Shown here: positions 1 to 64,000 of the stretch, in pieces
How positions within the stretch are numbered: position 1 is the stretch's first letter
Layout of the letters: each line of letters starts with the position of its first letter
Source of the DNA: Porticoccus sp. W117
Lineage (GTDB): Bacteria > Pseudomonadota > Gammaproteobacteria > Pseudomonadales > Porticoccaceae
Assembly (NCBI RefSeq): GCF_030341905.1
Contig: NZ_JATAAF010000007.1
Coordinates: forward strand, 1 to 64,000
DNA: 64,000 bases
Direction of reading: 5' to 3'
Made by a program: the position numbers and the translations under genes
Notes under the pieces: model-generated
Database searches by the model: none
What the model was told of the DNA's origin: nothing
Seen by the model: only the letters and a program-made list of their open reading frames with translations

Positions 1-117
1 GGGCTAGACATTGTCTGCACCAAGTCGGCATCGAGCTGCCACGCTGAAAGCCTGGTGCGCAGGCTTGGGCCTCACCTTATCGCTTGAGAATCAATAACGA
101 AATAATGGAATTTCAAT
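1..117 (+). other. 3' part of an upstream integron cassette
   Basis: This stretch precedes the first attC site and should be the tail of a cassette that begins outside the window. The frame starting at base 1 is open until a TGA at 85-87, so a short C-terminal coding fragment is possible. It resembles no protein I recognise. Confidence 0.3.
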
Positions 118-214
118 CATACAAGTTGCTCAAGTTTACTCCGGCTGCAAAAAACGCAGCCTCCGCGGGACAGCCAAACCGTTGGTTTGTCTGCCCCTTA
201 TCAGGGCGTTACAT
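118..214 (+). other. attC recombination site 1
   Basis: A long imperfect palindromic segment ending in the R' core GTTACAT (208-214). Its ends (AGTTGCTCAAGT near the left, CCCCTTA near the right) are nearly the same as those of the attC at 3395-3484, so the two belong to one attC subfamily. The R'' side reads ATACAAG instead of the usual RYYYAAC-type core and is slightly degenerate. As is normal for attC, it lies directly upstream of the next cassette gene. Confidence 0.7.
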
Positions 215-232
215 TTTTATATCGGAGTAAAG

Positions 233-649
233 ATGAAAAATATTATATTAATAATCTCGGTCTTATTGTTCGCTAACAATGCGACAGGATATGAAGGTAA
301 TCCGACAAGTCAGGTAGATCAGTTTTTCTCAGAGATTTCTGCAGGAAAAGCCGATCAGGCAATCGATAATCTATATTCAAACAACCCAACCATGCAGCAG
401 AAAATTCAAGCTCTTACTGTCTTAAAACAGCAAATCAATTCTCTGGGTGCTTTCTACGGTAATTATCTGGGTTTTGAAAAGGTTTCGTATGAAGAGATTT
501 CACCATCCGTTGTTCGTATGGTTACGGTTGCTAAATATGAAGTTCATCCTATTGTTTGGGAGTTCTATTTTTACAAACCAAAAAATACTTGGATAATTAG
601 CCAGGCAATGTTTGTAGATCAGTTTCAAGTTTTAGGTGCAAAAAAATAA
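233..649 (+). CDS. Secreted protein of unknown function (integron cassette gene)
   Basis: A 138-residue protein with an N-terminal signal peptide (MKNIILIISVLLF, then a likely cleavage near NATG-YEG). The mature part is a compact alpha/beta domain that loosely recalls DUF4019 or NTF2-like periplasmic proteins, but I do not recognise it with certainty. I placed the start at 233 because GGAG lies 5-9 bases upstream. An upstream in-frame TTG at 182 lies inside the attC and would add a non-signal extension. The gene is AT-rich compared with the chromosome, sits between two attC sites and fills its cassette, which is the standard one-gene layout. Confidence 0.75.
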   Translation: MKNIILIISVLLFANNATGYEGNPTSQVDQFFSEISAGKADQAIDNLYSNNPTMQQKIQALTVLKQQINSLGAFYGNYLGFEKVSYEEISPSVVRMVTVAKYEVHPIVWEFYFYKPKNTWIISQAMFVDQFQVLGAKK

Positions 650-650
650 A

Positions 651-720
651 TGTAACAAAGCGAAGCAACCGATTTATTTAAGGTTGCACCTTAAATAAAC
701 GGCTGTTCGCGGCGTTATGT
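651..720 (+). other. attC recombination site 2
   Basis: Starts with a TGTAACAAAG R''-type core and ends in GGCG-TTATGT (R' GTTATGT at 714-720). The middle (ATTTATTTAAGG / CCTTAAATAAA) forms a strong palindrome, as expected for the folded single-strand substrate of an integron integrase. It marks the 3' end of the cassette carrying the 233-649 gene. Confidence 0.8.
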
Positions 721-732
721 GTAGGCGGGATA

Positions 733-1077
733 ATGTCTAGTTCGAAGAAATATTTAGCAGTATTTCTGCTTAGCTTTCTAGGTTCTGGCATATTGGAGGC
801 AATTTATCCAAGTGTTCAAGATGCTATATCTTTGGCTCATGCACTGATAATTGCGTTTCTTATGTTTGGTTGGTGTGTGTTGCATGCGTCTGAGCATAGT
901 ATTTCCCCTCCATCTGGCGCAAAAATTCTTTGTGCTTTTTTACCGCCAATTGGTGTTCCATATTATTTATACAAAAGTTTTGGCTTTAAAAACGGTAGCA
1001 CCAAACTTGCGTTGGGGTTTTTATTTTTGGTTTGTTCATTTTTGGTTTATATGGCTCCCTTTTATGCTATTAGCTAG
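733..1077 (+). CDS. Small multi-spanning membrane protein (integron cassette gene)
   Basis: A 114-residue hydrophobic protein with about four likely membrane segments (near residues 6-22, 32-50, 66-82 and 92-112) and few charged residues. I do not recognise a family and no catalytic motif is visible. The start at 733 follows an AGGCGGG Shine-Dalgarno sequence 5-12 bases upstream and 12 bases after the attC R' core, so the cassette has almost no 5' untranslated space. Codon use is AT-rich, as in the other cassettes. An overlapping open frame (851-1150) runs through the next attC and is a shadow. Confidence 0.75.
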   Translation: MSSSKKYLAVFLLSFLGSGILEAIYPSVQDAISLAHALIIAFLMFGWCVLHASEHSISPPSGAKILCAFLPPIGVPYYLYKSFGFKNGSTKLALGFLFLVCSFLVYMAPFYAIS

Positions 1078-1083
1078 TCTCAC

Positions 1084-1143
1084 ACATAACCAGGCAAAGC
1101 ACATGGACGCCGCTCCGCGTCGCCCATGTTTGCGGCGTTATGT
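1084..1143 (+). other. attC recombination site 3
   Basis: Short attC of about 60 bp: R'' side ATAACCAGGC, R' GTTATGT at 1137-1143. The inner arms ATGGACGCCG and CGTCGCCCAT pair to form the bulged hairpin typical of attC. The ends (CATAACCAG...GCGGCGTTATGT) match the consensus well. Confidence 0.85.
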
Positions 1144-1154
1144 TTACTAAAAAT

Positions 1155-1487
1155 ATGAATTTCATATGTCCAGTTTGCGGTTGGGATGGACTAGAGCTCG
1201 ACCCTTCATATCCCAGCCATGAAATATGTAGCTGTTGCTCGTTTGAGTTTGGGTACGATGATGTTCCGGAAGAAAGAACTATTAATGTTCGAGTAGTTTC
1301 ACAAGAAGGCGAAGTTTCCGGTGAATCGCAGGCCAGTAATTCATCTCCTTATACTACTAAGGAGGGGATGTATGAGTGGCATAGAAACTTTTGGATATCA
1401 CATGGAATGAAGTGGTTTGATGGAAATCCTCCATCTAATTGGAATCCGCATGAACAATTAAGAAGGGTAAGTGTAAGTGAAACATAA
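1155..1487 (+). CDS. Zinc-ribbon CPxC/CxCC protein of unknown function (integron cassette gene)
   Basis: A 110-residue soluble protein. The N-terminus has two cysteine pairs, CPVCGWDG (about residues 5-12) and EICSCCSFEFGYDD (about 23-36), which look like a zinc-binding ribbon and resemble the Pfam 'cysteine-rich CPCC' family. The rest is acidic and carries aromatic residues (YEWHRNFWISHGMKWFDG). The start is uncertain: ATG 1140 lies inside the attC R' core, while ATG 1155 gives MNFICPVCG, which looks like the usual start of such proteins; neither has a good Shine-Dalgarno sequence. The function is unknown. Proteins with this zinc-ribbon appearance often occur in accessory DNA. Confidence 0.65.
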   Translation: MNFICPVCGWDGLELDPSYPSHEICSCCSFEFGYDDVPEERTINVRVVSQEGEVSGESQASNSSPYTTKEGMYEWHRNFWISHGMKWFDGNPPSNWNPHEQLRRVSVSET

Positions 1488-1561
1488 CCAGGTGCAGCAC
1501 AGCGCGGCTGCGCCGCTCGGACAGCCAAAGCGCTGCTTTGCCTGCCCGTGTGCACGGCGTT
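1483..1561 (+). other. attC recombination site 4, split by an insertion sequence
   Basis: The attC runs from CATAACCAGGTGCAGCAC through paired arms (GCGGCTGCGCCGC and others) to GTGTGCACGGCGTT at 1561, where it stops abruptly at the IS end. The bases after the IS (3111) are ATGTCTATG. Joining the two sides gives the R' core GTTATGT, identical to attC 2 and attC 3, which shows an insertion precisely between GTT and ATGT with no target duplication. Confidence 0.8.
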
Positions 1562-1860
1562 GATATGACCCCGAATGTCAAATAGAACGTAGTTGTCCCT
1601 GCCTGTTTTTTCAAAGCCCTGTTTTACTTTCGATTAAGTGAGTCGATGCACTGAATGAAGCAAGTACTGTCGTCGGTTTACATGCTGATATTCGTGGGTT
1701 GCTGATCGTTTGATCAACCTGTCCAACCTTACTTTTTCCGTCGTGGTGCCTGTCTTCAGTCTATGCTCGTGGATCAATGAACAGAGTTCACTGCCTTCCT
1801 AACGCCGTCGGTGGTTGCACCACACCCGTTGCTTGATCCAATGCATCAACTCTAACCAAA
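1562..1860 (-). ncRNA. Candidate bridge RNA region at the 3' end of the IS1111-type element
   Basis: About 300 bases without an open frame lie between the transposase stop and the element end, transcribed with the gene. In IS1111-type elements the bridge RNA is encoded in this 3' end. Visible hairpins fit a structured RNA: GTGGT-TGC-ACCAC at 1811-1823 and GGTTGctGATC...GATCAACC at 1698-1720. I cannot assign the target-binding and donor-binding loops by eye, so the exact RNA ends are unknown. Family knowledge plus position is the basis. Confidence 0.5.
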
Positions 1861-3015
1861 TCATGATGGCACCCTGGCCAACCGGGTTTTCGGGTCGACT
1901 TTGCTCAGCACCACTTCCTGGGATATTCGCCAGATAAAGGCGATCATCTCTCGCGCAATGGCAGCGATCACCAGATTGCGATGTTTACCTCGCTGCATTA
2001 ACCGGCGATAACGCCGACACAGCCGCATCTGCGCTTGCCAGGCAATATCGATAATTTCCTTGCTTAACCCTTCCTGACGCTTCTGCATATCGGTAGAGAT
2101 GTTGGCCGTGTACCGATAGCTGTGAGCGCCTTCCGTGAGTAACCGCCTTGCTCTGCAATTACCGGCCTTGGTGATTGCCCCCAGGTGTCGTCGTCCACCG
2201 CTGGAATGTTCACTGGGTGTTAGCCCCACATAACTCATCAACTTCCTGGGGTGGTCGAAACGGGTTAAATCCCCCAGTTCGGCAATTACTCCGGCGGCGA
2301 CTAAAAGGCGAACACCGCGCATGGCCTGTATGGCTTTCACTACCGGGTAATAACGCCATAATTTGATCTGGTGGGCGAGTTCATTATCCAGCCGCTTGAG
2401 GCGGGCAATGCGTTCAGTGATCGTTTGAATCATCTCCTGCAGCACGATTTGTTGGCACTGGTGGGGAAGAATCAGCTCGGTGAGCCAGCGCAAATGTTTC
2501 ATGGACCAGTTGGCTCGCCCGTCATAGTGAATATTATTGCGCAGCAGCAACGCCTTTAACTGATAGCGAGCGTCATTCAGATCCTTCATGGCGCGCTCAC
2601 GAGCACGGGATAAATCCCGTATGGCTTCGTCTTCTGGTTCGGGCACATAGATGGGGTTGATATCGTGATTCTTCAAAAGCTGCGTCAACAAAGCGGCATC
2701 GCGTTTGTCGGTTTTAACCCGGTCGCCCGGTTTGCGAGGAATTAGCGACGGGGCGACGATGTAACAGCAGTGGCCGAGCTGACTCAACAAGCGATATACC
2801 CAATAGCCGCATGGGCCTGCTTCGTAGACAAAATGCAGAGTGGCTTTTGGGTATTTGGATTGCAGCTGTCGGCAGAGTTTTGAGATGGCGAGTTTGGTGG
2901 TTTTGATACGTCTCAGGTGCTGGACAGGAGAGCGTCGGTTGTTGAGGGAGTAGGCGATTTCGGTGAACTCTTTGTGCGTGTCTAGGCCGACAAAGATTAT
3001 GCTATGGTTGCTCAT
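1861..3015 (-). CDS. IS110-family transposase (DEDD type)
   Basis: A 384-residue transposase, full length for the family. The RuvC-like N-terminal domain shows the DEDD tetrad: D12 (VGLDTHKE), E65 (YEAGPCGYWVY), D103 and D106 (KTDKRDAALL). The C-terminal Transposase_20 domain carries GLTPSEHSSGGRRHLGAITK (about 264-283), where the catalytic serine of IS110 recombinases is expected (S271 or S272). The middle is a coiled-coil-like helix. The start at 3015 has GGAGG six bases upstream. In IS110 elements this enzyme works with an element-encoded bridge RNA to choose target and donor. Confidence 0.93.
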   Translation of the reverse strand: MSNHSIIFVGLDTHKEFTEIAYSLNNRRSPVQHLRRIKTTKLAISKLCRQLQSKYPKATLHFVYEAGPCGYWVYRLLSQLGHCCYIVAPSLIPRKPGDRVKTDKRDAALLTQLLKNHDINPIYVPEPEDEAIRDLSRARERAMKDLNDARYQLKALLLRNNIHYDGRANWSMKHLRWLTELILPHQCQQIVLQEMIQTITERIARLKRLDNELAHQIKLWRYYPVVKAIQAMRGVRLLVAAGVIAELGDLTRFDHPRKLMSYVGLTPSEHSSGGRRHLGAITKAGNCRARRLLTEGAHSYRYTANISTDMQKRQEGLSKEIIDIAWQAQMRLCRRYRRLMQRGKHRNLVIAAIAREMIAFIWRISQEVVLSKVDPKTRLARVPS

Positions 3016-3110
3016 GGCTAGCCTCCGATTGTATGGATGAGTACATACAGTATGGCTCTGGCTTTACGCTAACCCACGACCCGCGGAGGCTAGCCACCTT
3101 CGGGGTCATA

Positions 3111-3394
3111 ATGTCTATGTGCCTTTAAGGCTTTTGTCATAAAAATAGAAAAGCTGTTGCACAAGATTCAGGATTTTGGTTTGTGCCAAGAAATACCAAA
3201 ACATCACGGTTTGGCACCGAGGCAACGTGGCCCCAAAAGTAGGTAAAGTCAGTATTGTTAAATTCGGGGTGTTCGTTCTTCGTGGCACCGTTCAAAGGTA
3301 GGGCAGGGAGCAGTTTTGGTCGTTCACATCAAAAAGCAGGGTTTTGCCTTAACTGATAGTTTTGGTGTACTGGGCTACAACGTGCCAAGTCTGG
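3111..3394 (+). other. Integron cassette without a recognisable gene
   Basis: Between the IS end and the next attC there are about 285 bases with stops in all frames and no open frame longer than about 40 codons. The segment contains GGTTTGTGCCAAG (3178-3190) and GGTTTGGCACC (3209-3219), and GTGCCAAGTCTGGCAC (3381-3396), repeated variants of a 'TTGGCAC' motif in both orientations that could fold. Cassettes without a gene are known in large arrays and sometimes carry promoters or small RNAs. Nothing here proves either. Confidence 0.5.
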
Positions 3395-3484
3395 CACATA
3401 ACCAGTTGCTCAAGTGCACTCCGGGCCTACGGCCCTCCGCGGGACGTCGCACTGCGTGCGCCGCCCCTTAGCAAGGCGTTAACA
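3395..3484 (+). other. attC recombination site 5
   Basis: Long attC: R'' side ATAACCAG (3398-3405), R' GTTAACA (3478-3484). Inner arms GGGCCTACGGCCC and GTCGCACTGCGTGCGCC form hairpins. The terminal parts (AGTTGCTCAAGTGCACTCCGG and CCCCTTAGCAAGGCGTTA) match attC 1, so these two cassettes probably acquired their sites from a common source. Confidence 0.8.
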
Positions 3485-3496
3485 GCAGGGTACATA

Positions 3497-3793
3497 ATGA
3501 AGGACTATGAACTAGCTCAAAAGCTTCTCTTGCAGAGAGAAAAAGGTATACGAATTTCTGACTCACTATCTGCGATGAAAGGCAAGTTGACATTTAGGCT
3601 TATATTTTCATCTATTGCGGTATTTCTCTACTGGGTTAGCGAGGCTGGTCTGTTTCTTCTTGCTCTAGGTTGTTTTATAGGAGCAACGGCTCAGGAAATT
3701 GGGTTATTAAAGGCAATAGCAAAATCATGGCCATTTACCGAAAAAATCATCAATTGGCGTGAAGTTGAAAATATCTCTAAAGATCGCAGTTAA
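3497..3793 (+). CDS. Small membrane protein with cytoplasmic helices (integron cassette gene)
   Basis: A 98-residue protein. The N-terminal 33 residues are charged (MKDYELAQKLLLQREKGIR), followed by two hydrophobic segments (about 34-48 and 51-68) and a basic-aromatic tail. I do not recognise the family. I chose ATG 3497 because AGCAGGG precedes it by 6-12 bases; a longer upstream frame from 3362 runs through the attC and can be excluded. The gene fills its cassette, and its stop at 3793 lies inside the next attC, as often seen in compact cassettes. Confidence 0.72.
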   Translation: MKDYELAQKLLLQREKGIRISDSLSAMKGKLTFRLIFSSIAVFLYWVSEAGLFLLALGCFIGATAQEIGLLKAIAKSWPFTEKIINWREVENISKDRS

Positions 3794-3863
3794 CAAAGTG
3801 CAGCACTCTGCAGCTTCGCAGCTTGGACGCCGGCAAGCTGCGCCCATGTGCGCGACGTTGGTT
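3790..3863 (+). other. attC recombination site 6
   Basis: R'' side AGTTAACAAAGTGCAGCAC, R' GTTGGTT at 3857-3863. Inner arms GCAGCTTCGCAGCTTGG and CCGGCAAGCTGCGCC pair with one another. It overlaps the stop codon region of the preceding gene. Confidence 0.78.
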
Positions 3864-3882
3864 TGATATGAAGGATATGCGA

Positions 3883-4149
3883 ATGATTAGAACTGAGTTG
3901 TCGAGAGGCTTAATCTCTGTTGCAGAGGCTCAACGTTTAGTTCGTGTCTATTTGAACTCCCAAGAGTACGAGGCTGATGCTCCTCTTGAATCCAATAGAA
4001 TCGAGTGGGAAATTAATGCCTTAGATAATGAGTTTGAGAAGCTGATCTTCTCTTTGAGGCCAGAAAATCAAGTTCCTGAGGCTTTGCGAGTTATTGAAAA
4101 AGTGTCCAAGTTCTTAGAGGAAGAAAGTGCTTCACGTAAAAACAGTTAA
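3883..4149 (+). CDS. Small acidic protein of unknown function (integron cassette gene)
   Basis: An 88-residue soluble protein, rich in Glu and helix-forming residues (RGLISVAEAQRLVRVYLNSQ near residues 8-27). It may be a small all-helical protein, and no family is recognised. Three in-frame ATGs exist: 3868, 3877 and 3883. AAGGA at 3871-3875 is properly spaced only for 3883, so I chose it; 3868 would add five residues. Its stop lies at the beginning of the next attC. Confidence 0.65.
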   Translation: MIRTELSRGLISVAEAQRLVRVYLNSQEYEADAPLESNRIEWEINALDNEFEKLIFSLRPENQVPEALRVIEKVSKFLEEESASRKNS

Positions 4150-4216
4150 CAAGATGTAGTGCACCGCGGCTGCGCCGCTTGGGCGCCCAAGCGGCGTCCA
4201 TGTGCACGGATTCATA
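4143..4216 (+). other. Degenerate attC site 7
   Basis: The left half is a normal attC start (AGTTAACAAGATGTAGTGCAC) and the inner arms (CGCGGCTGCGCCGC, GGGCGCCCAAGCGGCG) pair well. The R' core is mutated: where GGCGTTRRRY is expected the sequence reads GGATTCATA (4208-4216), so the conserved G of GTT is lost. It has probably lost recombination activity on this side. Confidence 0.6.
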
Positions 4217-4227
4217 TGGAGTGTGGT

Positions 4228-4647
4228 ATGAAATATAAAAATTCGAAGGTATTGATATCGGCCTTGTATTTCGGAATAGCCTTCTTTCCACTCATGTCTA
4301 TTGCTAGCGGATACTGGGCGTACAGTGAGTATACGGCGGGAATAGGCGGAAATTTTTTTATTTTCGTTATCGGCTCTTTGTTTTTTGGCTATCTCAGTTA
4401 CCTTGGCTTCAAATTATTAAAGTACTTGCACCATGAATACACTCTTACAGATGAGGCTATAGAAATTTCAGCCGGAAAAAGAGTAGAGGTGCACAAATGG
4501 TCCTCAGGGATGAGGGTTAAAGAATCACATGCTTTGCAATTGTTTTGGCTATACTCGGCTGATAACAGGGTCATAGTTATGGTTGACTACATGATGCCAG
4601 GTTATAAAGAATTTAGTTCATTTATTGCTTTAAAGGTAAAAGCTTAG
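4228..4647 (+). CDS. Membrane protein with two spans and a C-terminal beta domain (integron cassette gene)
   Basis: A 139-residue protein with two membrane segments near residues 8-28 and 40-66, then a soluble C-terminal domain (EYTLTDEAIEISAGKRVE...), a pattern like small bacterial-PH (YdbT/YcxB-type) proteins, though I cannot confirm that. Two ATGs compete: 4216 and 4228. GGAG at 4218-4221 is correctly spaced for 4228, so I prefer it. It sits in the cassette bounded by two degenerate attC sites, so it may be fixed in place. Confidence 0.72.
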   Translation: MKYKNSKVLISALYFGIAFFPLMSIASGYWAYSEYTAGIGGNFFIFVIGSLFFGYLSYLGFKLLKYLHHEYTLTDEAIEISAGKRVEVHKWSSGMRVKESHALQLFWLYSADNRVIVMVDYMMPGYKEFSSFIALKVKA

Positions 4648-4693
4648 CAAGAGTGGGCTGACTGCCGCCGCGTCAGCTGCCTTGGGCCTTAAA
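4643..4693 (+). other. Degenerate attC site 8
   Basis: R'' side CTTAGCAAG (4643-4651) and paired arms GGCTGAC/GTCAGCT (4658-4678), but the R' position reads GCCTTAAAT instead of GCGTTAAAT, with C in place of the conserved G of GTT. The right end overlaps the ccdB stop codon (4689-4691), so the toxin gene of the next cassette runs right up to this boundary. Confidence 0.5.
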
Positions 4694-5006
4694 TGCCCGA
4701 AATAGCAAAATCCAATGAATTGATAATTTCCGATCTGATATGTGCAAGTGATCCTATTTGATTCTTTAAAATGGAAGCTGGTACAGAAGAAATTTGAGGG
4801 GTTAAAAGTAGTAACTCTTCATCAAGATAACTAATTGTTGGTGTAAGTTTATCCATCTCTTCATTTCGGAACGAAGATTTTAAGCCAAGTGGTATTACTA
4901 TCCTTGTTGATAGATCTTCGAGAAAATTATTCTGTACATCAAGCAGGTAAGGCAGGTGTTTTTTACTTGTTTTGCTTGGGTTTTTGTAAACATCAAACTG
5001 GCTCAT
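4689..5006 (-). CDS. ccdB: CcdB-like toxin of a type II toxin-antitoxin pair (integron cassette)
   Basis: A 105-residue protein close to the usual 101 of F-plasmid CcdB, a gyrase poison. It begins MSQFDVYKN and has the family pattern YLLDVQNNFLEDLSTRIVIP (near 20-39) and the central SVPASIL segment. The C-terminus ends FAISGI where classical CcdB ends in WGI; the tryptophan that contacts GyrA is replaced by serine, so gyrase toxicity is not certain. The gene lies antisense to the cassette direction, as is common for cassette toxin-antitoxin pairs, and its ATG overlaps the ccdA stop by one base (TAATG), indicating translational coupling. Confidence 0.9.
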   Translation of the reverse strand: MSQFDVYKNPSKTSKKHLPYLLDVQNNFLEDLSTRIVIPLGLKSSFRNEEMDKLTPTISYLDEELLLLTPQISSVPASILKNQIGSLAHIRSEIINSLDFAISGI

Positions 5007-5251
5007 TAAAACGTCCTGAATTCGTCACTGAACAATCCGTTTTCTTCAACAAACTCATTGTATGCCCGAATGGCATTAGCGTTTTGCTGTTTCCAGGATT
5101 CGGCTTCTTTTTCAGCTAACTTGGCTCTCAGTGCTTGTTCTAGAGTGGCTGAAAGATTAATGTTGAGCAAGCGAGACTTTGCTAGTAAGTCACTGTTTAT
5201 GCTGAGATTTGTAGGCTTTTTGGGGGCGTTTAAATCGTACAATGTTTGCAT
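5006..5251 (-). CDS. ccdA: CcdA-like antitoxin (integron cassette)
   Basis: An 81-residue antitoxin. The N-terminal half (KKPTNLSINSDLLAKSRLLN) matches the ribbon-helix-helix DNA-binding domain of CcdA. The C-terminal half (LEQALRAKLAEKEAESWKQQ and NEFVEENGLFSDEFRTF) matches the flexible toxin-binding tail, including the NGLFSDEFR motif. I started at the internal Met (MQTLYDLNAPKKP); an upstream Met at 5281 would add ten residues not typical of the family. In this family the antitoxin neutralises CcdB and represses its own promoter. The module brings its own promoter, independent of the array promoter, and its general role in arrays is thought to be stabilisation. Confidence 0.9.
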   Translation of the reverse strand: MQTLYDLNAPKKPTNLSINSDLLAKSRLLNINLSATLEQALRAKLAEKEAESWKQQNANAIRAYNEFVEENGLFSDEFRTF

Positions 5252-5258
5252 GTGTAGT

Positions 5259-5290
5259 CTCGTGCGTATGTTAATGCGCATAGATTACAG
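5259..5290 (-). promoter_or_regulatory. Possible ccdAB promoter/operator region
   Basis: The bases just upstream of ccdA contain TGCGTATGTTAATGCGCATA with a perfect ATGCGCAT palindrome at 5274-5281. CcdA-type ribbon-helix-helix repressors bind short palindromes near their own start, so this is a reasonable operator candidate. No clear -35/-10 pair could be fixed by eye. Confidence 0.25.
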
Positions 5291-5298
5291 TAAGGCAT

Positions 5299-5358
5299 CT
5301 AACAAGACAAACAAGCTGGCAGCTTTTCCGTTGCTCGTTTTTGTGCTGTACGTTACGC
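5299..5358 (+). other. attC recombination site 9 (last attC of the visible array)
   Basis: R'' side CTAACAAG (5299-5306), R' GTTACGC (5352-5358), with a palindromic middle (AACAAGCTGGCAGC...GTTGCTCG). It closes the ccdAB cassette. No attC-like sequence was seen to the right of it, so it marks the right edge of the array or the start of a last cassette without its own attC. Confidence 0.72.
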
Positions 5359-5415
5359 TGGCGCAAAAATAACCACTCCAAAGCTGTTGTCTATCGCGGT
5401 GCCAGGAGACAAAAA

Positions 5416-6000
5416 TTGACCAACAGAATTTCAGAAATATCAGATTTCATGTTGCAGTTAGATGTCTTGAAGTCGGTGAATCGTCGCACCTACATCAATG
5501 GTGGTGAGAGAGTCGAAAACTCGGCAGAACATTCATGGCATTTAGCTATGGCTTGTTGGGCTTTCGCAGAGCTATTGCAAGATGATTACGACGTGCCGAA
5601 GCTCATTCAGTTGGCATTGATCCATGATCTCGGCGAAATCGGTGCTGGAGATACCTTTCTTTATAGCAGTCACAGAGACGATGCTCACATTCAGGAGCGT
5701 GAGAGTGTAAAGCAGATTGCTTCGCATTCGGGCAACCCAATTGGAAATATCGTTGAGCTTTGGGAAGAACAAGAAGCTGGTGAAAGCAAAGAAGCAAAAT
5801 TACTGAAAGTCATTGATCGCCTGTTGCCATTCCTTCACAACATTACTAGTGAAGGTCGTGCATGGCAGGACAACGGCATACACAAGAATCAAGTGTTAAA
5901 GATGCATCAGTTTATTGAAAATGAGAACCCGGAAATCTACGGGTGGTTTATTTCAAAACTAGAGCATGCTGTTGAGCAGGGTTGGCTGGATGCTTCCTGA
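5416..6000 (+). CDS. HD-domain phosphohydrolase (HDDC2/YfbR-like)
   Basis: A 194-residue soluble HD-superfamily hydrolase. Metal-binding residues are visible: H in NSAEHSWHLA, the HD pair in LALIHDLGEIGAGD and D in LLKVIDRLLPFLHN. Relatives are 5'-deoxynucleotidases, so a nucleotide substrate is likely. I chose TTG 5416 because AGGAG lies seven bases upstream and the resulting N-terminus (MTNRISEISDFMLQLDVLK) matches HDDC2-type proteins; the ATG at 5449 would remove the first conserved helix. It lies just after the last attC and has its own terminator, so it is either the first chromosomal gene or a terminal cassette. Confidence 0.85.
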   Translation: MTNRISEISDFMLQLDVLKSVNRRTYINGGERVENSAEHSWHLAMACWAFAELLQDDYDVPKLIQLALIHDLGEIGAGDTFLYSSHRDDAHIQERESVKQIASHSGNPIGNIVELWEEQEAGESKEAKLLKVIDRLLPFLHNITSEGRAWQDNGIHKNQVLKMHQFIENENPEIYGWFISKLEHAVEQGWLDAS

Positions 6001-6039
6001 CAAGGCAATAGTTCAGTTCCGAAATTTAAGAGCACTGCC

Positions 6040-7695
6040 TCACCCCGGATAAAGCGGCTGCAAGCCGTTTTTTTCTTTTCCTGAATTCGCTGTCCCACCA
6101 TGAGCCCGGAAGCGTTTTAACTGGGTAGCAATCCACTGTAAATCCACCTCTGTTTTTACCGCGCCATAGAGCGACTGGTCAAGAGCCACCAGTTGCTTGG
6201 GCAGTTCCGGATCGCCGCTCAGCTGCCCCAGTTTGTCCAGGGTGATAGCGCTTTGATTGGGCCAGTAGCACTGCGCCCACTGCAGGATGGCTTCCCGAGT
6301 TTGTTTGATGTCACCGGCCTTGGCGTGGCGCCTTACGATGGTGAACAGTTCTTTTTCATCGCCGAGTTGTTGCTTTTCTTCAGGCTTGTTTTCAGCGGTT
6401 GGTAGTGATTTTCGCCGGCGAAGTTGCAACAGTAAAACAACGGCGATTATGGCGAGGGCGATATTGGTCGCAACGGACAGTTTTAATAACCAGCCAGATT
6501 GTTGCTCGACGGGTGCGGCGGGCGCGATTTGTGGTTGCACAGCGGTTGGTGTGTACGCAGTGGTTTCTGCCGGTAGTACTTGCAGTGTTCGCTCTGGCAG
6601 GCGGGCGGTTTCCAGTTGTTGGCTTTGGGTATTCCACCATTGCAGCTCTACGGCGGGCAGGGTGACGATGCCCGGCTGGTTGGGTACCAGAGCGACGGAT
6701 TCGGTGCGGCTGGCCACCACTGTGTCACTGCCTGCTGCCTGTTCCAGTTGTGGTTGATCCGGGTAGCTGCGGAAGTCGCTGCTGGCGGGCAGGGGGATTT
6801 CAGGCAGCAGGGCGGAGGTGGTGCCCATACCGGTGAGGGTGATTTTGCGGGTCAATGGTTCGCCAACGCGCCATTCCTTGTTGGGGTCAATGGCTTGCTC
6901 TTTGAGTTCCACTTTGCGGGCGGGCAACCAGTGTCTGCCGCTGTTGGCGGGCTGGGGCTTTACGGCCAGGCTGAGTGGTTTGCTGAACTGGCTGAAGCGG
7001 CGACCGTTGCGAAAACGAATACTGCTGGGGCTGTAGGCGTTAATGCGAAACGCGGGAATGTCCAGAGTGCCGCTGGCGCTGGGGAAAACGGCAAATTTCC
7101 ATTCAACCACCTCGTAGTTGCGTCCGTCCAGTGTTGCTCGGTATTCGCTGTGGCCCAGTTGCAGCACTTCGCTGTTGGCAATATCTCCCCAGCCTGGTTT
7201 GATATTGGCCAGCGGTACTTCGTGGTAGAGGCGGTAGGTCAGTAATAACTGTTCCTGCACATACAAGCTGTCTTTGTCCGCTTCCACATCGAGAAATACC
7301 GGGTTTTGCTCGCCGGGTTTGGTGGCCGCGGGCCGGACGTTGACGCTGATGGGTCGGCTGCTTGCGCCATCGACTTGAAAGGCGGGGATAGTGAGTGTGC
7401 CACTGCTCTTGGGGTGCAGGCTGATGGTCCAGGTAAGGGAAGACTCGGATTTGCCGTTGATCCAGCTGTAGTTCTGTTGGCGGCTGGGGGCGGATATTCG
7501 CTCAAAGTTGCTGTCGAGAACGGCGAAGTCTGGTTCTGAGGATGGGGTATCGCCCTGGTAGATAACGGTTAATTGCAAGGTCTCATTGGCGCTCAGGGTG
7601 GTGCGATCCACGGAACTGGTGAGGGTGGCGGCCGCTGACTGGACGGCAAATGCGGCCAGTGTGGTGGTGAGCAGAAGGCGTAGTAAAAAGGTCAT
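6040..7695 (-). CDS. batD: BatD-family oxygen-tolerance protein
   Basis: A 551-residue BatD-like protein: signal peptide (residues 1-23), repeated immunoglobulin-like beta domains to about residue 400, one membrane span (about 412-435, NIALAIIAVVLLLQL) and a cytoplasmic helical tail. BatD acts with BatA/BatB at the inner membrane; the operon is linked to aerotolerance and envelope stress, but the molecular activity is not settled. It is the last gene of the moxR-bat operon, separated from batBC by a 171-bp gap that holds an inverted repeat of the GTCATTGCGAGG family. The start at 7695 begins MTFLLRLLL, a good signal sequence. Confidence 0.9.
   Translation of the reverse strand: MTFLLRLLLTTTLAAFAVQSAAATLTSSVDRTTLSANETLQLTVIYQGDTPSSEPDFAVLDSNFERISAPSRQQNYSWINGKSESSLTWTISLHPKSSGTLTIPAFQVDGASSRPISVNVRPAATKPGEQNPVFLDVEADKDSLYVQEQLLLTYRLYHEVPLANIKPGWGDIANSEVLQLGHSEYRATLDGRNYEVVEWKFAVFPSASGTLDIPAFRINAYSPSSIRFRNGRRFSQFSKPLSLAVKPQPANSGRHWLPARKVELKEQAIDPNKEWRVGEPLTRKITLTGMGTTSALLPEIPLPASSDFRSYPDQPQLEQAAGSDTVVASRTESVALVPNQPGIVTLPAVELQWWNTQSQQLETARLPERTLQVLPAETTAYTPTAVQPQIAPAAPVEQQSGWLLKLSVATNIALAIIAVVLLLQLRRRKSLPTAENKPEEKQQLGDEKELFTIVRRHAKAGDIKQTREAILQWAQCYWPNQSAITLDKLGQLSGDPELPKQLVALDQSLYGAVKTEVDLQWIATQLKRFRAHGGTANSGKEKNGLQPLYPG
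6051..6079 (+). terminator. Rho-independent terminator of the HD-domain gene
   Basis: Stem AAAGCGGCT / AGCCGTTTT (6051-6059 and 6063-6071) with a three-base loop, followed by TTTTCTTTT. It lies within the 3' end of batD on the opposite strand, so the C-terminal codons of batD also form this terminator. Confidence 0.7.
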
Positions 7696-7742
7696 TGTTG
7701 GTTAGTTATCAACTTTGAATTAAGCATACTGGATATTTTCCA

Positions 7743-7837
7743 CCGTCATTGCGAGGAGCCGCAGGCGACGTGGCAATCTCTTTATTCGGAGTGTGTGGCT
7801 GGAGATTGCCGCGTCGCTTCGCTCCTCGCAATGACGG
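7743..7837. repeat. Inverted repeat, GTCATTGCGAGG family
   Basis: Left arm 7743-7780 (CCGTCATTGCGAGGAGCC...GGCAATCTC) and right arm 7802-7837 (GAGATTGCCGCG...CTCGCAATGACGG) are near-perfect reverse complements with a 21-base loop. It lies in the batBC-batD gap inside an operon. The same family appears at 22742, 25694/26329 and 63659. Confidence 0.9.
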
Positions 7838-7866
7838 TTTAATTTTGTGGTGAGGCAAAACATAGG

Positions 7867-9756
7867 TCACCACCGCTCCGGCTGCCGCTGGGGCTGCTGC
7901 CGTTGTTGCTGGCGGCGAAACTTTTCTTTTAAAAAGGCGCCGGGGTTATCCGGCACTTTGCGCAAAAACTGCTCCATGGCGCGCTCGGCTTCTTCATCGC
8001 TGTTTTGCTGGGATGTGTCTTGCGCTGGTTGTTGGTCGCTCTGCTGTTCCGGCTCGCCATCAGGGGTTTGTTGTTCACTCTTTTGTTGCTGTTCTTTGTC
8101 TTGAGAGTCCGTATTTTGCGATTCAGAGTTTTGCGACTCAGAGTCTTGTGAATCAGCGCTTCGCGAATCAGAGGAATCACTATCCTCGTTATTTTGCTGA
8201 GAGTCGCTCTGTTCAGAATCCTGCTGCTGGGATTCGCCGTCCTGGGTTTCACTGTCCTTGGATTCGCTTTTTTCGGATTCGTTGTCCTGATGTGAATCAG
8301 ACTCTTGTGGCTGATTTTGCTGTTGTTGCTTGAGCTGTTCCACCAGTGCTTTGTTGGCGGCGGCGTCCTGGTGTTGTGGGTTCTTCTGCAGCGCTTGGTT
8401 GTAGGCATCAATGGCTTTGTCCAGCTCGCCCAGTTGCGCCAACGCGTTGCCCTGGTTGTACAGGCCATCGGCGCTACTGTCTTGTTGGAATGCCTCCAGC
8501 GCAGTCTGGTAATCGCCCTGGCGATAAGCGGCACTGCCGCGCCATTGGGGGGAGCGGAATTGTTCCGCTGCCTGTTCGTATTGCTGGTTGCGAAAAGCGT
8601 CCTGGCCGCGCTGGTCCGGTGTCTTGAGGAAGTCTGGTAGCTGACGGGAAAGGCGTTCTGGAAGTGATGTGTTGTCATCGGCCTGTGCTGGCGTGCTGGG
8701 CAACAGAGTCAGCAGCGGGGCGAGCAGCAAACAGGCCACCAAGCCTTTGCGAAAGGCCAGTAAAGCCAGGGGCAACAACAGCAGTGCCAACCAGTAGCCC
8801 TGGTCGTGCCAGCTGTCAAAGGTGCGTTCCAATTGTTCCCGCTGTTGCCCCAGCGGTGACTGAGTGACGTTGTCGATATGCGCTAACAGCAGTTCCAGGT
8901 CACGGTTGTCGGCAGTGAGGTCGCTGTATTGGCCGCCGTTGCTTTGCGCCAGTTGGGCCAATGGTTGGCGCGACAATTTGGGCATAACGATATTGCCGCC
9001 GCTGTCTTTGGCAAAGCTGCCGTCCCCCAGGGGTATGGGGGCACCTTGTTCGCTGCCAACGCCGAGAATCGACAGCCGCAGGCCAGTGCCACGCAGGGTT
9101 TGCTGGATATAGCGGCGTGCGCTGGCGGCCACACCGTCGCTGATCAGCAACAAGTCGCCACCGCTGACACCGCTGTTTTTCAGTGTTTTCAGGGCCAGAT
9201 CGAAAGCGGCTTCGGTATTGCTGCCGGGGGTGCTGATCAGCTGCGGGGTCAGTACGGGCAGTTGTGAGACGATGGTGGCGCTGTCGTCGGTTAAGGGGGT
9301 CACCAGGTGGGCGCTGCCGCCATAAACAACCAATGCGGTTTGCCCTTCGTTGCGCTGCTGCAGGATATCCTGCAGTTTGAAGCGCGCACGGGTGATGCGG
9401 TCTGGCTTGATGTCTTGCGCTGCCATGGATGGAGACAGATCCAGCAAAACCACCAGGGCGCTTTGATCCCGGTGCAGGGGCTGCGGCAGTTGCTGCCAGG
9501 TGGGCCCGGCCAGTGCCAGGGAGGCCAGAGTCAGTGCCAGCAACCACAGCCACAGGCGGGCGCGCTGGTTGGAGTTGGATTCCCCGCCTGATTCCAACAT
9601 CAGGGGTAGCCAGCGCGGGTCGATCACTTTGCTCCAATCACCCAGTGCCATACGGTTGCGCCCCAGCCACAGCAGCAAGGCACCCAGGGGCAATGCCAGC
9701 AACCACCAAGGGCGCAGCCAGTGAAAGTCGTTGAATAATTGTTGCCACTCAGCCAT
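7867..9756 (-). CDS. batB: Fused BatB/BatC: von Willebrand A plus TPR membrane protein
   Basis: A 629-residue protein. Membrane segments lie near residues 17-35 and 58-75, then a VWA domain with a MIDAS motif (VLLDLSPSMAAQD near 88-100), a second membrane pair near 305-340, then TPR repeats (about 380-465; SADGLYNQGNALAQLGELDK) and a long low-complexity tail rich in Ser, Gln, Asp and Glu (about 470-590) before a basic C-terminus. The fusion of BatB and BatC is common in gammaproteobacteria. I moved the start to Met 9756 (MAEWQQLF) because GGAGAGG lies just upstream; it overlaps batA by 8 bp. Its low-complexity tail is encoded by degenerate GATTCxGA-type DNA repeats. Confidence 0.9.
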   Translation of the reverse strand: MAEWQQLFNDFHWLRPWWLLALPLGALLLWLGRNRMALGDWSKVIDPRWLPLMLESGGESNSNQRARLWLWLLALTLASLALAGPTWQQLPQPLHRDQSALVVLLDLSPSMAAQDIKPDRITRARFKLQDILQQRNEGQTALVVYGGSAHLVTPLTDDSATIVSQLPVLTPQLISTPGSNTEAAFDLALKTLKNSGVSGGDLLLISDGVAASARRYIQQTLRGTGLRLSILGVGSEQGAPIPLGDGSFAKDSGGNIVMPKLSRQPLAQLAQSNGGQYSDLTADNRDLELLLAHIDNVTQSPLGQQREQLERTFDSWHDQGYWLALLLLPLALLAFRKGLVACLLLAPLLTLLPSTPAQADDNTSLPERLSRQLPDFLKTPDQRGQDAFRNQQYEQAAEQFRSPQWRGSAAYRQGDYQTALEAFQQDSSADGLYNQGNALAQLGELDKAIDAYNQALQKNPQHQDAAANKALVEQLKQQQQNQPQESDSHQDNESEKSESKDSETQDGESQQQDSEQSDSQQNNEDSDSSDSRSADSQDSESQNSESQNTDSQDKEQQQKSEQQTPDGEPEQQSDQQPAQDTSQQNSDEEAERAMEQFLRKVPDNPGAFLKEKFRRQQQRQQPQRQPERW

Positions 9757-10747
9757 TGCGACCTCTCCATGCTCCCTGTGACAACAATAAGCGCCGCGCC
9801 AACAACAGCAGCGCGGCCAGCAGGGCCGCACTCAATGGCCAGTGGAAAAGTGCTTTGCTGGGGCGCAGGGTTTCCGCATCCTGTTCCACCGGTTCCAACT
9901 CATCCAGGTGGTGGTAGATGTTGTTCAGCTGCTGCACGTCTTTGGCGCGATAAAACTGGCCATCGGTAAGGTTGGCAATCTCCAGCAGGGTTTTCTCGTC
10001 TACCTGATTGCGGCTAAACCAACTGTTTCGACCGCCACCAATACCAACCGTGTAAATTTTAATGCCCAACTGTGCGGCTGCCTGCGCGGCTTCTACAGGC
10101 TGTAAAGTGCCGGCGGTGTTGGAGCCATCGGTCAGCAAAATCAAAATCCGGTGATTTTCCGGGCGTTCCTTAAGCTGCTTGACGGCGAGGCCAATGGCGT
10201 CGCCGATGGCGGTGGCTGAGCCGGCCATGCCCAGTTCCGCTTCCTGCAGCAATTGGTTGACTGTGGTGCGATCAAAAGTCAGCGGCGCTTGCAGATAGGC
10301 CTGGCCACCAAACAGAATCAAACCCAGACGGTCGCCGCTGCGGCGTTCCACAAATTGGCCCACCACCGCTTTGGCGGCGAGAATTCGTCGCAGCACATCT
10401 CGCCCCAGAGGCATATCTGGTTCATTCATGCTTTCGGAAATATCCACCGCCAGCAACAGGTCGCGGCCGCTGGTGGGCAGTTCAATTTCTTCGCCAATCC
10501 ACACCGGGCGGGCGGCAGCCAGCAAACAGCCAAGCCAGACGACAACCAGCAGTAAATAAGCCCAGGGGCTTTTGCGGGCGGGGCCCTGGGTGTCAGCCTC
10601 GGCATCCAGTAATTGCTGATACACCGGCACCGTTAACGCGGCGCTCTGTTGGGCCAGGGCAGGGCGCAGAGCGCGATACAACCAGGGGGCGGGCAGCAAC
10701 CACAGCAACCAGCTCCACTGCCAGACCAGGGTGGCGGAATCAGCCAT
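9749..10747 (-). CDS. batA: BatA-like von Willebrand A membrane protein
   Basis: About 332 residues. Membrane segments near the N-terminus (WLLWLLPAPWLYRAL and YLLLVVVWLGCLLAAARP), then a VWA domain with the MIDAS signature LLLAVDISESMNEPD, downstream T and D metal-binding positions (LTFDRTT, LLTDGSNTAGT), and a C-terminal membrane span (SAALLAALLLLARRLL). The role is shared with BatB in a membrane complex. The start at 10747 (MADSATLV) follows GGGAGG closely and overlaps the DUF4381 gene by 8 bp; an upstream Met at 10789 is possible but would add a 14-residue non-typical extension. Confidence 0.88.
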   Translation of the reverse strand: MADSATLVWQWSWLLWLLPAPWLYRALRPALAQQSAALTVPVYQQLLDAEADTQGPARKSPWAYLLLVVVWLGCLLAAARPVWIGEEIELPTSGRDLLLAVDISESMNEPDMPLGRDVLRRILAAKAVVGQFVERRSGDRLGLILFGGQAYLQAPLTFDRTTVNQLLQEAELGMAGSATAIGDAIGLAVKQLKERPENHRILILLTDGSNTAGTLQPVEAAQAAAQLGIKIYTVGIGGGRNSWFSRNQVDEKTLLEIANLTDGQFYRAKDVQQLNNIYHHLDELEPVEQDAETLRPSKALFHWPLSAALLAALLLLARRLLLSQGAWRGRNG

Positions 10748-11267
10748 TCGCCTGCCTCCCGCCAAATTGCAGGGTTGTGATGGCGGCAATCCATTGCAGG
10801 GCGCTGCGCTGTAATTCCTGGGTGGTGGCTGTACTTAAAGGCGCCGGTGCGCCAGCGTAGAGTTGTTGTTCCACCTGAAAGGCTAACTCCTGGCTGAAAT
10901 AATGCTGCCCTTTGCGGCCACGGGCCTGCAGCAGTTGAGCCGTGGGTTGGCTGCTGGCCAGGCGCAAGGTTTGGTTGCCTGATGACAGCAGGCAGCGGCG
11001 CAGTGTGGCGACCAGCTGCTGGCACAGGGTGCTCTGGTTTTGGTGATTGTGGAAATCCGCAAAGTGCTGCGACAGCATACGTTGTGCCAAGCGACGATAG
11101 CGGTTGCGGCGAAAGCGGCGCCACCACAGCCACAGACCGAATGCCAACAACACAGCCACGGCGATCAGCAATGCCCACAAGCCCGGCGCCAGCGGCCACC
11201 AGCCTGTAGCTTCCGGCAGGTGGATGTCCCGCAGTTGCGCCAGTGGATTCGCTGTTTGGCCGTTCAT
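10740..11267 (-). CDS. DUF4381 membrane protein of the bat operon
   Basis: A 175-residue protein with a single membrane span near residues 28-48 (LWALLIAVAVLLAFGLWLWW), a basic stop-transfer stretch (RRFRRNRYRR) and a helical cytoplasmic domain. This matches the DUF4381 proteins that sit between the DUF58 gene and batA in gammaproteobacteria. Function is unknown beyond operon membership. Its ATG overlaps the stop of the DUF58 gene by 4 bases (ATGA), and its end overlaps batA. Confidence 0.85.
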   Translation of the reverse strand: MNGQTANPLAQLRDIHLPEATGWWPLAPGLWALLIAVAVLLAFGLWLWWRRFRRNRYRRLAQRMLSQHFADFHNHQNQSTLCQQLVATLRRCLLSSGNQTLRLASSQPTAQLLQARGRKGQHYFSQELAFQVEQQLYAGAPAPLSTATTQELQRSALQWIAAITTLQFGGRQANG

Positions 11268-12205
11268 GCCCGGCGCCTCTGTTTGCTGTAGTGGCTGCGC
11301 AGCAGTTGTACCACCGAGTCATCGGTGCTGACCCTCAGCAGCCCCATACCCAACTGTGCGGCGAGTTTTTGCAATTGCTTGTTGTGGTCGTCAAACAGGG
11401 CACTGCAGCGCTGCTGCAGTTGACGGCTGCGGGTGTTGAGCAGGCGGCGCTCGCCATTGCTAACGATGGGGTAGGTGCCCGCCGGGGGCAGCTGGCGTTC
11501 CAGCGGGTCGAATACCTGGCAGAGGGTGAGGTCGCAGTGGCGGGTGAGGGTGTACAGGTGTTCGCGGCTGGCATTGTCTATGTCGTGGAAGTCGCTGATC
11601 ACAAACAGGGAGGTGCCGGGGTGGGCGATGCGACGGCCTTCCTCCAGCAGCTTTGCCAGGGTGAATTTATTGCTGTCGGCGCCGGGCAGTTGTGAGCACA
11701 AATCGTGCAGGCCGTGGATCAGCTGCAGCACGTTGTGGTGGCTGCGGCGGGGGCGCACAGTAATTTGTTGCTGCGGGCCGAACAGCAGGGCGCCCACCCG
11801 ATCGTTTTTATCGATTCCGGCCCAGGCCAGGGCGGTAGCCAGCTCGCAAACCGTGCTGGCCTTAAGGCGCTTGCTGCCAAACAACATGGCGCGGCGCAGA
11901 TCGGCGATCACCAACACCGGGCGCTCGCGCTCCTCCCGAAATACCTTGGTGTGGGGTGTTTCCGTGCGCGCGGTTACCCGCCAGTCGATGGAGCGCACAT
12001 CGTCCCCTGCCTGGTAGTGGCGCACTTCCTCAAAATCCATACCGCGGCCACGAAAGCTGGAACGCACCTGTCCAGCCAGCTGGCTGCCAACAATTTTGCG
12101 AGGGAAAAACGTCAGATCGCCAATGCCGTGGCGCAATTGCACCAGGGCGTCGATATTGGCGACGGCGGTGGCGAATTGGTTGGCGGTGGTAGAGGGCTTG
12201 GTCAT
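11264..12205 (-). CDS. DUF58 domain protein of the moxR-bat operon
   Basis: A 313-residue DUF58 protein. The family signature is clear: DDVRSIDWRVTARTETPHTK (about 68-87), then FREERERPVLVIADLR, and a VWA-like Rossmann fold in the C-terminal two thirds (RVGALLFG). DUF58 proteins are encoded with MoxR ATPases and VWA proteins and are thought to work with the MoxR chaperone. It is separated from moxR by 246 bp holding an unusual inverted heptamer repeat, but remains co-directional with it. Confidence 0.9.
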   Translation of the reverse strand: MTKPSTTANQFATAVANIDALVQLRHGIGDLTFFPRKIVGSQLAGQVRSSFRGRGMDFEEVRHYQAGDDVRSIDWRVTARTETPHTKVFREERERPVLVIADLRRAMLFGSKRLKASTVCELATALAWAGIDKNDRVGALLFGPQQQITVRPRRSHHNVLQLIHGLHDLCSQLPGADSNKFTLAKLLEEGRRIAHPGTSLFVISDFHDIDNASREHLYTLTRHCDLTLCQVFDPLERQLPPAGTYPIVSNGERRLLNTRSRQLQQRCSALFDDHNKQLQKLAAQLGMGLLRVSTDDSVVQLLRSHYSKQRRRA

Positions 12206-12228
12206 GGTGTGGTCGCCCGCGGTGTTTG

Positions 12229-12404
12229 ATCAGTCGGTCGCACGTCGCATGTCGCACGTCGCACGCTAAAACCAAGCACGCTGTAGATAATCAAGCTGTA
12301 TGCCATCATCCGCTGCCAGTAGCCACCAAAACCTTCAGCAAAGTGCTGTTGTATATCGAAGGTGCCTTTAGCGTGCGACGTGCGACGTGCGACGTGCGAC
12401 CCAT
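12229..12404. repeat. Inverted pair of tandem heptamer repeats
   Basis: Left block (12236-12267): about four units of GTCGCAC/GTCGCAT. Right block (12370-12400): about four units of GTGCGAC. Together with flanking GATC/CTAAA and TTTAG bases they are reverse complements separated by about 100 bp of non-coding DNA. It lies between moxR and the DUF58 gene. Similar 7-bp-period inverted blocks with different sequence lie at 38193-38264 and 40670-40831. Confidence 0.85.
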
Positions 12405-12451
12405 CAAAAAGAACTCCATAGCCAAGCATCACTACTACCTCATCTACGGAG

Positions 12452-13450
12452 CTACGCCGACGGCACCACTTCCAACAATTTATCAATCACCTGATTGGCA
12501 TCGATACCTCTGGCTTCGCTTTCGAAGCTGAGTATCAGGCGGTGGCGCAGTACGTCGTGGGCGACGCTGCGGACATCGTCGGGGCTGACGTAGTCGCGGC
12601 CTTGCAGCCAGGCGTGGGCGCGGGCGCAGCGGTCGAGGGCAATGGTGGCACGGGGGCTGGCGCCGTATTCCAGCCAATCGCCGATGTCGCTGCCCTGTTC
12701 TTTTGAGTAGGCATCCGGTTGGCGGGTGGCCAGTACCAGTTGTATCAGGTATTCCTCTACCTGCTCTGACATATGCAGCGCCGCCACTTGCTTGCGTGCC
12801 GCCAGCAGGTTGTCTTCGCTGACCACCTGGGGCTGTGGCTGTGTTTCCTCAAGGGCTTCGCCACGGGTGATGCGGAGGATTTCCCGCTCCGCTTCCGGGG
12901 CCGGGTAGTCCACCATTACGTGCATCAGGAAGCGATCCATCTGTGCTTCCGGCAGCGGATAGGTGCCTTCCTGTTCAATGGGGTTTTGGGTGGCCATTAC
13001 CAGAAACAGCTTGGGCAGGGAGTAGGTTTTGCGGCCCACACTAATTTGCCGCTCCGCCATGGCTTCCAGCAGCGCCGATTGCACTTTGGCCGGGGCGCGG
13101 TTGATTTCGTCCGCCAGAACCAGGTTGTGGAAGATGGGGCCGGGCTGGAACTGAAAAGAACCTTCCTGGTGGCGGTAAATGTCGCTGCCGGTAATGTCCG
13201 CGGGCAGCAGGTCCGGGGTGAACTGGATGCGATGAAAATCCCCCTCAATACCATCCGCCAGGGTTTTGATGGCGCGGGTCTTGGCAAGGCCGGGAGCCCC
13301 TTCCACCAGCAGGTGACCGTCTGCCAGCAGGGCGATCAGCAGGCGCTCGTTAAGGTGGCTCTGGCCGACAATCTGGCTGTTGAGCCATTGGCGCAAGTCC
13401 GCCAGGGGCTGTTGCAGGTCTGGTGAACCAGAAGAGGGCGTGCATTCCAT
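12452..13450 (-). CDS. MoxR-family AAA+ ATPase
   Basis: A 332-residue AAA+ ATPase. Walker A is LLVEGAPGLAKTRAIKTLA (about 48-66), Walker B is NLVLADEINRAPAKVQSALL (about 109-128), sensor 1 is MATQNPIEQEGTYPLPEAQ and sensor 2 is near EYGASPRATIALDR. MoxR proteins act as ATP-driven chaperones for VWA-domain clients, here BatA and BatB. It is the first gene of the bat operon. The coding start at 13450 overlaps nothing, and the gene is divergent from gdh with a 239-bp intergenic region that should hold both promoters. Confidence 0.94.
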   Translation of the reverse strand: MECTPSSGSPDLQQPLADLRQWLNSQIVGQSHLNERLLIALLADGHLLVEGAPGLAKTRAIKTLADGIEGDFHRIQFTPDLLPADITGSDIYRHQEGSFQFQPGPIFHNLVLADEINRAPAKVQSALLEAMAERQISVGRKTYSLPKLFLVMATQNPIEQEGTYPLPEAQMDRFLMHVMVDYPAPEAEREILRITRGEALEETQPQPQVVSEDNLLAARKQVAALHMSEQVEEYLIQLVLATRQPDAYSKEQGSDIGDWLEYGASPRATIALDRCARAHAWLQGRDYVSPDDVRSVAHDVLRHRLILSFESEARGIDANQVIDKLLEVVPSA

Positions 13451-13689
13451 TTAACTATACCGTTATTTACTATTTGATAACCCGCACACCATCTTTGGTA
13501 GTGCGGCTGGGGGCGGAAGATTGTAAACTTCCATCAATTCACTCGCCAGCTTGTTTGCCTGCTGTGATGCGACATTTGGAGTGTCTTGTCGAGAAGACTC
13601 TAAAAGAGCATGTGCACAGCGAGAAGTTCCAGGCGAGTCGAGGGCTCCACCTAAAATTCAGGCCAGACAATAATACTCAGGAGAACGGT

Positions 13690-16600
13690 GTGAATAAGTT
13701 TCAAGATCACGAGCGCTATCAGCAGGTAGAAAAAAAGGTCAGAGAGGACCACGCCCACTACGATATGGAGCATCTGCTGCCTTTCACCCACAAGCTGTTC
13801 AGCCTGTTGCCGGTGTCAGACTACGAAAACACCCCGGTCAGCGACTTGTCTGGTTTTGTGGGCTCTACTTGGGAATTTATTCAGGAATACAGCGGCGAAG
13901 GCCCGAAAATCCGCGTCTTCAATCCCACTCTGGAAGAGGATGGCTGGCTCAGCCCTCACTCGGTGGTGTATGTGTTGAAAAACGACATGCCGTTCCTGGT
14001 GGACTCTCTGCGTATTGAGCTCAATAACCGCGGCATCAATATTCACCAGACCAAAAGCATCATCACCAAAGTAAAACGGGATGCCAAGGGCAAGGCAGTG
14101 GCCTTTGGCGATGCCAAGGGCACCAAGCAGGAAGCCCTGATGATGTTCCTGATCGACCTGCATTCCTCTCAGGAGGAGCTGGAAGAAGTGGCCAGCGGCC
14201 TGGAAGATGTACTGGCAGATGTAAAAGTGGTGGTTCAGGATTTCCAGCCCATGCTGGATCGCGTAGAACGCCTGGTGGAAGAGACCGCCGAACTGAAGAA
14301 GGGGGTTTCCGCTGAAGACCGCGACGACGCGGTTGAGTTACTCAAGTGGATGCACAGTGGTTACTACACCTTTCTGGGGTGTTCGGAATACAGCCTGAAG
14401 ACCGTTAAGGGTAAGCAGGTGGTTACCGAGTTGGAAGATGAGCGCCTTGGCCTGTTCCGTCTGCACGGCACCAAGCAGACCAGCGCCGATCTGGAATCCC
14501 TGAACCCCGGTGTTAAGGATTTCTACGATCGCGACGGTCTGTTGGGCTTTACCTATTCGTCGGTACGCTCGCGGGTGCACCGCAGTGTTCACGCCGATTA
14601 CATTGTGGTGAAGAAGCTCAACAAGAGCGGCAAACCGGTGGGCGAAGTGCGCTTGCTGGGCATGTTTACCTCACCGGTTTACACCATGAAGCCGGCACTG
14701 ATTCCGGTATTGCGCAATAAAGTGAAGCGGGTGATAGAGCGCTCCGGCCTGCTGCCCAATAGCCACGACGGCAAGGCTTTGCAGCAATTGCTGGATGTAC
14801 ACCCCCGTGACGAACTGTTCCAGAGCTCGGACGACGAGCTCTACAAAAACATGATTGCCACCTGGCAGATTAATGAGCGCCGCAAGGTGCGCTTCTTTAT
14901 GCGCCACGACGTATACGGGCGCTTTGTCAGCTGCATGGTGTATGTGCCCAGAGACCTGTACAACACCGACGTGCGCCACCGCATTGAAAATATGCTGGCG
15001 GAACATCTGGGTGCCACGGAGCGAGAGTTTTACACCTATTTGTCAGAGTCCGTACTGGCCCGAATCCAGTTTATATTCCGGGTCAATAGCGACCGCTACA
15101 AGTCCCTCGACGTGGCGGAGCTGCAGCAGAAAATCATCCAGATTACCCGCAATTGGAGCGATGACTTGCGAGAAGCGGTTATCGACCACTACGGCGAAGA
15201 AGAAGGCCAGCGTATTTGTCGTGCCTACGCCAGCGGCTTCTCTACGTCTTATCAGGAACATTTTGACCCCCGTGCTGCGCTCGGCGACATCGGCCTGATG
15301 GAATCCATCGACGATAACAACAAGATCGCCATGAGCTTCTATCAGCCGCCGGCTGTGGATAAAGACGTGATGCGCTTTAAGGTGTTCCACCGGGATACAC
15401 CGCTGGATTTGTCGTCTATGGTGCCGCTGTTGGAAAACCTCGGCTTCCAGGTACAGGGTGAGCACCCCTACATCATTGAAACCAGTAAAGGCGAAGTGCA
15501 TCTGTCGGACTTCACCTTGAAATTCCGCATGGGCGTGGGTGTGGATGTGCCCTCGGTACGCAATAACTTCCAGGATGCCTTCCGCGCCATCTGGACCGGT
15601 GAAACCGACGACGACTTCTTTAACCGCCTGGTGATTGGTGCTCGCCTGGACTGGCGTTCTGTCGCCATGCTGCGTATGTACGGCCGCTACATGAAGCAGC
15701 TGGGCTTTAGCCTGGGGCAGCGCTTTATTGCCGACACCCTGTCCAAGCATCTGGATACCGCCCGCAATCTGGTGGCCTTGTTCAAGAGCTACTTTGATCC
15801 GACCCACGAAGGGGAAGGGCGCGCCGCTCGCCTGACCAAAAAGATATCCGCTGACCTGGATGCGGTGTCTAACCTTAGTGAAGACAAGGTGCTGCGCACC
15901 TATCTGAACCTGATTAACGCCACCTTGCGTACCAACTTCTTCCAGCACGACAAGGATGGCAATCACAAACCGTATATCTCCATCAAACTGGCCACTCACC
16001 AGTTACAGGAAGCGCCCAAGCCGCGCCCTGAGTTTGAAATTTACGTGTACTCCCCCCGCATGGAAGGTGTGCACCTCCGTGGCGGCAAGGTGGCACGCGG
16101 TGGTTTGCGCTGGTCAGACCGCATGGAGGATTACCGCACCGAAGTACTGGGCCTGGTAAAAGCCCAGCAGGTGAAAAACGCGGTAATTGTTCCCACCGGT
16201 TCCAAAGGCTGTTTTGTGGCCAAGAATTTGCACAAAACCAACGGCCGTGAAGAGTTTATGGCGGAGGGCATTGCCTGTTACCAGACCTTTATTCGCGGTT
16301 TGCTGGACGTTACCGACAACATTGTTGGCGGTGAAATTGTGCCCCCCAAAGAAGTGGTGCGTCGGGACGAAGACGACCCCTATCTGGTGGTGGCAGCGGA
16401 TAAGGGCACTGCTACTTTCTCCGACATCGCCAACGCCATTTCCGATGAATACGGCCACTGGCTGGGAGATGCTTTCGCGTCTGGCGGTTCCAACGGTTAC
16501 GACCACAAAGGCATGGGTATTACCGCCCGCGGTGCCTGGGTGGCTGTGCAGCGTCACTTCCGTGAAATTGGCATCAACACCCAGGAAGACGAATTTACCG

Positions 16601-18522
16601 TTATTGGTATCGGCGATATGGGCGGTGATGTATTCGGCAACGGCATGCTGTTGTCGGAAAAAATTCGCCTCAAGGTGGCGTTCAACCACCTGCACATCTT
16701 CATCGACCCGAACCCGGATGCGGCGGCCACTTTCGCGGAGCGCCAGCGCTTGTTTGATACCCCTCGTTCCACCTGGGCAGACTTCGACAGCAAGCTGATT
16801 TCCAAGGGCGGTGGTGTGTTTGATCGCAGCGCCAAATCCATTGTGCTGACCCCGGAAATCAAGGAGTCCTTTGGCATTGAAGAGGACGAGCTGCCTCCCA
16901 CCGAGCTGATCCACGAGCTGCTGAAGTCCGAAGTGGACATGATCTGGAACGGCGGTATTGGCACCTACGTGAAGGCCAGCGATGAAAGCCACGACGAAGT
17001 GGGCGATCGCGCCAACGACAGCCTGCGTGTTAACGGTAAGGAACTGCGCTGCCGGGTATTCGGCGAGGGCGGTAACCTGGGCCTGACCCACCGTGGCCGC
17101 ATTGAGTTTTGCCAGAACGGCGGTGCCTGTAACACCGACTTTATCGACAACGCCGGTGGTGTGGACTGTTCCGACCACGAGGTGAACATCAAGATTCTGC
17201 TCAACGAGCTGGTGGCCACCGAAGACCTGACCACCAAACAGCGCAACGTCTTCCTGGAGAAGATGACCGACGATGTTTCCGACCTGGTACTGGCCAACAA
17301 CTACCAGCAAACCCAGGCCATTAGTGTTGCCGAGTTCCACTGTAACAGTAACCTGGCGGAGTACTGGCGCTTTATCACCACTCTGGAATCCAAAGGCCGT
17401 CTGGACCGCGCTCTGGAATTCCTGCCCAGCGATGAGGAAATGGGCGAGCGTGATGGTCGCGGCCAGGGCCTGGTTCGCCCGGAGCTGTCTACTCTGATTT
17501 CCTACGCCAAGGTAGAGCTGAAAGAAGCCCTGATCGACTCCGACGTGGCGGACAATGAGTATATGGCTCAGGCGGTGGAAAGCCTGTTCCCGCAGCAGAT
17601 GCGCAAGAAGTACCTGCCGCAGATTCACCAGCACAGTCTGAAGCGTGAAATCATTGCCACCCAGTTGGCCAATGAGCTGATCAACACCATGGGCCTGACC
17701 TTCTACATGCGTCAGGTGGAATCCACCGGTGCTACCGCCGGTGAGGTGTTGAAGGCCTACGCCATCGTCCGCGATATCTTTAAGCTGCCGCAGGTGTGGG
17801 CAGATCTGGAAGCGCTGGACTACAAGGTGTCGTCGGCACTGCAGCTGGAACTGATCACCATTTACATGCGCCTTGGCCGTCGTGCCACTCGCTGGATTCT
17901 GCGCAACTGGCGCGGTTCGCTTGATCCGGCCAAGCTGGTTCCGCAAATGCGCATGAAGATGGAAAAAGTGCTCAAGGTACTGCCGAAAATCATGGTGGGG
18001 GATCACAAGGAAAAATGGGATGCCCTGCACGGCAATCTGACCAGCAATGGCGTTAGCCCACAGGCAGCGGAACTGGCCGCCAGCTCCAACAGCCTGTACT
18101 TCGCCCTGGGTGTGGCGGAAATGTCCATCAACAACAGTATTCCTGTGGAATACGTGATTGAGCTCTACCACCTGATGGGCAACCAGCTTTCCCTCGACTG
18201 GTTCGGTGATCAAATTGTTTCCCTGCGGCCTGAAAACCGCTGGAAAGACTTTGCCCGTGAGTCCTTTGTGGATGAGCTGGAAACCCACCGCCGCGAGCTG
18301 ACTCAGGCTGTGTTGAAAGAGTACGGCCAGCAGAAGGACATCAAGAAAATCCTTCAGGACTGGCACGACAAGCACGAGCAGCTGGTGGATCGCTGGATGG
18401 AAACCGTACAGGAACTGCGTTCTACCACCACCCAGGACTTTGCCATGTACTCGGTGGCTCTGCGTGAGCTGCAGGACTTGTCGCGCAGCACCGCATCCCG
18501 CCAGGCACTGACGGCGGGGTAG
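13690..18522 (+). CDS. gdhB: NAD-specific glutamate dehydrogenase, large (180-kDa) type
   Basis: About 1610 residues, the normal length of the large bacterial NAD-GDH, which oxidises glutamate to 2-oxoglutarate and ammonia. N-terminal ACT/PAS-like regulatory regions precede the catalytic core at about 690-1220. Motifs: RGGLRWSDRMEDYRTEVLG (about 802-820), KNAVIVPTGSKGCFVAK (about 828-844), and the NAD-binding GIGDMGGDVFGNGM (about 973-986). The start is GTG 13690 (MNKFQDHERYQ) because AGGAG lies six bases upstream and the open frame before it has no conserved sequence. The gene is monocistronic and very GC-rich in third positions, indicating high expression. It links glutamate breakdown to the TCA cycle. 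Confidence 0.95.
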   Translation: MNKFQDHERYQQVEKKVREDHAHYDMEHLLPFTHKLFSLLPVSDYENTPVSDLSGFVGSTWEFIQEYSGEGPKIRVFNPTLEEDGWLSPHSVVYVLKNDMPFLVDSLRIELNNRGINIHQTKSIITKVKRDAKGKAVAFGDAKGTKQEALMMFLIDLHSSQEELEEVASGLEDVLADVKVVVQDFQPMLDRVERLVEETAELKKGVSAEDRDDAVELLKWMHSGYYTFLGCSEYSLKTVKGKQVVTELEDERLGLFRLHGTKQTSADLESLNPGVKDFYDRDGLLGFTYSSVRSRVHRSVHADYIVVKKLNKSGKPVGEVRLLGMFTSPVYTMKPALIPVLRNKVKRVIERSGLLPNSHDGKALQQLLDVHPRDELFQSSDDELYKNMIATWQINERRKVRFFMRHDVYGRFVSCMVYVPRDLYNTDVRHRIENMLAEHLGATEREFYTYLSESVLARIQFIFRVNSDRYKSLDVAELQQKIIQITRNWSDDLREAVIDHYGEEEGQRICRAYASGFSTSYQEHFDPRAALGDIGLMESIDDNNKIAMSFYQPPAVDKDVMRFKVFHRDTPLDLSSMVPLLENLGFQVQGEHPYIIETSKGEVHLSDFTLKFRMGVGVDVPSVRNNFQDAFRAIWTGETDDDFFNRLVIGARLDWRSVAMLRMYGRYMKQLGFSLGQRFIADTLSKHLDTARNLVALFKSYFDPTHEGEGRAARLTKKISADLDAVSNLSEDKVLRTYLNLINATLRTNFFQHDKDGNHKPYISIKLATHQLQEAPKPRPEFEIYVYSPRMEGVHLRGGKVARGGLRWSDRMEDYRTEVLGLVKAQQVKNAVIVPTGSKGCFVAKNLHKTNGREEFMAEGIACYQTFIRGLLDVTDNIVGGEIVPPKEVVRRDEDDPYLVVAADKGTATFSDIANAISDEYGHWLGDAFASGGSNGYDHKGMGITARGAWVAVQRHFREIGINTQEDEFTVIGIGDMGGDVFGNGMLLSEKIRLKVAFNHLHIFIDPNPDAAATFAERQRLFDTPRSTWADFDSKLISKGGGVFDRSAKSIVLTPEIKESFGIEEDELPPTELIHELLKSEVDMIWNGGIGTYVKASDESHDEVGDRANDSLRVNGKELRCRVFGEGGNLGLTHRGRIEFCQNGGACNTDFIDNAGGVDCSDHEVNIKILLNELVATEDLTTKQRNVFLEKMTDDVSDLVLANNYQQTQAISVAEFHCNSNLAEYWRFITTLESKGRLDRALEFLPSDEEMGERDGRGQGLVRPELSTLISYAKVELKEALIDSDVADNEYMAQAVESLFPQQMRKKYLPQIHQHSLKREIIATQLANELINTMGLTFYMRQVESTGATAGEVLKAYAIVRDIFKLPQVWADLEALDYKVSSALQLELITIYMRLGRRATRWILRNWRGSLDPAKLVPQMRMKMEKVLKVLPKIMVGDHKEKWDALHGNLTSNGVSPQAAELAASSNSLYFALGVAEMSINNSIPVEYVIELYHLMGNQLSLDWFGDQIVSLRPENRWKDFARESFVDELETHRRELTQAVLKEYGQQKDIKKILQDWHDKHEQLVDRWMETVQELRSTTTQDFAMYSVALRELQDLSRSTASRQALTAG

Positions 18523-18562
18523 GCAGTACCGGGCTGCGAGCCACGGGCTTCGTGCCGCCTCT

Positions 18563-18633
18563 GTAGGTCGCCCTTCAGGGCGTCAAGTAAAGCGTATTAG
18601 CCGCTTATCTTGACGGCCTGAAGGCCGACCTAC
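18563..18633. repeat. Inverted repeat, TAGGTCGGCCTTCAGGCC family
   Basis: Left arm GTAGGTCGCCCTTCAGGGCG with extension TCAAG (18563-18587) and right arm CTTGACGGCCTGAAGGCCGACCTAC (18609-18633) are reverse complements with a few mismatches. The loop side AAGCG/CGCTT also pairs. It lies in the gdh-pyrD gap and could act as a transcript 3' end or be a mobile palindrome. Confidence 0.8.
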
Positions 18634-18711
18634 TTGCTTTTCAGGAAAGTGATATCAAGAAAGCGGTCGACTAGCTGTTATTCATACCGGATAATTGCCA
18701 CCCCTAATTTG

Positions 18712-18790
18712 TAGCCCGGGTGGAGCGCAGTGGAACCCGGGGGCGTTGTTGAAATGCTTTCCCGGGTTCCACTGCGGTCCACCCGGGCTA
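18712..18790. repeat. Inverted repeat, TAGCCCGGGTGGAGCG family
   Basis: Left arm 18712-18741 and right arm 18761-18790 are 30-bp reverse complements with one mismatch (TAGCCCGGGTGGAGCGCAGT...), separated by 19 bases. It ends only 23 bases before the pyrD start, so it must be present in the pyrD 5' untranslated region or overlap its promoter. Confidence 0.9.
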
Positions 18791-18813
18791 AGTTACATTC
18801 AGGATAAACCCCT

Positions 18814-19869
18814 ATGTACGATCTGGCCCGCAAAGCCCTGTTTACCCTGCCTGCAGAAACCGCCCACGATCTGGCTCTGGATACCATCGGTTGCAGCGAA
18901 CGCCTGGGCCTGATGAAGCTCGCCAAACCCGCTGTATCAGCCCCTGTGGAGGTGATGGGTATCCGTTTCCCAAACCCGGTGGGATTGTCCGCCGGGCTGG
19001 ATAAAAACGGCGATTATTTCAATGGCCTGGGGGCTCTGGGCTTTGGCTTTGTGGAAATTGGCACCGTGACGCCACGGCCGCAACCGGGCAACCCCCAGCC
19101 GCGATTGTTTCGCCTGCCGGAACACAATGCCATCATCAATCGCCTGGGTTTTAACAACCTGGGGGTGGATCATCTGGTAGAACGGGTAAAACGCCGCCGC
19201 TATTCAGGGGTGTTGGGTATCAATATCGGCAAGAACTTCGACACCCCGGTGGAAAAGGCGGCGGATGACTATTTGATCGGTATGGAAAAAGTCTATGCCC
19301 ATGCCGATTACATCACCGTAAATATCTCTTCCCCAAACACGCCGGGGCTGCGGGACTTGCAGTTTGGTGAGCAACTCAGCCAATTGCTGGCTACCCTTAA
19401 ACAGGCCCAGGCGCGTCTGGCGGATGAGCATGGCCGCTATGTGCCATTGGCGGTGAAAATCGCCCCGGATCTGGACGAGGCAGGTGTCGACGACATTGCC
19501 CTGATCTTGGTTAAGCAGAAAATCGATGGCGTTATCGCCACCAATACCACCATCTCCCGTGATGCGGTGGCTGACTCACCTCTGGCCGAAGAAGCCGGTG
19601 GCCTTAGCGGTGCGCCGGTGAGGGAGAAATCCACCAAAGTCATTGCGCGGCTCAGCACGGTACTGGACGGTGCGCTGCCGATTATCGGTGTGGGTGGCAT
19701 TGGCAGTGGTGAAGACGCAGTGGAAAAGATTGAGGCTGGAGCCAGCCTGGTGCAGGTGTATACCGGGTTTATTTATCGGGGTCCGACATTGGTAAGGGAA
19801 GCGGCGGACGCAATCGCGTCCTGTAACCGCTTCCAAAGCCTCGTTGCAGGCTCTAGTCAGGGCACATAG
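18814..19869 (+). CDS. pyrD: Dihydroorotate dehydrogenase (quinone), class 2
   Basis: A 351-residue flavoenzyme of pyrimidine synthesis, attached to the inner-membrane face and reducing quinone. The N-terminal helices ([20 protein letters not shown]) are the class 2 membrane-associated extension. Motifs: [20 protein letters not shown] (FMN/substrate region, near 57-76), [16 protein letters not shown] with the catalytic Ser near residue 172, [11 protein letters not shown], and [11 protein letters not shown] phosphate-binding. Length matches E. coli PyrD (336). The start follows AGGA at normal spacing. The gene is convergent with rmf. Confidence 0.95.
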
Positions 19870-19890
19870 CCCAAGGTGTAAAACCAGTAT

Positions 19891-20097
19891 TTATAAGTTT
19901 GCCGCCTTTTGGTGGCTGGTGAATTGATTGTAGCCAGACCAGTGATCTTCACGGCCTTCACGCCAGCCGCGCTGCCATTCCAGGGCGTTGTACGTGTCGG
20001 CAATATGGGGGCAAAAGGTTTTCGATTTACCGCCATAGCCAGCTTGGTAGCCTTTCAAAAAAGCGCGGTGTGAAGAGTCACGTTTCTGTGTTTTCAT
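19891..20097 (-). CDS. rmf: Ribosome modulation factor
   Basis: A 68-residue basic protein that matches Rmf over its first 53 residues: MKTQKRDSSHRAFLKGYQAG, GGKSKTFCPH and EWQRGWREGREDHW. Rmf dimerises 70S ribosomes into inactive 100S particles in stationary phase. The C-terminal extension (SGYNQFTSHQKAANL) is longer than in E. coli. It is monocistronic and divergent from rlmKL. GGAGG upstream of the start is 11 bases away, a little far. The AT-rich region 20160-20240 between the two genes likely holds the stationary-phase promoter. Confidence 0.93.
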   Translation of the reverse strand: MKTQKRDSSHRAFLKGYQAGYGGKSKTFCPHIADTYNALEWQRGWREGREDHWSGYNQFTSHQKAANL

Positions 20098-20279
20098 CGA
20101 CGTTTGATCCTCCAGGGATTGAGGTGGAACCGCTGGAATCCGCTTTCCATTCTGTGTCGAAAGCGGCCTGTTACTACAGCAAAAAATCCGGCTCGTGTCG
20201 AAGAATATATTTTTTTTAATAAACGAATTTTTATGACCTTTTGGAATGCAAGACTAGCGTCTTCTCAACGGTGGCAGAC

Positions 20280-22496
20280 ATGACCGGCGAACATTTTGAA
20301 TGGCTGGCCAGCTGCCCCAAAGGCCTCGAACAATTGTTGGCAGAAGAACTGAAAACGCTCGGAGCCAGCGACATACGTGAGACCGTGGCCGGTGTGATGT
20401 GCCGTGCCAATCTGCAAGCGGCCTACCGAATTTGCCTGTGGTCACGGTTGGCCAACCGGCTGTTATTGCAGCTGGGCCACTTTGCGGTGGACGATGCCGA
20501 CAGCCTCTATGAGGGGGCAAAAAAAGTTGACTGGTCGCAGCACTTTGGTTCCGCTAATACTTTTGCCGTACGCTTTAGCGGAGGCAATAAGCAGATTACT
20601 CATACCCAGTTTGGTGCCCGCCGTATCAAAGACGCCATCGTCGATTATTTTCGCGAGCGCGGCGATGATCGCCCAGACGTTGATTTGCGCCAGCCGGATA
20701 TCTGGATACAAGCGCACCTGGCTTCCGGAAAAGGCGGCAAGAGCAAATTGCACATAGCGCTGGATTTCAGTGGTGACAGCCTGCACCGGCGCCGCTACCG
20801 GGTTGCCAATACCACCGCCCCCCTGAAAGAAAACCTCGCTGCAGCGCTGTTATTGCGAGCCCGTTGGCCGCAGATTGCCGCCGCCGGAGGCGCGCTGATC
20901 GACCCCATGTGTGGCAGTGGCACCTTGTTGATTGAAGCGGCACTGATGGCGCGGGACGTGGCGCCAGGGCTGCTTCGGGAGGAGGCCGGCGACCACCACG
21001 GCTTTGTGAACTGGCAGGGCCATGACGACAACCAGTGGCAACTGCTATTGGCCGAGGCGCGCCAACGGCGCAGCGACGGTGAGCAAAAAGACATTCCCGA
21101 AATTCGCGGTTATGACCAGGACGGTCGCGCTGTCAGGGCTGCTGAAGCCAACGTTGAACAAGCCCAGGTGGACGATGTGGTCAGGGTGACCCACAAACCT
21201 CTGGCGGAACTCAAACAACCCACTCACAAAGTACTGACACCGGGTCTGTTGATCACCAATCCTCCCTACGGGGAACGGCTGGGAGAGCAGGAGGCACTGC
21301 GCGAGCTTTACTACCTGCTGGGAGAGCGGCTAAAAGCGGAATTCCCCGGCTGGCAGGCGGCGGTTTTTACCGGCAACCCGGAACTGGGCCCGGAGATGAA
21401 CCTGCGCGCCCACAAACAATACAAGCTGTTCAACGGCGCCATTCCCAGCAAGTTGCTACTGTTCGAGGTGAATGCCCAACGCCAGGAGCGAGCACCCGAT
21501 GCAGAGCCCGAAACCCTTTCCCAAGGCGCACAGATGTTCGCCAACCGCCTGCGCAAGAACCTGCGCAAACTCAAACCCTGGGTAAAGCGGGAGGGTATTC
21601 ACTGCTACCGTTTGTACGACGCCGATATGCCGGAATACGCGGTAGCGGTGGATATCTATTCCGGTGATGAAGGGGATGCGGTTCACCTGCAGGAGTACGA
21701 CCCACCCAAAACCATCGATGATCGCGATGCCCGCCGTCGCCTGCGGGAAGCTCGCCAGGGGTTGCAGGAGGCCTTGCAATTGCCGGAAGGACAGCTGTTT
21801 TTCAAGCAGCGCAAACGCCAGAAGGGCAGCGATCAGTACCGCCGCCGGGAGCAGGGCAGCCGGGAAAGTGATAGTCCTGTGCGGGTGGTGACAGAGGGCA
21901 ATGCCCGGCTGGAGGTCAATCTGCGGGATTACCTGGATACCGGGCTGTTTCTGGATCACCGTCCGCTGCGCCAGCTGGTGTCCCAGCAAGCCGCTGGAAA
22001 ATCCGTACTCAACCTGTTTTGTTACACCGCCAGTATTACCGTTCATGCGGCACTGGGTGGAGCCAGCCGCAGCCTGAGTGTCGATATGTCACCCACCTAT
22101 CTGGATTGGGCACGGCGTAACTTTGAACTCAATGGGCTGGATATGAACGTCCACCGCCTGGAGCGAGCGGATTGCCTGAAATGGCTGCAAGAGGCCTCCG
22201 AGGGAGAGCAGCGCTACGATTTGATCGTGCTCGACCCGCCGACCTTCTCCAACTCGAAAAAGATGGAGGGGGTGCTGGATATCCAACGGGATCACGGCCT
22301 GCTGATTCGCCAGTGTGTACGTCTGCTGGCTCCCGGCGGTGAGCTGTATTTTTCCAACAACTTCCGCCGCTTTCAGATGGATGGGGATGTACTCAATTTC
22401 CTCGATTGTGAAGACATCACCCGTGACACCATTGACCCAGATTTTCAGCGCAACCCGAAAATCCACAACTGCTGGCGCATTCGTAAAAGAGGTTAG
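20280..22496 (+). CDS. rlmKL: Bifunctional 23S rRNA methyltransferase RlmKL
   Basis: A 738-residue fusion (E. coli 702). It contains an N-terminal THUMP domain (about 45-155), the RlmL N2-guanine methyltransferase domain with NPPYGERLG (near 326) for m2G2445, and the C-terminal RlmK domain with LDPPTFSNSK (near 650) for m7G2069. The SAM site of the second domain is LNLFCYTASITVHAA. I chose ATG 20280 (MTGEHFEWLASCPKGLEQLL), which matches known N-termini; an upstream TTG at 20241 adds 13 residues without family similarity. The stop overlaps the next gene's GTG (TAGTG). Confidence 0.95.
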   Translation: MTGEHFEWLASCPKGLEQLLAEELKTLGASDIRETVAGVMCRANLQAAYRICLWSRLANRLLLQLGHFAVDDADSLYEGAKKVDWSQHFGSANTFAVRFSGGNKQITHTQFGARRIKDAIVDYFRERGDDRPDVDLRQPDIWIQAHLASGKGGKSKLHIALDFSGDSLHRRRYRVANTTAPLKENLAAALLLRARWPQIAAAGGALIDPMCGSGTLLIEAALMARDVAPGLLREEAGDHHGFVNWQGHDDNQWQLLLAEARQRRSDGEQKDIPEIRGYDQDGRAVRAAEANVEQAQVDDVVRVTHKPLAELKQPTHKVLTPGLLITNPPYGERLGEQEALRELYYLLGERLKAEFPGWQAAVFTGNPELGPEMNLRAHKQYKLFNGAIPSKLLLFEVNAQRQERAPDAEPETLSQGAQMFANRLRKNLRKLKPWVKREGIHCYRLYDADMPEYAVAVDIYSGDEGDAVHLQEYDPPKTIDDRDARRRLREARQGLQEALQLPEGQLFFKQRKRQKGSDQYRRREQGSRESDSPVRVVTEGNARLEVNLRDYLDTGLFLDHRPLRQLVSQQAAGKSVLNLFCYTASITVHAALGGASRSLSVDMSPTYLDWARRNFELNGLDMNVHRLERADCLKWLQEASEGEQRYDLIVLDPPTFSNSKKMEGVLDIQRDHGLLIRQCVRLLAPGGELYFSNNFRRFQMDGDVLNFLDCEDITRDTIDPDFQRNPKIHNCWRIRKRG

Positions 22497-22729
22497 TGGT
22501 GGAGCTGGTTTTATACACCGGGCCTCAGTGCACTCTGTGCGACAAGGCCAAACAGGTGATCTGGCCGGTGATTGCCGCCACCGGACACAAACTGGTGGAG
22601 CGGGATATTACCAGTGATATTGCCTGGCTGCGTAAATACCGGACAACCATCCCGGTTGTGGCACTGGGGGATCGCGAGCTTAACTGGCCGTTTGATCAGC
22701 AGCAGCTGTATCAATGGCTTAATCAGTGA
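22496..22729 (+). CDS. Glutaredoxin-family (DUF836-like) protein
   Basis: A 77-residue thioredoxin-fold protein with a redox motif CTLC (residues 12-15, LYTGPQCTLCDKAKQ), a cis-proline region (TTIPVVALGDRELNWPF) and a short C-terminal helix. It resembles the small 'glutaredoxin family proteins' often encoded next to rlmKL. The start is GTG 22496, sharing one base with the rlmKL stop (TAGTG); a second GTG at 22499 is equally possible. Translational coupling to rlmKL is likely. The role is probably thiol-disulfide exchange, with unknown partner. Confidence 0.85.
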   Translation: MVELVLYTGPQCTLCDKAKQVIWPVIAATGHKLVERDITSDIAWLRKYRTTIPVVALGDRELNWPFDQQQLYQWLNQ

Positions 22730-22741
22730 AACAATAGACCG

Positions 22742-22842
22742 GTCATTGCGAGCGCAGCGAAGCAATCTCCAGCAAGTCACTGCCAAAATGGGAGAGATTG
22801 CCACGTCGCCTTTCTTTACAAAGAAGGCTCCTCGCAATGACG
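22742..22842. repeat. Inverted repeat, GTCATTGCGAGG family
   Basis: Left arm 22742-22770 (GTCATTGCGAGCGCAGCGAA...) and right arm 22794-22842 (GAGATTGCC...CTCCTCGCAATGAC). The right arm carries an extra hairpin TTCTTTACAAAGAA (22812-22825). It lies between the glutaredoxin gene and ppdK, 32 bases before the ppdK start. Confidence 0.85.
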
Positions 22843-22873
22843 AAATTCAAAATAAACACCATGGGGGTGGCTT

Positions 22874-25480
22874 ATGGCCAAGCGCGTTTACCTGTTCAAT
22901 GAAGGCAGCAAGGACGACAAGGAATTACTGGGGGGCAAGGGGGCGAATCTTTGTGAAATGACCAATCTCGGCTTGCCGGTTCCCTATGGCTTTGTGATAA
23001 CCACTCCCTCTTGCTGGGAGTTTTTTGAGTCCGGCAACCAAATGCCGGAACAGTTGGAGCAGGAATATCGGGTTGCCCTTGAGCTGGTGGAACAGCAAAT
23101 GGGGGCGCGTTTTGGCGACCCGGAAAACCCGTTGCTGTTCTCGGTTCGCTCCGGTGCGGCAGTGTCCATGCCGGGCATGATGAACACCATTCTCAACCTT
23201 GGCTTGAACGACGAAATTGCTGCAGGCCTGGCCAGCAAAACTGCCAACCCACGATTTGCCTACGATTCTTACCGGCGCTTTATTCAGATGTTCGGCGATG
23301 TGGTGCTGGGCGTTGATGGAGAGCTGTTTGAGCATGAAATTGACGCTTACAAAAAAGCCAACAACAAGAAACGTGATGTGGATATGTCTGCCGACGACTG
23401 GCAGGCGGTGATCGCTGTATTCAAAACCCTCGTAGATTTCCCCCAAGACCCTTATGAACAACTGAGGCTGGCCATTGAAGCGGTATTCCTGTCCTGGCAT
23501 ACCCCCCGTGCCCAGGTGTATCGGGAGATGAATAATATTCCGGAGTCTCTTGGCACAGCAGTGAATGTGCAAGCCATGGTGTTTGGCAACTTCGGTGATG
23601 ACTCCGGCTCCGGCGTAGCCTTTACCCGCAACCCGTCCACTGGCGAAAAAATGTTCTTTGGTGAGTTTTTGTTCAACGCCGCCGGTGAAGATGTGGTGGC
23701 TGGAATACGTACCCCGGAGCCCATAGAGGCATTGCAGGAACGTTTGCCTGCGGTTTACGACGAGCTGTATCGCACCCAGGCTTTGCTGGAGCAACATTAC
23801 CGGGATATGCAGGACATTGAGTTCACCGTCCAGCAGGGGCGCTTTTACATGCTGCAAACCCGCAGCGGCAAGCGCACAGGCCGTGCTGCCATTAAGGTGG
23901 CCGTAGATATGGTGGGCGAAGGCCTGATCAGCGAAAAGGAAGCCCTGTTGCGGGTTGCCCCCGAGCACGTAGAGGCGTTATTGCACCCCATGCTCGATCC
24001 GGCAGCCAAAACTGACCCTGTTGCTACGGGCCTGCCAGCCAGTCCCGGTGGCGCCACCGGTCGAGTGGTGTTCTCTGCGGATGAAGCAGTCAGCACCCAT
24101 GCCACCGGTGAGCAGGTGATACTGGTGCGCCGTGAAACCACCCCGGAAGACATTCATGGCATGAAAGTGGCACAGGGCATTTTGACCGAGCTGGGTGGTA
24201 TGACATCTCACGCGGCGGTGGTGGCCCGCGGCATGGGTGTGTGTGCCATTACTGGCTGTGGTGGTTTGACCATCAACTACCGCGCTGGCACCGCTACTAC
24301 CGAGTCCGGTCTGGAGATCAAGCGAGGAGACGTGATTACTCTGGACGGTTCCACCGGCGAAGTGATGTTGGGGGATATTCCCAAAGTAGAAGCCAGTGCC
24401 AGTGAGGATTTTCAAACTATCCTGTCCTGGGCCGACCGCTATCGCCGCCTGAAAGTGCGCGCCAATGCCGAAACCCCGGAAGACGCCGCCAAGGCTCGCG
24501 AGCTGGGCGCTCAGGGCATTGGCTTGTGCCGCACGGAGCACATGTTCTTTGGCGCAGATCGTATCGATGTGATGCGCGCCATGGTGCTGTCGGAAAGCGA
24601 GGATGAGCGCAGGCAACACCTGGCCAAACTGCAGGAGTTTCAGCAGGCGGATATGCTGGCGTTGTTCCGCGAAATGGCGGGGCTGCCGGTAACCATCCGT
24701 TTGCTGGACCCACCGCTGCATGAATTTCTGCCCCACGACGGTGACAGTCTCGACGGTCTGGTGGCCAGTACCGGCAAGTCGGAAGAGCAAATCAAAGCCA
24801 TTAGTCAGCGCTTGCATGAGGTGAACCCCATGCTGGGCTTCCGCGGTTGCCGGTTGTCTGTGGTGTTCCCTGAAATCACCGAAATGCAGATAGATGCCAT
24901 TTTTTCTGCTGCCATTGAAGCCGCCGAACAGGGCTACCGGCCAATGCCGGAAATCATGATTCCGCTGGTAGTGAATGTGCGGGAAATTCGCCTGGTAAAC
25001 GACATCATTGACCAGCGCATTCGCAAGCTACTGAGCCAGCAGCGTTTCTCCATCCCCTACAAAATTGGCACCATGATGGAGACACCACGCGCCTGTTTGG
25101 GAGCCAAACGACTGGCTCCTGCGGTCGAGTTTATGAGCTTTGGCACCAACGACCTGACCCAAATGACCTACGGCTTTTCACGGGATGATGCGGGCACATT
25201 CATACCCAGCTACCTGGATAAGAAACTGATTGAACAGGATCCGTTTGTATCTCTGGATCAACGCGCGGTGGCGAAGCTGATGAACATGGCGATCAAGGAT
25301 TCAAAACGTGCCAAGAAAGGTATCAAATACGGCATTTGTGGCGAACACGGTGGCGACCCGGTGTCCGTACAGTTCTGCCACAAACTCGGTTTGGATTACG
25401 TATCCTGCAGCCCGTTCCGTGTACCGGTTGCTCGCATCGCCGCTGCCCAGGCCTGGGTAATTGAAGATGCAGAGGGTTAG
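22874..25480 (+). CDS. ppdK: Pyruvate, phosphate dikinase
   Basis: An 868-residue PPDK, which interconverts pyruvate + ATP + Pi and PEP + AMP + PPi. The N-terminal nucleotide-binding domain begins KRVYLFNEG...LGGKGANLCEMT (about 3-30). The central phosphohistidine domain has GGMTSHAAVVARGMGVCAIT (His near 446). The C-terminal PEP/pyruvate domain has the catalytic CGEHGGDP (Cys near 822). Length fits the family (870-880). The start at 22874 is preceded by GGGGGTGG. It may allow gluconeogenic flux from amino acids. The S4 gene follows after two bases. Confidence 0.96.
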   Translation: MAKRVYLFNEGSKDDKELLGGKGANLCEMTNLGLPVPYGFVITTPSCWEFFESGNQMPEQLEQEYRVALELVEQQMGARFGDPENPLLFSVRSGAAVSMPGMMNTILNLGLNDEIAAGLASKTANPRFAYDSYRRFIQMFGDVVLGVDGELFEHEIDAYKKANNKKRDVDMSADDWQAVIAVFKTLVDFPQDPYEQLRLAIEAVFLSWHTPRAQVYREMNNIPESLGTAVNVQAMVFGNFGDDSGSGVAFTRNPSTGEKMFFGEFLFNAAGEDVVAGIRTPEPIEALQERLPAVYDELYRTQALLEQHYRDMQDIEFTVQQGRFYMLQTRSGKRTGRAAIKVAVDMVGEGLISEKEALLRVAPEHVEALLHPMLDPAAKTDPVATGLPASPGGATGRVVFSADEAVSTHATGEQVILVRRETTPEDIHGMKVAQGILTELGGMTSHAAVVARGMGVCAITGCGGLTINYRAGTATTESGLEIKRGDVITLDGSTGEVMLGDIPKVEASASEDFQTILSWADRYRRLKVRANAETPEDAAKARELGAQGIGLCRTEHMFFGADRIDVMRAMVLSESEDERRQHLAKLQEFQQADMLALFREMAGLPVTIRLLDPPLHEFLPHDGDSLDGLVASTGKSEEQIKAISQRLHEVNPMLGFRGCRLSVVFPEITEMQIDAIFSAAIEAAEQGYRPMPEIMIPLVVNVREIRLVNDIIDQRIRKLLSQQRFSIPYKIGTMMETPRACLGAKRLAPAVEFMSFGTNDLTQMTYGFSRDDAGTFIPSYLDKKLIEQDPFVSLDQRAVAKLMNMAIKDSKRAKKGIKYGICGEHGGDPVSVQFCHKLGLDYVSCSPFRVPVARIAAAQAWVIEDAEG

Positions 25481-25482
25481 CC

Positions 25483-25695
25483 GTGGAGCTGTTTGAATTG
25501 GAAGGCCGGGAGTTTGTTGAGCTGCATAACCTGCTCAAACTCACCGGTCTTGCTCACAGTGGCGGCACAGCGAAGCTGCTGATTGCCGACGGCCAGGTAA
25601 CGGTGGATGGCGAAGTGGAATTGCGCAAGCGCTGTAAAATTCGCACGGGGCAGGTGGTGAGTTTTCAGGGGCAGGACGTGCGGGTGACGGAATAG
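25483..25695 (+). CDS. S4-domain RNA-binding protein (YbcJ-like)
   Basis: A 70-residue basic protein made almost entirely of an S4 fold: FVELHNLLKLTGLAHSGGTA, then LLIADGQVTVDGEVELRKRC and GQVVSFQGQDVRV. This is the YbcJ-type small RNA-binding family, whose exact role is unknown but may concern ribosomes or tRNA. It starts with GTG 25483 two bases after the ppdK stop, so it is translationally coupled. Its stop codon (25693-25695) already lies in the outermost arm of the composite repeat that follows. Confidence 0.88.
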   Translation: MELFELEGREFVELHNLLKLTGLAHSGGTAKLLIADGQVTVDGEVELRKRCKIRTGQVVSFQGQDVRVTE

Positions 25696-26329
25696 CTCCG
25701 TCATTGTGAGCGAAGTGAAGCAATCTCGTGGCTTTTACTTCGTCGTTGTTGCTTGAATAATTTGTAGCAAAGGTTTCGCCCTGCTGGGCGAGCTACTTCT
25801 TTTGCTTGCCCAAAAGAAGTAGCCAAGAAAAAGGCACCCCCGTTCCGTTGGCCCTGCGGGCTCCCCTCGCTCCGCACAATTGCCACGGGCCGGTCTTACT
25901 CGCATCCCTGCTCGATCGACCTAACGCGCACATCAGTGTGCGCGCTTCCCTACCAATTGCACTGCGCTCGGCAACTCCAAAGGGGAACAAAAACCACGCA
26001 CGAACCAAGCTACGGAGTGACAAAAAATCCCCTTCGCCCTTGCCGAGTGACGGAGGTGACATAGGGTGAAACGGACAGGACGTTCGTTTCAGTGCAGCGG
26101 GTACAGGAAGTACCCTCTGCGCGACCCGGCCATGGCACCGGAGGAGCGAGGGGGAGCCGAAGGCCAAGGGCGCTGGGGCGTGCTTTCTTTGCTTATCTTT
26201 CTTTACACGAGTAAAGAAAGTCAGTCGCCCAGCAGGGCGAAACCTGCATTGAAAAATTAGCTAATAAACAACGACGAAGTAAAAACCGCTAGATTGCCGC
26301 GTCGCTTCGCTCCTCGCAATGACGGAGCT
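25694..26329. repeat. 636-bp composite element of three nested inverted repeats
   Basis: Three nested pairs of arms: (1) AGCTCCGTCATTG 25694-25706 with its complement at 26317-26329, the dispersed GTCATTGCGAGG family; (2) an 18-bp perfect pair (TTTTACTTCGTCGTTGTT 25733-25750 / 26267-26284); (3) a 21-bp perfect pair starting AGGTTTCGCCCTGCTGGG (25771-25791 / 26225-26245). The 433-bp core has further half-palindromes (GCCCAAAAGAAGTAGCCAAG, AGTAAAGAAAGTCAGTCGCC) but no convincing gene; short open frames on both strands have no family similarity. It fills the whole space between the S4 gene and the J-domain gene. Confidence 0.85.
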
Positions 26330-26347
26330 TGTTTACTTTGAGGCGAG

Positions 26348-26821
26348 CTAAGACAACAACTTATCCTTAGCCTGGTTAATCCTCGCTGCCAAGTAGTCGT
26401 TGCCGCCGCGATCCGGGTGCAGTTTTTGAATCAGTTTTTTATGGGCACTGACGATTTCTTCTTTGCTGGCTCCCGGCTGCAGACCGAGGACTTCCCAGGC
26501 TTCCTGTTCGCTGATATTGCTTTGTTGTGGTGGTGCCTGGGTTGATTGCTGGGTATTGGGACGGCGGCGCAGATTGAGGAAGGGCAATACTCGCAGCGCT
26601 AAACCAAACAGAGCTTTTACCACGGGCACCAAGCTGGCGAATACCACGGCAATCCAGTGCATCCGGCCGGTAACCGCGAGCACGATCAAAATACCCAAAA
26701 GCCCCCAGAATCCGGATTTCAGCAGGAAACCTTTGCGCTTCTCATCCGGGCAGGCTTTGAATTTGGACCACCAGTACCAAGCAGCAAAAAGGGTGGCAAT
26801 CAGAATCAGCAGGCGATGCAT
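26348..26821 (-). CDS. Membrane-anchored J-domain (DnaJ-like) protein
   Basis: A 157-residue protein with N-terminal membrane segments (near 1-20, 34-50 and 55-80), a Gln/Pro-rich linker and a C-terminal J domain (about 105-157): EAWEVLGLQPGASKEEIVSA, then the HPD loop (LIQKLHPDRGGND, HPD near 135-137). J domains stimulate DnaK/Hsp70, so this probably recruits a DnaK-type chaperone to the inner membrane. It is monocistronic, ending 19 bases after the composite repeat. Confidence 0.88.
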   Translation of the reverse strand: MHRLLILIATLFAAWYWWSKFKACPDEKRKGFLLKSGFWGLLGILIVLAVTGRMHWIAVVFASLVPVVKALFGLALRVLPFLNLRRRPNTQQSTQAPPQQSNISEQEAWEVLGLQPGASKEEIVSAHKKLIQKLHPDRGGNDYLAARINQAKDKLLS

Positions 26822-26885
26822 GAACAGTCTCGTTAAACAGCTCGGCGTTGTCAGCGGCTAGTCTATCGGTATAGCCATTCAGAGG

Positions 26886-27935
26886 CTATAGAGAAACTCG
26901 ATTGCGGCCCGCTTGTTTGGCGCGGTACAAGGCGTCGTCAGCTTGTTTGACCAGTTCTACAGTGTCGACCATATCCTTGGTCATGGTGGCAATGCCAACA
27001 CTGATGGTGAGTGATTGGATGTGGGGCAGTTGTTGTTCTACGGTGCTGCGGATTCGCTCAGCGGCCACCTGTGCTTCCTGTTCGGCGGTGTTGGGCAAGA
27101 TGATGGCAAATTCTTCGCCGCCATAACGGGCTAACAGGTCACCTTCACGCACGGTGGCTTGCAGCACATTTGCCATTTCCTGTAAGGCCTCATCTCCTAC
27201 TTGATGACCTTGCTTGTCGTTAATTTGTTTAAAGTTATCCAGGTCGATCATCAGCAAGGAAAGAGGTGTTTTGTGGCGCTTGTATATAGCTGCTTCCCGT
27301 TTTAACTCCTGGTTGAAGGCGCGGCGGTTGTACAGTTTGGTCAGCTCGTCACTGAGGCTCATGGTCTGCAATTCATCGTTGAGCCTGGCCAGTTCGTCAT
27401 GACATTCTCTGAGTAACTTATTGTTCAATTCCTGGCGCAGCAGGTTGCGACGCAGTTCGAACAGGGCACTGACAAAACGCGCCAGGGCTTCCAGGCTGGC
27501 TTGCTGGCTATCAGTGAGGGTTCGCGGTTGTTTGTCGAGTACACAGAGTGTGCCCAGAGCATGGCCTTCCGGGTTGATAATGGGAATGCCCGCGTAAAAG
27601 CGCACATGGGGTGGGTTAGTTACCATGCCGATGTCTTTGAATACCGGATGCTGGTGGGTGTCATTCACCACCAGTGTTTCCCGTTCCACAATGGTGTGGG
27701 CACAAATTACCATATGCCGGGGCACGAACTCCTTGTCGATGCCGTATTTGGCCTTGTGCCACTTGCGCTCGGCATCAATCAGGGCAACGGTAGAAATAGG
27801 GCAGTTGCAGATTTCCGCCGCCATCCTGACGATATCGTCGTACTCCTGCTCCGGCAGAGTATCCAGCAGCTGATATTCCACCAGCGACTTAATGCGCGCT
27901 TCTTCGTCTTCTGGAATAGGGAAGGTCATTGGCAT
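26886..27935 (-). CDS. GAF-GGDEF diguanylate cyclase
   Basis: A 349-residue soluble protein. A GAF domain covers about 25-165 (ISTVALIDAERKWHKAKYG, ICAHTIVERETLVVNDT, GTLCVLDKQPRTL), followed by a coiled coil (165-190) and a GGDEF domain (about 192-349). The active-site loop is GGEEF at residues 272-276 and the allosteric I-site RxxD is R263-D266, so product inhibition by c-di-GMP is expected. The substrate is GTP and the product c-di-GMP. The GAF type is widespread in single-domain GAF-GGDEF enzymes whose ligand is unknown. No neighbouring EAL or PilZ gene was seen. Confidence 0.93.
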   Translation of the reverse strand: MPMTFPIPEDEEARIKSLVEYQLLDTLPEQEYDDIVRMAAEICNCPISTVALIDAERKWHKAKYGIDKEFVPRHMVICAHTIVERETLVVNDTHQHPVFKDIGMVTNPPHVRFYAGIPIINPEGHALGTLCVLDKQPRTLTDSQQASLEALARFVSALFELRRNLLRQELNNKLLRECHDELARLNDELQTMSLSDELTKLYNRRAFNQELKREAAIYKRHKTPLSLLMIDLDNFKQINDKQGHQVGDEALQEMANVLQATVREGDLLARYGGEEFAIILPNTAEQEAQVAAERIRSTVEQQLPHIQSLTISVGIATMTKDMVDTVELVKQADDALYRAKQAGRNRVSL

Positions 27936-28147
27936 TGTTCAGTTTCATAAAAGGCTTTTAGTATAGTCAAATATTTGACGAATTAATTCCCTTGTCCCTC
28001 AATAAGGTGATTTTTGATCAGTAGTTAGACATATCGCAGGCATTCGGGGGGCGCCCGGTTGAGTCTGTGACAATAAGCCTTATTATCGCTTCCTTATGTC
28101 AGGTGGCCTTAATTTGCCCTTGAGTAGCCATTGAATGGAGTAGATGT

Positions 28148-29743
28148 GTGAATACCAATAACAACGTTGAATACGATGAGAGTGTCCCCAAGGGTGGCTG
28201 GTTCGCCCGTTTTCTTGGCGTAGTCGAGTGGTTGGGCAACTTGTTGCCTCACCCGGTCAGCCTGTTTGCCTTGTTTACCCTGTTTATTTACTTGCTCAGT
28301 GGCTTGCTGGGATATCTGGAAGTCTCGGTGGCCGACCCGCGCCCACCGGGGGCGGCAGGCCGTGAAGCGGATGGCGTCATTGAGGTGATATCCCTGGTCA
28401 ACGCCGAGGGTTTGCAGCGCATTATGGCTGGGTTAGTCACCAACTTCACCGGGTTTGCACCGCTGGGCACGGTGCTGGTGGCGTTGCTGGGGGTTTCGGT
28501 GGCCGAGCACTCCGGGCTGCTGTCGGCCTTGATGCGGGGCATGGTGGTGAATGCATCACGCCGCACGGTAACGGTGCTGGTGGTCTTTGCGGGCATTATT
28601 TCCAATACCGCCTCTGAGCTGGGTTATGTGGTGCTGATTCCCTTGGCGGCAATGATCTTTCACTCCTTAGGGCGTCACCCACTGGCAGGGTTGGCAGCGG
28701 CCTTTGCCGGGGTATCCGGTGGCTACAGCGCCAACCTGTTACTGGGTACCATCGACCCGCTGTTATCCGGCATTACCGAAGCCGCCGCGCATATGATCGA
28801 CCCCAATTATGTGGTTGGCCCGGAAATGAACTGGTTCTTTATGATCATCAGCACCTTTCTGATTACCGGTCTGGGTGCGTTTGTTACCGAAAAAATTGTT
28901 GAGCCAAGGTTGGGTGTTTACGATCCCAATGAAGCGTCTATCAACCTGGGTGAACAGAAGGTTGAATCGCTCACTGTTCAAGAGAAAAAAGGCCTTAAGG
29001 CAGCAGGTATCACCTTTCTGGTGATATGCGGTTTACTGGCATTATCCATCGTGCCCGAGGACGGCATCTTGCGCCATCCGGAAACTGGCGCAGTAGCGGG
29101 TTCGCCTTTCCTTAAGGGCATTGTGGTGATGATTTTCGTGGTGTTCGCACTGCCAGGGTTTGCCTACGGCAAAGTCAGCGGCAGCATGAAAAACGACCGC
29201 GATGTAATCGACGCCATGGCGAAAAGCATGGGCAGCCTCAAGCTGTATATCGTGCTGGTGTTTTTCGCCGCTCAGTTTGTAGCCTTCTTCAAGTGGACTA
29301 ATCTCGGCACCGTTTTGGCGGTAAAAGGCGCCGCAGCCTTACAGGCCATGGGCCTGGATGGCCCGGAAGTGTTTATCTTCTTTATTCTGATGTGCGCCAT
29401 GGTCAACCTGTCTCTGGGCAGCGCCTCCGCCCAGTGGGCAGTAACCGCACCGATCTTTGTACCCATGCTAATGCTGGTGGGCTTTGCCCCGGAAACTATT
29501 CAGGCGGCATACCGCATTGGTGATTCGGTAACCAATATCATCACCCCGATGATGAGCTATTTCGGCTTGATTCTGGCCATCGCCACCCAGTACAAAAAGA
29601 ACCTGGGTATGGGCACTCTGATTGCTACTATGTTGCCGTACTCTATGGTGTTCTTTGTGGGCTGGACTATTCTGTTTTATTTGTGGGTGTTTGTGTTGGG
29701 CATGCCTGTGGGGCCGGGGGCGGAGACTTATTATCAGCCTTGA
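28148..29743 (+). CDS. AbgT-family transporter (p-aminobenzoyl-glutamate type)
   Basis: A 531-residue membrane protein with about 11-13 hydrophobic segments. AbgT family marks: FLGVVEWLGNLLPHPVSLFA near the N-terminus, NTASELGYVVLIPLAAMIF, GGYSANLLLGTIDPLLSG and GDSVTNIITPMMSYFGLIL. Relatives move p-aminobenzoyl-glutamate or export sulfonamides; which applies here is unknown. GTG 28148 is the start: GGAG lies eight bases upstream, and the nearby ATG 28144 is out of frame. No amidohydrolase abg genes are adjacent. Confidence 0.93.
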   Translation: MNTNNNVEYDESVPKGGWFARFLGVVEWLGNLLPHPVSLFALFTLFIYLLSGLLGYLEVSVADPRPPGAAGREADGVIEVISLVNAEGLQRIMAGLVTNFTGFAPLGTVLVALLGVSVAEHSGLLSALMRGMVVNASRRTVTVLVVFAGIISNTASELGYVVLIPLAAMIFHSLGRHPLAGLAAAFAGVSGGYSANLLLGTIDPLLSGITEAAAHMIDPNYVVGPEMNWFFMIISTFLITGLGAFVTEKIVEPRLGVYDPNEASINLGEQKVESLTVQEKKGLKAAGITFLVICGLLALSIVPEDGILRHPETGAVAGSPFLKGIVVMIFVVFALPGFAYGKVSGSMKNDRDVIDAMAKSMGSLKLYIVLVFFAAQFVAFFKWTNLGTVLAVKGAAALQAMGLDGPEVFIFFILMCAMVNLSLGSASAQWAVTAPIFVPMLMLVGFAPETIQAAYRIGDSVTNIITPMMSYFGLILAIATQYKKNLGMGTLIATMLPYSMVFFVGWTILFYLWVFVLGMPVGPGAETYYQP

Positions 29744-29790
29744 GGAACCTTCCAATTATTAATGGCTGTCTAAATATCAAGGAGTGAGAA

Positions 29791-30186
29791 GTGCACTTTG
29801 CATGTGGTTTTGAAACGTCAAAGTTTGATGTTACTAAAGAGCAAAAAAATCCGATAAATCCAATTTATGGGGAGTCGTTGCTCCTTTGGTTAAAAGATCG
29901 GTTATTGGGTCAATTAGAAATAACGGTGCCTGAAGCAGAGGATTGGGGTTGGTACAGCTATGTAAATTGGAAAGGTCGTCAATACATGCTTGGTGCATCA
30001 GCATATTTTGATGAAGGAGATGATCCAAACGAAGAAGTTGGTTGGGTCTTTCAATTAACTAAGGAGCGCTCACTGAAAGAAGTGCTTTTATTTCAAGAAA
30101 AGATGAAAGCAGATGATGAGTGTCTAATATTTTTTACATCTATCTTCAATGAAGATTCTGATTTTCACAATATAGTCCGTGTGTAA
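29791..30186 (+). CDS. Hypothetical acidic protein in AT-rich DNA
   Basis: A 131-residue soluble protein with no family I recognise. It is rich in Trp, Glu and Asp (EAEDWGWYSYVNWKGRQYML, DEGDDPNEEVGWVF). The start is GTG 29791 with AAGGAG 5-10 bases upstream. Base composition is clearly more AT-rich than the neighbouring transporter and aconitase genes, suggesting recent transfer. Small acidic proteins of this kind include immunity or SMI1-like proteins, but that is speculation. It ends at a terminator that serves it and possibly acnB. Confidence 0.7.
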   Translation: MHFACGFETSKFDVTKEQKNPINPIYGESLLLWLKDRLLGQLEITVPEAEDWGWYSYVNWKGRQYMLGASAYFDEGDDPNEEVGWVFQLTKERSLKEVLLFQEKMKADDECLIFFTSIFNEDSDFHNIVRV

Positions 30187-30239
30187 AGAAACTCAATAGA
30201 GTTCAAGAAATTTATCATTACATCAGAATGACAAAGTAA

Positions 30240-30276
30240 GAAGCCCCGACAGTAACCTACCGGGGCTTTCGTCTTT
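30240..30276. terminator. Rho-independent terminator between the orphan gene and acnB
   Basis: Stem AAGCCCCG (30241-30248) / CGGGGCTT (30261-30268) with a 12-base loop and TCGTCTTTT following on the plus strand. The two genes converge here, and the stem could also end acnB transcripts. Confidence 0.75.
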
Positions 30277-30290
30277 TAACATCTCACGTA

Positions 30291-32906
30291 TTACGCCACT
30301 TCCACAATCTGCTCCGCAGCGATCAACTTACCTTCTTCAGCGCCTTTCTGGAACGACTCAATCTGGTCGAAGTTCATATAGCGATAAATGTCGTCCGCCA
30401 TGGAGTCGATATCACCGGCGTATTGCAGGTATTCCTCCGGGGTGGGTAGTTTGCCCAGTACCGCGCCGATGGCTGCCAGCTCCGCTGAGGTGAGGTACAC
30501 GTTGGCACCGTCGCCCAAACGGTTGGGGAAGTTGCGGGTGGAGGTGGAAAGCACAGTGCTGTTGGGAGCTACGCGGGCCTGGTTGCCCATACACAGGGAG
30601 CAGCCGGGCATTTCCATACGGGCGCCGGAGCGGCCGAAGATGTTGTAGTAGCCTTCTTCCATCAGGGTGTGTTCGTCCATTTTGGTGGGCGGGCTCAACC
30701 ACAAGCGGGTGGAAATACCACCGCCGGCGTGTTGCTCCAGCAATTTACCCGCCGCACGGAAGTGACCGATATTGGTCATGCAGGAGCCGATAAAAACCTC
30801 GTCCACTTTGTCGCCAGCCACTTCGCTGAGCAGGCGGGCGTCGTCCGGGTCATTGGGGGCGCAGACAATGGGTTCTTTGACTTCGTTGAGATCGATTTCG
30901 ATCACCGCCGCGTATTCCGCATCGGCGTCTGCTTCCATCAGACTGGGGTTGGCCAGCCAGTCTTCCATCTTGCGAACACGGCGTTCCAGGGTGCGCACAT
31001 CGCCGTAGCCTTCGGCAATCATCCAGCGCATCAAGGTGACGTTGGAACGCAGGTATTCGGCGATCTCGTCGATGTTCTGCTTGATGGTACAACCGGCGGC
31101 GGAACGCTCTGCAGAAGCGTCAGACAGTTCAAATGCCTGCTCTACAGTCAGACCATTCAGACCTTCAATTTCCAGAATGCGACCGGAGAAGATGTTCTTC
31201 TTGCCTTTCTTCTCTACCGTCAGCAGCCCTTCCTGAATAGCGTAGTAGGGAATGGCGTGCACCAGATCGCGCAGGGTGATGCCTGGCTGCATTTCGCCTT
31301 TAAAGCGCACCAGCACAGATTCCGGCATATCCAGCGGCATAACGCCGGTGGCGGCGGCAAAGGCCACCAGGCCAGAGCCAGCAGGGAAAGAGATACCCAT
31401 GGGGAAGCGGGTGTGGGAGTCACCGCCAGTGCCCACGGTATCTGGCAGCAGCATACGGTTCAGCCAGCTGTGGATAATGCCGTCGCCGGGGCGCAGGGAC
31501 ACACCGCCGCGGTTCATAATAAAGTCCGGCAGGGTGTGTTGGGTGTTGATGTCCACGGGTTTGGGGTAGGCAGCGGTGTGGCAGAACGACTGCATAGTGA
31601 GGTCGGCGGAAAAGCCCAAACAGGCCAGATCTTTCAGCTCGTCACGGGTCATCGGGCCAGTGGTGTCCTGGGAGCCCACGGTAGTCATTTTCGGCTCGCA
31701 GTAAGTGCCGGGGCGGATGCCTTCAACGCCACAGGCTTTGCCCACCATTTTTTGTGCCAGGGTAAAGCCCTTGCCGCTGTCCACAGGAGCAGTGGGTTTG
31801 CGGAACAGATCGGATTCCGGCAGGCCCAGAGATTCGCGAGCGCGAGCAGTCAGGCCGCGGCCAATAATCAGGTTGATGCGGCCGCCGGCTTGTACTTCGT
31901 CCAACAGTACGTCGGATTTGAGTTCAAACTCAGACAGTACTTCGCCGCTTTCAGAAAGGATTTTGCCGTCGTAGGGGCGAATCTCGATCACGTCGCCCAT
32001 GCCCAGTTTTTCCACTGGTGCTTCAAACACCAGCGCACCGGCGTCTTCCATGGTGTTGTAGAAGATCGGCGCCACTTTGCCACCGATGCAGATGCCGCCA
32101 CCTTTTTTGTTGGGAACGCCGGGCAGTTCGTCACCGAAGAACCACAACACCGAGTTGGTGGCGGATTTACGGGAGGAACCGGTGCCCACCACGTCGCCCA
32201 CAAAGGCAACCTGGTGGCCTTGGGCTTGAACTTCGGCCACTTGCTGCATGGGGCCGGTAACGCCGTGCTCTTCAGGAGTCAGGCCGTCGCGGGTCATTTT
32301 GAACATGGCGCGGGCGTGCAGGGGAATGTCCGGGCGGCTCCAGGCGTCTGGGGCAGGGGACAGGTCATCGGTGTTGATTTCACCGGTGACTTTAAAGATA
32401 GCCACTTTGATGCTGTCTGCCACTTGGTCGCGGCTGGTAAACCACTCGGCGTCCGCCCAGCTTTGCATCACCGCTTTGGCGTTTTCGTTACCCTTACTGG
32501 CTTTTTCTTCCACATCGTGGAAGGCGTCAAACATCAGCAGGGTCTTTTTCAGTTGGGTGGCGGCCAGTTCGCCCAGATCAGCGCTGTCTAGTAGTTCCAC
32601 CAGGGTAGAGATGTTGTAGCCACCCAGCATCATACCCAGCAGTTCAACAGCTTTGGCGCTGTCGATCAGTGGGGAGCTGGCTTCGCCTTTGGCAATGGCG
32701 GACAGGAACCCGGCTTTTACGTAAGCGGCTTCGTCCACGCCAGGGGGAACGCGGTTGGTGATCAGGTCTACCAGAAAGTCTTCTTCACCAGCAGGAGGGT
32801 TTTTCAGTAGCTCTACCAGGTCGGCAACCTGCTCGGGGCTGAGGGGTTTGGCGGGGATGTTGAGAGCGGCACGTTCAGCGGCATGTTGGCGATAGGCTTC
32901 AAGCAC
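30291..32906 (-). CDS. acnB: Aconitate hydratase B
   Basis: An 871-residue enzyme (E. coli AcnB 865) converting citrate to isocitrate through a [4Fe-4S] cluster. The AcnB-type N-terminal HEAT-like domain (NPPAGEEDFLVDLITNRVPP, near 32-51) precedes the aconitase core. Cluster ligands: GSCMTNIG (Cys near 708) and PGCSLCMGNQ (Cys near 766 and 769). I set the start at GTG 32906 (VLEAYRQHAAERA), which aligns with E. coli MLEEYRKHVAERA and has GAGGAAG seven bases upstream; an upstream Met at 32969 adds 21 unrelated residues. It is monocistronic and has a 260-bp upstream region. Confidence 0.96.
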   Translation of the reverse strand: MLEAYRQHAAERAALNIPAKPLSPEQVADLVELLKNPPAGEEDFLVDLITNRVPPGVDEAAYVKAGFLSAIAKGEASSPLIDSAKAVELLGMMLGGYNISTLVELLDSADLGELAATQLKKTLLMFDAFHDVEEKASKGNENAKAVMQSWADAEWFTSRDQVADSIKVAIFKVTGEINTDDLSPAPDAWSRPDIPLHARAMFKMTRDGLTPEEHGVTGPMQQVAEVQAQGHQVAFVGDVVGTGSSRKSATNSVLWFFGDELPGVPNKKGGGICIGGKVAPIFYNTMEDAGALVFEAPVEKLGMGDVIEIRPYDGKILSESGEVLSEFELKSDVLLDEVQAGGRINLIIGRGLTARARESLGLPESDLFRKPTAPVDSGKGFTLAQKMVGKACGVEGIRPGTYCEPKMTTVGSQDTTGPMTRDELKDLACLGFSADLTMQSFCHTAAYPKPVDINTQHTLPDFIMNRGGVSLRPGDGIIHSWLNRMLLPDTVGTGGDSHTRFPMGISFPAGSGLVAFAAATGVMPLDMPESVLVRFKGEMQPGITLRDLVHAIPYYAIQEGLLTVEKKGKKNIFSGRILEIEGLNGLTVEQAFELSDASAERSAAGCTIKQNIDEIAEYLRSNVTLMRWMIAEGYGDVRTLERRVRKMEDWLANPSLMEADADAEYAAVIEIDLNEVKEPIVCAPNDPDDARLLSEVAGDKVDEVFIGSCMTNIGHFRAAGKLLEQHAGGGISTRLWLSPPTKMDEHTLMEEGYYNIFGRSGARMEMPGCSLCMGNQARVAPNSTVLSTSTRNFPNRLGDGANVYLTSAELAAIGAVLGKLPTPEEYLQYAGDIDSMADDIYRYMNFDQIESFQKGAEEGKLIAAEQIVEVA

Positions 32907-33168
32907 TGGGGACTTCCTCTTTCTGGTGGTGTGGGTAATTTTATCTCCGGCAGGCGCAGAAGCCTGCAACAGGGCGCAAATAGTACTAAAAACTGCGTTT
33001 TTATAACAGGGGAGTTAGCCTAAGGTATAGCCCATATAGAGTGTATCTATGGCGTAGATGTGATTGCAGAACCGATTATGTCACTCCGGACTTGGGTAGT
33101 GTGGAATTATCCGCTTTGCGAATGGTCAATTCTATGATCACTCACTTGCCAGTCTAAGGACAATTCAG

Positions 33169-33816
33169 ATGCTCAAACTCCACGGTTTACCCATCAGTAA
33201 CTACTACAATATGGTGAAATTGACCCTGCTGGAAAAGGGGGTTGAATTCGAGGAGCTGACCGCCGTACCCAGTCAGCAGCCGGAACTGCTGGCGCAAAGC
33301 CCACGGGGCAAGGTGCCTTTTCTGGAAACTGACCAGGGCTTTCTCAGCGAAACCATCACGCTGATGGAGTACATCGAAGACCTGCACCCGGAGCCGCCTT
33401 TGTATCCTCTTGATCCCTATCAATCCGGCGTTGTACGCCAACTGATTCAGCTGATGGAGCTGTATGTGGAGCTGCCGGCCAGAAAACTGTTGAGCCATGT
33501 GGTGTTTGGTGGTGAGTTGAGCGATCACCATCGCAAAGAGGCACTGGATGGCCTGGAGTTGGGCCTGCCAGCGGTTCAGAGAGTGGCTAGATTTGCCCCC
33601 TATATTGCCGGTGACCAGTTTACCTCCGCCGATATCTTTGCCTACTACACCGGCATGCTGGCGGGTTTTCTTACTGAAAAAGTATACGGAGAGAACTTGA
33701 TGCTTCAGCTGGAAGGCTACAGCGAGTGGCGGGAGTTGATTGCCGAGCGCCCGTTGGTGCAAAGGGTAGATTCGGACCATGGAGTGGCGATGGCGGACTT
33801 TTTAGCTAATAAGTAG
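33169..33816 (+). CDS. Glutathione S-transferase family protein
   Basis: A 215-residue GST-like protein. The thioredoxin-fold N-terminal domain has MLKLHGLPISNYYNMVKLTL and the cis-Pro/SETI region GKVPFLETDQGFLSETITLM; the C-terminal helical domain follows from residue 85. The substrate is unknown. Transcription probably stops at the stem-loop at 34009-34040. The gap behind it contains a nested inverted repeat. Confidence 0.88.
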   Translation: MLKLHGLPISNYYNMVKLTLLEKGVEFEELTAVPSQQPELLAQSPRGKVPFLETDQGFLSETITLMEYIEDLHPEPPLYPLDPYQSGVVRQLIQLMELYVELPARKLLSHVVFGGELSDHHRKEALDGLELGLPAVQRVARFAPYIAGDQFTSADIFAYYTGMLAGFLTEKVYGENLMLQLEGYSEWRELIAERPLVQRVDSDHGVAMADFLANK

Positions 33817-33834
33817 ATGGCGAACAAATAGCAT

Positions 33835-33988
33835 CGAGCTGCTAGCTGCGGGCCACGAGCAGTATGGTGTGTGCCGTCATCCTGAGCGCAGCGAAGGATC
33901 TCGTGCTACATCGTTACACTGAGATTCTTCGCTGCGCTCAGAATGACAGACCCACTCGGTCTGCTCGCGGCCCGTAGCCAGTGGCTCG
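33835..33988. repeat. Nested inverted repeat, GTCATCCTGAGCG family inside a second palindrome
   Basis: Inner arms GTCATCCTGAGCGCAGCGAA... (33876-33903) and GAGATTCTTCGCTGCG...GAATGAC (33921-33947). Outer arms CGAGCTGCTAGCTGCGGGCC...(33835-33862) and GGCCCGTAGCCAGTGGCTCG-type sequence (33961-33988), about 70 percent complementary. It fills the GST-miaE gap. Confidence 0.82.
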
Positions 33989-34008
33989 AAGCAGTCTGTA
34001 ATTTCCCT

Positions 34009-34040
34009 AAGCCCACAGGTAAACTGCGGGCTTTCTTTTT
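34009..34040 (+). terminator. Rho-independent terminator upstream of miaE
   Basis: Stem AAGCCCACAG (34009-34018) / CTGCGGGCTT (34024-34033) with one mismatch and a five-base loop, then TCTTTTT. It ends transcripts arriving from the GST gene 27 bases before the miaE start. Confidence 0.75.
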
Positions 34041-34066
34041 ACCCGCTATCTTTGCCAATAACCGCC

Positions 34067-34717
34067 ATGACCGACCTTGATGTACTGCTCGACTTCCTGC
34101 CTTGTGAAACCCCGGATGCCTGGATCGAAGCCGCCTTGCAAAACCCCCATATTCTGCTGATTGATCACGCCAACTGCGAACTCAAGGCGGCCCAGTCGGC
34201 TCAGGCACTGATCTGGAAGTATGGCAGCTCACCGGCTGAGGGTTTTGCGCCGAAAAAAGGCCACTACGTGGCCAGTTTTGAACTACTCAACAAAATGTCC
34301 AAACTGGCCAGGGAGGAGCTACGCCATTTCGAACAGGTGCTGGCCATTATGAAAGATCGCCAGGTTCCCTACATGCAACTGTCTGCGGCGCGTTATGCCG
34401 GTGAACTGCGTAAACTGGTGCGCACCCAGGAACCGGATAAATTGGTAGATACCCTGATTATTGGCGCCTTTATCGAAGCCCGTTCCTGCGAGCGCTTTGC
34501 CAAGCTGGCGCCCCACCTGGATCCGGAGCTGGAAAAGTTCTACAACTCCCTGCTGAAATCCGAGGCGCGTCATTTCAAGGATTATCTGAGCCTGGCGGAG
34601 AAGGTGGCAGGGGCGAGCATTGATGAGCGAGTTCAACGGGTGCGTGCCAAGGAGCAAGAGTTGATTGAGTCCCCCGATGCTGAGTTCCGCTTCCACTCCG
34701 GCCCGGTGACACTGTAG
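34067..34717 (+). CDS. miaE: tRNA-(ms2io6A37) hydroxylase
   Basis: A 216-residue diiron hydroxylase that modifies ms2i6A37 in tRNA reading U-starting codons. Ferritin-like diiron ligands are visible: REELRHFEQV (ExxH near 90-93), IEARSCERF and KSEARHFKDY (ExxH). Length and sequence match MiaE (LIDHANCELKAAQSAQALIW). I chose ATG 34067 (MTDLDVLLDFLP); TTG 34052 is a weaker alternative. The stop overlaps the next gene by one base (TAGTG), the first step of a four-gene tight cluster. Confidence 0.93.
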   Translation: MTDLDVLLDFLPCETPDAWIEAALQNPHILLIDHANCELKAAQSAQALIWKYGSSPAEGFAPKKGHYVASFELLNKMSKLAREELRHFEQVLAIMKDRQVPYMQLSAARYAGELRKLVRTQEPDKLVDTLIIGAFIEARSCERFAKLAPHLDPELEKFYNSLLKSEARHFKDYLSLAEKVAGASIDERVQRVRAKEQELIESPDAEFRFHSGPVTL

Positions 34718-35208
34718 TGGCCGTTGCCAGCCGTGGCGAACGCTGTTTGTTGCAAGCGCTGCTGGTAATTGCCGCGGGCTTTTTTATCGCCGGTTTGTGG
34801 TTGCCTGTGGCCACTATTGAACAGTTCTATATTTTCGACAACACCATCTCCATCGCCTCTGGCTTGTGGAAGCTGGCCAGCGATGGTCAGTTGATTCTGT
34901 TTGTGTTGATTGTGCTATTCAGTGTGGTGCTGCCACTGCTGAAAATTGCCGTGCTGGGGCGATTGTTGTTTTCTAAAGAGTTGTTCGGCCGTCAGCAAGG
35001 TGGCCAAACCCTTGCCCGCCTGCTGGAATTGATGCACCGCTACGGTCGCTGGTCGATGCTGGATGTGTTTGTGGTGGCCATGCTGATTGTGGGTGTCAAA
35101 CTCACTGTGATAGCGGATATCGATACCCATCTTGGACTCTATTTATTTACCAGTGGAGTGCTGCTGATTATGGTTGTCAGTGCCCGGGTCAGTCGCTGGC
35201 ATTCATAA
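34717..35208 (+). CDS. PqiA-family inner-membrane protein
   Basis: A 163-residue membrane protein with four spans (near residues 14-32, 60-82, 115-135 and 138-155). PqiA-domain marks: GLWLPVATIEQFYIFDNTIS, SIASGLWKLASDGQLILFVL and LELMHRYGRWSMLDVFVVAM. It is a single-PqiA-domain version; the zinc-ribbon seen in long PqiA is absent. PqiA proteins feed lipid transport by MCE proteins in the envelope, but no pqiB gene is adjacent. The start is GTG 34717, overlapping the miaE stop. Confidence 0.88.
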   Translation: MAVASRGERCLLQALLVIAAGFFIAGLWLPVATIEQFYIFDNTISIASGLWKLASDGQLILFVLIVLFSVVLPLLKIAVLGRLLFSKELFGRQQGGQTLARLLELMHRYGRWSMLDVFVVAMLIVGVKLTVIADIDTHLGLYLFTSGVLLIMVVSARVSRWHS

Positions 35209-35275
35209 TCGCCTGTGGGGAACCTGAGAATGGTTGCGTACTCTCAATAGCAACTTGTTTTCCGGAACTCCGCCG

Positions 35276-35923
35276 ATGCATTTTGCCCCCGATGAAGCGA
35301 TACAAATTGCCCGCATGCTGCAAGTTCTCAAGCGGGGGGAAGAGGTGGCCGCCGATTGTGCCCGACTGCAGGCGCAGCTAAAGGCAGAGTCATCCCCCAA
35401 AGTCGCCAAATTTCTTCGCTCCCAATCCCGTCAGGAAATGTTTCATGCCAGAACGATTCAGGCGGGTATGTTGTGGGTGGCTCCCAAAGCACGGCGCAAT
35501 CTGGTTCATTCCCCGGCTATGGAAACTCTGTATCGGCGCTGTGTTCAGGCGGTTCAAGATGGTCGTTACGCGGAATCAGTATTGGCCGTGCAAATTGTTC
35601 TGGAAGGTATGGGTGAAACAGTACTACGAGCCATCGACAGCCAAATGGAGCAGCGCCGCCTGGGCCTGAAAAAACTGCGCCATATTATTGTTCACCAAGA
35701 GGTAGCCCACCATACGTTTGGGTTGCGGGAACTGGATAGAGCGATTGCGGATGAAGGCCTGGAGGCTACTGACGTGGTGCGCCTTTCTCAGGAATATCTG
35801 CATCTGAGCGAACAGATTTTTGCCGAACTGGATGGCGTGTTTGATTATTTTGGCGCCAGCCAACAGCAGTTTCAGGCCAGTGTGCAAGGTGCATTGCCTG
35901 GCTGGTTGCAGGCGGCAGTATGA
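35276..35923 (+). CDS. Ferritin-like diiron protein of unknown function
   Basis: A 215-residue all-helical protein. Two iron-binding-like motifs: SRQEMFHARTI (ExxH near 55-58) and HQEVAHHTFG (ExxHH near 143-147), plus glutamate at EEVAADC and EGMGE. This fits a ferritin-like diiron oxidase or oxygenase, but the substrate cannot be told. The start could be ATG 35276 or TTG 35234; neither has a strong Shine-Dalgarno sequence. Its stop overlaps the glycosyltransferase start (ATGA), so the two are probably co-translated. Its closeness to miaE, another diiron enzyme, may be a coincidence. Confidence 0.75.
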   Translation: MHFAPDEAIQIARMLQVLKRGEEVAADCARLQAQLKAESSPKVAKFLRSQSRQEMFHARTIQAGMLWVAPKARRNLVHSPAMETLYRRCVQAVQDGRYAESVLAVQIVLEGMGETVLRAIDSQMEQRRLGLKKLRHIIVHQEVAHHTFGLRELDRAIADEGLEATDVVRLSQEYLHLSEQIFAELDGVFDYFGASQQQFQASVQGALPGWLQAAV

Positions 35924-36588
35924 TTTCAGTCATTGTTCCCACTCTTAATGAGGAGCGCGCTCTCCCTGCGACGCTGGAAGCGCTGCTGTCGCAACAAGGG
36001 TCAACGGAGGTAATCATTTGCGACGGAGGCAGCACGGATAATACCGTGGCGATTGCCCACCGCTATATGGATCGTTTGCCATTGGATGTGATGGCAGCCC
36101 CCAAAGGGCGCGCATCACAAATGAACGCCGCTGCTCGCAAAGCCCGTGGTGAATGGCTGCTGTTTTTACATGCAGATACCATTTTGCCTGTTGATGCTTT
36201 GACCGCTATTAAAAACTGTAGTGACGATGCCGGTGTATTCCACCATCGATTTTCCGGCTCCCACTGGGGGCTGAAACTAATATCCCTGTTGCACAATAGC
36301 CGCTTTCGGAAAACCGGAATTATGTATGGTGATCAGGGTATTTTTGTGCGCCGAAAATTATTCCAACGACTGGGTGGTTACCCGGATGAGTTGATGGAGG
36401 ATATTCGCTTTAGCGAAAAATTACTTGAGCACACCCAACCGGTTCAGTTGGCTCAGACACTGGTGACAGATTCCCGTAAATTTGAGCAGATTGGTGTGTG
36501 GCGGGCGTTTTGGTGGGTTTTGGTCATTCTTTGGAGGGATAGAGTGGGGCGGATAGCCAGGCTGGAGTTTTTTGCGGAGTACAGATAG
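35920..36588 (+). CDS. TIGR04283-type family 2 glycosyltransferase
   Basis: A 222-residue GT2 enzyme. N-terminal GT-A motif: ISVIVPTLNEERALPATLEA, then IICDGGSTDNTVAIAHRY and the DxD-like FLHADTILP (about 84-92). C-terminal: GDQGIFVRRKLFQRLGGYPD and EDIRFSEKL, matching the TIGR04283 family. Members are associated with rSAM/selenodomain or arsenosugar loci, but here the neighbour is a ferritin-like gene. It starts inside the stop of the previous gene (ATGA). Confidence 0.88.
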   Translation: MISVIVPTLNEERALPATLEALLSQQGSTEVIICDGGSTDNTVAIAHRYMDRLPLDVMAAPKGRASQMNAAARKARGEWLLFLHADTILPVDALTAIKNCSDDAGVFHHRFSGSHWGLKLISLLHNSRFRKTGIMYGDQGIFVRRKLFQRLGGYPDELMEDIRFSEKLLEHTQPVQLAQTLVTDSRKFEQIGVWRAFWWVLVILWRDRVGRIARLEFFAEYR

Positions 36589-36609
36589 AGAGTATCGATA
36601 ATATCCTGC

Positions 36610-36703
36610 CGTCATCCCCGCGTAGGCGGGGATCCATATTGTGTATGGCACTAAAGTCTGTAATTTCTGAGGTAAATGGATTCCCGCGTTCGCGGGAATG
36701 ACG
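36610..36703. repeat. Inverted repeat, GTCATYCCCGCG family
   Basis: Left arm 36610-36637 (CGTCATCCCCGCGTAGGCGG...) and right arm 36676-36703 (ATGGATTCCCGCGTTCGCGG...GACG) pair with four mismatches. Each arm also contains its own short palindrome (CCCGCG...CGCGGG). It separates two convergent genes. Confidence 0.88.
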
Positions 36704-36708
36704 ATGTA

Positions 36709-37419
36709 TTACTCTTCTTTACCTGCATCAAACCCATTGCCCTTCATGGCTTCAATTACCCAGTAATTATCTGGAGAAATCTCCAACGCTTTTTGATAAT
36801 GCGTCAACGCCAAATCTGGCTGCTTTCGTTTGCTGAGAACCCGCCCCAGCCAAAGATGCAAATCAACGGTACCCCAATTTATCTGACTATTCTTTTCGCT
36901 GGCTTTTAATCCCTGCTGTAACAGGGCCAGCGCTTCTTGGCTGCTGCCACCAAACAATGCTGGAGTCTGGAATTTCGCAACCCCTAACATCAACAGAGCC
37001 CGTGGATTTTCGGCTTGCAGTGCTTGTGATGCTTTGAGCGCTTTGGTGGCTTTGCGATTCAGGCCGATGGCGGAAAATGGTTTAACGATAATTTTCAATC
37101 CGTACAGCGCGCCCAGCAGCGCCTGATATTCACTGTGCAACGATTCAGGTGCAGTTTTTATTGCCACTTTGGCATTTTTAATGGCGCTATTAAGAATTGT
37201 TTTGGCGGGTTTTTTGTCGCCATTTTGAATCAGTGCTGCCGCCAGGCGGTAATCCAGAAATAATGCTTGGTAACCAGTGTCGGTGGTGGATTTTTTCAGG
37301 GCTTGCAGTTCGGAGACTTTGTTATGAGCAAAAAGCGCTTCAATTTCTGCTATTTCCAGGGCTGAAACAGGGAAGGTAAGCAGCAGAAAAATTGTCAGCA
37401 ACAGGTGTTTGATATGCAT
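36709..37419 (-). CDS. Secreted TPR-repeat protein
   Basis: A 236-residue protein with a signal peptide (residues 1-20, LLLTIFLLLTFPVSA-LE) and helical repeats; the best TPR-like segments are QALFLDYRLAAALIQNGDKK (near 50-69), LMLGVAKFQTPALFGGSSQE and LWLGRVLSKRKQPDLALTHY (near 190-209). TPR proteins in the periplasm usually scaffold other proteins. No specific family is recognised. The start has the family-like charged n-region MHIKH. The gene is downstream of lpxH on the same strand with a 47-base gap, so co-transcription is possible. Confidence 0.8.
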   Translation of the reverse strand: MHIKHLLLTIFLLLTFPVSALEIAEIEALFAHNKVSELQALKKSTTDTGYQALFLDYRLAAALIQNGDKKPAKTILNSAIKNAKVAIKTAPESLHSEYQALLGALYGLKIIVKPFSAIGLNRKATKALKASQALQAENPRALLMLGVAKFQTPALFGGSSQEALALLQQGLKASEKNSQINWGTVDLHLWLGRVLSKRKQPDLALTHYQKALEISPDNYWVIEAMKGNGFDAGKEE

Positions 37420-37466
37420 GGAGTGTCTGCTTTATTCGTGTGATTCACAGACCTCGTAAAGACGCA

Positions 37467-38189
37467 TCAGTTCTCTGGCGATATGGCAAAGCTGCTCAAT
37501 TCCAGACAGTTTTCATCGGCGGTTAATACCCAACCGTGATGGTGCCAGTCCCCCAACACGATACGTTCGCCGCCATCGTGGTGATGCCGCGCGGGGCGGT
37601 GGGTGTGGCCATGGATCATTGTTTTTACCCCAAATTGGTTGAAAAACCGTTCCACCTCGTCACCGTTAACGTCCATGATGTTGCTGGATTTATTGCTGTT
37701 GGCATTCATGCTTTTGTTGCGCCAGTCAGCGGCGATCTGCAGGCGCTTTTTCAGGGGCAAGCGGCCAAGCAGCCAGGTGCCCAGAGGGTTGCGTACTTTG
37801 CGGCGAAACTTTTGATAGGCGAGGTCGTCCGTGCACAGGGTGTCGCCGTGCAGCAGCAAAACCCGCTCGCCGTACAGGTCAATAACATGGTGCTCTGGCA
37901 ACAAGGTGCAGCCAGTGGCTTTGGCAAAGCGTTTGCCCACCATAAAATCGCGGTTGCCATGGAGAAAATAGATATGGGTGCCACTGTCGCTCAAACTGCG
38001 CAACTGCCTTTTGATGTCGGCCAGAAACTCCGATGGGTCGTCGTCGCCCACCCAGGCCTCAAACAGATCGCCGAGTATGTAGAGTTCTTTCGCTTCGCGG
38101 GCTTCGCCGTTCAGGAAGTCGTAAAACGCCTGGGTGATTTCCGGACGTTCAGGGGCTAGGTGCAGGTCGGAGATAAAGAGTGTGGTCAT
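37467..38189 (-). CDS. lpxH: UDP-2,3-diacylglucosamine pyrophosphohydrolase
   Basis: A 240-residue calcineurin-like metallophosphoesterase of lipid A synthesis that hydrolyses UDP-2,3-diacylglucosamine to lipid X. Metal-site motifs in order: FISDLHL (D8, H10), GDLFEAWVGDDDP (D41), HGNRDFMVG (N79), LLHGDTLC (H114) and HGHTHRPARH (H195, H197). Length equals E. coli LpxH (240). It faces ppiB (same strand, 74 bases upstream), and the gap is filled by an inverted heptamer repeat. Confidence 0.95.
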   Translation of the reverse strand: MTTLFISDLHLAPERPEITQAFYDFLNGEAREAKELYILGDLFEAWVGDDDPSEFLADIKRQLRSLSDSGTHIYFLHGNRDFMVGKRFAKATGCTLLPEHHVIDLYGERVLLLHGDTLCTDDLAYQKFRRKVRNPLGTWLLGRLPLKKRLQIAADWRNKSMNANSNKSSNIMDVNGDEVERFFNQFGVKTMIHGHTHRPARHHHDGGERIVLGDWHHHGWVLTADENCLELSSFAISPEN

Positions 38190-38192
38190 GAT

Positions 38193-38264
38193 CGTGAGAT
38201 GGGAGACGAGAGATGAGAAGCGTGGTGGCGCACTTGCGTCTCCCGCCTCTCATCTCACATCTTT
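38193..38264. repeat. Inverted pair of tandem heptamer repeats
   Basis: Left block 38193-38222 reads as 7-base units of the type GAGATGG, GAGACGA, GAGATGA, GAAGCG. Right block 38236-38264 reads GCGTCTC, CCGCCTC, TCATCTC, ACATCTT, its approximate reverse complement. It fills nearly the whole gap between ppiB and lpxH. The same architecture with unrelated heptamers occurs at 12229-12404 and 40670-40831. Confidence 0.78.
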
Positions 38265-38773
38265 CATTTGTCTGCGTATTCGTCAGAAACAGTCACGCTC
38301 TCAATCACAATGGATTCGGTCGGTACATCCTGGTGAAAGCCAGCGTTGCCGGTCTGTACGCCTTCGATGTCTTTCACCACATCCATACCGTCAGTGACTT
38401 TGCCGAATACCGCGTAGCCCCAGCCCTGGCTGTTCTTGCCGGTGTGGTTGAGGAAGCCGTTATTGGCCACATTGATAAAGAACTGGCTGGAGGCGGAGTG
38501 GGGATCCATGGTGCGGGCCATGGCCAGGGTACCTTCATCGTTGGCGAGGCCGTTGTCCGCTTCGTTTTCAATGGGGTCGCGGGTGGCTTGCTCTTTCATG
38601 TCGGCATCCATACCGCCGCCCTGGATCATAAAACCTTTGATTACCCGGTGGAAAATGGTGCCGGCGTAGAAGTCGTCCTTGCAGTATTGCAGGAAGTTGG
38701 CGGCGGATTTGGGGGCGTTGTCAAAGTCCAGTTCAATGGCGATATCGCCTTTGTTGGTGTGCAGGGTAATCAT
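38264..38773 (-). CDS. ppiB: Peptidyl-prolyl cis-trans isomerase, cyclophilin type
   Basis: A 169-residue cytoplasmic cyclophilin (no signal peptide). Family motifs: [34 protein letters not shown] with the catalytic Arg near 43, [20 protein letters not shown] and [15 protein letters not shown]. Length and sequence match PpiB. It speeds proline isomerisation in protein folding. The stop lies at the edge of the heptamer repeat. It is divergent from glnS. Confidence 0.95.
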
Positions 38774-38914
38774 GGTGCTTTCCTGATGATAAGTTGAGTA
38801 GGTGGAAAGTGGCGTATGGTAAGGCCTGGGGGCTCAGTAGGCAATTTCAGGTGAGTGTGGGCTATTGTTAACACACAGTGGTGCGGCTGCCGTATAATCC
38901 CCAGCCTGAATCCT

Positions 38915-38986
38915 GTCATCCTGAGCGCAGCGAAGGATCTCGTGGCTTTAACTGAGCTCGAGATCCTTCGCTGCGCTCAGGATGAC
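38915..38986. repeat. Perfect inverted repeat, GTCATCCTGAGCG family
   Basis: The two 28-base arms (38915-38942 and 38959-38986; GTCATCCTGAGCGCAGCGAA...CTCG) are exact reverse complements with a 16-base loop. It ends 20 bases before the glnS start, so any glnS transcript starting upstream would carry a very stable hairpin just before the ribosome binding site. Confidence 0.93.
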
Positions 38987-39006
38987 GTAAACTTTGAGTA
39001 CAAGTA

Positions 39007-40668
39007 ATGTCAGACGACGCAAAACCCCTCAACTTTATCCAGCAAATCATCGAAAAAGACTTGGCCGAGGGCAAAGTCAGCAAGGTGGTGACCCGCTTCC
39101 CGCCGGAGCCCAATGGTTACCTGCATATTGGCCATGCCAAGTCCATCTGCCTGAACTTTGGTCTGGCTCAGCAATACGGTGGCGTATGCAACCTGCGTTT
39201 TGACGACACTAATCCGGAGAAAGAGGAGCAAGAGTACGTTGATGCCATCAAGGAAAACGTGCGCTGGCTGGGCTTTGACTGGGATGGCGAGGTGCGCTTT
39301 GCCTCCGATTACTTCGACCAGTTCTATGAGTGGGCCAAATACCTGATCACAGAGGGCAAGGCCTATGTGTGCGAGCTGAACGCGGAACAGACCCGCGCGT
39401 ACCGCGGCACCCTCACCGAACCGGGTAAAAACAGCCCTCATCGGGATCGCCCGGTGGAGGAGAGCCTTGCCCTGCTGGAAGCCATGCGCAATGGCGACAA
39501 GGAAGAGGGCAGTATGGTGTTGCGGGCCAAAATCGATATGGCGTCCCCCAATATGAATCTGCGTGACCCGGTGATGTACCGCATCCGCAAGGCCAGCCAC
39601 CATCGCACCGGCGACAAGTGGAATATCTATCCGGCCTACGATTTTGCTCATGGCCAGGAGGATGCTATCGAGGGCATCAGCCACTCCATCTGCACGTTGG
39701 AATTTGCCGCCAATCGACCACTGTACGACTGGTTTATTGAAAACCTGCCTGTGCCCAGCGAGCCTCACCAGTATGAATTTGGCCGCCTCAATATCAACTA
39801 CACAGTGACCAGTAAGCGCAAGCTCAAGAATCTGGTGGATGACGGCCATGTGGATGGCTGGGACGACCCGCGTATGCCGACCATTTCCGGCTTGCGCCGT
39901 CGCGGTGTCACTCCAGCGGCAATTCGCAACTTCTGTGATTCTTTGGCGGTGGCGAAAACCGATGGCATCGTCGATATGGCGCAATTTGAGTTCTTTATTC
40001 GCGAAGACCTCAACGACAATGCGCCTCGGGCTATGTGTGTGCTCGACCCGGTAAAATTGGTGTTTTCGAATGCGGATGCAGCGGAAACGCTTAGCGCACC
40101 GACACACCCCAACAAGCCGGAGCTGGGCGAGCGCAGCCTGCCATTCAGCTCAGAAATTTATATCGACCGCGCCGATTTCAGTGAAGACACCACGCTGTCT
40201 CGCAAGAAGTTCAAGCGCCTGGTGTTGGGGGAGTACGTTCGCTTGCGTGGCGCCTATGTGATCAAGGCCGACGAGGTTATTAAAAACGAGCAGGGCGAGG
40301 TGACTGAGCTGCGCTGCTCTATTGTTCCCGGAACAGTCGGCGAAAACCCGCCGGAAGGAATTCGTCCGCGAGGTGTTATTCACTGGGTGGATGCCAATGA
40401 CTGTATCGATTGCGAAGTTCGCCTGTACGATCGTCTATTTAATGAAGCGGCGCCGGACAGTGGTGATAAAAACTACCTGGATCATATCAACCCGGATTCG
40501 TTGAAAGTGCTCACCGGCTGTAAAGGTGAAGCTGGCCTGAAAGCGGCTGTTGCGGAGCACACTTATCAGTTTGAGCGGGAAGGGTACTTCTGTCGAGACT
40601 CGAAAGATCACGGTGATAAGTTGGTGTTTAATCGCACTATTGGTTTGAAAGATAATTGGAAGAAATAG
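39007..40668 (+). CDS. glnS: Glutaminyl-tRNA synthetase
   Basis: A 553-residue class I aminoacyl-tRNA synthetase (E. coli 554). The HIGH motif is [18 protein letters not shown] (near 39-56) and the KMSKS equivalent is [20 protein letters not shown] (near 268-287). C-terminal anticodon-binding beta barrels follow from about residue 340. It charges tRNA-Gln. It is followed at 40670 by a nested repeat and then cysS, the two synthetase genes being co-oriented. Confidence 0.97.
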
Positions 40669-40669
40669 C

Positions 40670-40831
40670 CGTTCGACGTTTGATGTTGGACGTTTGACGT
40701 AATTCAAAACATCGTCATTCCCGCGCAGGCGGGAATCCATCTGGCTACTTCGCCGGATGTATGGATCCCCGCCTGCGCGGGGATGACGTAGTGCGAGGCT
40801 TGCGTCCAACATCCAACATCCAACGTCCAAC
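40670..40831. repeat. Nested inverted repeat: heptamer blocks around a GTCATTCCCGCG palindrome
   Basis: Outer arms: left GTTCGACGTTTGATGTTGGA... (40671-40699) and right, tandem RTCCAAC heptamers (40802-40831), reverse complementary with about five mismatches in 29. Inner arms: CGTCATTCCCGCGCAGGCGG... (40713-40740) and its partner 40761-40788. It lies between glnS and cysS. Confidence 0.85.
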
Positions 40832-40848
40832 AAAGCGTTGGACTCAAA

Positions 40849-42228
40849 ATGACCTTAAAAATATACAACACTCACAGCGGCCAAAAAGAAACCTTTACCC
40901 CCTTGGAAGAAGGCAAGGTAAAGATGTACGTCTGTGGCCCCACGGTTTACAACCGGGTGCATATTGGCAATGCCCGCCCGGTGGTGGTGTTTGACACTTT
41001 GTATCGCGTACTTAAATCGTTGTACGGCGAGGTAACGTACGCTCGCAATATCACCGATATTGACGACAAAATTATGCAGGCCGCCGCAGAGAATGGAGAG
41101 GATATTTCCGACTTGTCGGCCCGCTATGCCCAAGCGTACTTCGAGGATATGGCTGCGCTCAATAACCTGGAGCCGGACATTATTCCCTACGCCACTCAAC
41201 ACCTGCCGGAAATGATCGCCATGATCGAGCGCTTGATCTCCACCGGCAATGCCTACGCAGCGGAAGGTCATGTATTGTTTGCGGTGCAGTCTATGGACGA
41301 CTACGGCAAACTGTCCAATCGCTCACTGGAAGATATGCTGGCCGGTGCTCGTGTGGAAGTGGCGCCGTACAAAAAATACGCTGGCGATTTTGTATTGTGG
41401 AAGCCGTCCAGTGACAGCGAGCCAGGTTGGGATAGCCCCTGGGGCCGTGGCCGCCCTGGCTGGCACCTGGAATGTTCAGCGATGATTGAAAAGCACTTGG
41501 GCGACACCATTGATATTCACGGTGGTGGCCGCGATTTGGTTTTCCCTCACCACGAAAATGAGATTGCCCAGAGTCAATGCTCCCACGGTGGCCAGCAGTT
41601 TGTGCGCTACTGGATGCACAACGGTTACGTAAATATCGACGGCGAGAAAATGTCCAAATCCCTGGGCAATTTCCGCATGGTTAACGAGCTGCTGAAAGAA
41701 TATCCTGGTGAGCTGCTGCGCTTTGCGCTGCTTTCTGCCCACTATCGTTCCGATGTGAATTTCAATGCCGACATGTTGGACAGCAATTGGAAAGTGCTGG
41801 ATAGCTTGTACGGTGCCCTGCGCGATGCACAAGATGTTGAAACGGTCGATGCGGATTTATCTGGTAGTGCTTTTCTGGCAGCGTTGCACGACGATTTAAA
41901 TACCCCGCTGGCCATTAGTGAATTGCATCAGATGGCGCGGGAATTAAACAAAGCGGAAGGTGCTGAAAAAGCCCACAGCAAAAGTCGCCTGCTAGCCGCT
42001 GGTGCCATGCTGGGTGTATTGCAAGGTGATGCGGAACAATGGTTTAAACAGTCTCGCGGCGGTGAAGAAGGGTTGTCTGAGCAGAACATTGAAGCTCTGA
42101 TTGCCGAACGGGTAGATGCTAAAAAATCCCGCGACTTTGCCCGCGCCGACGAAATTCGCGATGAGCTGCAGGCTGCTGGTATTGTGCTGGAGGATTCTCC
42201 TGAAGGTACCAAGTGGCGGCGGGGGTAG
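40849..42228 (+). CDS. cysS: Cysteinyl-tRNA synthetase
   Basis: A 459-residue class I synthetase that charges tRNA-Cys. Zinc ligands: [10 protein letters not shown] (Cys near 28), GWHLECSAM (Cys near 209) and [10 protein letters not shown] (His near 234). HIGH motif [10 protein letters not shown] and KMSKS motif [11 protein letters not shown] (near 267-271). Length matches E. coli CysS (461). It lies 17 bases after the outer repeat block, with no obvious Shine-Dalgarno sequence. Confidence 0.97.
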
Positions 42229-42248
42229 TCGCCACTATCGCAAGGGGT

Positions 42249-42491
42249 TTAGCTGCAATATTCTGTACCCAACAGGTAAAGTGTATCTTTGCTTAAGTCC
42301 TGCGAATTTGGCCATTCGACTGAGCCAAAGGCAACGCGAATCTTGCTGAAATAGGTTTTATCTTTCAGTTCCTTGAATATGCCCTTATCCAGATAAGGGC
42401 TGACATCGAATTCCTTGACTTCGTTGTTGGCGAAAAATATTTTCAGGCGATAACCCGCAAGTGGCTCGACTTTTACAACGTCTGGTGTCAC
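42249..42491 (-). CDS. DUF2442 domain protein
   Basis: An 80-residue protein that fits DUF2442 (DVVKVEPLAGYRLKIFFANN, EFDVSPYLDKGIFKELKD, then FGSVEWPNSQDLSKDTLY). These small domains are very often encoded beside a DUF4160 gene, as here, and the pair is sometimes described as toxin-antitoxin-like, without a proven activity known to me. The gene is convergent with cysS (20-base gap). Confidence 0.85.
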   Translation of the reverse strand: MTPDVVKVEPLAGYRLKIFFANNEVKEFDVSPYLDKGIFKELKDKTYFSKIRVAFGSVEWPNSQDLSKDTLYLLGTEYCS

Positions 42492-42532
42492 GAGTAAATT
42501 CCTTTGAATAAGTGCCTTTAAGAAGTTACAAA

Positions 42533-42802
42533 CTATCTTAGTGGGTCTATTTTAAAAACCGCATCACCGTTAATAGCAAGCTGCCAGTCAGCCATTAAAT
42601 CTTCTTGGTGTATCTCGACCCAGGCCTCTACCAGCTTAAGTTTCGCTTTTGGCAAATTGCCATCCAACAGATTTCCGCTGGGTATTTCGATGACTGCGCA
42701 CTCATCCTGATAGTGAACATGAATATGCGGTGCATGGTGCCGCTGGTTATCAAAGTAGTACATCCTGATAATTAAGCCGTAAAACATGGATATAGTTGGC
42801 AT
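42533..42802 (-). CDS. DUF4160 domain protein
   Basis: An 89-residue protein of the DUF4160 family. Marks: PTISMFYGLIIRMYYFDNQR, the histidine-rich HHAPHIHVHYQDE (near 22-34) and LPKAKLKLVEAWVEIHQEDL. The His cluster suggests metal binding or catalysis, not shown. It lies upstream of the DUF2442 gene on the same strand with a 41-base gap and is divergent from the D-cysteine desulfhydrase-family gene. Confidence 0.85.
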   Translation of the reverse strand: MPTISMFYGLIIRMYYFDNQRHHAPHIHVHYQDECAVIEIPSGNLLDGNLPKAKLKLVEAWVEIHQEDLMADWQLAINGDAVFKIDPLR

Positions 42803-42881
42803 AACGCTTCCTCTTCCCTAAGAAAATGAATTACAGGCTATACTCTGCTGCCTACAGGATCAACCGCACTTCGTATTTAAT

Positions 42882-43877
42882 ATGCTCAATCTCCCGCAAA
42901 GACTCTCTCTTGCCCAGCGCAATACCCCGCTGCAATTTCTGCCGCGCCTTTCCTCTGAGGTAGGCTGCAATATCTGGGTCAAACGGGACGATATGACCGG
43001 GTGTGGCCTTACTGGCAATAAAGTTCGCAAGCTGGAATTTACTCTTCACCATGCTCTGTCAGAGGGTTGCGATACCTTGATTACCTGTGGCGGAGTGCAG
43101 TCTAACCACTGCCGTGCTACCGCTTTGCTCGGTGCTCAACTGGGTATGAAGGTACATCTGGTTTTACGAGGCGGCCCGGCGGAGGCGGAAGGCAATCTGC
43201 TGCTGGATAAATTGTCGGGCGCAGAAATCAGCTTTTATCCACCGCGGGAATACATCCCTAATCTGGCAGAAATCCTTTCTCATTGGAAAAGTCATTACCA
43301 GGCTCAGGGAAATAAAGCCTGGGTGATTCCTACCGGTGGCAGTGATGGTCTTGGCCTGTGGGGTTATATCAGTTGTGCCCATGAGTTGGCCGAGGATATT
43401 GCTCAGGCGAATATCAAACCTGCGGCGATTGTTTCTGCCTCTGGCTCCGGCGGCACCCAGGCGGGACTGACCGTTGGTGTCGCCGATGCCATTGGCCCGG
43501 AATTACAGGTCATTGGTATGGCTGTTTCTGATGACAGTGCTTATTTCGTTAATAAAGTGAAAGAAGATATTGACGATTGGCGCAGGCGCTACGGGTTCGA
43601 AGATGTTGCCTGGCTGGATGCTCTTAATGTATCGGTGAATGCCGACTATATCGGGCCCGGTTACGGAGTAGCCGCCCAGCCGGTATTCGATACCATTAAA
43701 CGCCTGGCCAAGCTGGAGGGCATTTTGCTCGACCCGGTATATACCGGCAAGGCGTTTCACGGCCTGCTCAGCGAAATCGAAAAAGGCCGCTTTGCAGCGG
43801 GTAGCGATCTGGTGTTTGTGCACACCGGTGGCTTGTTTGGCCTGTTTGCTCAGAGGGAGCAGTTGGGGTTGGCTTAG
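42882..43877 (+). CDS. D-cysteine desulfhydrase / ACC deaminase family PLP enzyme
   Basis: A 331-residue fold-type II PLP enzyme. PLP lysine in LTGNKVRKLEF (K47), substrate region CGGVQSNHCRATALLGAQLG (near 69-88) and the phosphate-binding SASGSGGTQAGL. Fold-II relatives release pyruvate and ammonia from D-cysteine, D-serine or ACC; the Thr/Ser details cannot be resolved by eye, so I name the family only. The start at 42882 begins MLNLPQRLSLAQRNTPLQFL, typical for DcyD. The FGGY kinase follows after 14 bases, an apparent operon. Confidence 0.88.
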   Translation: MLNLPQRLSLAQRNTPLQFLPRLSSEVGCNIWVKRDDMTGCGLTGNKVRKLEFTLHHALSEGCDTLITCGGVQSNHCRATALLGAQLGMKVHLVLRGGPAEAEGNLLLDKLSGAEISFYPPREYIPNLAEILSHWKSHYQAQGNKAWVIPTGGSDGLGLWGYISCAHELAEDIAQANIKPAAIVSASGSGGTQAGLTVGVADAIGPELQVIGMAVSDDSAYFVNKVKEDIDDWRRRYGFEDVAWLDALNVSVNADYIGPGYGVAAQPVFDTIKRLAKLEGILLDPVYTGKAFHGLLSEIEKGRFAAGSDLVFVHTGGLFGLFAQREQLGLA

Positions 43878-43891
43878 ATTGCAGGAGCGTT

Positions 43892-45271
43892 ATGTATCTG
43901 GTACTTGATCAAGGTGGCCAAAGTTCTCGGGCGGCACTTTTTTCTGAAAGTGGCGAGTTGGTTCATCTGCACCAGCAACCAGTCAGTACCAGCACGCCCA
44001 CTAATACATCAAGAACGGGATGGGTAGAGCAAAGCCCAACGGAAATAATCCAGTCGCTGCGCCACTGCCTGGCGCAAATCAATGATGCTTCAGCCATTAA
44101 AAGTGCTGCTTTGGTCACTCAACGCTCGAGCTTTCTTTGCTGGCGTAAGGATACCGGGGAGCCATTGACGCCAGTGATCAGTTGGCAGGATACCCGCGGG
44201 GCACAGCTTCTTGGTGCCTTGCAGTTATGCCCGGATGAGGTGCGTCAGCGCACAGGGCTGTTTCCCAATGCCCATTTCGGTGCCAGTAAAATCGCCTGGT
44301 GTTTGCGCCAGGTTCCAGCGGTGGCGGAAGCCTTGGCGCAGGGACAGCTGTATATTGCCCCACTCAGTACCTATATTCTTCAGCAGCTGACGGAAGAAGA
44401 TTCTTTTCTTGTGGATGCCTGCAATGCCCAGCGGACACTGCTTTACAACATTGCACAGGAAGCCTGGGATACGCATTTGTTACAGAGTTTTGGCGTGCCT
44501 GCGGATGTGTTGCCGGGTATTGGTACTGGGGCTGAGGCTTGGGGTCATTTACGCGTGCAAGGCCACAAAGTGCCGGTAAATCTTGTCAGTGGTGATCAAA
44601 ATACCGCCTTTATTGCCCTCGGACAGGGGGGTTCCAAGACGGCGGTAATCAATGCGGGCACCGGTGCTTTTATTGGTGTACCCACCAGCGATCCGCAGGG
44701 CATCCCGCAACGCTTGTTGCAAACCATTCTGCCGGATTGCGGCTACATTGCAGAAGGTACCGTAAACGGTGCCGGGCGGGCATTGGCAACCATGGCCGGG
44801 CAGCTTGAATGTGCCATGGACAATATTGCTCCTCTCGGTGAAGGCGACCTGCTGTTTTTAAATGGAGAAGGAGGCTTGGCCGCGCCTTACTGGCAAGCTG
44901 ATTTTACTTCGCGTTTTATTGGTCAGGGGTCGGCGCAGCAAAAGTTGGCCGCTGTGCAGGAGAGCATTGTTTTTCTGCTGTACCGCTGTTTTCTGGAAAC
45001 CGGGGCACTAGGTGAAGGCATTGAACGGCTGAAGGTGGCCGGAGGACTGTCTCAATCCGATCAGTTTTGCCAATCTGTGGCTGACCTGTTTCAAAAGGTG
45101 GTTATAAAGCCTGATGTGGTGGAGGCCTCCGCCGCCGGTGCCGCGATGCTACTCGCCGGCAACCACCAATGGCCCAGTGCGGGAACCTTTTTTCAGCCAC
45201 AATCTGATAATGTGCCGAGATTGCGCTTTGATCGCTGGCAGAAAGCATTGGAATCTGCCCTGAACGGGTAG
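43892..45271 (+). CDS. FGGY-family carbohydrate kinase
   Basis: A 459-residue kinase of the ASKHA fold. N-terminal phosphate loop VLDQGGQSSRAALF (near 3-16), QSPTEII, the catalytic-Asp region VISWQDTRGAQL and the C-terminal GGLSQSDQFCQSVADLFQK adenosine loop (near 390-408). The order and spacing resemble glycerol or xylulose kinases, but the substrate cannot be assigned. Pairing with a D-cysteine desulfhydrase-family gene is unusual. No sugar isomerase, aldolase or transporter is next to it. Confidence 0.85.
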   Translation: MYLVLDQGGQSSRAALFSESGELVHLHQQPVSTSTPTNTSRTGWVEQSPTEIIQSLRHCLAQINDASAIKSAALVTQRSSFLCWRKDTGEPLTPVISWQDTRGAQLLGALQLCPDEVRQRTGLFPNAHFGASKIAWCLRQVPAVAEALAQGQLYIAPLSTYILQQLTEEDSFLVDACNAQRTLLYNIAQEAWDTHLLQSFGVPADVLPGIGTGAEAWGHLRVQGHKVPVNLVSGDQNTAFIALGQGGSKTAVINAGTGAFIGVPTSDPQGIPQRLLQTILPDCGYIAEGTVNGAGRALATMAGQLECAMDNIAPLGEGDLLFLNGEGGLAAPYWQADFTSRFIGQGSAQQKLAAVQESIVFLLYRCFLETGALGEGIERLKVAGGLSQSDQFCQSVADLFQKVVIKPDVVEASAAGAAMLLAGNHQWPSAGTFFQPQSDNVPRLRFDRWQKALESALNG

Positions 45272-45412
45272 AACCGGATTGAATCCCGCATAACCTTGAG
45301 CTATAAGTTTAAACCAATGAGCAGTGCGACTTTGTGAGCGCTGAGCTAGGATGGATGGTCGCATCGGGGTAGGTGCAAAAACAACTACATATCACAACAA
45401 AGATAATCTGCT

Positions 45413-46618
45413 ATGGACATTACGGTAAATCTCCTGGGTACATTGCTGATAGCGCTGATTATTCTCGCTATTGGTTACGTGCTTTGCCACAAAGTGGCTT
45501 TTCTGAGTCGCAACAGTATTCCCGAACCGGTGGTAGGCGGCCTGGTGTTTTCGGTGCTGTCCGCCGTTGCCTATTCGGTGTGGGATATTCAGTTTGATTT
45601 TGATATGAGCTTGAAAAGCCCGCTGATGGTGATGTTCTTTACCACCGTGGGTTTGGCCGCCAGCGTCAAGCTATTGATTAAGGGCGGGCCGAAAGTGGTT
45701 CTGTTCCTCGGGGTTGCCACCCTGATGCTGATTCTCCAGAACAGCATTGGTGTATTGATGGCGACATCCGCCGATATGCACCCGCTCTATGGCCTGGTAA
45801 TTGGTTCGGTCACGCTTTCCGGTGGGCATGGTAACGGCGCCACTTATGCGGCTCTGTTTGGCAGCCATTACAACCTGCAGGGCGTGCTGGAAATCGCCAT
45901 GGCCGCAGCGACCTTCGGCCTGGTGCTGGGTGGCATGATCGGTGGCCCGGTTACCGAGCGGCTGCTGAAAAAACACAACCTGAAGCCTACCGCAGAACAT
46001 ATCGAGCCGGATGACATGGTGACGTACGACATGGACGATAAAGACATCGTCACCCCTCGTCGTATGATGGAAACCCTGTTGATTCTGGCGGCTTGTATGC
46101 TCGGTGGTGCCTGGTTGCACGGCGTTGTTGTGGCAGCCGGCTTGGTCTTGCCGTCATTCCTGATGCCGCTGCTGCTGGGTGTTGTGGCCACCAATCTGTG
46201 CGAATTGAGCGGCAAATACAAAATCAGCAATGGCTGTATCGACTTGTGGGGCACCATGTCACTGTCCATCTTCCTGGCCATGGCAATGATGTCGCTGCGG
46301 GTTTGGGAATTGTTGGCTCTGGCCGGGCCCATGCTGCTGATTATTGCTGTGCAGGTGATGGCGGTGATGATGTTTGCCTACTTTATTACCTTCCGGGTGA
46401 TGGGCAAGACTTACGACGCGGCGATTATGGCCGGCGGTCACTGTGGTTTCGCCATGGGGGCAACGCCCACGGCGGTGGCCAATATGGAGGCGCTGGTGAA
46501 CCGTCACGGACCGTCGCCCCAGGCCTTCCTGGTGGTGCCCTTGGTGGGAGCGTTCTTTATTGATATCACCAATGCACTGGTGATTCAGCTGTTCCTGGCA
46601 TTCCCATTCGTACTATAA
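45413..46618 (+). CDS. gltS: Sodium/glutamate symporter GltS
   Basis: A 401-residue membrane protein with about ten spans in two inverted halves. GltS marks: NSIPEPVVGGLVFSVLSAVA, VTLSGGHGNGATYAALFG (near 136-153) and, in the second half, IMAGGHCGFAMGATPTAVAN (near 338-357). It is a Na+-dependent glutamate (often D- and L-glutamate) importer. Length equals E. coli GltS (401). It is followed after 29 bases by the TAXI lipoprotein gene, likely one transcript. It fits the glutamate-yielding theme of the locus. Confidence 0.95.
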   Translation: MDITVNLLGTLLIALIILAIGYVLCHKVAFLSRNSIPEPVVGGLVFSVLSAVAYSVWDIQFDFDMSLKSPLMVMFFTTVGLAASVKLLIKGGPKVVLFLGVATLMLILQNSIGVLMATSADMHPLYGLVIGSVTLSGGHGNGATYAALFGSHYNLQGVLEIAMAAATFGLVLGGMIGGPVTERLLKKHNLKPTAEHIEPDDMVTYDMDDKDIVTPRRMMETLLILAACMLGGAWLHGVVVAAGLVLPSFLMPLLLGVVATNLCELSGKYKISNGCIDLWGTMSLSIFLAMAMMSLRVWELLALAGPMLLIIAVQVMAVMMFAYFITFRVMGKTYDAAIMAGGHCGFAMGATPTAVANMEALVNRHGPSPQAFLVVPLVGAFFIDITNALVIQLFLAFPFVL

Positions 46619-46647
46619 GGCTGTAACAAACAAGGCGAGATTACACC

Positions 46648-48165
46648 ATGAAAAAATTTGCTGTTGCCGCACTTATTGCTGCTGTCGTTGCTTTGACAGG
46701 CTGCTCTCGCGGCCCGGATGTGAGTAACTTGCAGGGAGACCTGCAAAAACGCCTGGACACTACCTTTGGCGAGGGTTTGTTCAAGGTCACTGAATTCCGC
46801 CGCTACGGCTCCCAACCGCTTTCAGCTGCGGAGAACGACAGCCGCGACCGTATTGCGATCTATTACAAAGCCGATATTGAGTTGCAGAAAGACCACCGCT
46901 TTTCCGACTGGAGCGGTCAAAACCGCGCCACCCTGTATCAGGTGCTGGGGTCGGCGGAAAAAGGTGTTGAAGGGGTGGTTGATAAGGGTAATCAAAGCGG
47001 CGATGTGATTACTGCTCACGGCTTGAGTGTGTACGCCGACGACAACGACGCCTGGGTGTCAGTATCCGCTGCTGGTACAGAGTCTGAACAGTTGGCCAGC
47101 ACCGGCAAGCCGGGCCTGGTTTCGGAGATCGATGCCAGCGTTAATCCCCGCGACGCAGTGATGCCAACCAGCTGGCAGCAAAGAGCCGCTGGTGAATTGG
47201 CCAGTGTCGCTGAAGACCTGGATGAGCGCGGCATGACGGTTGAGAGCAGCGCGCTGCGCTCCGGCATGCGTTCACTGCTCACTGAAGCCAGTTTGAAAGT
47301 GCTGAAAGAGAAGGGCGTCAATACGCTGGTAAGTGGCACTCAGGGGGGGGATTACTACGCCCTGGGTGAGGGTATTGAAAAAGCCATGGGGCAAGCGGCA
47401 GTGAAGGTGACTGCAGTGGCCTCCACCGGTGCTCGGGATAATCTCGCGCTGTTGCGTCAGCAACTGACCGGCTTTGCCATTACTCAAAGTGATCTGGCGA
47501 TTGCTGCCTATACCAGCACCGGGGCATTTGAGCGCAATGGCAGTGAGTACATTCGCGCTCTGGCCAGCCTGTACCCCGAGCCGGTACAAATACTGGTGCG
47601 CGCAGATGCGGGTATCGACAGCTTGGCGAACTTGGCTGAAAAGCGCGTCAACATCGGCCCTGATGGCAGCGGTACTCAGGGCAATGCCCGGCAGATACTG
47701 ACCTTGGCAGGCGTTGACTACCGCGATTTCAGTACCTATGAATTAAGCATCTCGGTTGCCGAACTGGTAGCTGGTAATCTGGATGCGGTGTTTGTGACCA
47801 GCGCTTCCCCCAGTAACTACATGCGCGGTGTTGGCGAAAACATTAAGTTGCTGCCCCTTGGCAAACAGTTGGTTGATAGCCTGATCTCAGGTCGCAATGG
47901 TTATGTGGCCCACCAGATTCCGGCAGGCACATACCCCGGAGTAGACGCGCCGGTCGACACCGTGGCGGTGACTGCCTTACTGGTGGCGGACCTGGAAACT
48001 CCGGATGCTCAGGTAGAAGCTGTGCTCAATGGTTTGTTTGACAGTTCCGTTGAACTCAGCGCCTTCGGCGAGCGTGGCGCCAGTCTGGATCGTAGCAAGG
48101 CACTTTCCGGAGTGGCTATTCCTTTGCATCCGGTGGCGGAGAAGTATTACTCGAAAGGTGAATGA
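46648..48165 (+). CDS. TAXI-family (TRAP-type) solute-binding lipoprotein with N-terminal extension
   Basis: A 505-residue lipoprotein (signal plus lipobox ALTGC-SRG, Cys 19). The C-terminal part (about 220-500) is a TAXI/TRAP solute-binding fold: SGTQGGDYYALGEGIEKAMG, FAITQSDLAIAAYTSTGAF, RVNIGPDGSGTQGNARQILT and AVFVTSASPSNYMRG. TAXI proteins bind glutamate-like or small acids. The first 200 residues after the lipobox form an extra domain of unknown function. No TRAP membrane genes (4TM/12TM) are adjacent; the partner might be GltS, which is unusual. It ends at a strong terminator. Confidence 0.85.
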   Translation: MKKFAVAALIAAVVALTGCSRGPDVSNLQGDLQKRLDTTFGEGLFKVTEFRRYGSQPLSAAENDSRDRIAIYYKADIELQKDHRFSDWSGQNRATLYQVLGSAEKGVEGVVDKGNQSGDVITAHGLSVYADDNDAWVSVSAAGTESEQLASTGKPGLVSEIDASVNPRDAVMPTSWQQRAAGELASVAEDLDERGMTVESSALRSGMRSLLTEASLKVLKEKGVNTLVSGTQGGDYYALGEGIEKAMGQAAVKVTAVASTGARDNLALLRQQLTGFAITQSDLAIAAYTSTGAFERNGSEYIRALASLYPEPVQILVRADAGIDSLANLAEKRVNIGPDGSGTQGNARQILTLAGVDYRDFSTYELSISVAELVAGNLDAVFVTSASPSNYMRGVGENIKLLPLGKQLVDSLISGRNGYVAHQIPAGTYPGVDAPVDTVAVTALLVADLETPDAQVEAVLNGLFDSSVELSAFGERGASLDRSKALSGVAIPLHPVAEKYYSKGE

Positions 48166-48193
48166 CGTCACCGATTGCTGATTTTCTCATCAG

Positions 48194-48240
48194 AATAGCC
48201 CGGCAAGAGCGAGCCGTTCTTGCCGGGCTATTTGCTTTTT
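48194..48240 (+). terminator. Rho-independent terminator after the TAXI gene
   Basis: A perfect 15-base stem (AATAGCCCGGCAAGA 48194-48208 / 48218-48232) with a nine-base loop, then TGCTTTTT. It ends the gltS-TAXI transcript where it meets the convergent LysR gene. Confidence 0.88.
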
Positions 48241-48244
48241 GTAT

Positions 48245-49174
48245 TTACGCAGGCCCTTTATGCAACGTCTCCTGATTGAGACGGTGCAAATCCTCGAAGG
48301 CAGTTTTGATGTATTCGAGAAAGTCTTCCGAGGCTTTCGACAGTGGGTGATTGCCGTGGTAGAAACACTTTAGCTCAAACTCTACGGGTGGAGTGAAACC
48401 GTGGCTGACCACGTTTTCCATACCCAGGGCATTGGCGGTAAATTCATCCAGAATCGAATACCCCAAGCCCCTGGAAACCAGGCTTTTCGCCATATAGTAA
48501 GTTTGCGCGCGAATAAACGCATTGGGGATTGGGTGTTTGTCTTCGGTAAAGCGTTCGTTGAGCAGATCACCGAGAGGGCCACTGTCGAAGATCGAAATAT
48601 AGTTGTCCGCAGAAATATCCGACAGCTTAATGCGGTTGTCGCTGTCTGCTTTGGTTACCCCATCAGTGGATACGTGTACCAGCTCCCCGGAGCCGATTTG
48701 TCGTGATTCAATGCCTGGATGGTCGCGGTCGGTAAAGACTACTCCGAGATCGTTTTCGTGCTCATACAGTGAGTCAATCAGCTCACCATAATGTTTGGTT
48801 TGCACATCGAAGGTAATTTGTGGGTACTTGGCGTGAAAGCGCTCAATAGCTAACGGTAACAAGTTAAGGCCCAGTGCGGGCATGCAGACCACGCGGATAT
48901 GACCGTGGGTATGTTCTTTCAGGTTTTCGGCAGTCTTTTTAATGGTGCCGATTTGCTGGTATATTTTGCGCACCTCCTCAATCAGGGAGTGCGCTTCAGA
49001 GGTGGGCACCAGCTTGCCTTTAACGCGCAGAAACAGTTTAAAACCCAGTTGCAACTCGGCGTGGCTGAGCACTTTACTGACCGAGGGTTGGGATACGTGC
49101 AAAAGGCGGGCGGCATCAGATATGGAACCGGTGTTATACACCGCATGAAATACTTCGATGTGTCGTAAACGCAT
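48245..49174 (-). CDS. LysR-family transcriptional regulator
   Basis: A 309-residue LTTR: N-terminal winged HTH (LRHIEVFHAVYNTGSISDAA near 3-22, LLHVSQPSVSKVLSHAELQL near 24-43) and a C-terminal periplasmic-binding-like effector domain from about 90. The N-terminus resembles the LysR/OccR/NocR branch that responds to amino acids and opine-like ligands. It is divergent from the TonB receptor and probably controls the receptor-peptidase-acylase block. The effector is unknown; an amino acid such as D-glutamate or diaminopimelate would suit the neighbours. The start has no strong Shine-Dalgarno sequence. Confidence 0.92.
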   Translation of the reverse strand: MRLRHIEVFHAVYNTGSISDAARLLHVSQPSVSKVLSHAELQLGFKLFLRVKGKLVPTSEAHSLIEEVRKIYQQIGTIKKTAENLKEHTHGHIRVVCMPALGLNLLPLAIERFHAKYPQITFDVQTKHYGELIDSLYEHENDLGVVFTDRDHPGIESRQIGSGELVHVSTDGVTKADSDNRIKLSDISADNYISIFDSGPLGDLLNERFTEDKHPIPNAFIRAQTYYMAKSLVSRGLGYSILDEFTANALGMENVVSHGFTPPVEFELKCFYHGNHPLSKASEDFLEYIKTAFEDLHRLNQETLHKGPA

Positions 49175-49198
49175 GTTTTAGAAAGTCATTGTTATTGT

Positions 49199-49217
49199 GT
49201 ATAGCCTATAGTTATAC
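49199..49217. promoter_or_regulatory. Candidate LysR operator between the regulator and the TonB receptor
   Basis: GTATAGCCTATAGTTATAC at 49199-49217 has GTATA/TATAC inverted arms with a nine-base spacer and contains the LTTR-type T-N11-A pattern. It lies 24 bases upstream of the LysR start and about 230 bases before the receptor gene. A second dyad, CTAAC-TAGT-GTTAG, lies at 49323-49336. Confidence 0.4.
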
Positions 49218-49449
49218 CTTTCAAGCGTTTAGTCAATCAATGATTTACCCCTAAGGGGGAAGTTTTCTTCATTCATATAGTCTTCCAGGACATCTTCTCT
49301 ATTACTATTGGTTATAGGCGGGCTAACTAGTGTTAGTGGCAAAGGCGCTGGTTTCTGTCTAAATTTAGTACCGACGTGTCTAGAAACGTCAAATTTTTAC
49401 GGTTTAAACCAAACTTTCAAGATCAAGAAGTAAATGAGGGGTAATAAAG

Positions 49450-52400
49450 ATGGCTATATCCAAAAAGTCAAAACTCAGCTCTCTGTTTGCAAACGGGCTT
49501 ACGTCCTGCTGCTCTCTGCTGGTTATGGCGCCGCTTTCCATGGCGTTTGCAGAGGAAGACGATGCGGTAGTTGATGAAGAAATTGTTGCGGTTGGTTCGC
49601 AGATTAAAGGCGCCAATATTGAAGGCTCTTTGCCAGTTTCTGTATTGAATGCAGACGATATTGATCTGACCGGCGCTACCTCAGGTGATGAATTGCTTCG
49701 TTCCATTCCGCAGATTGGCTCGACCGGGTTCGGTGATTCTCGTGGCGGTATTACCGGTGTGAATGCGGCACGTGGTGATGTGGGCTCGGTAAACCTGCGT
49801 AGCGTAGGTGAGGGTAATACTCTGGTACTGGTGAATGGTCGCCGTATGGTGAACCACCCAATTACGCAAAACAGTAGTTTTGATAGTGTGCCCATTGCCT
49901 CTGTAAACAGTAATACCCTGCCTGTAAGTGGTATACAGCGCGTTGAGGTGCTTAGAGACGGTGCTGCTGCACTGTATGGCGCTGATGCCGTAGCTGGCGT
50001 AATTAACTACGTTCTTAAAGATAATTACGAAGGTAGTGAACTTACCGTTCGGTACGGTAATGAAACAGATACCTCCCGTTCAGAGAAAAGCATCAGCGGT
50101 GCCAAAGGTTTTGTCTTTAATGACGGTGCGACTAACTTGTTGCTAACCGGTGCTTTTACCAAGAAAAATGGCTTCCTTGCGACTGAAAAAGACTACACCG
50201 CTGATGCGAATGGCCTCAACCGCGCACCAGCAGAGTTTGTAACCTCCAGTGCCGACCGCCTGGATGGGCGCTCAGGACTGCCAGGATTGCCTAGAGTGAG
50301 GTTCTTTGATGCTAACGGCGATACTGTTGCATTCACTAACCCTAATGATGGTTCTACTGATAGCTTGGTACGCTTAAGACCCTCGGATGTTTCTGGTTTT
50401 CAGGATGCCCTTGGCCGACAAGGCCCCGGTGCGGGAGAGTGCTTAACAATCGCAGGTACTACACCAACCATTAATGATGGCGTCCAAGACCTTTGCTTTG
50501 ACGATCATTCTGTTGGTAGAGGTCAACTGTTTCGTCAAAACCGAAATACTTTCCGCACCATTTCTCCTGATGTTGAGAGATTTAATGTTTTTGGTTTCCT
50601 GAATCACGAACTGGAAAGTGGTAATGAGGTATATAGTGAAGTTGCCTATTACTACTCAAAAGCCTACAGGCAGTGGGAGTCTGCTGCGCTATTGTCCGGC
50701 CGCCGTCCTTTCGTATCGGCGGATTATTACTGGAACCCATTAGGCCCTGTTACGTTTGATGATGGGCGCGTAAACCCCAACCGTATTGCTGGACTGGACC
50801 CCAGTGTGGTTCCGGTAGAAGGTCTCGGATTTGAATTGGCCAATTACCGTGCACTGGATGCTGGCCCACGTAAAGTGGAAGTAACCGGGGAAAGCTACCG
50901 ATTTTTAATCGGTTCTAAAGGTACTTTGGGTAGCAGTGAATGGGATTACGATACGGCGCTTTTGTACAGTGAGGCAGATGTAACTGATACTTCGAGAAAC
51001 CGTATCAATATTAATCTCTTCCAACAGCAGCTCTTGCTGGATACCCCGGACGCGTATAACGTTTTTACCGGTTTGGATCCGTCTGACCCAGCAAGTCCGC
51101 TGGATTCAACACCAAACCCGCAGTCAAGCATTGATCCTTTCCTGACTTCAATTGACCGTCAGGCGAAATCTACCATCAAATTGGCAGATTTCAAGGTGTC
51201 CAATGGTAGCTTGTTCAGCCTTCCCGCTGGCGATGTAGGTATTGCCTTGGGTGTTGAATGGCGTGAAGAGGAGTTGAACGAAGACAACGATTCACTGTTT
51301 GATGGGTCAACACCATACTTTGACCCTTTAAATGTGCTTACAGACGCCGATGGTAATGTAATACCTAACAACCTCAGTAGTGCTGCAGGTAGTAGTGTGC
51401 GTTTGGATTTCGGTGGTGACAGAAAAATTATTTCTGCTTACGCTGAATTACTGGTGCCAATTTTGGCAGATGTGCCAGGCGCACAATCATTAGACGCTCA
51501 AATCGCTGTTCGCCATGAAGACTTTAATGATTTTGGTGGCATTACTCGACCTAAGATTGCACTGTCTTGGCGCCCGGTTGATTGGTTGCTGTTCCGCTCT
51601 GCATTTTCCGAGGGCTTCCGTGCACCAAACCTGGTTCAGCTCAATGTTCCAGGGCTTTCAATTACAACGGGTGTTGATGATTTTGCTTTGCAATCAATTA
51701 ATGACGGCCAGTTGAATTTGAATGAGGGCGTTGAAAATGGTAACTACACCCTGACCACTGCGGGTAACCCGGATCTTGAACCAGAAGAGAGTGAAAACAC
51801 CAGCTTTGGTTTTGTACTGACCCCTGCTGATGGGCTGACTATTACCCTGGATTACTGGAAGATCGAAGCCACTGGTACAGTGGGTCGTCTGGATGATGAA
51901 GATGAATCCAGACTGGATGCTCTGTTTAGAAGTCAGGGTTCGTCTAACCCCAATGTTGTTCGTGGCGCACCTACCGTCGACAACCCTCTGGGGCGTATTG
52001 AGCAGATATTCCTGAGATTCCGTAATGTAAACTCTCGTGAGTTCGATGGTATCGACTACGCTGTGAACTACAACTGGGATACCGATATCGGTACTTTTGA
52101 TGTCAAGTTCAACGCTGCTCAGCTGAAGACCTTTGATCAGCAGCCAGGTGCAGACGGTGATTTGCTCGTAGCCGCAGGTGTTGATCCCGCTACTTTGGGT
52201 TCCGCAGTAGGCTCCCAGCTTGAGAGGGAATTCTTCCCCGAATGGCGTGGTTCTCTCGGCGTGAACTGGCGCAGTAACGATGATGTGTGGGGAGCTAGCT
52301 TGTTTGGTAGCTACGTAGGAGAAGTATTTGAGCCGCTGGTACGCAATGCAGACGGTGATTTCTACTTCCTGCCATCCCATACTACCTTCAATGCGGCTGT

Positions 52401-52566
52401 GACCCACAGAGGATTGTTTGGCGAAGGCAGTACCGTTCGCTTCGGCATCAATAACCTGTTTGACAGAGACCCACCCCTTGCAGCTGAGGACCTGGGTTTC
52501 GAGGGTGAACTTCACTCCAATGTTGCACGCTACCTCTCACTGAGTGTGACAAAAACTTTTGACTGA
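49450..52566 (+). CDS. TonB-dependent outer-membrane receptor
   Basis: A 1038-residue receptor. Signal peptide (about 1-34, ending SMAFA-EED), a TonB box-like DEEIVAVGSQIKG (near 42-54), a plug domain (about 55-180; NTLVLVNGRRMV, VEVLRDGAAALYGADAVAGV) and a 22-strand barrel ending in SLSVTKTFD. The length and long loops suggest a large substrate such as a peptide or oligosaccharide; substrate specificity is not deducible. The start has GAGGGG upstream. A terminator follows, so the next gene may be co-regulated rather than co-transcribed. Confidence 0.94.
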   Translation: MAISKKSKLSSLFANGLTSCCSLLVMAPLSMAFAEEDDAVVDEEIVAVGSQIKGANIEGSLPVSVLNADDIDLTGATSGDELLRSIPQIGSTGFGDSRGGITGVNAARGDVGSVNLRSVGEGNTLVLVNGRRMVNHPITQNSSFDSVPIASVNSNTLPVSGIQRVEVLRDGAAALYGADAVAGVINYVLKDNYEGSELTVRYGNETDTSRSEKSISGAKGFVFNDGATNLLLTGAFTKKNGFLATEKDYTADANGLNRAPAEFVTSSADRLDGRSGLPGLPRVRFFDANGDTVAFTNPNDGSTDSLVRLRPSDVSGFQDALGRQGPGAGECLTIAGTTPTINDGVQDLCFDDHSVGRGQLFRQNRNTFRTISPDVERFNVFGFLNHELESGNEVYSEVAYYYSKAYRQWESAALLSGRRPFVSADYYWNPLGPVTFDDGRVNPNRIAGLDPSVVPVEGLGFELANYRALDAGPRKVEVTGESYRFLIGSKGTLGSSEWDYDTALLYSEADVTDTSRNRININLFQQQLLLDTPDAYNVFTGLDPSDPASPLDSTPNPQSSIDPFLTSIDRQAKSTIKLADFKVSNGSLFSLPAGDVGIALGVEWREEELNEDNDSLFDGSTPYFDPLNVLTDADGNVIPNNLSSAAGSSVRLDFGGDRKIISAYAELLVPILADVPGAQSLDAQIAVRHEDFNDFGGITRPKIALSWRPVDWLLFRSAFSEGFRAPNLVQLNVPGLSITTGVDDFALQSINDGQLNLNEGVENGNYTLTTAGNPDLEPEESENTSFGFVLTPADGLTITLDYWKIEATGTVGRLDDEDESRLDALFRSQGSSNPNVVRGAPTVDNPLGRIEQIFLRFRNVNSREFDGIDYAVNYNWDTDIGTFDVKFNAAQLKTFDQQPGADGDLLVAAGVDPATLGSAVGSQLEREFFPEWRGSLGVNWRSNDDVWGASLFGSYVGEVFEPLVRNADGDFYFLPSHTTFNAAVTHRGLFGEGSTVRFGINNLFDRDPPLAAEDLGFEGELHSNVARYLSLSVTKTFD

Positions 52567-52591
52567 TCTAAATAGTATTTAGTGTCTTGAG

Positions 52592-52622
52592 CCGGGAAGC
52601 ATTTGCTTCCCGGTTTTTTTTG
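52592..52622 (+). terminator. Rho-independent terminator after the TonB receptor gene
   Basis: Perfect nine-base stem CCGGGAAGC / GCTTCCCGG (52592-52600, 52605-52613), four-base loop, then eight T. Strong intrinsic terminator. The 220 bases after it, before the M14 gene, contain no gene and likely hold a second promoter. Confidence 0.92.
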
Positions 52623-52841
52623 CTTATGTAAATGTTGCTGGCACAGAGTCTTGTTTATTAGTCAGTAGCAGCCGGGGTGGCCACCATAGCCAAAATGCAT
52701 ATCCATCAGAAACACTAATAATAGAAAGTTTCCCAGCAACTACTAAGATAGGTCTTGGATACTTTTAGCTTCCATCCGAGGCTTGGAGGAGAGTTTCTCC
52801 TCCCTTTTTATTTTTTATAACGATTAGTAAAAGGTGGGTTT

Positions 52842-54041
52842 GTGTTGGTAATACGGATTCTGTTGGCCTCTGTTTTAGCAGTATTTCTGACCGCCTGTAA
52901 TGAAGAGCAAGTTGCCAGTGTGCCTGATAATAGTCCACCTGATGATAAAGCGGCTTGTCAGTACGATGGTGTGGCCTTTTACGATAACTTTCAGATGGCG
53001 CGAATCGATGGTTGCCAGCAAATTAGTGCCACAGAATTTGAGTTAACTATTGAGCCGGAATCTCTGCCGGCGCACCACAGCCCCTGGTACGCTTTCCAAG
53101 TATCTTCCGATCGTGAGCAGCGCATTTCAGTGACCCTGAAATACACTGAAAAAGCTCACCGCTATGCCCCAAAAACCAGCCTGGATAAAAAATCCTGGGC
53201 CCTGGTTCCCCAAGATCAGGTTGTAGAGTTGGACGAAGGTAAATCTGTTCGCATCGGACTCGATGTTGGGCCGACACCCATTTACGTAGCCGGTCAGGAA
53301 ATCATCGACAACGATGACTACGACCAAATGGAGTTGTTGCTGGCCCAAAAGCCGTTTGTTACACGTACCCAAATTGGGAGTAGCGAGCAGGGTCGTCCTA
53401 TCTATAAGCTGGAAACCAATAGCTCAGACAGTGGTGATTTTCTGGTGCTGACCGGCCGCCAGCACCCCCCGGAAATTACCGGCGCTTTGGGAATGTTGCA
53501 TTTTGTCGATGTTCTGATGGCGGATACGCCGCTGGCGCAGGAATTTCGCAGCAAAGTGAATCTGTTGATCGTGTTTAATATGAACCCCGATGGTGTTGAG
53601 CACGGTCATTGGCGCAAAAATGTTAATGGCATCGACTTGAACCGTGACTGGGGGCCAATGGAACAGGCAGAAACCCGCGTGGTGATTAACGAGTTGCAAC
53701 GGTTTTTGGATACCGAAAAAGAACGGATGCGTTTTTTTGTGGATTTTCACTCCACAGGTAAAGACGTAATTTATACGCTGAAAGACAGCGAGCCAGCGGA
53801 CGCAGAGGAAACCATCTTCCGCTGGATTGGAATGATAGATGAACGCCTGCCAGAACATCCGGTAGTTACTGGTGGCAGTTACAATCCTGCCAAGTTTCTT
53901 TCCAAAAATTACGTTTTTAAAACGTTTGGTGCACCCGCGGTAACTTACGAAATGGGCGATCATACGGATCGAGAATTAATCCGTACAAAGTCCGTTGCTG
54001 CGGCAGAAGAAATGATGAAGTTATTGCTGAGCAAGCAGTAA
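52842..54041 (+). CDS. M14-family zinc carboxypeptidase lipoprotein
   Basis: A 399-residue lipoprotein (signal and lipobox FLTAC-NEE, Cys 19). An N-terminal beta domain (to about 165) precedes the peptidase domain. Zinc ligands HPPE (TGRQHPPEITG, near 208-211) and the later His in FHSTGKDVIY (near 305); substrate region NPDGVEHGHWRKNVNGIDLN with RDWGP; catalytic Glu in TYEMGDHTDRE (near 369). M14 members of this subtype include gamma-D-glutamyl-diaminopimelate peptidases. The start is GTG 52842 with AAGGTGGG 5-12 bases upstream. It likely trims imported peptides in the periplasm. Confidence 0.9.
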   Translation: MLVIRILLASVLAVFLTACNEEQVASVPDNSPPDDKAACQYDGVAFYDNFQMARIDGCQQISATEFELTIEPESLPAHHSPWYAFQVSSDREQRISVTLKYTEKAHRYAPKTSLDKKSWALVPQDQVVELDEGKSVRIGLDVGPTPIYVAGQEIIDNDDYDQMELLLAQKPFVTRTQIGSSEQGRPIYKLETNSSDSGDFLVLTGRQHPPEITGALGMLHFVDVLMADTPLAQEFRSKVNLLIVFNMNPDGVEHGHWRKNVNGIDLNRDWGPMEQAETRVVINELQRFLDTEKERMRFFVDFHSTGKDVIYTLKDSEPADAEETIFRWIGMIDERLPEHPVVTGGSYNPAKFLSKNYVFKTFGAPAVTYEMGDHTDRELIRTKSVAAAEEMMKLLLSKQ

Positions 54042-54090
54042 CCGTCAGTAACGATTTTTTGATTACAATTTTTATAGTCAAGGGGGACTT

Positions 54091-55410
54091 ATGAACGACC
54101 ACGAATTTGAAACTGAATACGGTTCTGCTATCACCAACAATGTGGAATACGAACTGCTGACTAAAGCGGCTATTGCCAATGGCTTTCTGCAACCTGAAAA
54201 GCCGCTGGTAGGTTTTATCAATATCGAGGGCGTGCGCAAAACCACCGCCGACCTGAAAGCGGCATTTCCCAGCCACTTTAGCCACCACTTTGCGGTTAAA
54301 GCCAATGGCATGACACCAGTGTTAAGCCTGCTGCGTGAGTGCGGGATTCTGGCGGAAACGGCCAGCCCCGGCGAACTGCAGCAAGCGCTGAAAGCTGGAT
54401 TTACCGGCAAAGACATTGTCTTTGATGAGCCAGCGAAGACCGAATACGTTATTCGCGAAGTGATTTCCCTGGGAGCTGCGCTGCATATCGACAACTTCGA
54501 AGAAATGGAGCGAGTACGCGCCATTATGGCAGAGCAGAATGATTACACCGGTGAAATTGGTTACCGCATCAACCCTCAGGTGGGCAGTGGCAAAATCAAA
54601 GCCATGAGTACCGCTGGCGCTCACTCCAAGTTCGGCGTACCTCTGGAAGACGAAGGCAATCGTGAGCAGATTATTCAGGATTACCTGGCTCATCCCTGGA
54701 TGAAAACTGTGCACACTCATGTGGGTTCACAGGGCTGTCCGTTTGACCTGATTGCTCAGGGACTTAACAAGGTAGTGGCACTTGCCAAAGAAGTGAACGA
54801 GCGCGCCGGTGAGCAGCGCATTGAGTCCATCGATATTGGTGGTGGATTGCGTGTTAATTTCTACAGCGACAAGGTGACTCCTACCTTCCAGCAATACGCG
54901 GACTTTCTGAAGGAAAATGTTCCTGACCTGTTCACCGGTGAGTTCCGTATTAAAACTGAATTCGGCCGCTCCATGATGGCCAAGAACGGTTCTATTCTGG
55001 CCCGTGTGGAATACGCTAAAAACAGTGGTGGGCGTCATATCGCCACAACTCATGCAGGCTCGCAAATCGCTGCCCGCACCACCTTTATGCCGGAATCCTG
55101 GCCCCTGCGTCTTTCTGCCTATACGCCAGAAGGGGATTTCAAAAACGGCGAGTGTGTTGAACAGGATGTTGCTGGCCCCTGTTGTTTTGCCGGTGATGTA
55201 GTGGCCCACCAACGCAAAATGCCCAAGCTGGAAAGCGGCGATTGCATCATGTTGCACGACACCGGTGCCTACTACTTCTCCAATCCGTTCTATTACAACT
55301 CCCTGCCCACTGCGGCGGTATACGGCTATACCATCAATGATGGTCAGGTCGAATTTGTTCAGTACCGTCGTCAGCAGACAGTGGAAGAAATGATGGCGAT
55401 CATTGGGTAA
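54091..55410 (+). CDS. Fold-III PLP decarboxylase-like enzyme (diaminopimelate/ornithine decarboxylase family)
   Basis: A 439-residue enzyme with the alanine-racemase-like barrel: PLP lysine in HFAVKANGMTPVLSLL (near 70), HVGSQGCPFDL (near 210-220), SIDIGGGLRVNFYS and KTEFGRSMMAKNG, the equivalent of the EPGR phosphate motif. The C-terminal active-site loop reads GPCCFAGDVVA instead of the LysA-type GPxCESxD, so substrate specificity probably differs from diaminopimelate. No signal peptide, so it is cytoplasmic. Good Shine-Dalgarno (AAGGGGG). It sits between a carboxypeptidase and gamma-glutamyltransferase, so a D- or gamma-linked amino acid substrate is a sensible guess. Fold-III D-ornithine/lysine decarboxylases are known. 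Confidence 0.8.
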   Translation: MNDHEFETEYGSAITNNVEYELLTKAAIANGFLQPEKPLVGFINIEGVRKTTADLKAAFPSHFSHHFAVKANGMTPVLSLLRECGILAETASPGELQQALKAGFTGKDIVFDEPAKTEYVIREVISLGAALHIDNFEEMERVRAIMAEQNDYTGEIGYRINPQVGSGKIKAMSTAGAHSKFGVPLEDEGNREQIIQDYLAHPWMKTVHTHVGSQGCPFDLIAQGLNKVVALAKEVNERAGEQRIESIDIGGGLRVNFYSDKVTPTFQQYADFLKENVPDLFTGEFRIKTEFGRSMMAKNGSILARVEYAKNSGGRHIATTHAGSQIAARTTFMPESWPLRLSAYTPEGDFKNGECVEQDVAGPCCFAGDVVAHQRKMPKLESGDCIMLHDTGAYYFSNPFYYNSLPTAAVYGYTINDGQVEFVQYRRQQTVEEMMAIIG

Positions 55411-55515
55411 TTGAAGTAACCCTGTCATCCTTATATTCTTGATGCCTTCACCCTTCGCTGTGCGAGGGGTGAAGGGCAAGTCGTCATTCCACAGGTTTAT
55501 CACAGGACAGCTATA

Positions 55516-57276
55516 ATGCTTCAACGCCGAGCAGTGTTTTCCCGCAAATTTTCTCTGATCCTTTCTTTTCTTCTTGTTTTTTCTCCGCTTGCCAACAGCG
55601 CAGGCAGCCACGTAGACAACAGCGCCGCTATTATTCGCTACGACACCATCCACCACCCGGTGATTGGCACCGGCGGTATGGTATCCAGCCAGCGCATGAT
55701 TGCCAGTGAAGTGGGTGCAGAAATACTGCGCAAAGGTGGCAATGCCATCGACGCAGCTGTAGCAACCGGCATTGCTCTGGCGGTTACCTTGCCCCGCGCC
55801 GGTAACCTGGGCGGCGGTGGTTTTATGGTGATTCACCTGGCAGAAGAAAATAAAAATATTGCCCTGGACTACCGGGAAATGGCGCCTGCTGCTGCACATC
55901 GGGATATGTTCCTGGATGCGGACGGCAATGTGGACAACCAAAAAGCTCAGTTCAGCCACTTGTCTTCCGGCGTTCCCGGCACTGTCGCTGGCCTGGCTCT
56001 GGCGCTTGAAAAATACGGCACCATGAAGTGGAAAGACGTGATCAAGCCTTCTATCAAACTGGCGCAAAAAGGCATTGTGGTTTCCTACGACCTGGCAGAG
56101 AACCTGAAAAAGCGCAAAGTCTGGCTTACTGGCAACGCGGCTACTGCTAAAGCCTATTACAAAAAAGGCGGTGTGCCTTACGAGCCCGGTGAAATAATGC
56201 GTCAGCCGGAATTGGCATGGTCGTTGAAGCGCTTGGCAAAGTACGGCCCGGAAGAATTTTATAAAGGCAAAATCGCCGAAAAAATCGTTGCAGATATGAA
56301 AGCCAATGGCGGCTTGATTACCATGGAAGACTTGGCCAATTTTAGAGTGGCCGAGCGGGAAGTGGTGTCCACCAGCTACCGTGGCTACGAAGTGATTTCC
56401 ATGCCTCCCACCAGTTCTGGTGGCGTGCATGTTGCTCAGATGCTCAATATTCTTGAGCATTTCCCCATCGGTGAAATGGGAGCGGGCAGCGCTGATGCTA
56501 CCCACCTGCTGGCGGAAGTGATGAAGCTGGCCTATGCGGATCGCAGTGAGCATTTGGGCGACCCGGATCATTACCCGGTGCCCATCAAGGGATTGACCAG
56601 CAAAGCTTACGGCAAAGAACTGGCGGGCAAAATTTCACTGGATAAGGCGCTGTCTTCTGATGAAATCAAACCTGGAAACCCCGCGCCTTACGAAAGCCCT
56701 GACACCACCCACTTTTCGGTGATGGATGCCCAGGGTAATGCGGTATCCAATACTTACACCCTGAATTTTTCCTACGGCTCTGGAATTGTGATTCCCGGCA
56801 CCGGCATTTTGATGAACAACGAGATGGATGATTTTTCATCCAAACCCGGCGTTCCCAATGCCTTTGGCCTGGTGGGCGGCGAGGCGAACTCTATTCAGCC
56901 TACCAAGCGCCCGCTAAGTTCCATGACTCCGTCCATGATCCTTAAAGACGGCAAGCCGTTTGTGGTAACTGGCAGCCCCGGTGGCAGCCGTATTATCAGC
57001 ACCGTATTGCAGGTGTTGGTGAATGTGATGGACCACAACATGAATATGGCAGAAGCCATTCACGCGCCTCGAATTCACCACCAGTGGTTGCCGGATCAGC
57101 TGGAATTGGAACCGGGTTACAGCCCGGATACCATCAAGCTGCTCAAGCAAAAAGGTCAGAAAGTGCAAAAAGGCCAGACCATGGGTAGTGTGCAAACCAT
57201 TATGTGGAAAGATGGCCGTTTTTATGGCGCCTCTGATCCCCGCCGCCCGGATGCGGGTACCGTAGCGGCTCAGTGA
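55516..57276 (+). CDS. ggt: Gamma-glutamyltransferase
   Basis: A 586-residue GGT precursor, periplasmic (signal peptide, residues about 1-30, FLLVFSPLANSAG). The enzyme cleaves itself before a threonine: the motif is PDTTHFSVMDAQGNAVSNTY, with T397 as the predicted catalytic residue. Later parts match GGT well (MNNEMDDFSSKPGVPNAFGL, KRPLSSMTPSMIL, GSPGGSRI). It hydrolyses or transfers the gamma-glutamyl group of glutathione and gamma-glutamyl peptides. Its neighbours (M14, D-acylase, CapA) suggest gamma-glutamyl peptide or poly-gamma-glutamate degradation. The D-acylase gene starts seven bases later. Confidence 0.95.
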   Translation: MLQRRAVFSRKFSLILSFLLVFSPLANSAGSHVDNSAAIIRYDTIHHPVIGTGGMVSSQRMIASEVGAEILRKGGNAIDAAVATGIALAVTLPRAGNLGGGGFMVIHLAEENKNIALDYREMAPAAAHRDMFLDADGNVDNQKAQFSHLSSGVPGTVAGLALALEKYGTMKWKDVIKPSIKLAQKGIVVSYDLAENLKKRKVWLTGNAATAKAYYKKGGVPYEPGEIMRQPELAWSLKRLAKYGPEEFYKGKIAEKIVADMKANGGLITMEDLANFRVAEREVVSTSYRGYEVISMPPTSSGGVHVAQMLNILEHFPIGEMGAGSADATHLLAEVMKLAYADRSEHLGDPDHYPVPIKGLTSKAYGKELAGKISLDKALSSDEIKPGNPAPYESPDTTHFSVMDAQGNAVSNTYTLNFSYGSGIVIPGTGILMNNEMDDFSSKPGVPNAFGLVGGEANSIQPTKRPLSSMTPSMILKDGKPFVVTGSPGGSRIISTVLQVLVNVMDHNMNMAEAIHAPRIHHQWLPDQLELEPGYSPDTIKLLKQKGQKVQKGQTMGSVQTIMWKDGRFYGASDPRRPDAGTVAAQ

Positions 57277-57283
57277 GGAAACT

Positions 57284-58882
57284 ATGAAGTTAAAAGCGGC
57301 GAAATTAAAAGCGGCTTGTGCGGCACTGTGCACCACTCTGTTAGCCCTGTGTGCGTGTACACCAGAGAAGCAAAGTGAAGCGTTAAACCTCGATACCCTG
57401 ATTGTTAATGGCAATGTCTATGCTGGCAAAAACCAGCCAGCCAGTCAGGTAGCAATCGGTGTTAAAGGAGATCGCATTGTTTTTGTTGGTGATCCTGAAG
57501 GCCAAAACCTGGTGGCGGCACGTACCATTGATGCGGCAGGTAAAGTCGTCGCCCCCGGTCTGATTGACCCCCATACCCACAGCCTCAGCGATTTCACGGA
57601 TTTGCGCGACAACGGCAAAAACGCCAACCTAAATTATCTCACTCAGGGTGTTACCACAGTCTTTAATGGCAATGACGGCGGTGGCCCCATTAAAACCGGC
57701 GACTTGATCCGTTCGCTCAATAAGCGTGGCTTGGGCACCAATACTGCCTTATTTATTGGCCACGGCGCCGTGCGCAGGCATGTGATGGGTGAAGAAAATC
57801 GCCACCCAACAGATGCGGAACTGGACGCCATGAAAGCGCTGGTAGCTGAGGCCATGGAGCAGGGCGCTTTGGGCCTTTCAACCGGCCTTTTCTATGTGCC
57901 TGGCACCTTTTCCGATACCGCCGAAGTGATTGAGCTTGCCAAGGTGGCGGCTGAGTACGGCGGTATTTATGAAAGCCATATTCGTGACGAGAGCTCCTAC
58001 AACATCGGTGTGGTAGCGGCGGTTCAGGAACTGCTGGATATTGGCAAAGGCGCCAATATTCCCGTGCACATTGCCCATATCAAAGCGCTGGGTGTGGATG
58101 TGTGGGGCGAAAGTGCGGCTATTGTTGATCTGGTTGAGAAGGCTCAAGCCAACGGTCAGGTCGTGACAGCAGACCAATACCCCTGGAATGCTTCCAGCAC
58201 CCGTTTACACAACGCCGCTGTGCCCAGTGAAGTGCGAGCTGGTGGTTATGAGCAGTACAGCAAACGCTTGCAAGACCCTGAGCTATTACCGGAAATTCGT
58301 GCGGGCATTGCCGAAAACATTCGCCGTCGCGGCGGGCCGGAATCATTTTTGATGGTGCAGGGGGAAGTGCCTGAAATCATTGGCAAGACTCTGAAGGAAT
58401 TGTCTGAAGAACAGGGCAAAGACCCAGTCACCGTGGTGATTGAAAATGTGCTGAAAGGGTCTGTAGGGATTGCCTCGTTCAATATGAATGAAGAGGATAT
58501 CGGCCACTTTATGGTGCAGCCTTGGGTAATGACCAGCTCAGATGGCACAGATGGCCATCCACGTAAATACGCGAGTTTCCCCAGGAAGTACCAAAATTAC
58601 GTGAAAGATAAAGGCATTATCAGCGAGCAGGAGTTTATCTATCGCAGCTCCGGCATGGTGGCGGACACTTTCAAAATAGCCGACAGAGGCTACCTGCAGG
58701 AAGGCTATTTTGCGGACATCGTCATTATCGATACAGATAACTTCCGCCCGGTGGCGGATTTTAAAAACTGGAATAAGCTCTCCGAAGGTGTTGTATACGC
58801 CTTGGTGAATGGCGAGGTGGCAATAGACAATGGCAAATACACCGGTACTTTGGCGGGCAAGGCGCTGCGTCGTGCAGACTGA
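57284..58882 (+). CDS. N-acyl-D-amino-acid deacylase lipoprotein
   Basis: A 532-residue amidohydrolase-superfamily enzyme, exported as a lipoprotein (LLALCAC-TPE, lipobox Cys near 25). Metal-binding HxH in PGLIDPHTHSLSDF (near 87-100), His motifs ESHIRDES and HIAHIKALG, and the aspartate loop in MTSSDGTDGHP (Asp near 423). C-terminal beta-strand cap GYFADIVIIDTD. D-aminoacylases release D-amino acids from N-acyl-D-amino acids, including N-acyl-D-glutamate. GAGG five bases before the ATG. It overlaps the CapA gene by about 11 bases, suggesting one translational unit with ggt and capA. Confidence 0.93.
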   Translation: MKLKAAKLKAACAALCTTLLALCACTPEKQSEALNLDTLIVNGNVYAGKNQPASQVAIGVKGDRIVFVGDPEGQNLVAARTIDAAGKVVAPGLIDPHTHSLSDFTDLRDNGKNANLNYLTQGVTTVFNGNDGGGPIKTGDLIRSLNKRGLGTNTALFIGHGAVRRHVMGEENRHPTDAELDAMKALVAEAMEQGALGLSTGLFYVPGTFSDTAEVIELAKVAAEYGGIYESHIRDESSYNIGVVAAVQELLDIGKGANIPVHIAHIKALGVDVWGESAAIVDLVEKAQANGQVVTADQYPWNASSTRLHNAAVPSEVRAGGYEQYSKRLQDPELLPEIRAGIAENIRRRGGPESFLMVQGEVPEIIGKTLKELSEEQGKDPVTVVIENVLKGSVGIASFNMNEEDIGHFMVQPWVMTSSDGTDGHPRKYASFPRKYQNYVKDKGIISEQEFIYRSSGMVADTFKIADRGYLQEGYFADIVIIDTDNFRPVADFKNWNKLSEGVVYALVNGEVAIDNGKYTGTLAGKALRRAD

Positions 58883-60989
58883 TACTGCAGTTGTTTCCGG
58901 TTTTTACCGGCATCGAGGCCGGGTTGCCGGCTCCATGCTGGCAATTCTCTTGTTGGTTGGTTTTGTTGCCGTTGCGGTTGTTCTAAAGGACAACGATTCG
59001 ACTACCGACGAAACCCAAGGGCCGAAAATTTCCCTGTCTGGAGCCGTCAACGACGAATTGGGCCAGCCACTGGCCTTTGGTGCGCTGAGTGTTAACGGGG
59101 TATCACTGGCGACCATTGAAAACGGTCAGTTTCAGGTGTCGGTGGACAGCACTCCTGTGTATCAATTGCGCTTCGAGGCACCAAAGTTTTACCCCATCAC
59201 ACACACGTTTTCTCGCGGTGAACTGGTAGATAACGACGGCAACATTCCCCCGGTTACCCTGGTGGCCCGCAAGCCCGGTCGTACCATGTTTGCCTTTGGT
59301 GGCGATGTGATGGCCGGGCGGCGCTACTACAAGCCACTCACAGACGATCAACCATTAATTCGCCCGGAAAGTGAAACGGCGGACACCATCAAGTTACTGG
59401 AAAATATCAAACCTTACCTGGTGGATGCGGATATTGCCTCCGCCAATCTGGAAATCGTGGTCGCGGCGGAAAAACCTAAAGTAGAGACCCCAAAAAGTGT
59501 GATCTTCTACGCTCGGCCACCATTGATTGATGCTTTGAAACAGGTGGGTGTGGACTATGTCACCTTGGGCAATAACCACGTTTACGATTTTGGCGATGAA
59601 GGCGTCGTGGTTACCCAAAAATATCTGGATCAGTACCAGATGCCGTATTCCGGTGGTGGCCTCAATGAAGAGCAAGCCCTTAAAGCTCATCAGATGGTGC
59701 ATGGCGACAATCGTTTTCAGATGCTTGGCTATGTGGGCTGGAAAGGCAACTTCAGTCCTAACCAGGTTGCAGAAGCGGATAAAGGTGGTGCTGCCTGGGG
59801 TAGTGAGGCGAACATTGAGGCCACGGTAAAACGGGAAGCAGCCTCGGGTAATCCAGTGGTGGTGCAATACCACGGCAGCAACGAATACACCTATGAGCCC
59901 ACCGAGGAAACCGTTAGCCGGGCGAAACTGGCTATCGACTCCGGCGCCGATTTGGTGGTGATCCATCACCCTCACGTGGTGCAGGGCTTTGAAATTTACA
60001 ACGGCAAATTGATTGCCTATTCCCTGGGCAACTTCCTGTTTGATCAATACTTTCAGGAGACCCATCGCTCCGCCATGCTCTATGTGTGGATGGACGGCGA
60101 ACAGTTTGTACACGGCGAGGTGGTGCCGCTGTATGTGCAGCATTACCAGACCACTCCGGCAGTAGGGGCGGTCAGGCAGCACGTATTGCGACGTGTTGGC
60201 CACCAATCCAGCCTGGCGGGTTTGACCTTGGGTAGCAGTGGTGGGCACAGCACTATTAGCCCGGCGGGTGCCGCTCAGACAGGTGAACCCCAAACCCAAA
60301 CCCAATCGTTGGTGGATGGCCAATGGTCAGGCCGCGTCCTTGCGGATTGGCAACAACGCCTGGTGACAGTAGAAGGCGGTACCAGTTGTCAGCTGGGGAG
60401 GGATTTGTTGGTGACCGGTGGTTTTGAGTCAGCACCGGTACTTCCGGAAAATCCCGGTACCTGGAATTTTAGTGATGGCAGCGGTTTGCGGGTTGGCGAT
60501 ACCCACAGTGGTGATTTGGCGGTAGAGCTGGCGCCTCTGCCAGGTGGCAAAAGTCATATGGTGACCCGTGGTTTCCATCGCCTGGTCGAGGCCGAAGACA
60601 AGGCCACACACAGCTTTACCGGCATGATTTATTCTGAACAGCCACAAAGCCTGGATGTTTGCCTGGAATACGCACCCAGAGCGCAGTCATTCACTGCATC
60701 TTTGGATAACGCGCCGCTGGAGTGTCTGGGAACCATTGCCACCGGAAGTGGCGAGTGGACGCCTTTTACCTTTGACTTCCCACCGGTTGATCATGAATTG
60801 CTGAAAGGCTACCGGATTCGCCTGCAAAGCAAGGGGGAGCTTGCTGCACCAGTGCGTGTGGATGACCTTTCCTGGACTGCCTGGCAACAGCCGGTGGATT
60901 GCAGCGAACTGCCTTCCGGTGAGGTGACCAATTTTGATCGTCTGAAGGTGAGTGGGGAAGGGCAATCGGTTCGCATTGTTACTCAATAA
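58872..60989 (+). CDS. CapA-family protein (poly-gamma-glutamate type) with C-terminal extension
   Basis: A protein of about 705 residues. One membrane span near residues 20-40 (GSMLAILLLVGFVAVAVVLK), a beta domain (55-130), then a CapA/PgsA calcineurin-like domain (about 135-430): FAFGGDVMAGRRYY, NLEIVVA, LGNNHVYDFGDEG, VIHHPHVVQGFE and YSLGNFLFD. A C-terminal extension of about 220 residues looks like a carbohydrate-binding-type beta domain. Start candidates: GTG 58872 (overlapping the previous stop by 11), ATG 58830 (longer overlap) or ATG 58935. No pgsB or pgsC genes are adjacent, so synthesis of poly-gamma-glutamate is not supported; a hydrolytic or binding role is possible. Confidence 0.82.
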   Translation: MQTDTAVVSGFYRHRGRVAGSMLAILLLVGFVAVAVVLKDNDSTTDETQGPKISLSGAVNDELGQPLAFGALSVNGVSLATIENGQFQVSVDSTPVYQLRFEAPKFYPITHTFSRGELVDNDGNIPPVTLVARKPGRTMFAFGGDVMAGRRYYKPLTDDQPLIRPESETADTIKLLENIKPYLVDADIASANLEIVVAAEKPKVETPKSVIFYARPPLIDALKQVGVDYVTLGNNHVYDFGDEGVVVTQKYLDQYQMPYSGGGLNEEQALKAHQMVHGDNRFQMLGYVGWKGNFSPNQVAEADKGGAAWGSEANIEATVKREAASGNPVVVQYHGSNEYTYEPTEETVSRAKLAIDSGADLVVIHHPHVVQGFEIYNGKLIAYSLGNFLFDQYFQETHRSAMLYVWMDGEQFVHGEVVPLYVQHYQTTPAVGAVRQHVLRRVGHQSSLAGLTLGSSGGHSTISPAGAAQTGEPQTQTQSLVDGQWSGRVLADWQQRLVTVEGGTSCQLGRDLLVTGGFESAPVLPENPGTWNFSDGSGLRVGDTHSGDLAVELAPLPGGKSHMVTRGFHRLVEAEDKATHSFTGMIYSEQPQSLDVCLEYAPRAQSFTASLDNAPLECLGTIATGSGEWTPFTFDFPPVDHELLKGYRIRLQSKGELAAPVRVDDLSWTAWQQPVDCSELPSGEVTNFDRLKVSGEGQSVRIVTQ

Positions 60990-60994
60990 TGCTC

Positions 60995-61027
60995 GTCATC
61001 CTGGGCCGCGCAGCGGCTCAGGATGAC
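60995..61027. repeat. Single hairpin, GTCATCCTG family
   Basis: GTCATCCTGGGCCGC...GCGGCTCAGGATGAC forms a 15-base stem with one mismatch and a three-base loop. It is a short version of the GTCATCCTGAGCG repeats elsewhere and lies between two convergent genes. It may act as a bidirectional terminator, but a T-run is lacking. Confidence 0.75.
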
Positions 61028-61038
61028 AGCGACGACTT

Positions 61039-61626
61039 TCACTGCAACAACGCCAGCTTAATCGCCTTTAAATCCATCGCCGCCAAAAACTCCTCCAAAA
61101 CAGCCTCATCACTGAGGTTCTGACCTTTGACCTGTAAAAGAATCTGCCCCGCCAGCATCAAGGTGATTTCCACCGAGTTTCTCTCTTTGCGTTTGATGCC
61201 TTTGTTGCGCTGGTAGCGAAACGGCTCTGCATTGGGGTCGCTGCGCAGCAGCATGGGGTTGTTGATCATGGCGCCCAACCCGGTGACCATGGGGGAATTG
61301 GCGCTGATGCTGATTTCAACGCTCTCACGGCCCTTGCGGTAGCGTTTCGACATATGGGTGCCGCCACCCATCATCGCCATGGCGGCGTTGTTGTGTTCTA
61401 CATCCTCCGCCTTCCAGCCCTCTAAAGGCTCTGGTAAAAGCTGGGCGTTGTCTTTGTCCAGCTTGCTCTGTATCTGCGATATGGCGTATTGCAGCTCGTC
61501 AATGGCAGCCTGGTAGTCTTTGTCGTTGTAGGCCTCGATGCCCAGCTCAATCTGCTCGGTTACTTTGTCAGCAAAGGCAGGGGAGGCAAGCAGCAGGGCA
61601 GCGATCAGGGGAAGGGTGGTTTTCAT
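61039..61626 (-). CDS. Secreted protein of unknown function
   Basis: A 195-residue protein with a signal peptide (LPLIAALLLASPAFA-DK, residues 1-19). The mature part has helical QAAIDELQYAISQIQSKLDK (near 40-60) and a beta-rich C-terminal domain (SKRYRKGRESVEISISANSP, NSVEITLMLAGQILLQVKG). I do not recognise the family, though it looks like a conserved periplasmic protein. AAGGAG five bases before the ATG. It is divergent from htpG. Confidence 0.72.
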   Translation of the reverse strand: MKTTLPLIAALLLASPAFADKVTEQIELGIEAYNDKDYQAAIDELQYAISQIQSKLDKDNAQLLPEPLEGWKAEDVEHNNAAMAMMGGGTHMSKRYRKGRESVEISISANSPMVTGLGAMINNPMLLRSDPNAEPFRYQRNKGIKRKERNSVEITLMLAGQILLQVKGQNLSDEAVLEEFLAAMDLKAIKLALLQ

Positions 61627-61734
61627 GGCTATCTCCTTATATCTCCTTGTATTAGATAAAAGTGTAGCCCTTGAAAGTCGGAAACTCGACCCAATTTACC
61701 TGTCATCCTGTTTTTTCCACGGAGCAATAACACC

Positions 61735-63651
61735 ATGAGCGATACTGCCACCCAGACAGAAACCCACGGTTTTCAGACAGAAGCCAAGCAGCTTCTCCAC
61801 CTGATGATTCACTCCCTGTACAGCAACAAGGAGATTTTCCTGCGAGAGCTGATTTCCAACGCTTCTGATGCCGCCGACAAGCTGCGCTTTGAAGCACTGG
61901 AAAATGCTGACCTGTTCGAAAACGACAGTGACCTGAAGGTACGCATTACCGCTGACAGTGAGGCCAACACCATTACCATCAGCGACAACGGTATCGGCAT
62001 GTCTCGGGAAGAGATCATCGATAACCTGGGCACCATCGCCAAGTCAGGTACCGCGCAGTTTTTGTCTTCCCTGAGCGGTGACCAGAAATCCGATTCCCAG
62101 TTGATTGGCCAGTTTGGTGTGGGTTTTTACTCCGCTTTTATCGTTGCCGACAAAGTGGTTGTTGAATCTCGCCGTGCCGGTGACAGCGCCGATGCCGGTG
62201 TGCGCTGGACTTGTGAAGGCGAAGCGGAATTCCAGGTGGAAAGCATTGAACGCGCCGAACGCGGCTCTGCCATTACCCTGCACCTGAAAAGCGATGAAAG
62301 CGAATTCTCCAATGACTGGCGCCTGCGCAGCATCGTGAAAAAATACTCTGACCACATCGCCGTGCCGGTAGAGATGGTCAAGCCAAACTATTCAAACCCC
62401 GAAGAATCTGAAGACGATAAAAAAGAAGACAAGCCTGTCGAATTTGAAGTGGTTAACAGCGCCAAAGCCATGTGGACTCGCTCCCGAAGCGAGCTGAAGG
62501 ACGAAGACTACAAAGAGTTCTACAAGCACATCGGCCACGACTTTCAGGATCCGCTGGTATGGAGCCACAACCGGGTGGAAGGCAAACTAGATTACACCAG
62601 CTTGCTGTACGTACCGGCCCACGCGCCTTTCGATATGTACAACCGTGATGCACCGAAAGGCCTGAAGCTCTACATTCAACGCACTTTTATCATGGACGAC
62701 GCCGAGCAGTTCCTGCCTCTGTATTTGCGTTTCGTTAAAGGTGTGGTGGATTCCGCTGATCTGCCTCTCAACGTTTCCCGTGAAATTCTGCAGCAGACTC
62801 CGGCGGTGGACAGCATTCGTTCCGCACTGACCAAGCGGGTACTGGATATGCTGGGCAAACTGGCCAAGCAGGAAGGGGACGACTACCAGAACTTCTGGAA
62901 CACCTTTGGCCCGGTATTAAAAGAAGGCCCGGCGGAAGACCACGGCAACAAGGAAAAAATTGCCGGCCTGCTGCGCTTTGCCTCTACCCATACCGGCAAC
63001 AGCGACCAGACTGTGGCGCTGGCAGATTATGTTGAGCGCATGAAGGAAGGCCAGGAGAAAATCTACTTTCTCACCGCCGACAGCTACAGCGCTGCCCAGA
63101 ACAGCCCCTACCTGGAAGTGTTCCGCAAGCACGGCATTGAAGTACTGCTGCTCACCGATCGCATCGACGAGTGGCTTATGAGCTACCTCACCGAATTCGA
63201 CGGTAAGTCTTTTCAGGATGTGGCTCGCGGCGAACTGGATCTGGGCAAGATCACCGGTGAAGAGGAAAAGGCCGAAGACGACAAGCCCTCTGAGCAACAA
63301 TCCGCATTGGTAGATCGTGTTAAAGAACTGTTGGGCGATACCGTGGAAGATGTACGCACCAGTAATCGCCTGACCGATTCACCTGCGGTACTGGTGGTGG
63401 GCGATCAAGACGTTGGTATGCAAATGCGCCGTATCCTCGAAGCCGCCGGTCAGGATGTGCCTGAGAGCAAGCCGACTCTGGAAATCAACGCCGATCACGA
63501 TCTGTTGAAACAACTGGATGTGGAACAGGATGAAGATCGCGCGGCGGATCTGGCCCAATTGATGTTCGAACAGGCGCAACTGGCCGCTGGTGAGCAGTTG
63601 GAAGATCCTTCTGCCTTTGTGCAGCGTTTGAACAAGTTGTTGTTTAAGTAA
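61735..63651 (+). CDS. htpG: Chaperone HtpG (Hsp90)
   Basis: A 638-residue bacterial Hsp90. GHKL ATPase motifs in the N-terminal domain: [12 protein letters not shown] (near 39-50), [20 protein letters not shown] (near 83-102) and [15 protein letters not shown] (near 123-137). Middle-domain motif SREILQQ and a C-terminal dimerisation domain complete the protein. CGGAG upstream. It assists folding of client proteins under stress. It is followed by a GTCATTGCGAGG repeat. Confidence 0.97.
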
Positions 63652-63658
63652 CTTATTC

Positions 63659-63742
63659 GTCATTGCGAGGAGCGCAGCGACGCGGCAACCTAGTGACTTT
63701 TATCAACAAAGACACTGGATCGCCGCGCTGCGCTCGCGATGA
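63659..63742. repeat. Inverted repeat, GTCATTGCGAGG family
   Basis: Left arm 63659-63692 (CGTCATTGCGAGGAGCGCAG...) and right arm 63715-63742 (CTGGATCGCCGCGCTGCGCT...ATGAC). Arms are somewhat diverged (GCGAG versus CGCGA). It lies between the convergent htpG and ppk2 genes. Confidence 0.85.
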
Positions 63743-63752
63743 CAATATTGCT

Positions 63753-64000
63753 TTACCTCCGCTGTTTCGGATGCAACGATTTCCCCAGAATATGCTCGCT
63801 GTTGCCAATCACATGGGCGCTGTGACCGACAATTAGTGGATCCGGACCTTTCTCTATTTCTCTGTCTTTTCCCGTGTAGGGCAAACTGGCGAGAAAATGC
63901 GCCATGGTGTTGAGTCGCGCGCGTTTTTTGTCGTTGGATTTAATCACCGTCCAGGGCGCATCAGCGGTATCGGTGTAAAAAAACATGGCTTCCTTGGCCT
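63753..64000 (-). CDS. ppk2: Polyphosphate kinase 2 (C-terminal fragment, runs off the window)
   Basis: Only the last 82 residues are present; the frame is open through the right edge (AKEAMFFYTDTADAPW). MFFYTDTADAPWTVIKSNDK, KRARLNTMAHFLASLPY and GPDPLIVGHS match the PPK2 C-terminus. The N-terminal Walker-type kinase domain would lie beyond base 64000. PPK2 makes or uses polyphosphate to interconvert nucleotides. Confidence 0.85.
   Translation of the reverse strand, partial: AKEAMFFYTDTADAPWTVIKSNDKKRARLNTMAHFLASLPYTGKDREIEKGPDPLIVGHSAHVIGNSEHILGKSLHPKQRR

Follow-up and report, generated by a model that had tools for sequence, protein, structure and literature searches.

Guide RNAs aimed at integron attC sites are already known in kind, as is the mechanism, since seekRNAs acting at attC have been published: the accessible text of Siddiquee 2024 (PMC11187229) presents them as shown for ISKpn4 and ISPst6 and as predicted for ISPa25. 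A more distant point of comparison is the bridge RNA of IS621, which in the accessible parts of its two descriptions (Durrant 2024, PMC11208160; Hiraizumi 2024, PMC11208158) has a target and a donor loop, and in the target loop each strand carries a guide. The RNA that we describe here is predicted to share these features, but it lies downstream of the transposase gene (upstream in IS621), its element carries long subterminal repeats, and one of the donor guides was not found.

The element is present as a single copy in the genome of Porticoccus sp. W117. All positions refer to the window, that is, the whole stretch of 64,000 nucleotides that was analysed. The element is of IS1111 type, lies on the minus strand and adjoins the 3' end of an attC site. 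Its parts and immediate surroundings are as follows:

1562–3116, minus strand: the whole insertion sequence, 1555 bp, with a 1-bp ambiguity (1561–3115) and a left end common to the window and 20 relatives
1861–3015, minus strand: gene of a DEDD transposase/recombinase of IS110 type, 384 aa (PF02371, E 2.3e-19; PF01548, E 1.1e-14)
1564–1575, no strand: right subterminal inverted repeat, TATGACCCCGAA on the plus strand, 12 bp, read in the sequence
3099–3110, no strand: left subterminal inverted repeat, TTCGGGGTCATA on the plus strand, 12 bp, read in the sequence
1485–1561, plus strand: uninterrupted attC of the upstream cassette, found by a simple pattern and its fold, with the insertion directly after GGCGTT
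3117–3123, plus strand: ATGTGCC, with which the next cassette begins and which supplies the second half of the target, read in the sequence and in the alignment

To place the ends we aligned the window with 20 relatives (protein identity about 63–79%, taken per segment where the protein was broken). The left end, before the inverted repeat, reads TAGACAT in 18 of the 20 relatives, TAAACAT in one (locus L006) and TAGACAC in another (L037), and the bases outside it are unrelated among the relatives (L010 offers one flanking base only); the stretch therefore belongs to the element. The 3'-CS of class 1 integrons without the element reads GTGCATCTAACGCC beside another cassette (L051) and GTGCATCTAACACC (L085), and the filled 3'-CS site in L036 reads GTGCATC-TAGACAT...ATACC-AACGCC. 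From these comparisons we infer that the empty site of the window was GGCGTT/ATGTGCC (the slash marks the insertion point), and that the element is 1562–3116. Insertion after GGCGTT involves one shared base and no duplication.

The preliminary description had proposed ATGTCTATG as an attC flank. This sequence is mostly IS end (ATGTCT), and the far attC flank is ATGTGCC; as a target boundary, ATGTCTATG is ruled out by the conserved left end in the relatives and by the 3'-CS, which is uninterrupted without it.

In the close clade, 22 copies could be read, of which 19 have the right flank AACGCC, equivalent to insertion after GGCGTT; the 22 do not count as independent, a single strain having contributed three and one MAG two. 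The exceptions are AACGTC (L012), AACACC (L013) and AACTTT (L037). A loose pattern for the far attC end, too weak to count, was matched in 19 of the 22 copies. Three copies from one Pseudoalteromonas strain (L031, L032, and L060) share left or right flanks in differing combinations, as if recombined between copies.

Elements of the IS1111 family have subterminal inverted repeats of 7–17 bp, and the organisation of the present element is theirs: it has 12-bp subterminal repeats (1564–1575 and 3099–3110), a non-coding region of 299 bp downstream of the transposase gene against about 100 bp upstream, and, in the transposase, the sequence GLTPSEHSSG, which fits the IS1111 motif GL-P----S(t)G. The transposase itself, with 384 aa, exceeds the 330–350 aa that define the tight IS1111 clade, and in a midpoint-rooted tree of 26 transposases (9 of 23 inner branches open, some of the branches long, and IS1111 itself absent) a long branch (100/99) separates it from IS4321 and ISKpn4. 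The initial placement in IS1111 thus holds as far as the repeats, the downstream region and the motif are concerned, whereas the transposase falls outside the clade of ISKpn4, ISPa21 and IS4321. Each of the two attC groups is confined to one side of the tree (100/99), and the two lie apart; the ISKpn4 branch also holds IS4321 and a Cupriavidus element, and beside the present clade there are elements with other targets, where these could be read. Two independent arrivals at attC would be the simplest reading of this tree, not a proof. The sole named relatives among the best 60 plasmid matches were ISSso6-like elements (51% identity), and the E. coli genomes searched for the element gave no match.

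The 299 bases between the transposase stop and the right end of the element (1562–1860) had been called non-coding, and we found this to be so, with no ORF of at least 80 aa listed there. On the minus strand, this region contains a predicted RNA with the following features:

1640–1852, minus strand: predicted bridge RNA or seekRNA precursor, covariance model R1, from fold, covariation and model search; the termini are predicted
1775–1793, minus strand: apical hairpin of the target loop (helix 7, two-sided changes in 6 of 8 pairs)
1700–1719, minus strand: putative donor loop hairpin (helix 10, two-sided changes in 5 of 8 pairs)
1800–1808, minus strand: right target guide, ACGGCGTTA, complementary to the right flank (8 nt) and the core A
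1762–1765, minus strand: left target guide, CATA, which matches the start of the next cassette and has moderate support only
1685–1691, minus strand: putative donor guide, ATATCAG, whose match to the right end of the IS (ATATCA) is consistent, not significant

On the minus strand, 1852–1640 folds at −69.8 kcal/mol with a z of −4.13, equalled by 0 of 200 shuffles; the plus strand of the same region has a z of −1.37, equalled by 19 of 200. For the consensus structure we aligned 14 of 21 loci, leaving out one that was cut off (L002), four with an insertion (L004, L005, L006, and L016) and two near-copies (L013 and L032). The consensus consists of a long outer stem, a target arm and a donor arm. 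In it, 96.5% of 826 cells are paired, against 87.0 in shuffles and 31.0–42.5 in slid versions, over which it has an advantage because it came from the same alignment as was tested. Two-sided changes with pairing kept are seen in 27 of the 59 pairs, and each of the five measures was equalled by 0 of 500 shuffles. Two hairpins had been named beforehand: the one at 1698–1720 proved real and covarying (helix 10, with the two-sided changes in 5 of 8 pairs given above), whereas at 1811–1823 an inverted repeat is present but the consensus pairs 1824–1817 with 1749–1742 (helix 4, two-sided changes in 3 of 8 pairs). In five Pseudoalteromonas loci (L004, L005, L006, L016, and L019), the donor arm contains, ahead of ATATCAG, a palindrome-bearing insertion of about 64 bases.

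Because no Rfam family matches, the covariance model R1 was built in this analysis: Rfam at its gathering threshold gave 0 matches over the window, and at E up to 10 on 1540–1870 it gave one irrelevant match, far under its own threshold. Offered 18 loci, R1 found the RNA at 14, namely a close copy (L021, 201 bits) and 13 others, which include several copies within one genome. The transposases at these 13 loci are 42–54% identical, their RNAs score 17–47 bits (E 1e-12 to 7e-4), and their targets, where read, are different ones. The search missed L070, L071, L076 and the masked L080, and it found no RNA at eight loci with transposases of ISKpn4, ISPa21, ISPa25, IS4321, ISEsa2 and Cupriavidus (L086) type. 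Expression of the region is a prediction, and one could regard it as simply a 3' UTR or terminal sequence that forms stable hairpins but guides nothing. We give this practically no credence: the covariation is strong, the loops are conserved, the RNA has been kept beside transposases of only 42–54% identity, and guides agree with flanks, as shown below.

In the target arm, ACGGCGTTA (1808–1800) is followed by the strongly covarying hairpin and then by CATAGAC (1765–1759), of which CATA alone is target, while GAC (1761–1759) runs into the IS end. ACGGCGTTA pairs with the strand reading TAACGCCGT at the attC end; the partner of CATA is the other strand, where the next cassette begins. This order of the two target matches is the one reported for IS1111 seekRNAs, in the part of that account accessible to us. 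A target loop complementary to attC had been expected, and both matches, ACGGCGTTA and CATA(GAC), were indeed found, one on either side of the insertion; with the conserved structure and the IS1111-type position of the RNA, the idea of an attC-directed bridge RNA put forward in the preliminary description was right in substance. When the region was shuffled 1000 times, 4 of the shuffles matched the right flank as well as the observed 8 nt. On the left side, the picture is mixed: L036, which sits before AGATGC, has ATCTA where most copies have CATA, and ATCTA fits its own target; TTCTA in L003 has no fit to its own flank, ACTTTA; and CATA is present in many copies whose next cassette starts differently.

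Single matches of 5–7 nt are not rare. Moreover, the close relatives share both the protein and GGCGTTA (GGTGTTA in L036 and L037), so within the clade guide and protein are inseparable. The RNA might thus be real and structural, with the protein picking the target and the GGCGTTA match an accident of a conserved loop. We consider this unlikely, because in relatives with other targets the matching bases changed along with the target, and because the mechanism published for IS1111 elements is, in the accessible sources, RNA-guided. As examples, the right guides AGATACT in Cupriavidus (L054), CCACGCT in Variovorax (L057), TCCCACT in Sinorhizobium (L058), ACGGGCT (L073), and CTGGGCT (L077) all match their own flanks. 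We obtained statistical support for this agreement by taking the longest perfect match between RNA region and flank complement and summing it over 10 elements with different right flanks. Left out were L022 (misfit of guide and flank), L056, L072, L079 and L081 (same or near copies), L080 (masked), and L070, L071 and L076 (no RNA found). The elements' own right flanks sum to 65, compared to a permuted mean of 50.3 (sd 2.8), and 1 of 200,000 permutations was as high. Without the window, 4 of 200,000 permutations were as good; with L022 added, 0 of 200,000; and with all 14 copies (L022, L072, L079, and L081 back), again 0 of 200,000. Taken alone, the right-flank match is reached by more than 20% of shuffles in four of the 10 elements (L053, L069, L074, and L082), and the target-loop guide misfits its flank in L022, which has a stop in the transposase, and in L072. 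The equivalent test for the left flank, run on the whole region, was not significant: with nine elements 6,349 of 100,000 permutations did as well, and with 11 elements 12,879 of 100,000. Limited to the loop segment picked by homology, it gave 45 of 100,000. The right-flank test was passed as such and the left one only in its loop-restricted form, and therefore the right guide is well supported and the left guide moderately.

Sites of the attC type work in recombination as a folded bottom strand. The insertion lies exactly at this recombination site, after GGCGTT in 19 of the 22 copies, which is what one would expect if the folded attC hairpin were recognised, as it is by integron integrases, and not a linear sequence such as GGCGTTATG. 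This seems to us even less probable than target choice by the protein: relatives with the same RNA architecture insert elsewhere, such as L053, which has another target and sits inside an apparent IS110-type transposase gene (flank read by eye), and their guides match linear sequence.

The donor side is less clear. All four copies that carry ATACCAG end in CATACC on the right, but so do ten that carry ATATCAG, as a G-U pair would allow. Since CATACC ends occur with both, the donor match is consistent but not significant: among the copies readable at both places (17 of 23), guide and right end (ATATC/ATACC) show no contradiction, for which a calculation by hand gives about 0.4, and the match could be chance. 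No second donor guide, for the left end of the element, was found in the RNA region. Joining the ends of the element yields TTGACA-17 bp-CATTAT in the window, and such a junction promoter (at least 5/6 and at least 4/6 bases, spacing 17) is found in 21 of 22 copies. This fits a remark, in the accessible text on ISEc11, that no promoter was seen except at the circle junction.

RNA structure, guide matches, right-half agreement between guide and target, insertion point and possible promoter together form the basis of our main reading, to which we assign a probability of roughly 0.88: a downstream bridge RNA that guides an IS110-type recombinase to the attC/cassette boundary. The downstream region would be transcribed into a bridge RNA (seekRNA) that binds the recombinase, and the element would be excised as a circle, whose joined ends would build a promoter that could drive transposase and RNA. 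The target loop would pair with both strands at the boundary, ACGGCGTTA with the TAACGCCGT strand and CATA with the opposite one; a second, donor loop (ATATCAG) may pair with the right end of the element; and the recombinase would then join circle and target at the shared A.

We compared this system with four copies of the known attC-directed type: an ISPa21-like element (L051), ISKpn4 (L083), ISPa25 (L084), and an IS110 element 78% identical to ISKpn4 (L085). They have in common with the present element an IS110/IS1111-type transposase antisense to the cassettes, subterminal inverted repeats, a downstream RNA, attC targeting, and the order of the two target matches. However, their transposases are 25–29% identical to the present one and form a separate clade, and R1 finds nothing at the four loci. 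In all four the insertion is close to the 5' end of attC, next to GAATTGTTAG or GACTTGTTAG, at a point that we take to be between the R'' and L'' boxes, whereas the present element sits at the 3' end, after GGCGTT. Insertion at attC, here at the attC/cassette boundary, is therefore shared with this group, and neither the insertion point nor a related transposase is. Judged from sequence, what appears to be new is the separate transposase clade, an RNA that the R1 model does not link to the known ones, the use of the opposite attC end (GGCGTT/A), and an upstream attC left uninterrupted. Our literature search, mainly of open-access texts in their accessible parts (including PMC9229058, PMC12444791, PMC11089894, and PMC11616780), came across no IS described at the 3' end of attC; PMC9229058, as far as its accessible text goes, states that its Shewanella set contained no IS interrupting attC. 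Accessions for the comparison were looked up in the accessible parts of PMC7232449, PMC7558541, PMC4129628, PMC10715227, and PMC11226647.

Around the element there is a cassette array. When 1–6000 was scanned with a simple pattern (TAAC followed by a GGCGTT-like end), 10 attC-like hits resulted, of which those taken as real end at 210, 716, 1139, 1561, 3480, and 3859 (approximate positions). A single integron integrase in the genome scores over the family cut-off (454 bits); it is encoded on a different contig, C12, and has attC-like hits next to it. Six cassette ORFs (233–4647) had no Pfam match at E 0.001. Adjoining the array on the minus strand is a CcdB/CcdA toxin-antitoxin pair (4689–5281; PF01845, E 2.4e-31; PF07362, E 2.1e-30). 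The L036 copy is carried by a Klebsiella IncC plasmid, where it occupies the junction of the arr-3 cassette and the 3'-CS in a class 1 integron.

A broader interpretation, which we offer tentatively and at less than even odds, is that a second lineage of RNA-guided IS has come to attC on its own and reads GGCGTT at the cassette boundary, the part of the site that varies least. With the insertion outside the attC hairpin, the upstream attC would stay whole and the IS would form the front of the next cassette, and the integrase could therefore still excise and pass on IS and cassette together. If true, this would be an RNA-guided element riding integrons without breaking them. A guide directed at the GGCGTT end, which is nearly constant, would be applicable to cassette boundaries in general. 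Natural guide change with target is seen in this lineage, which thereby supplies pairs ready for testing, and since it appears to have reached attC independently, one may ask whether integrons are a niche that RNA-guided transposons enter repeatedly.
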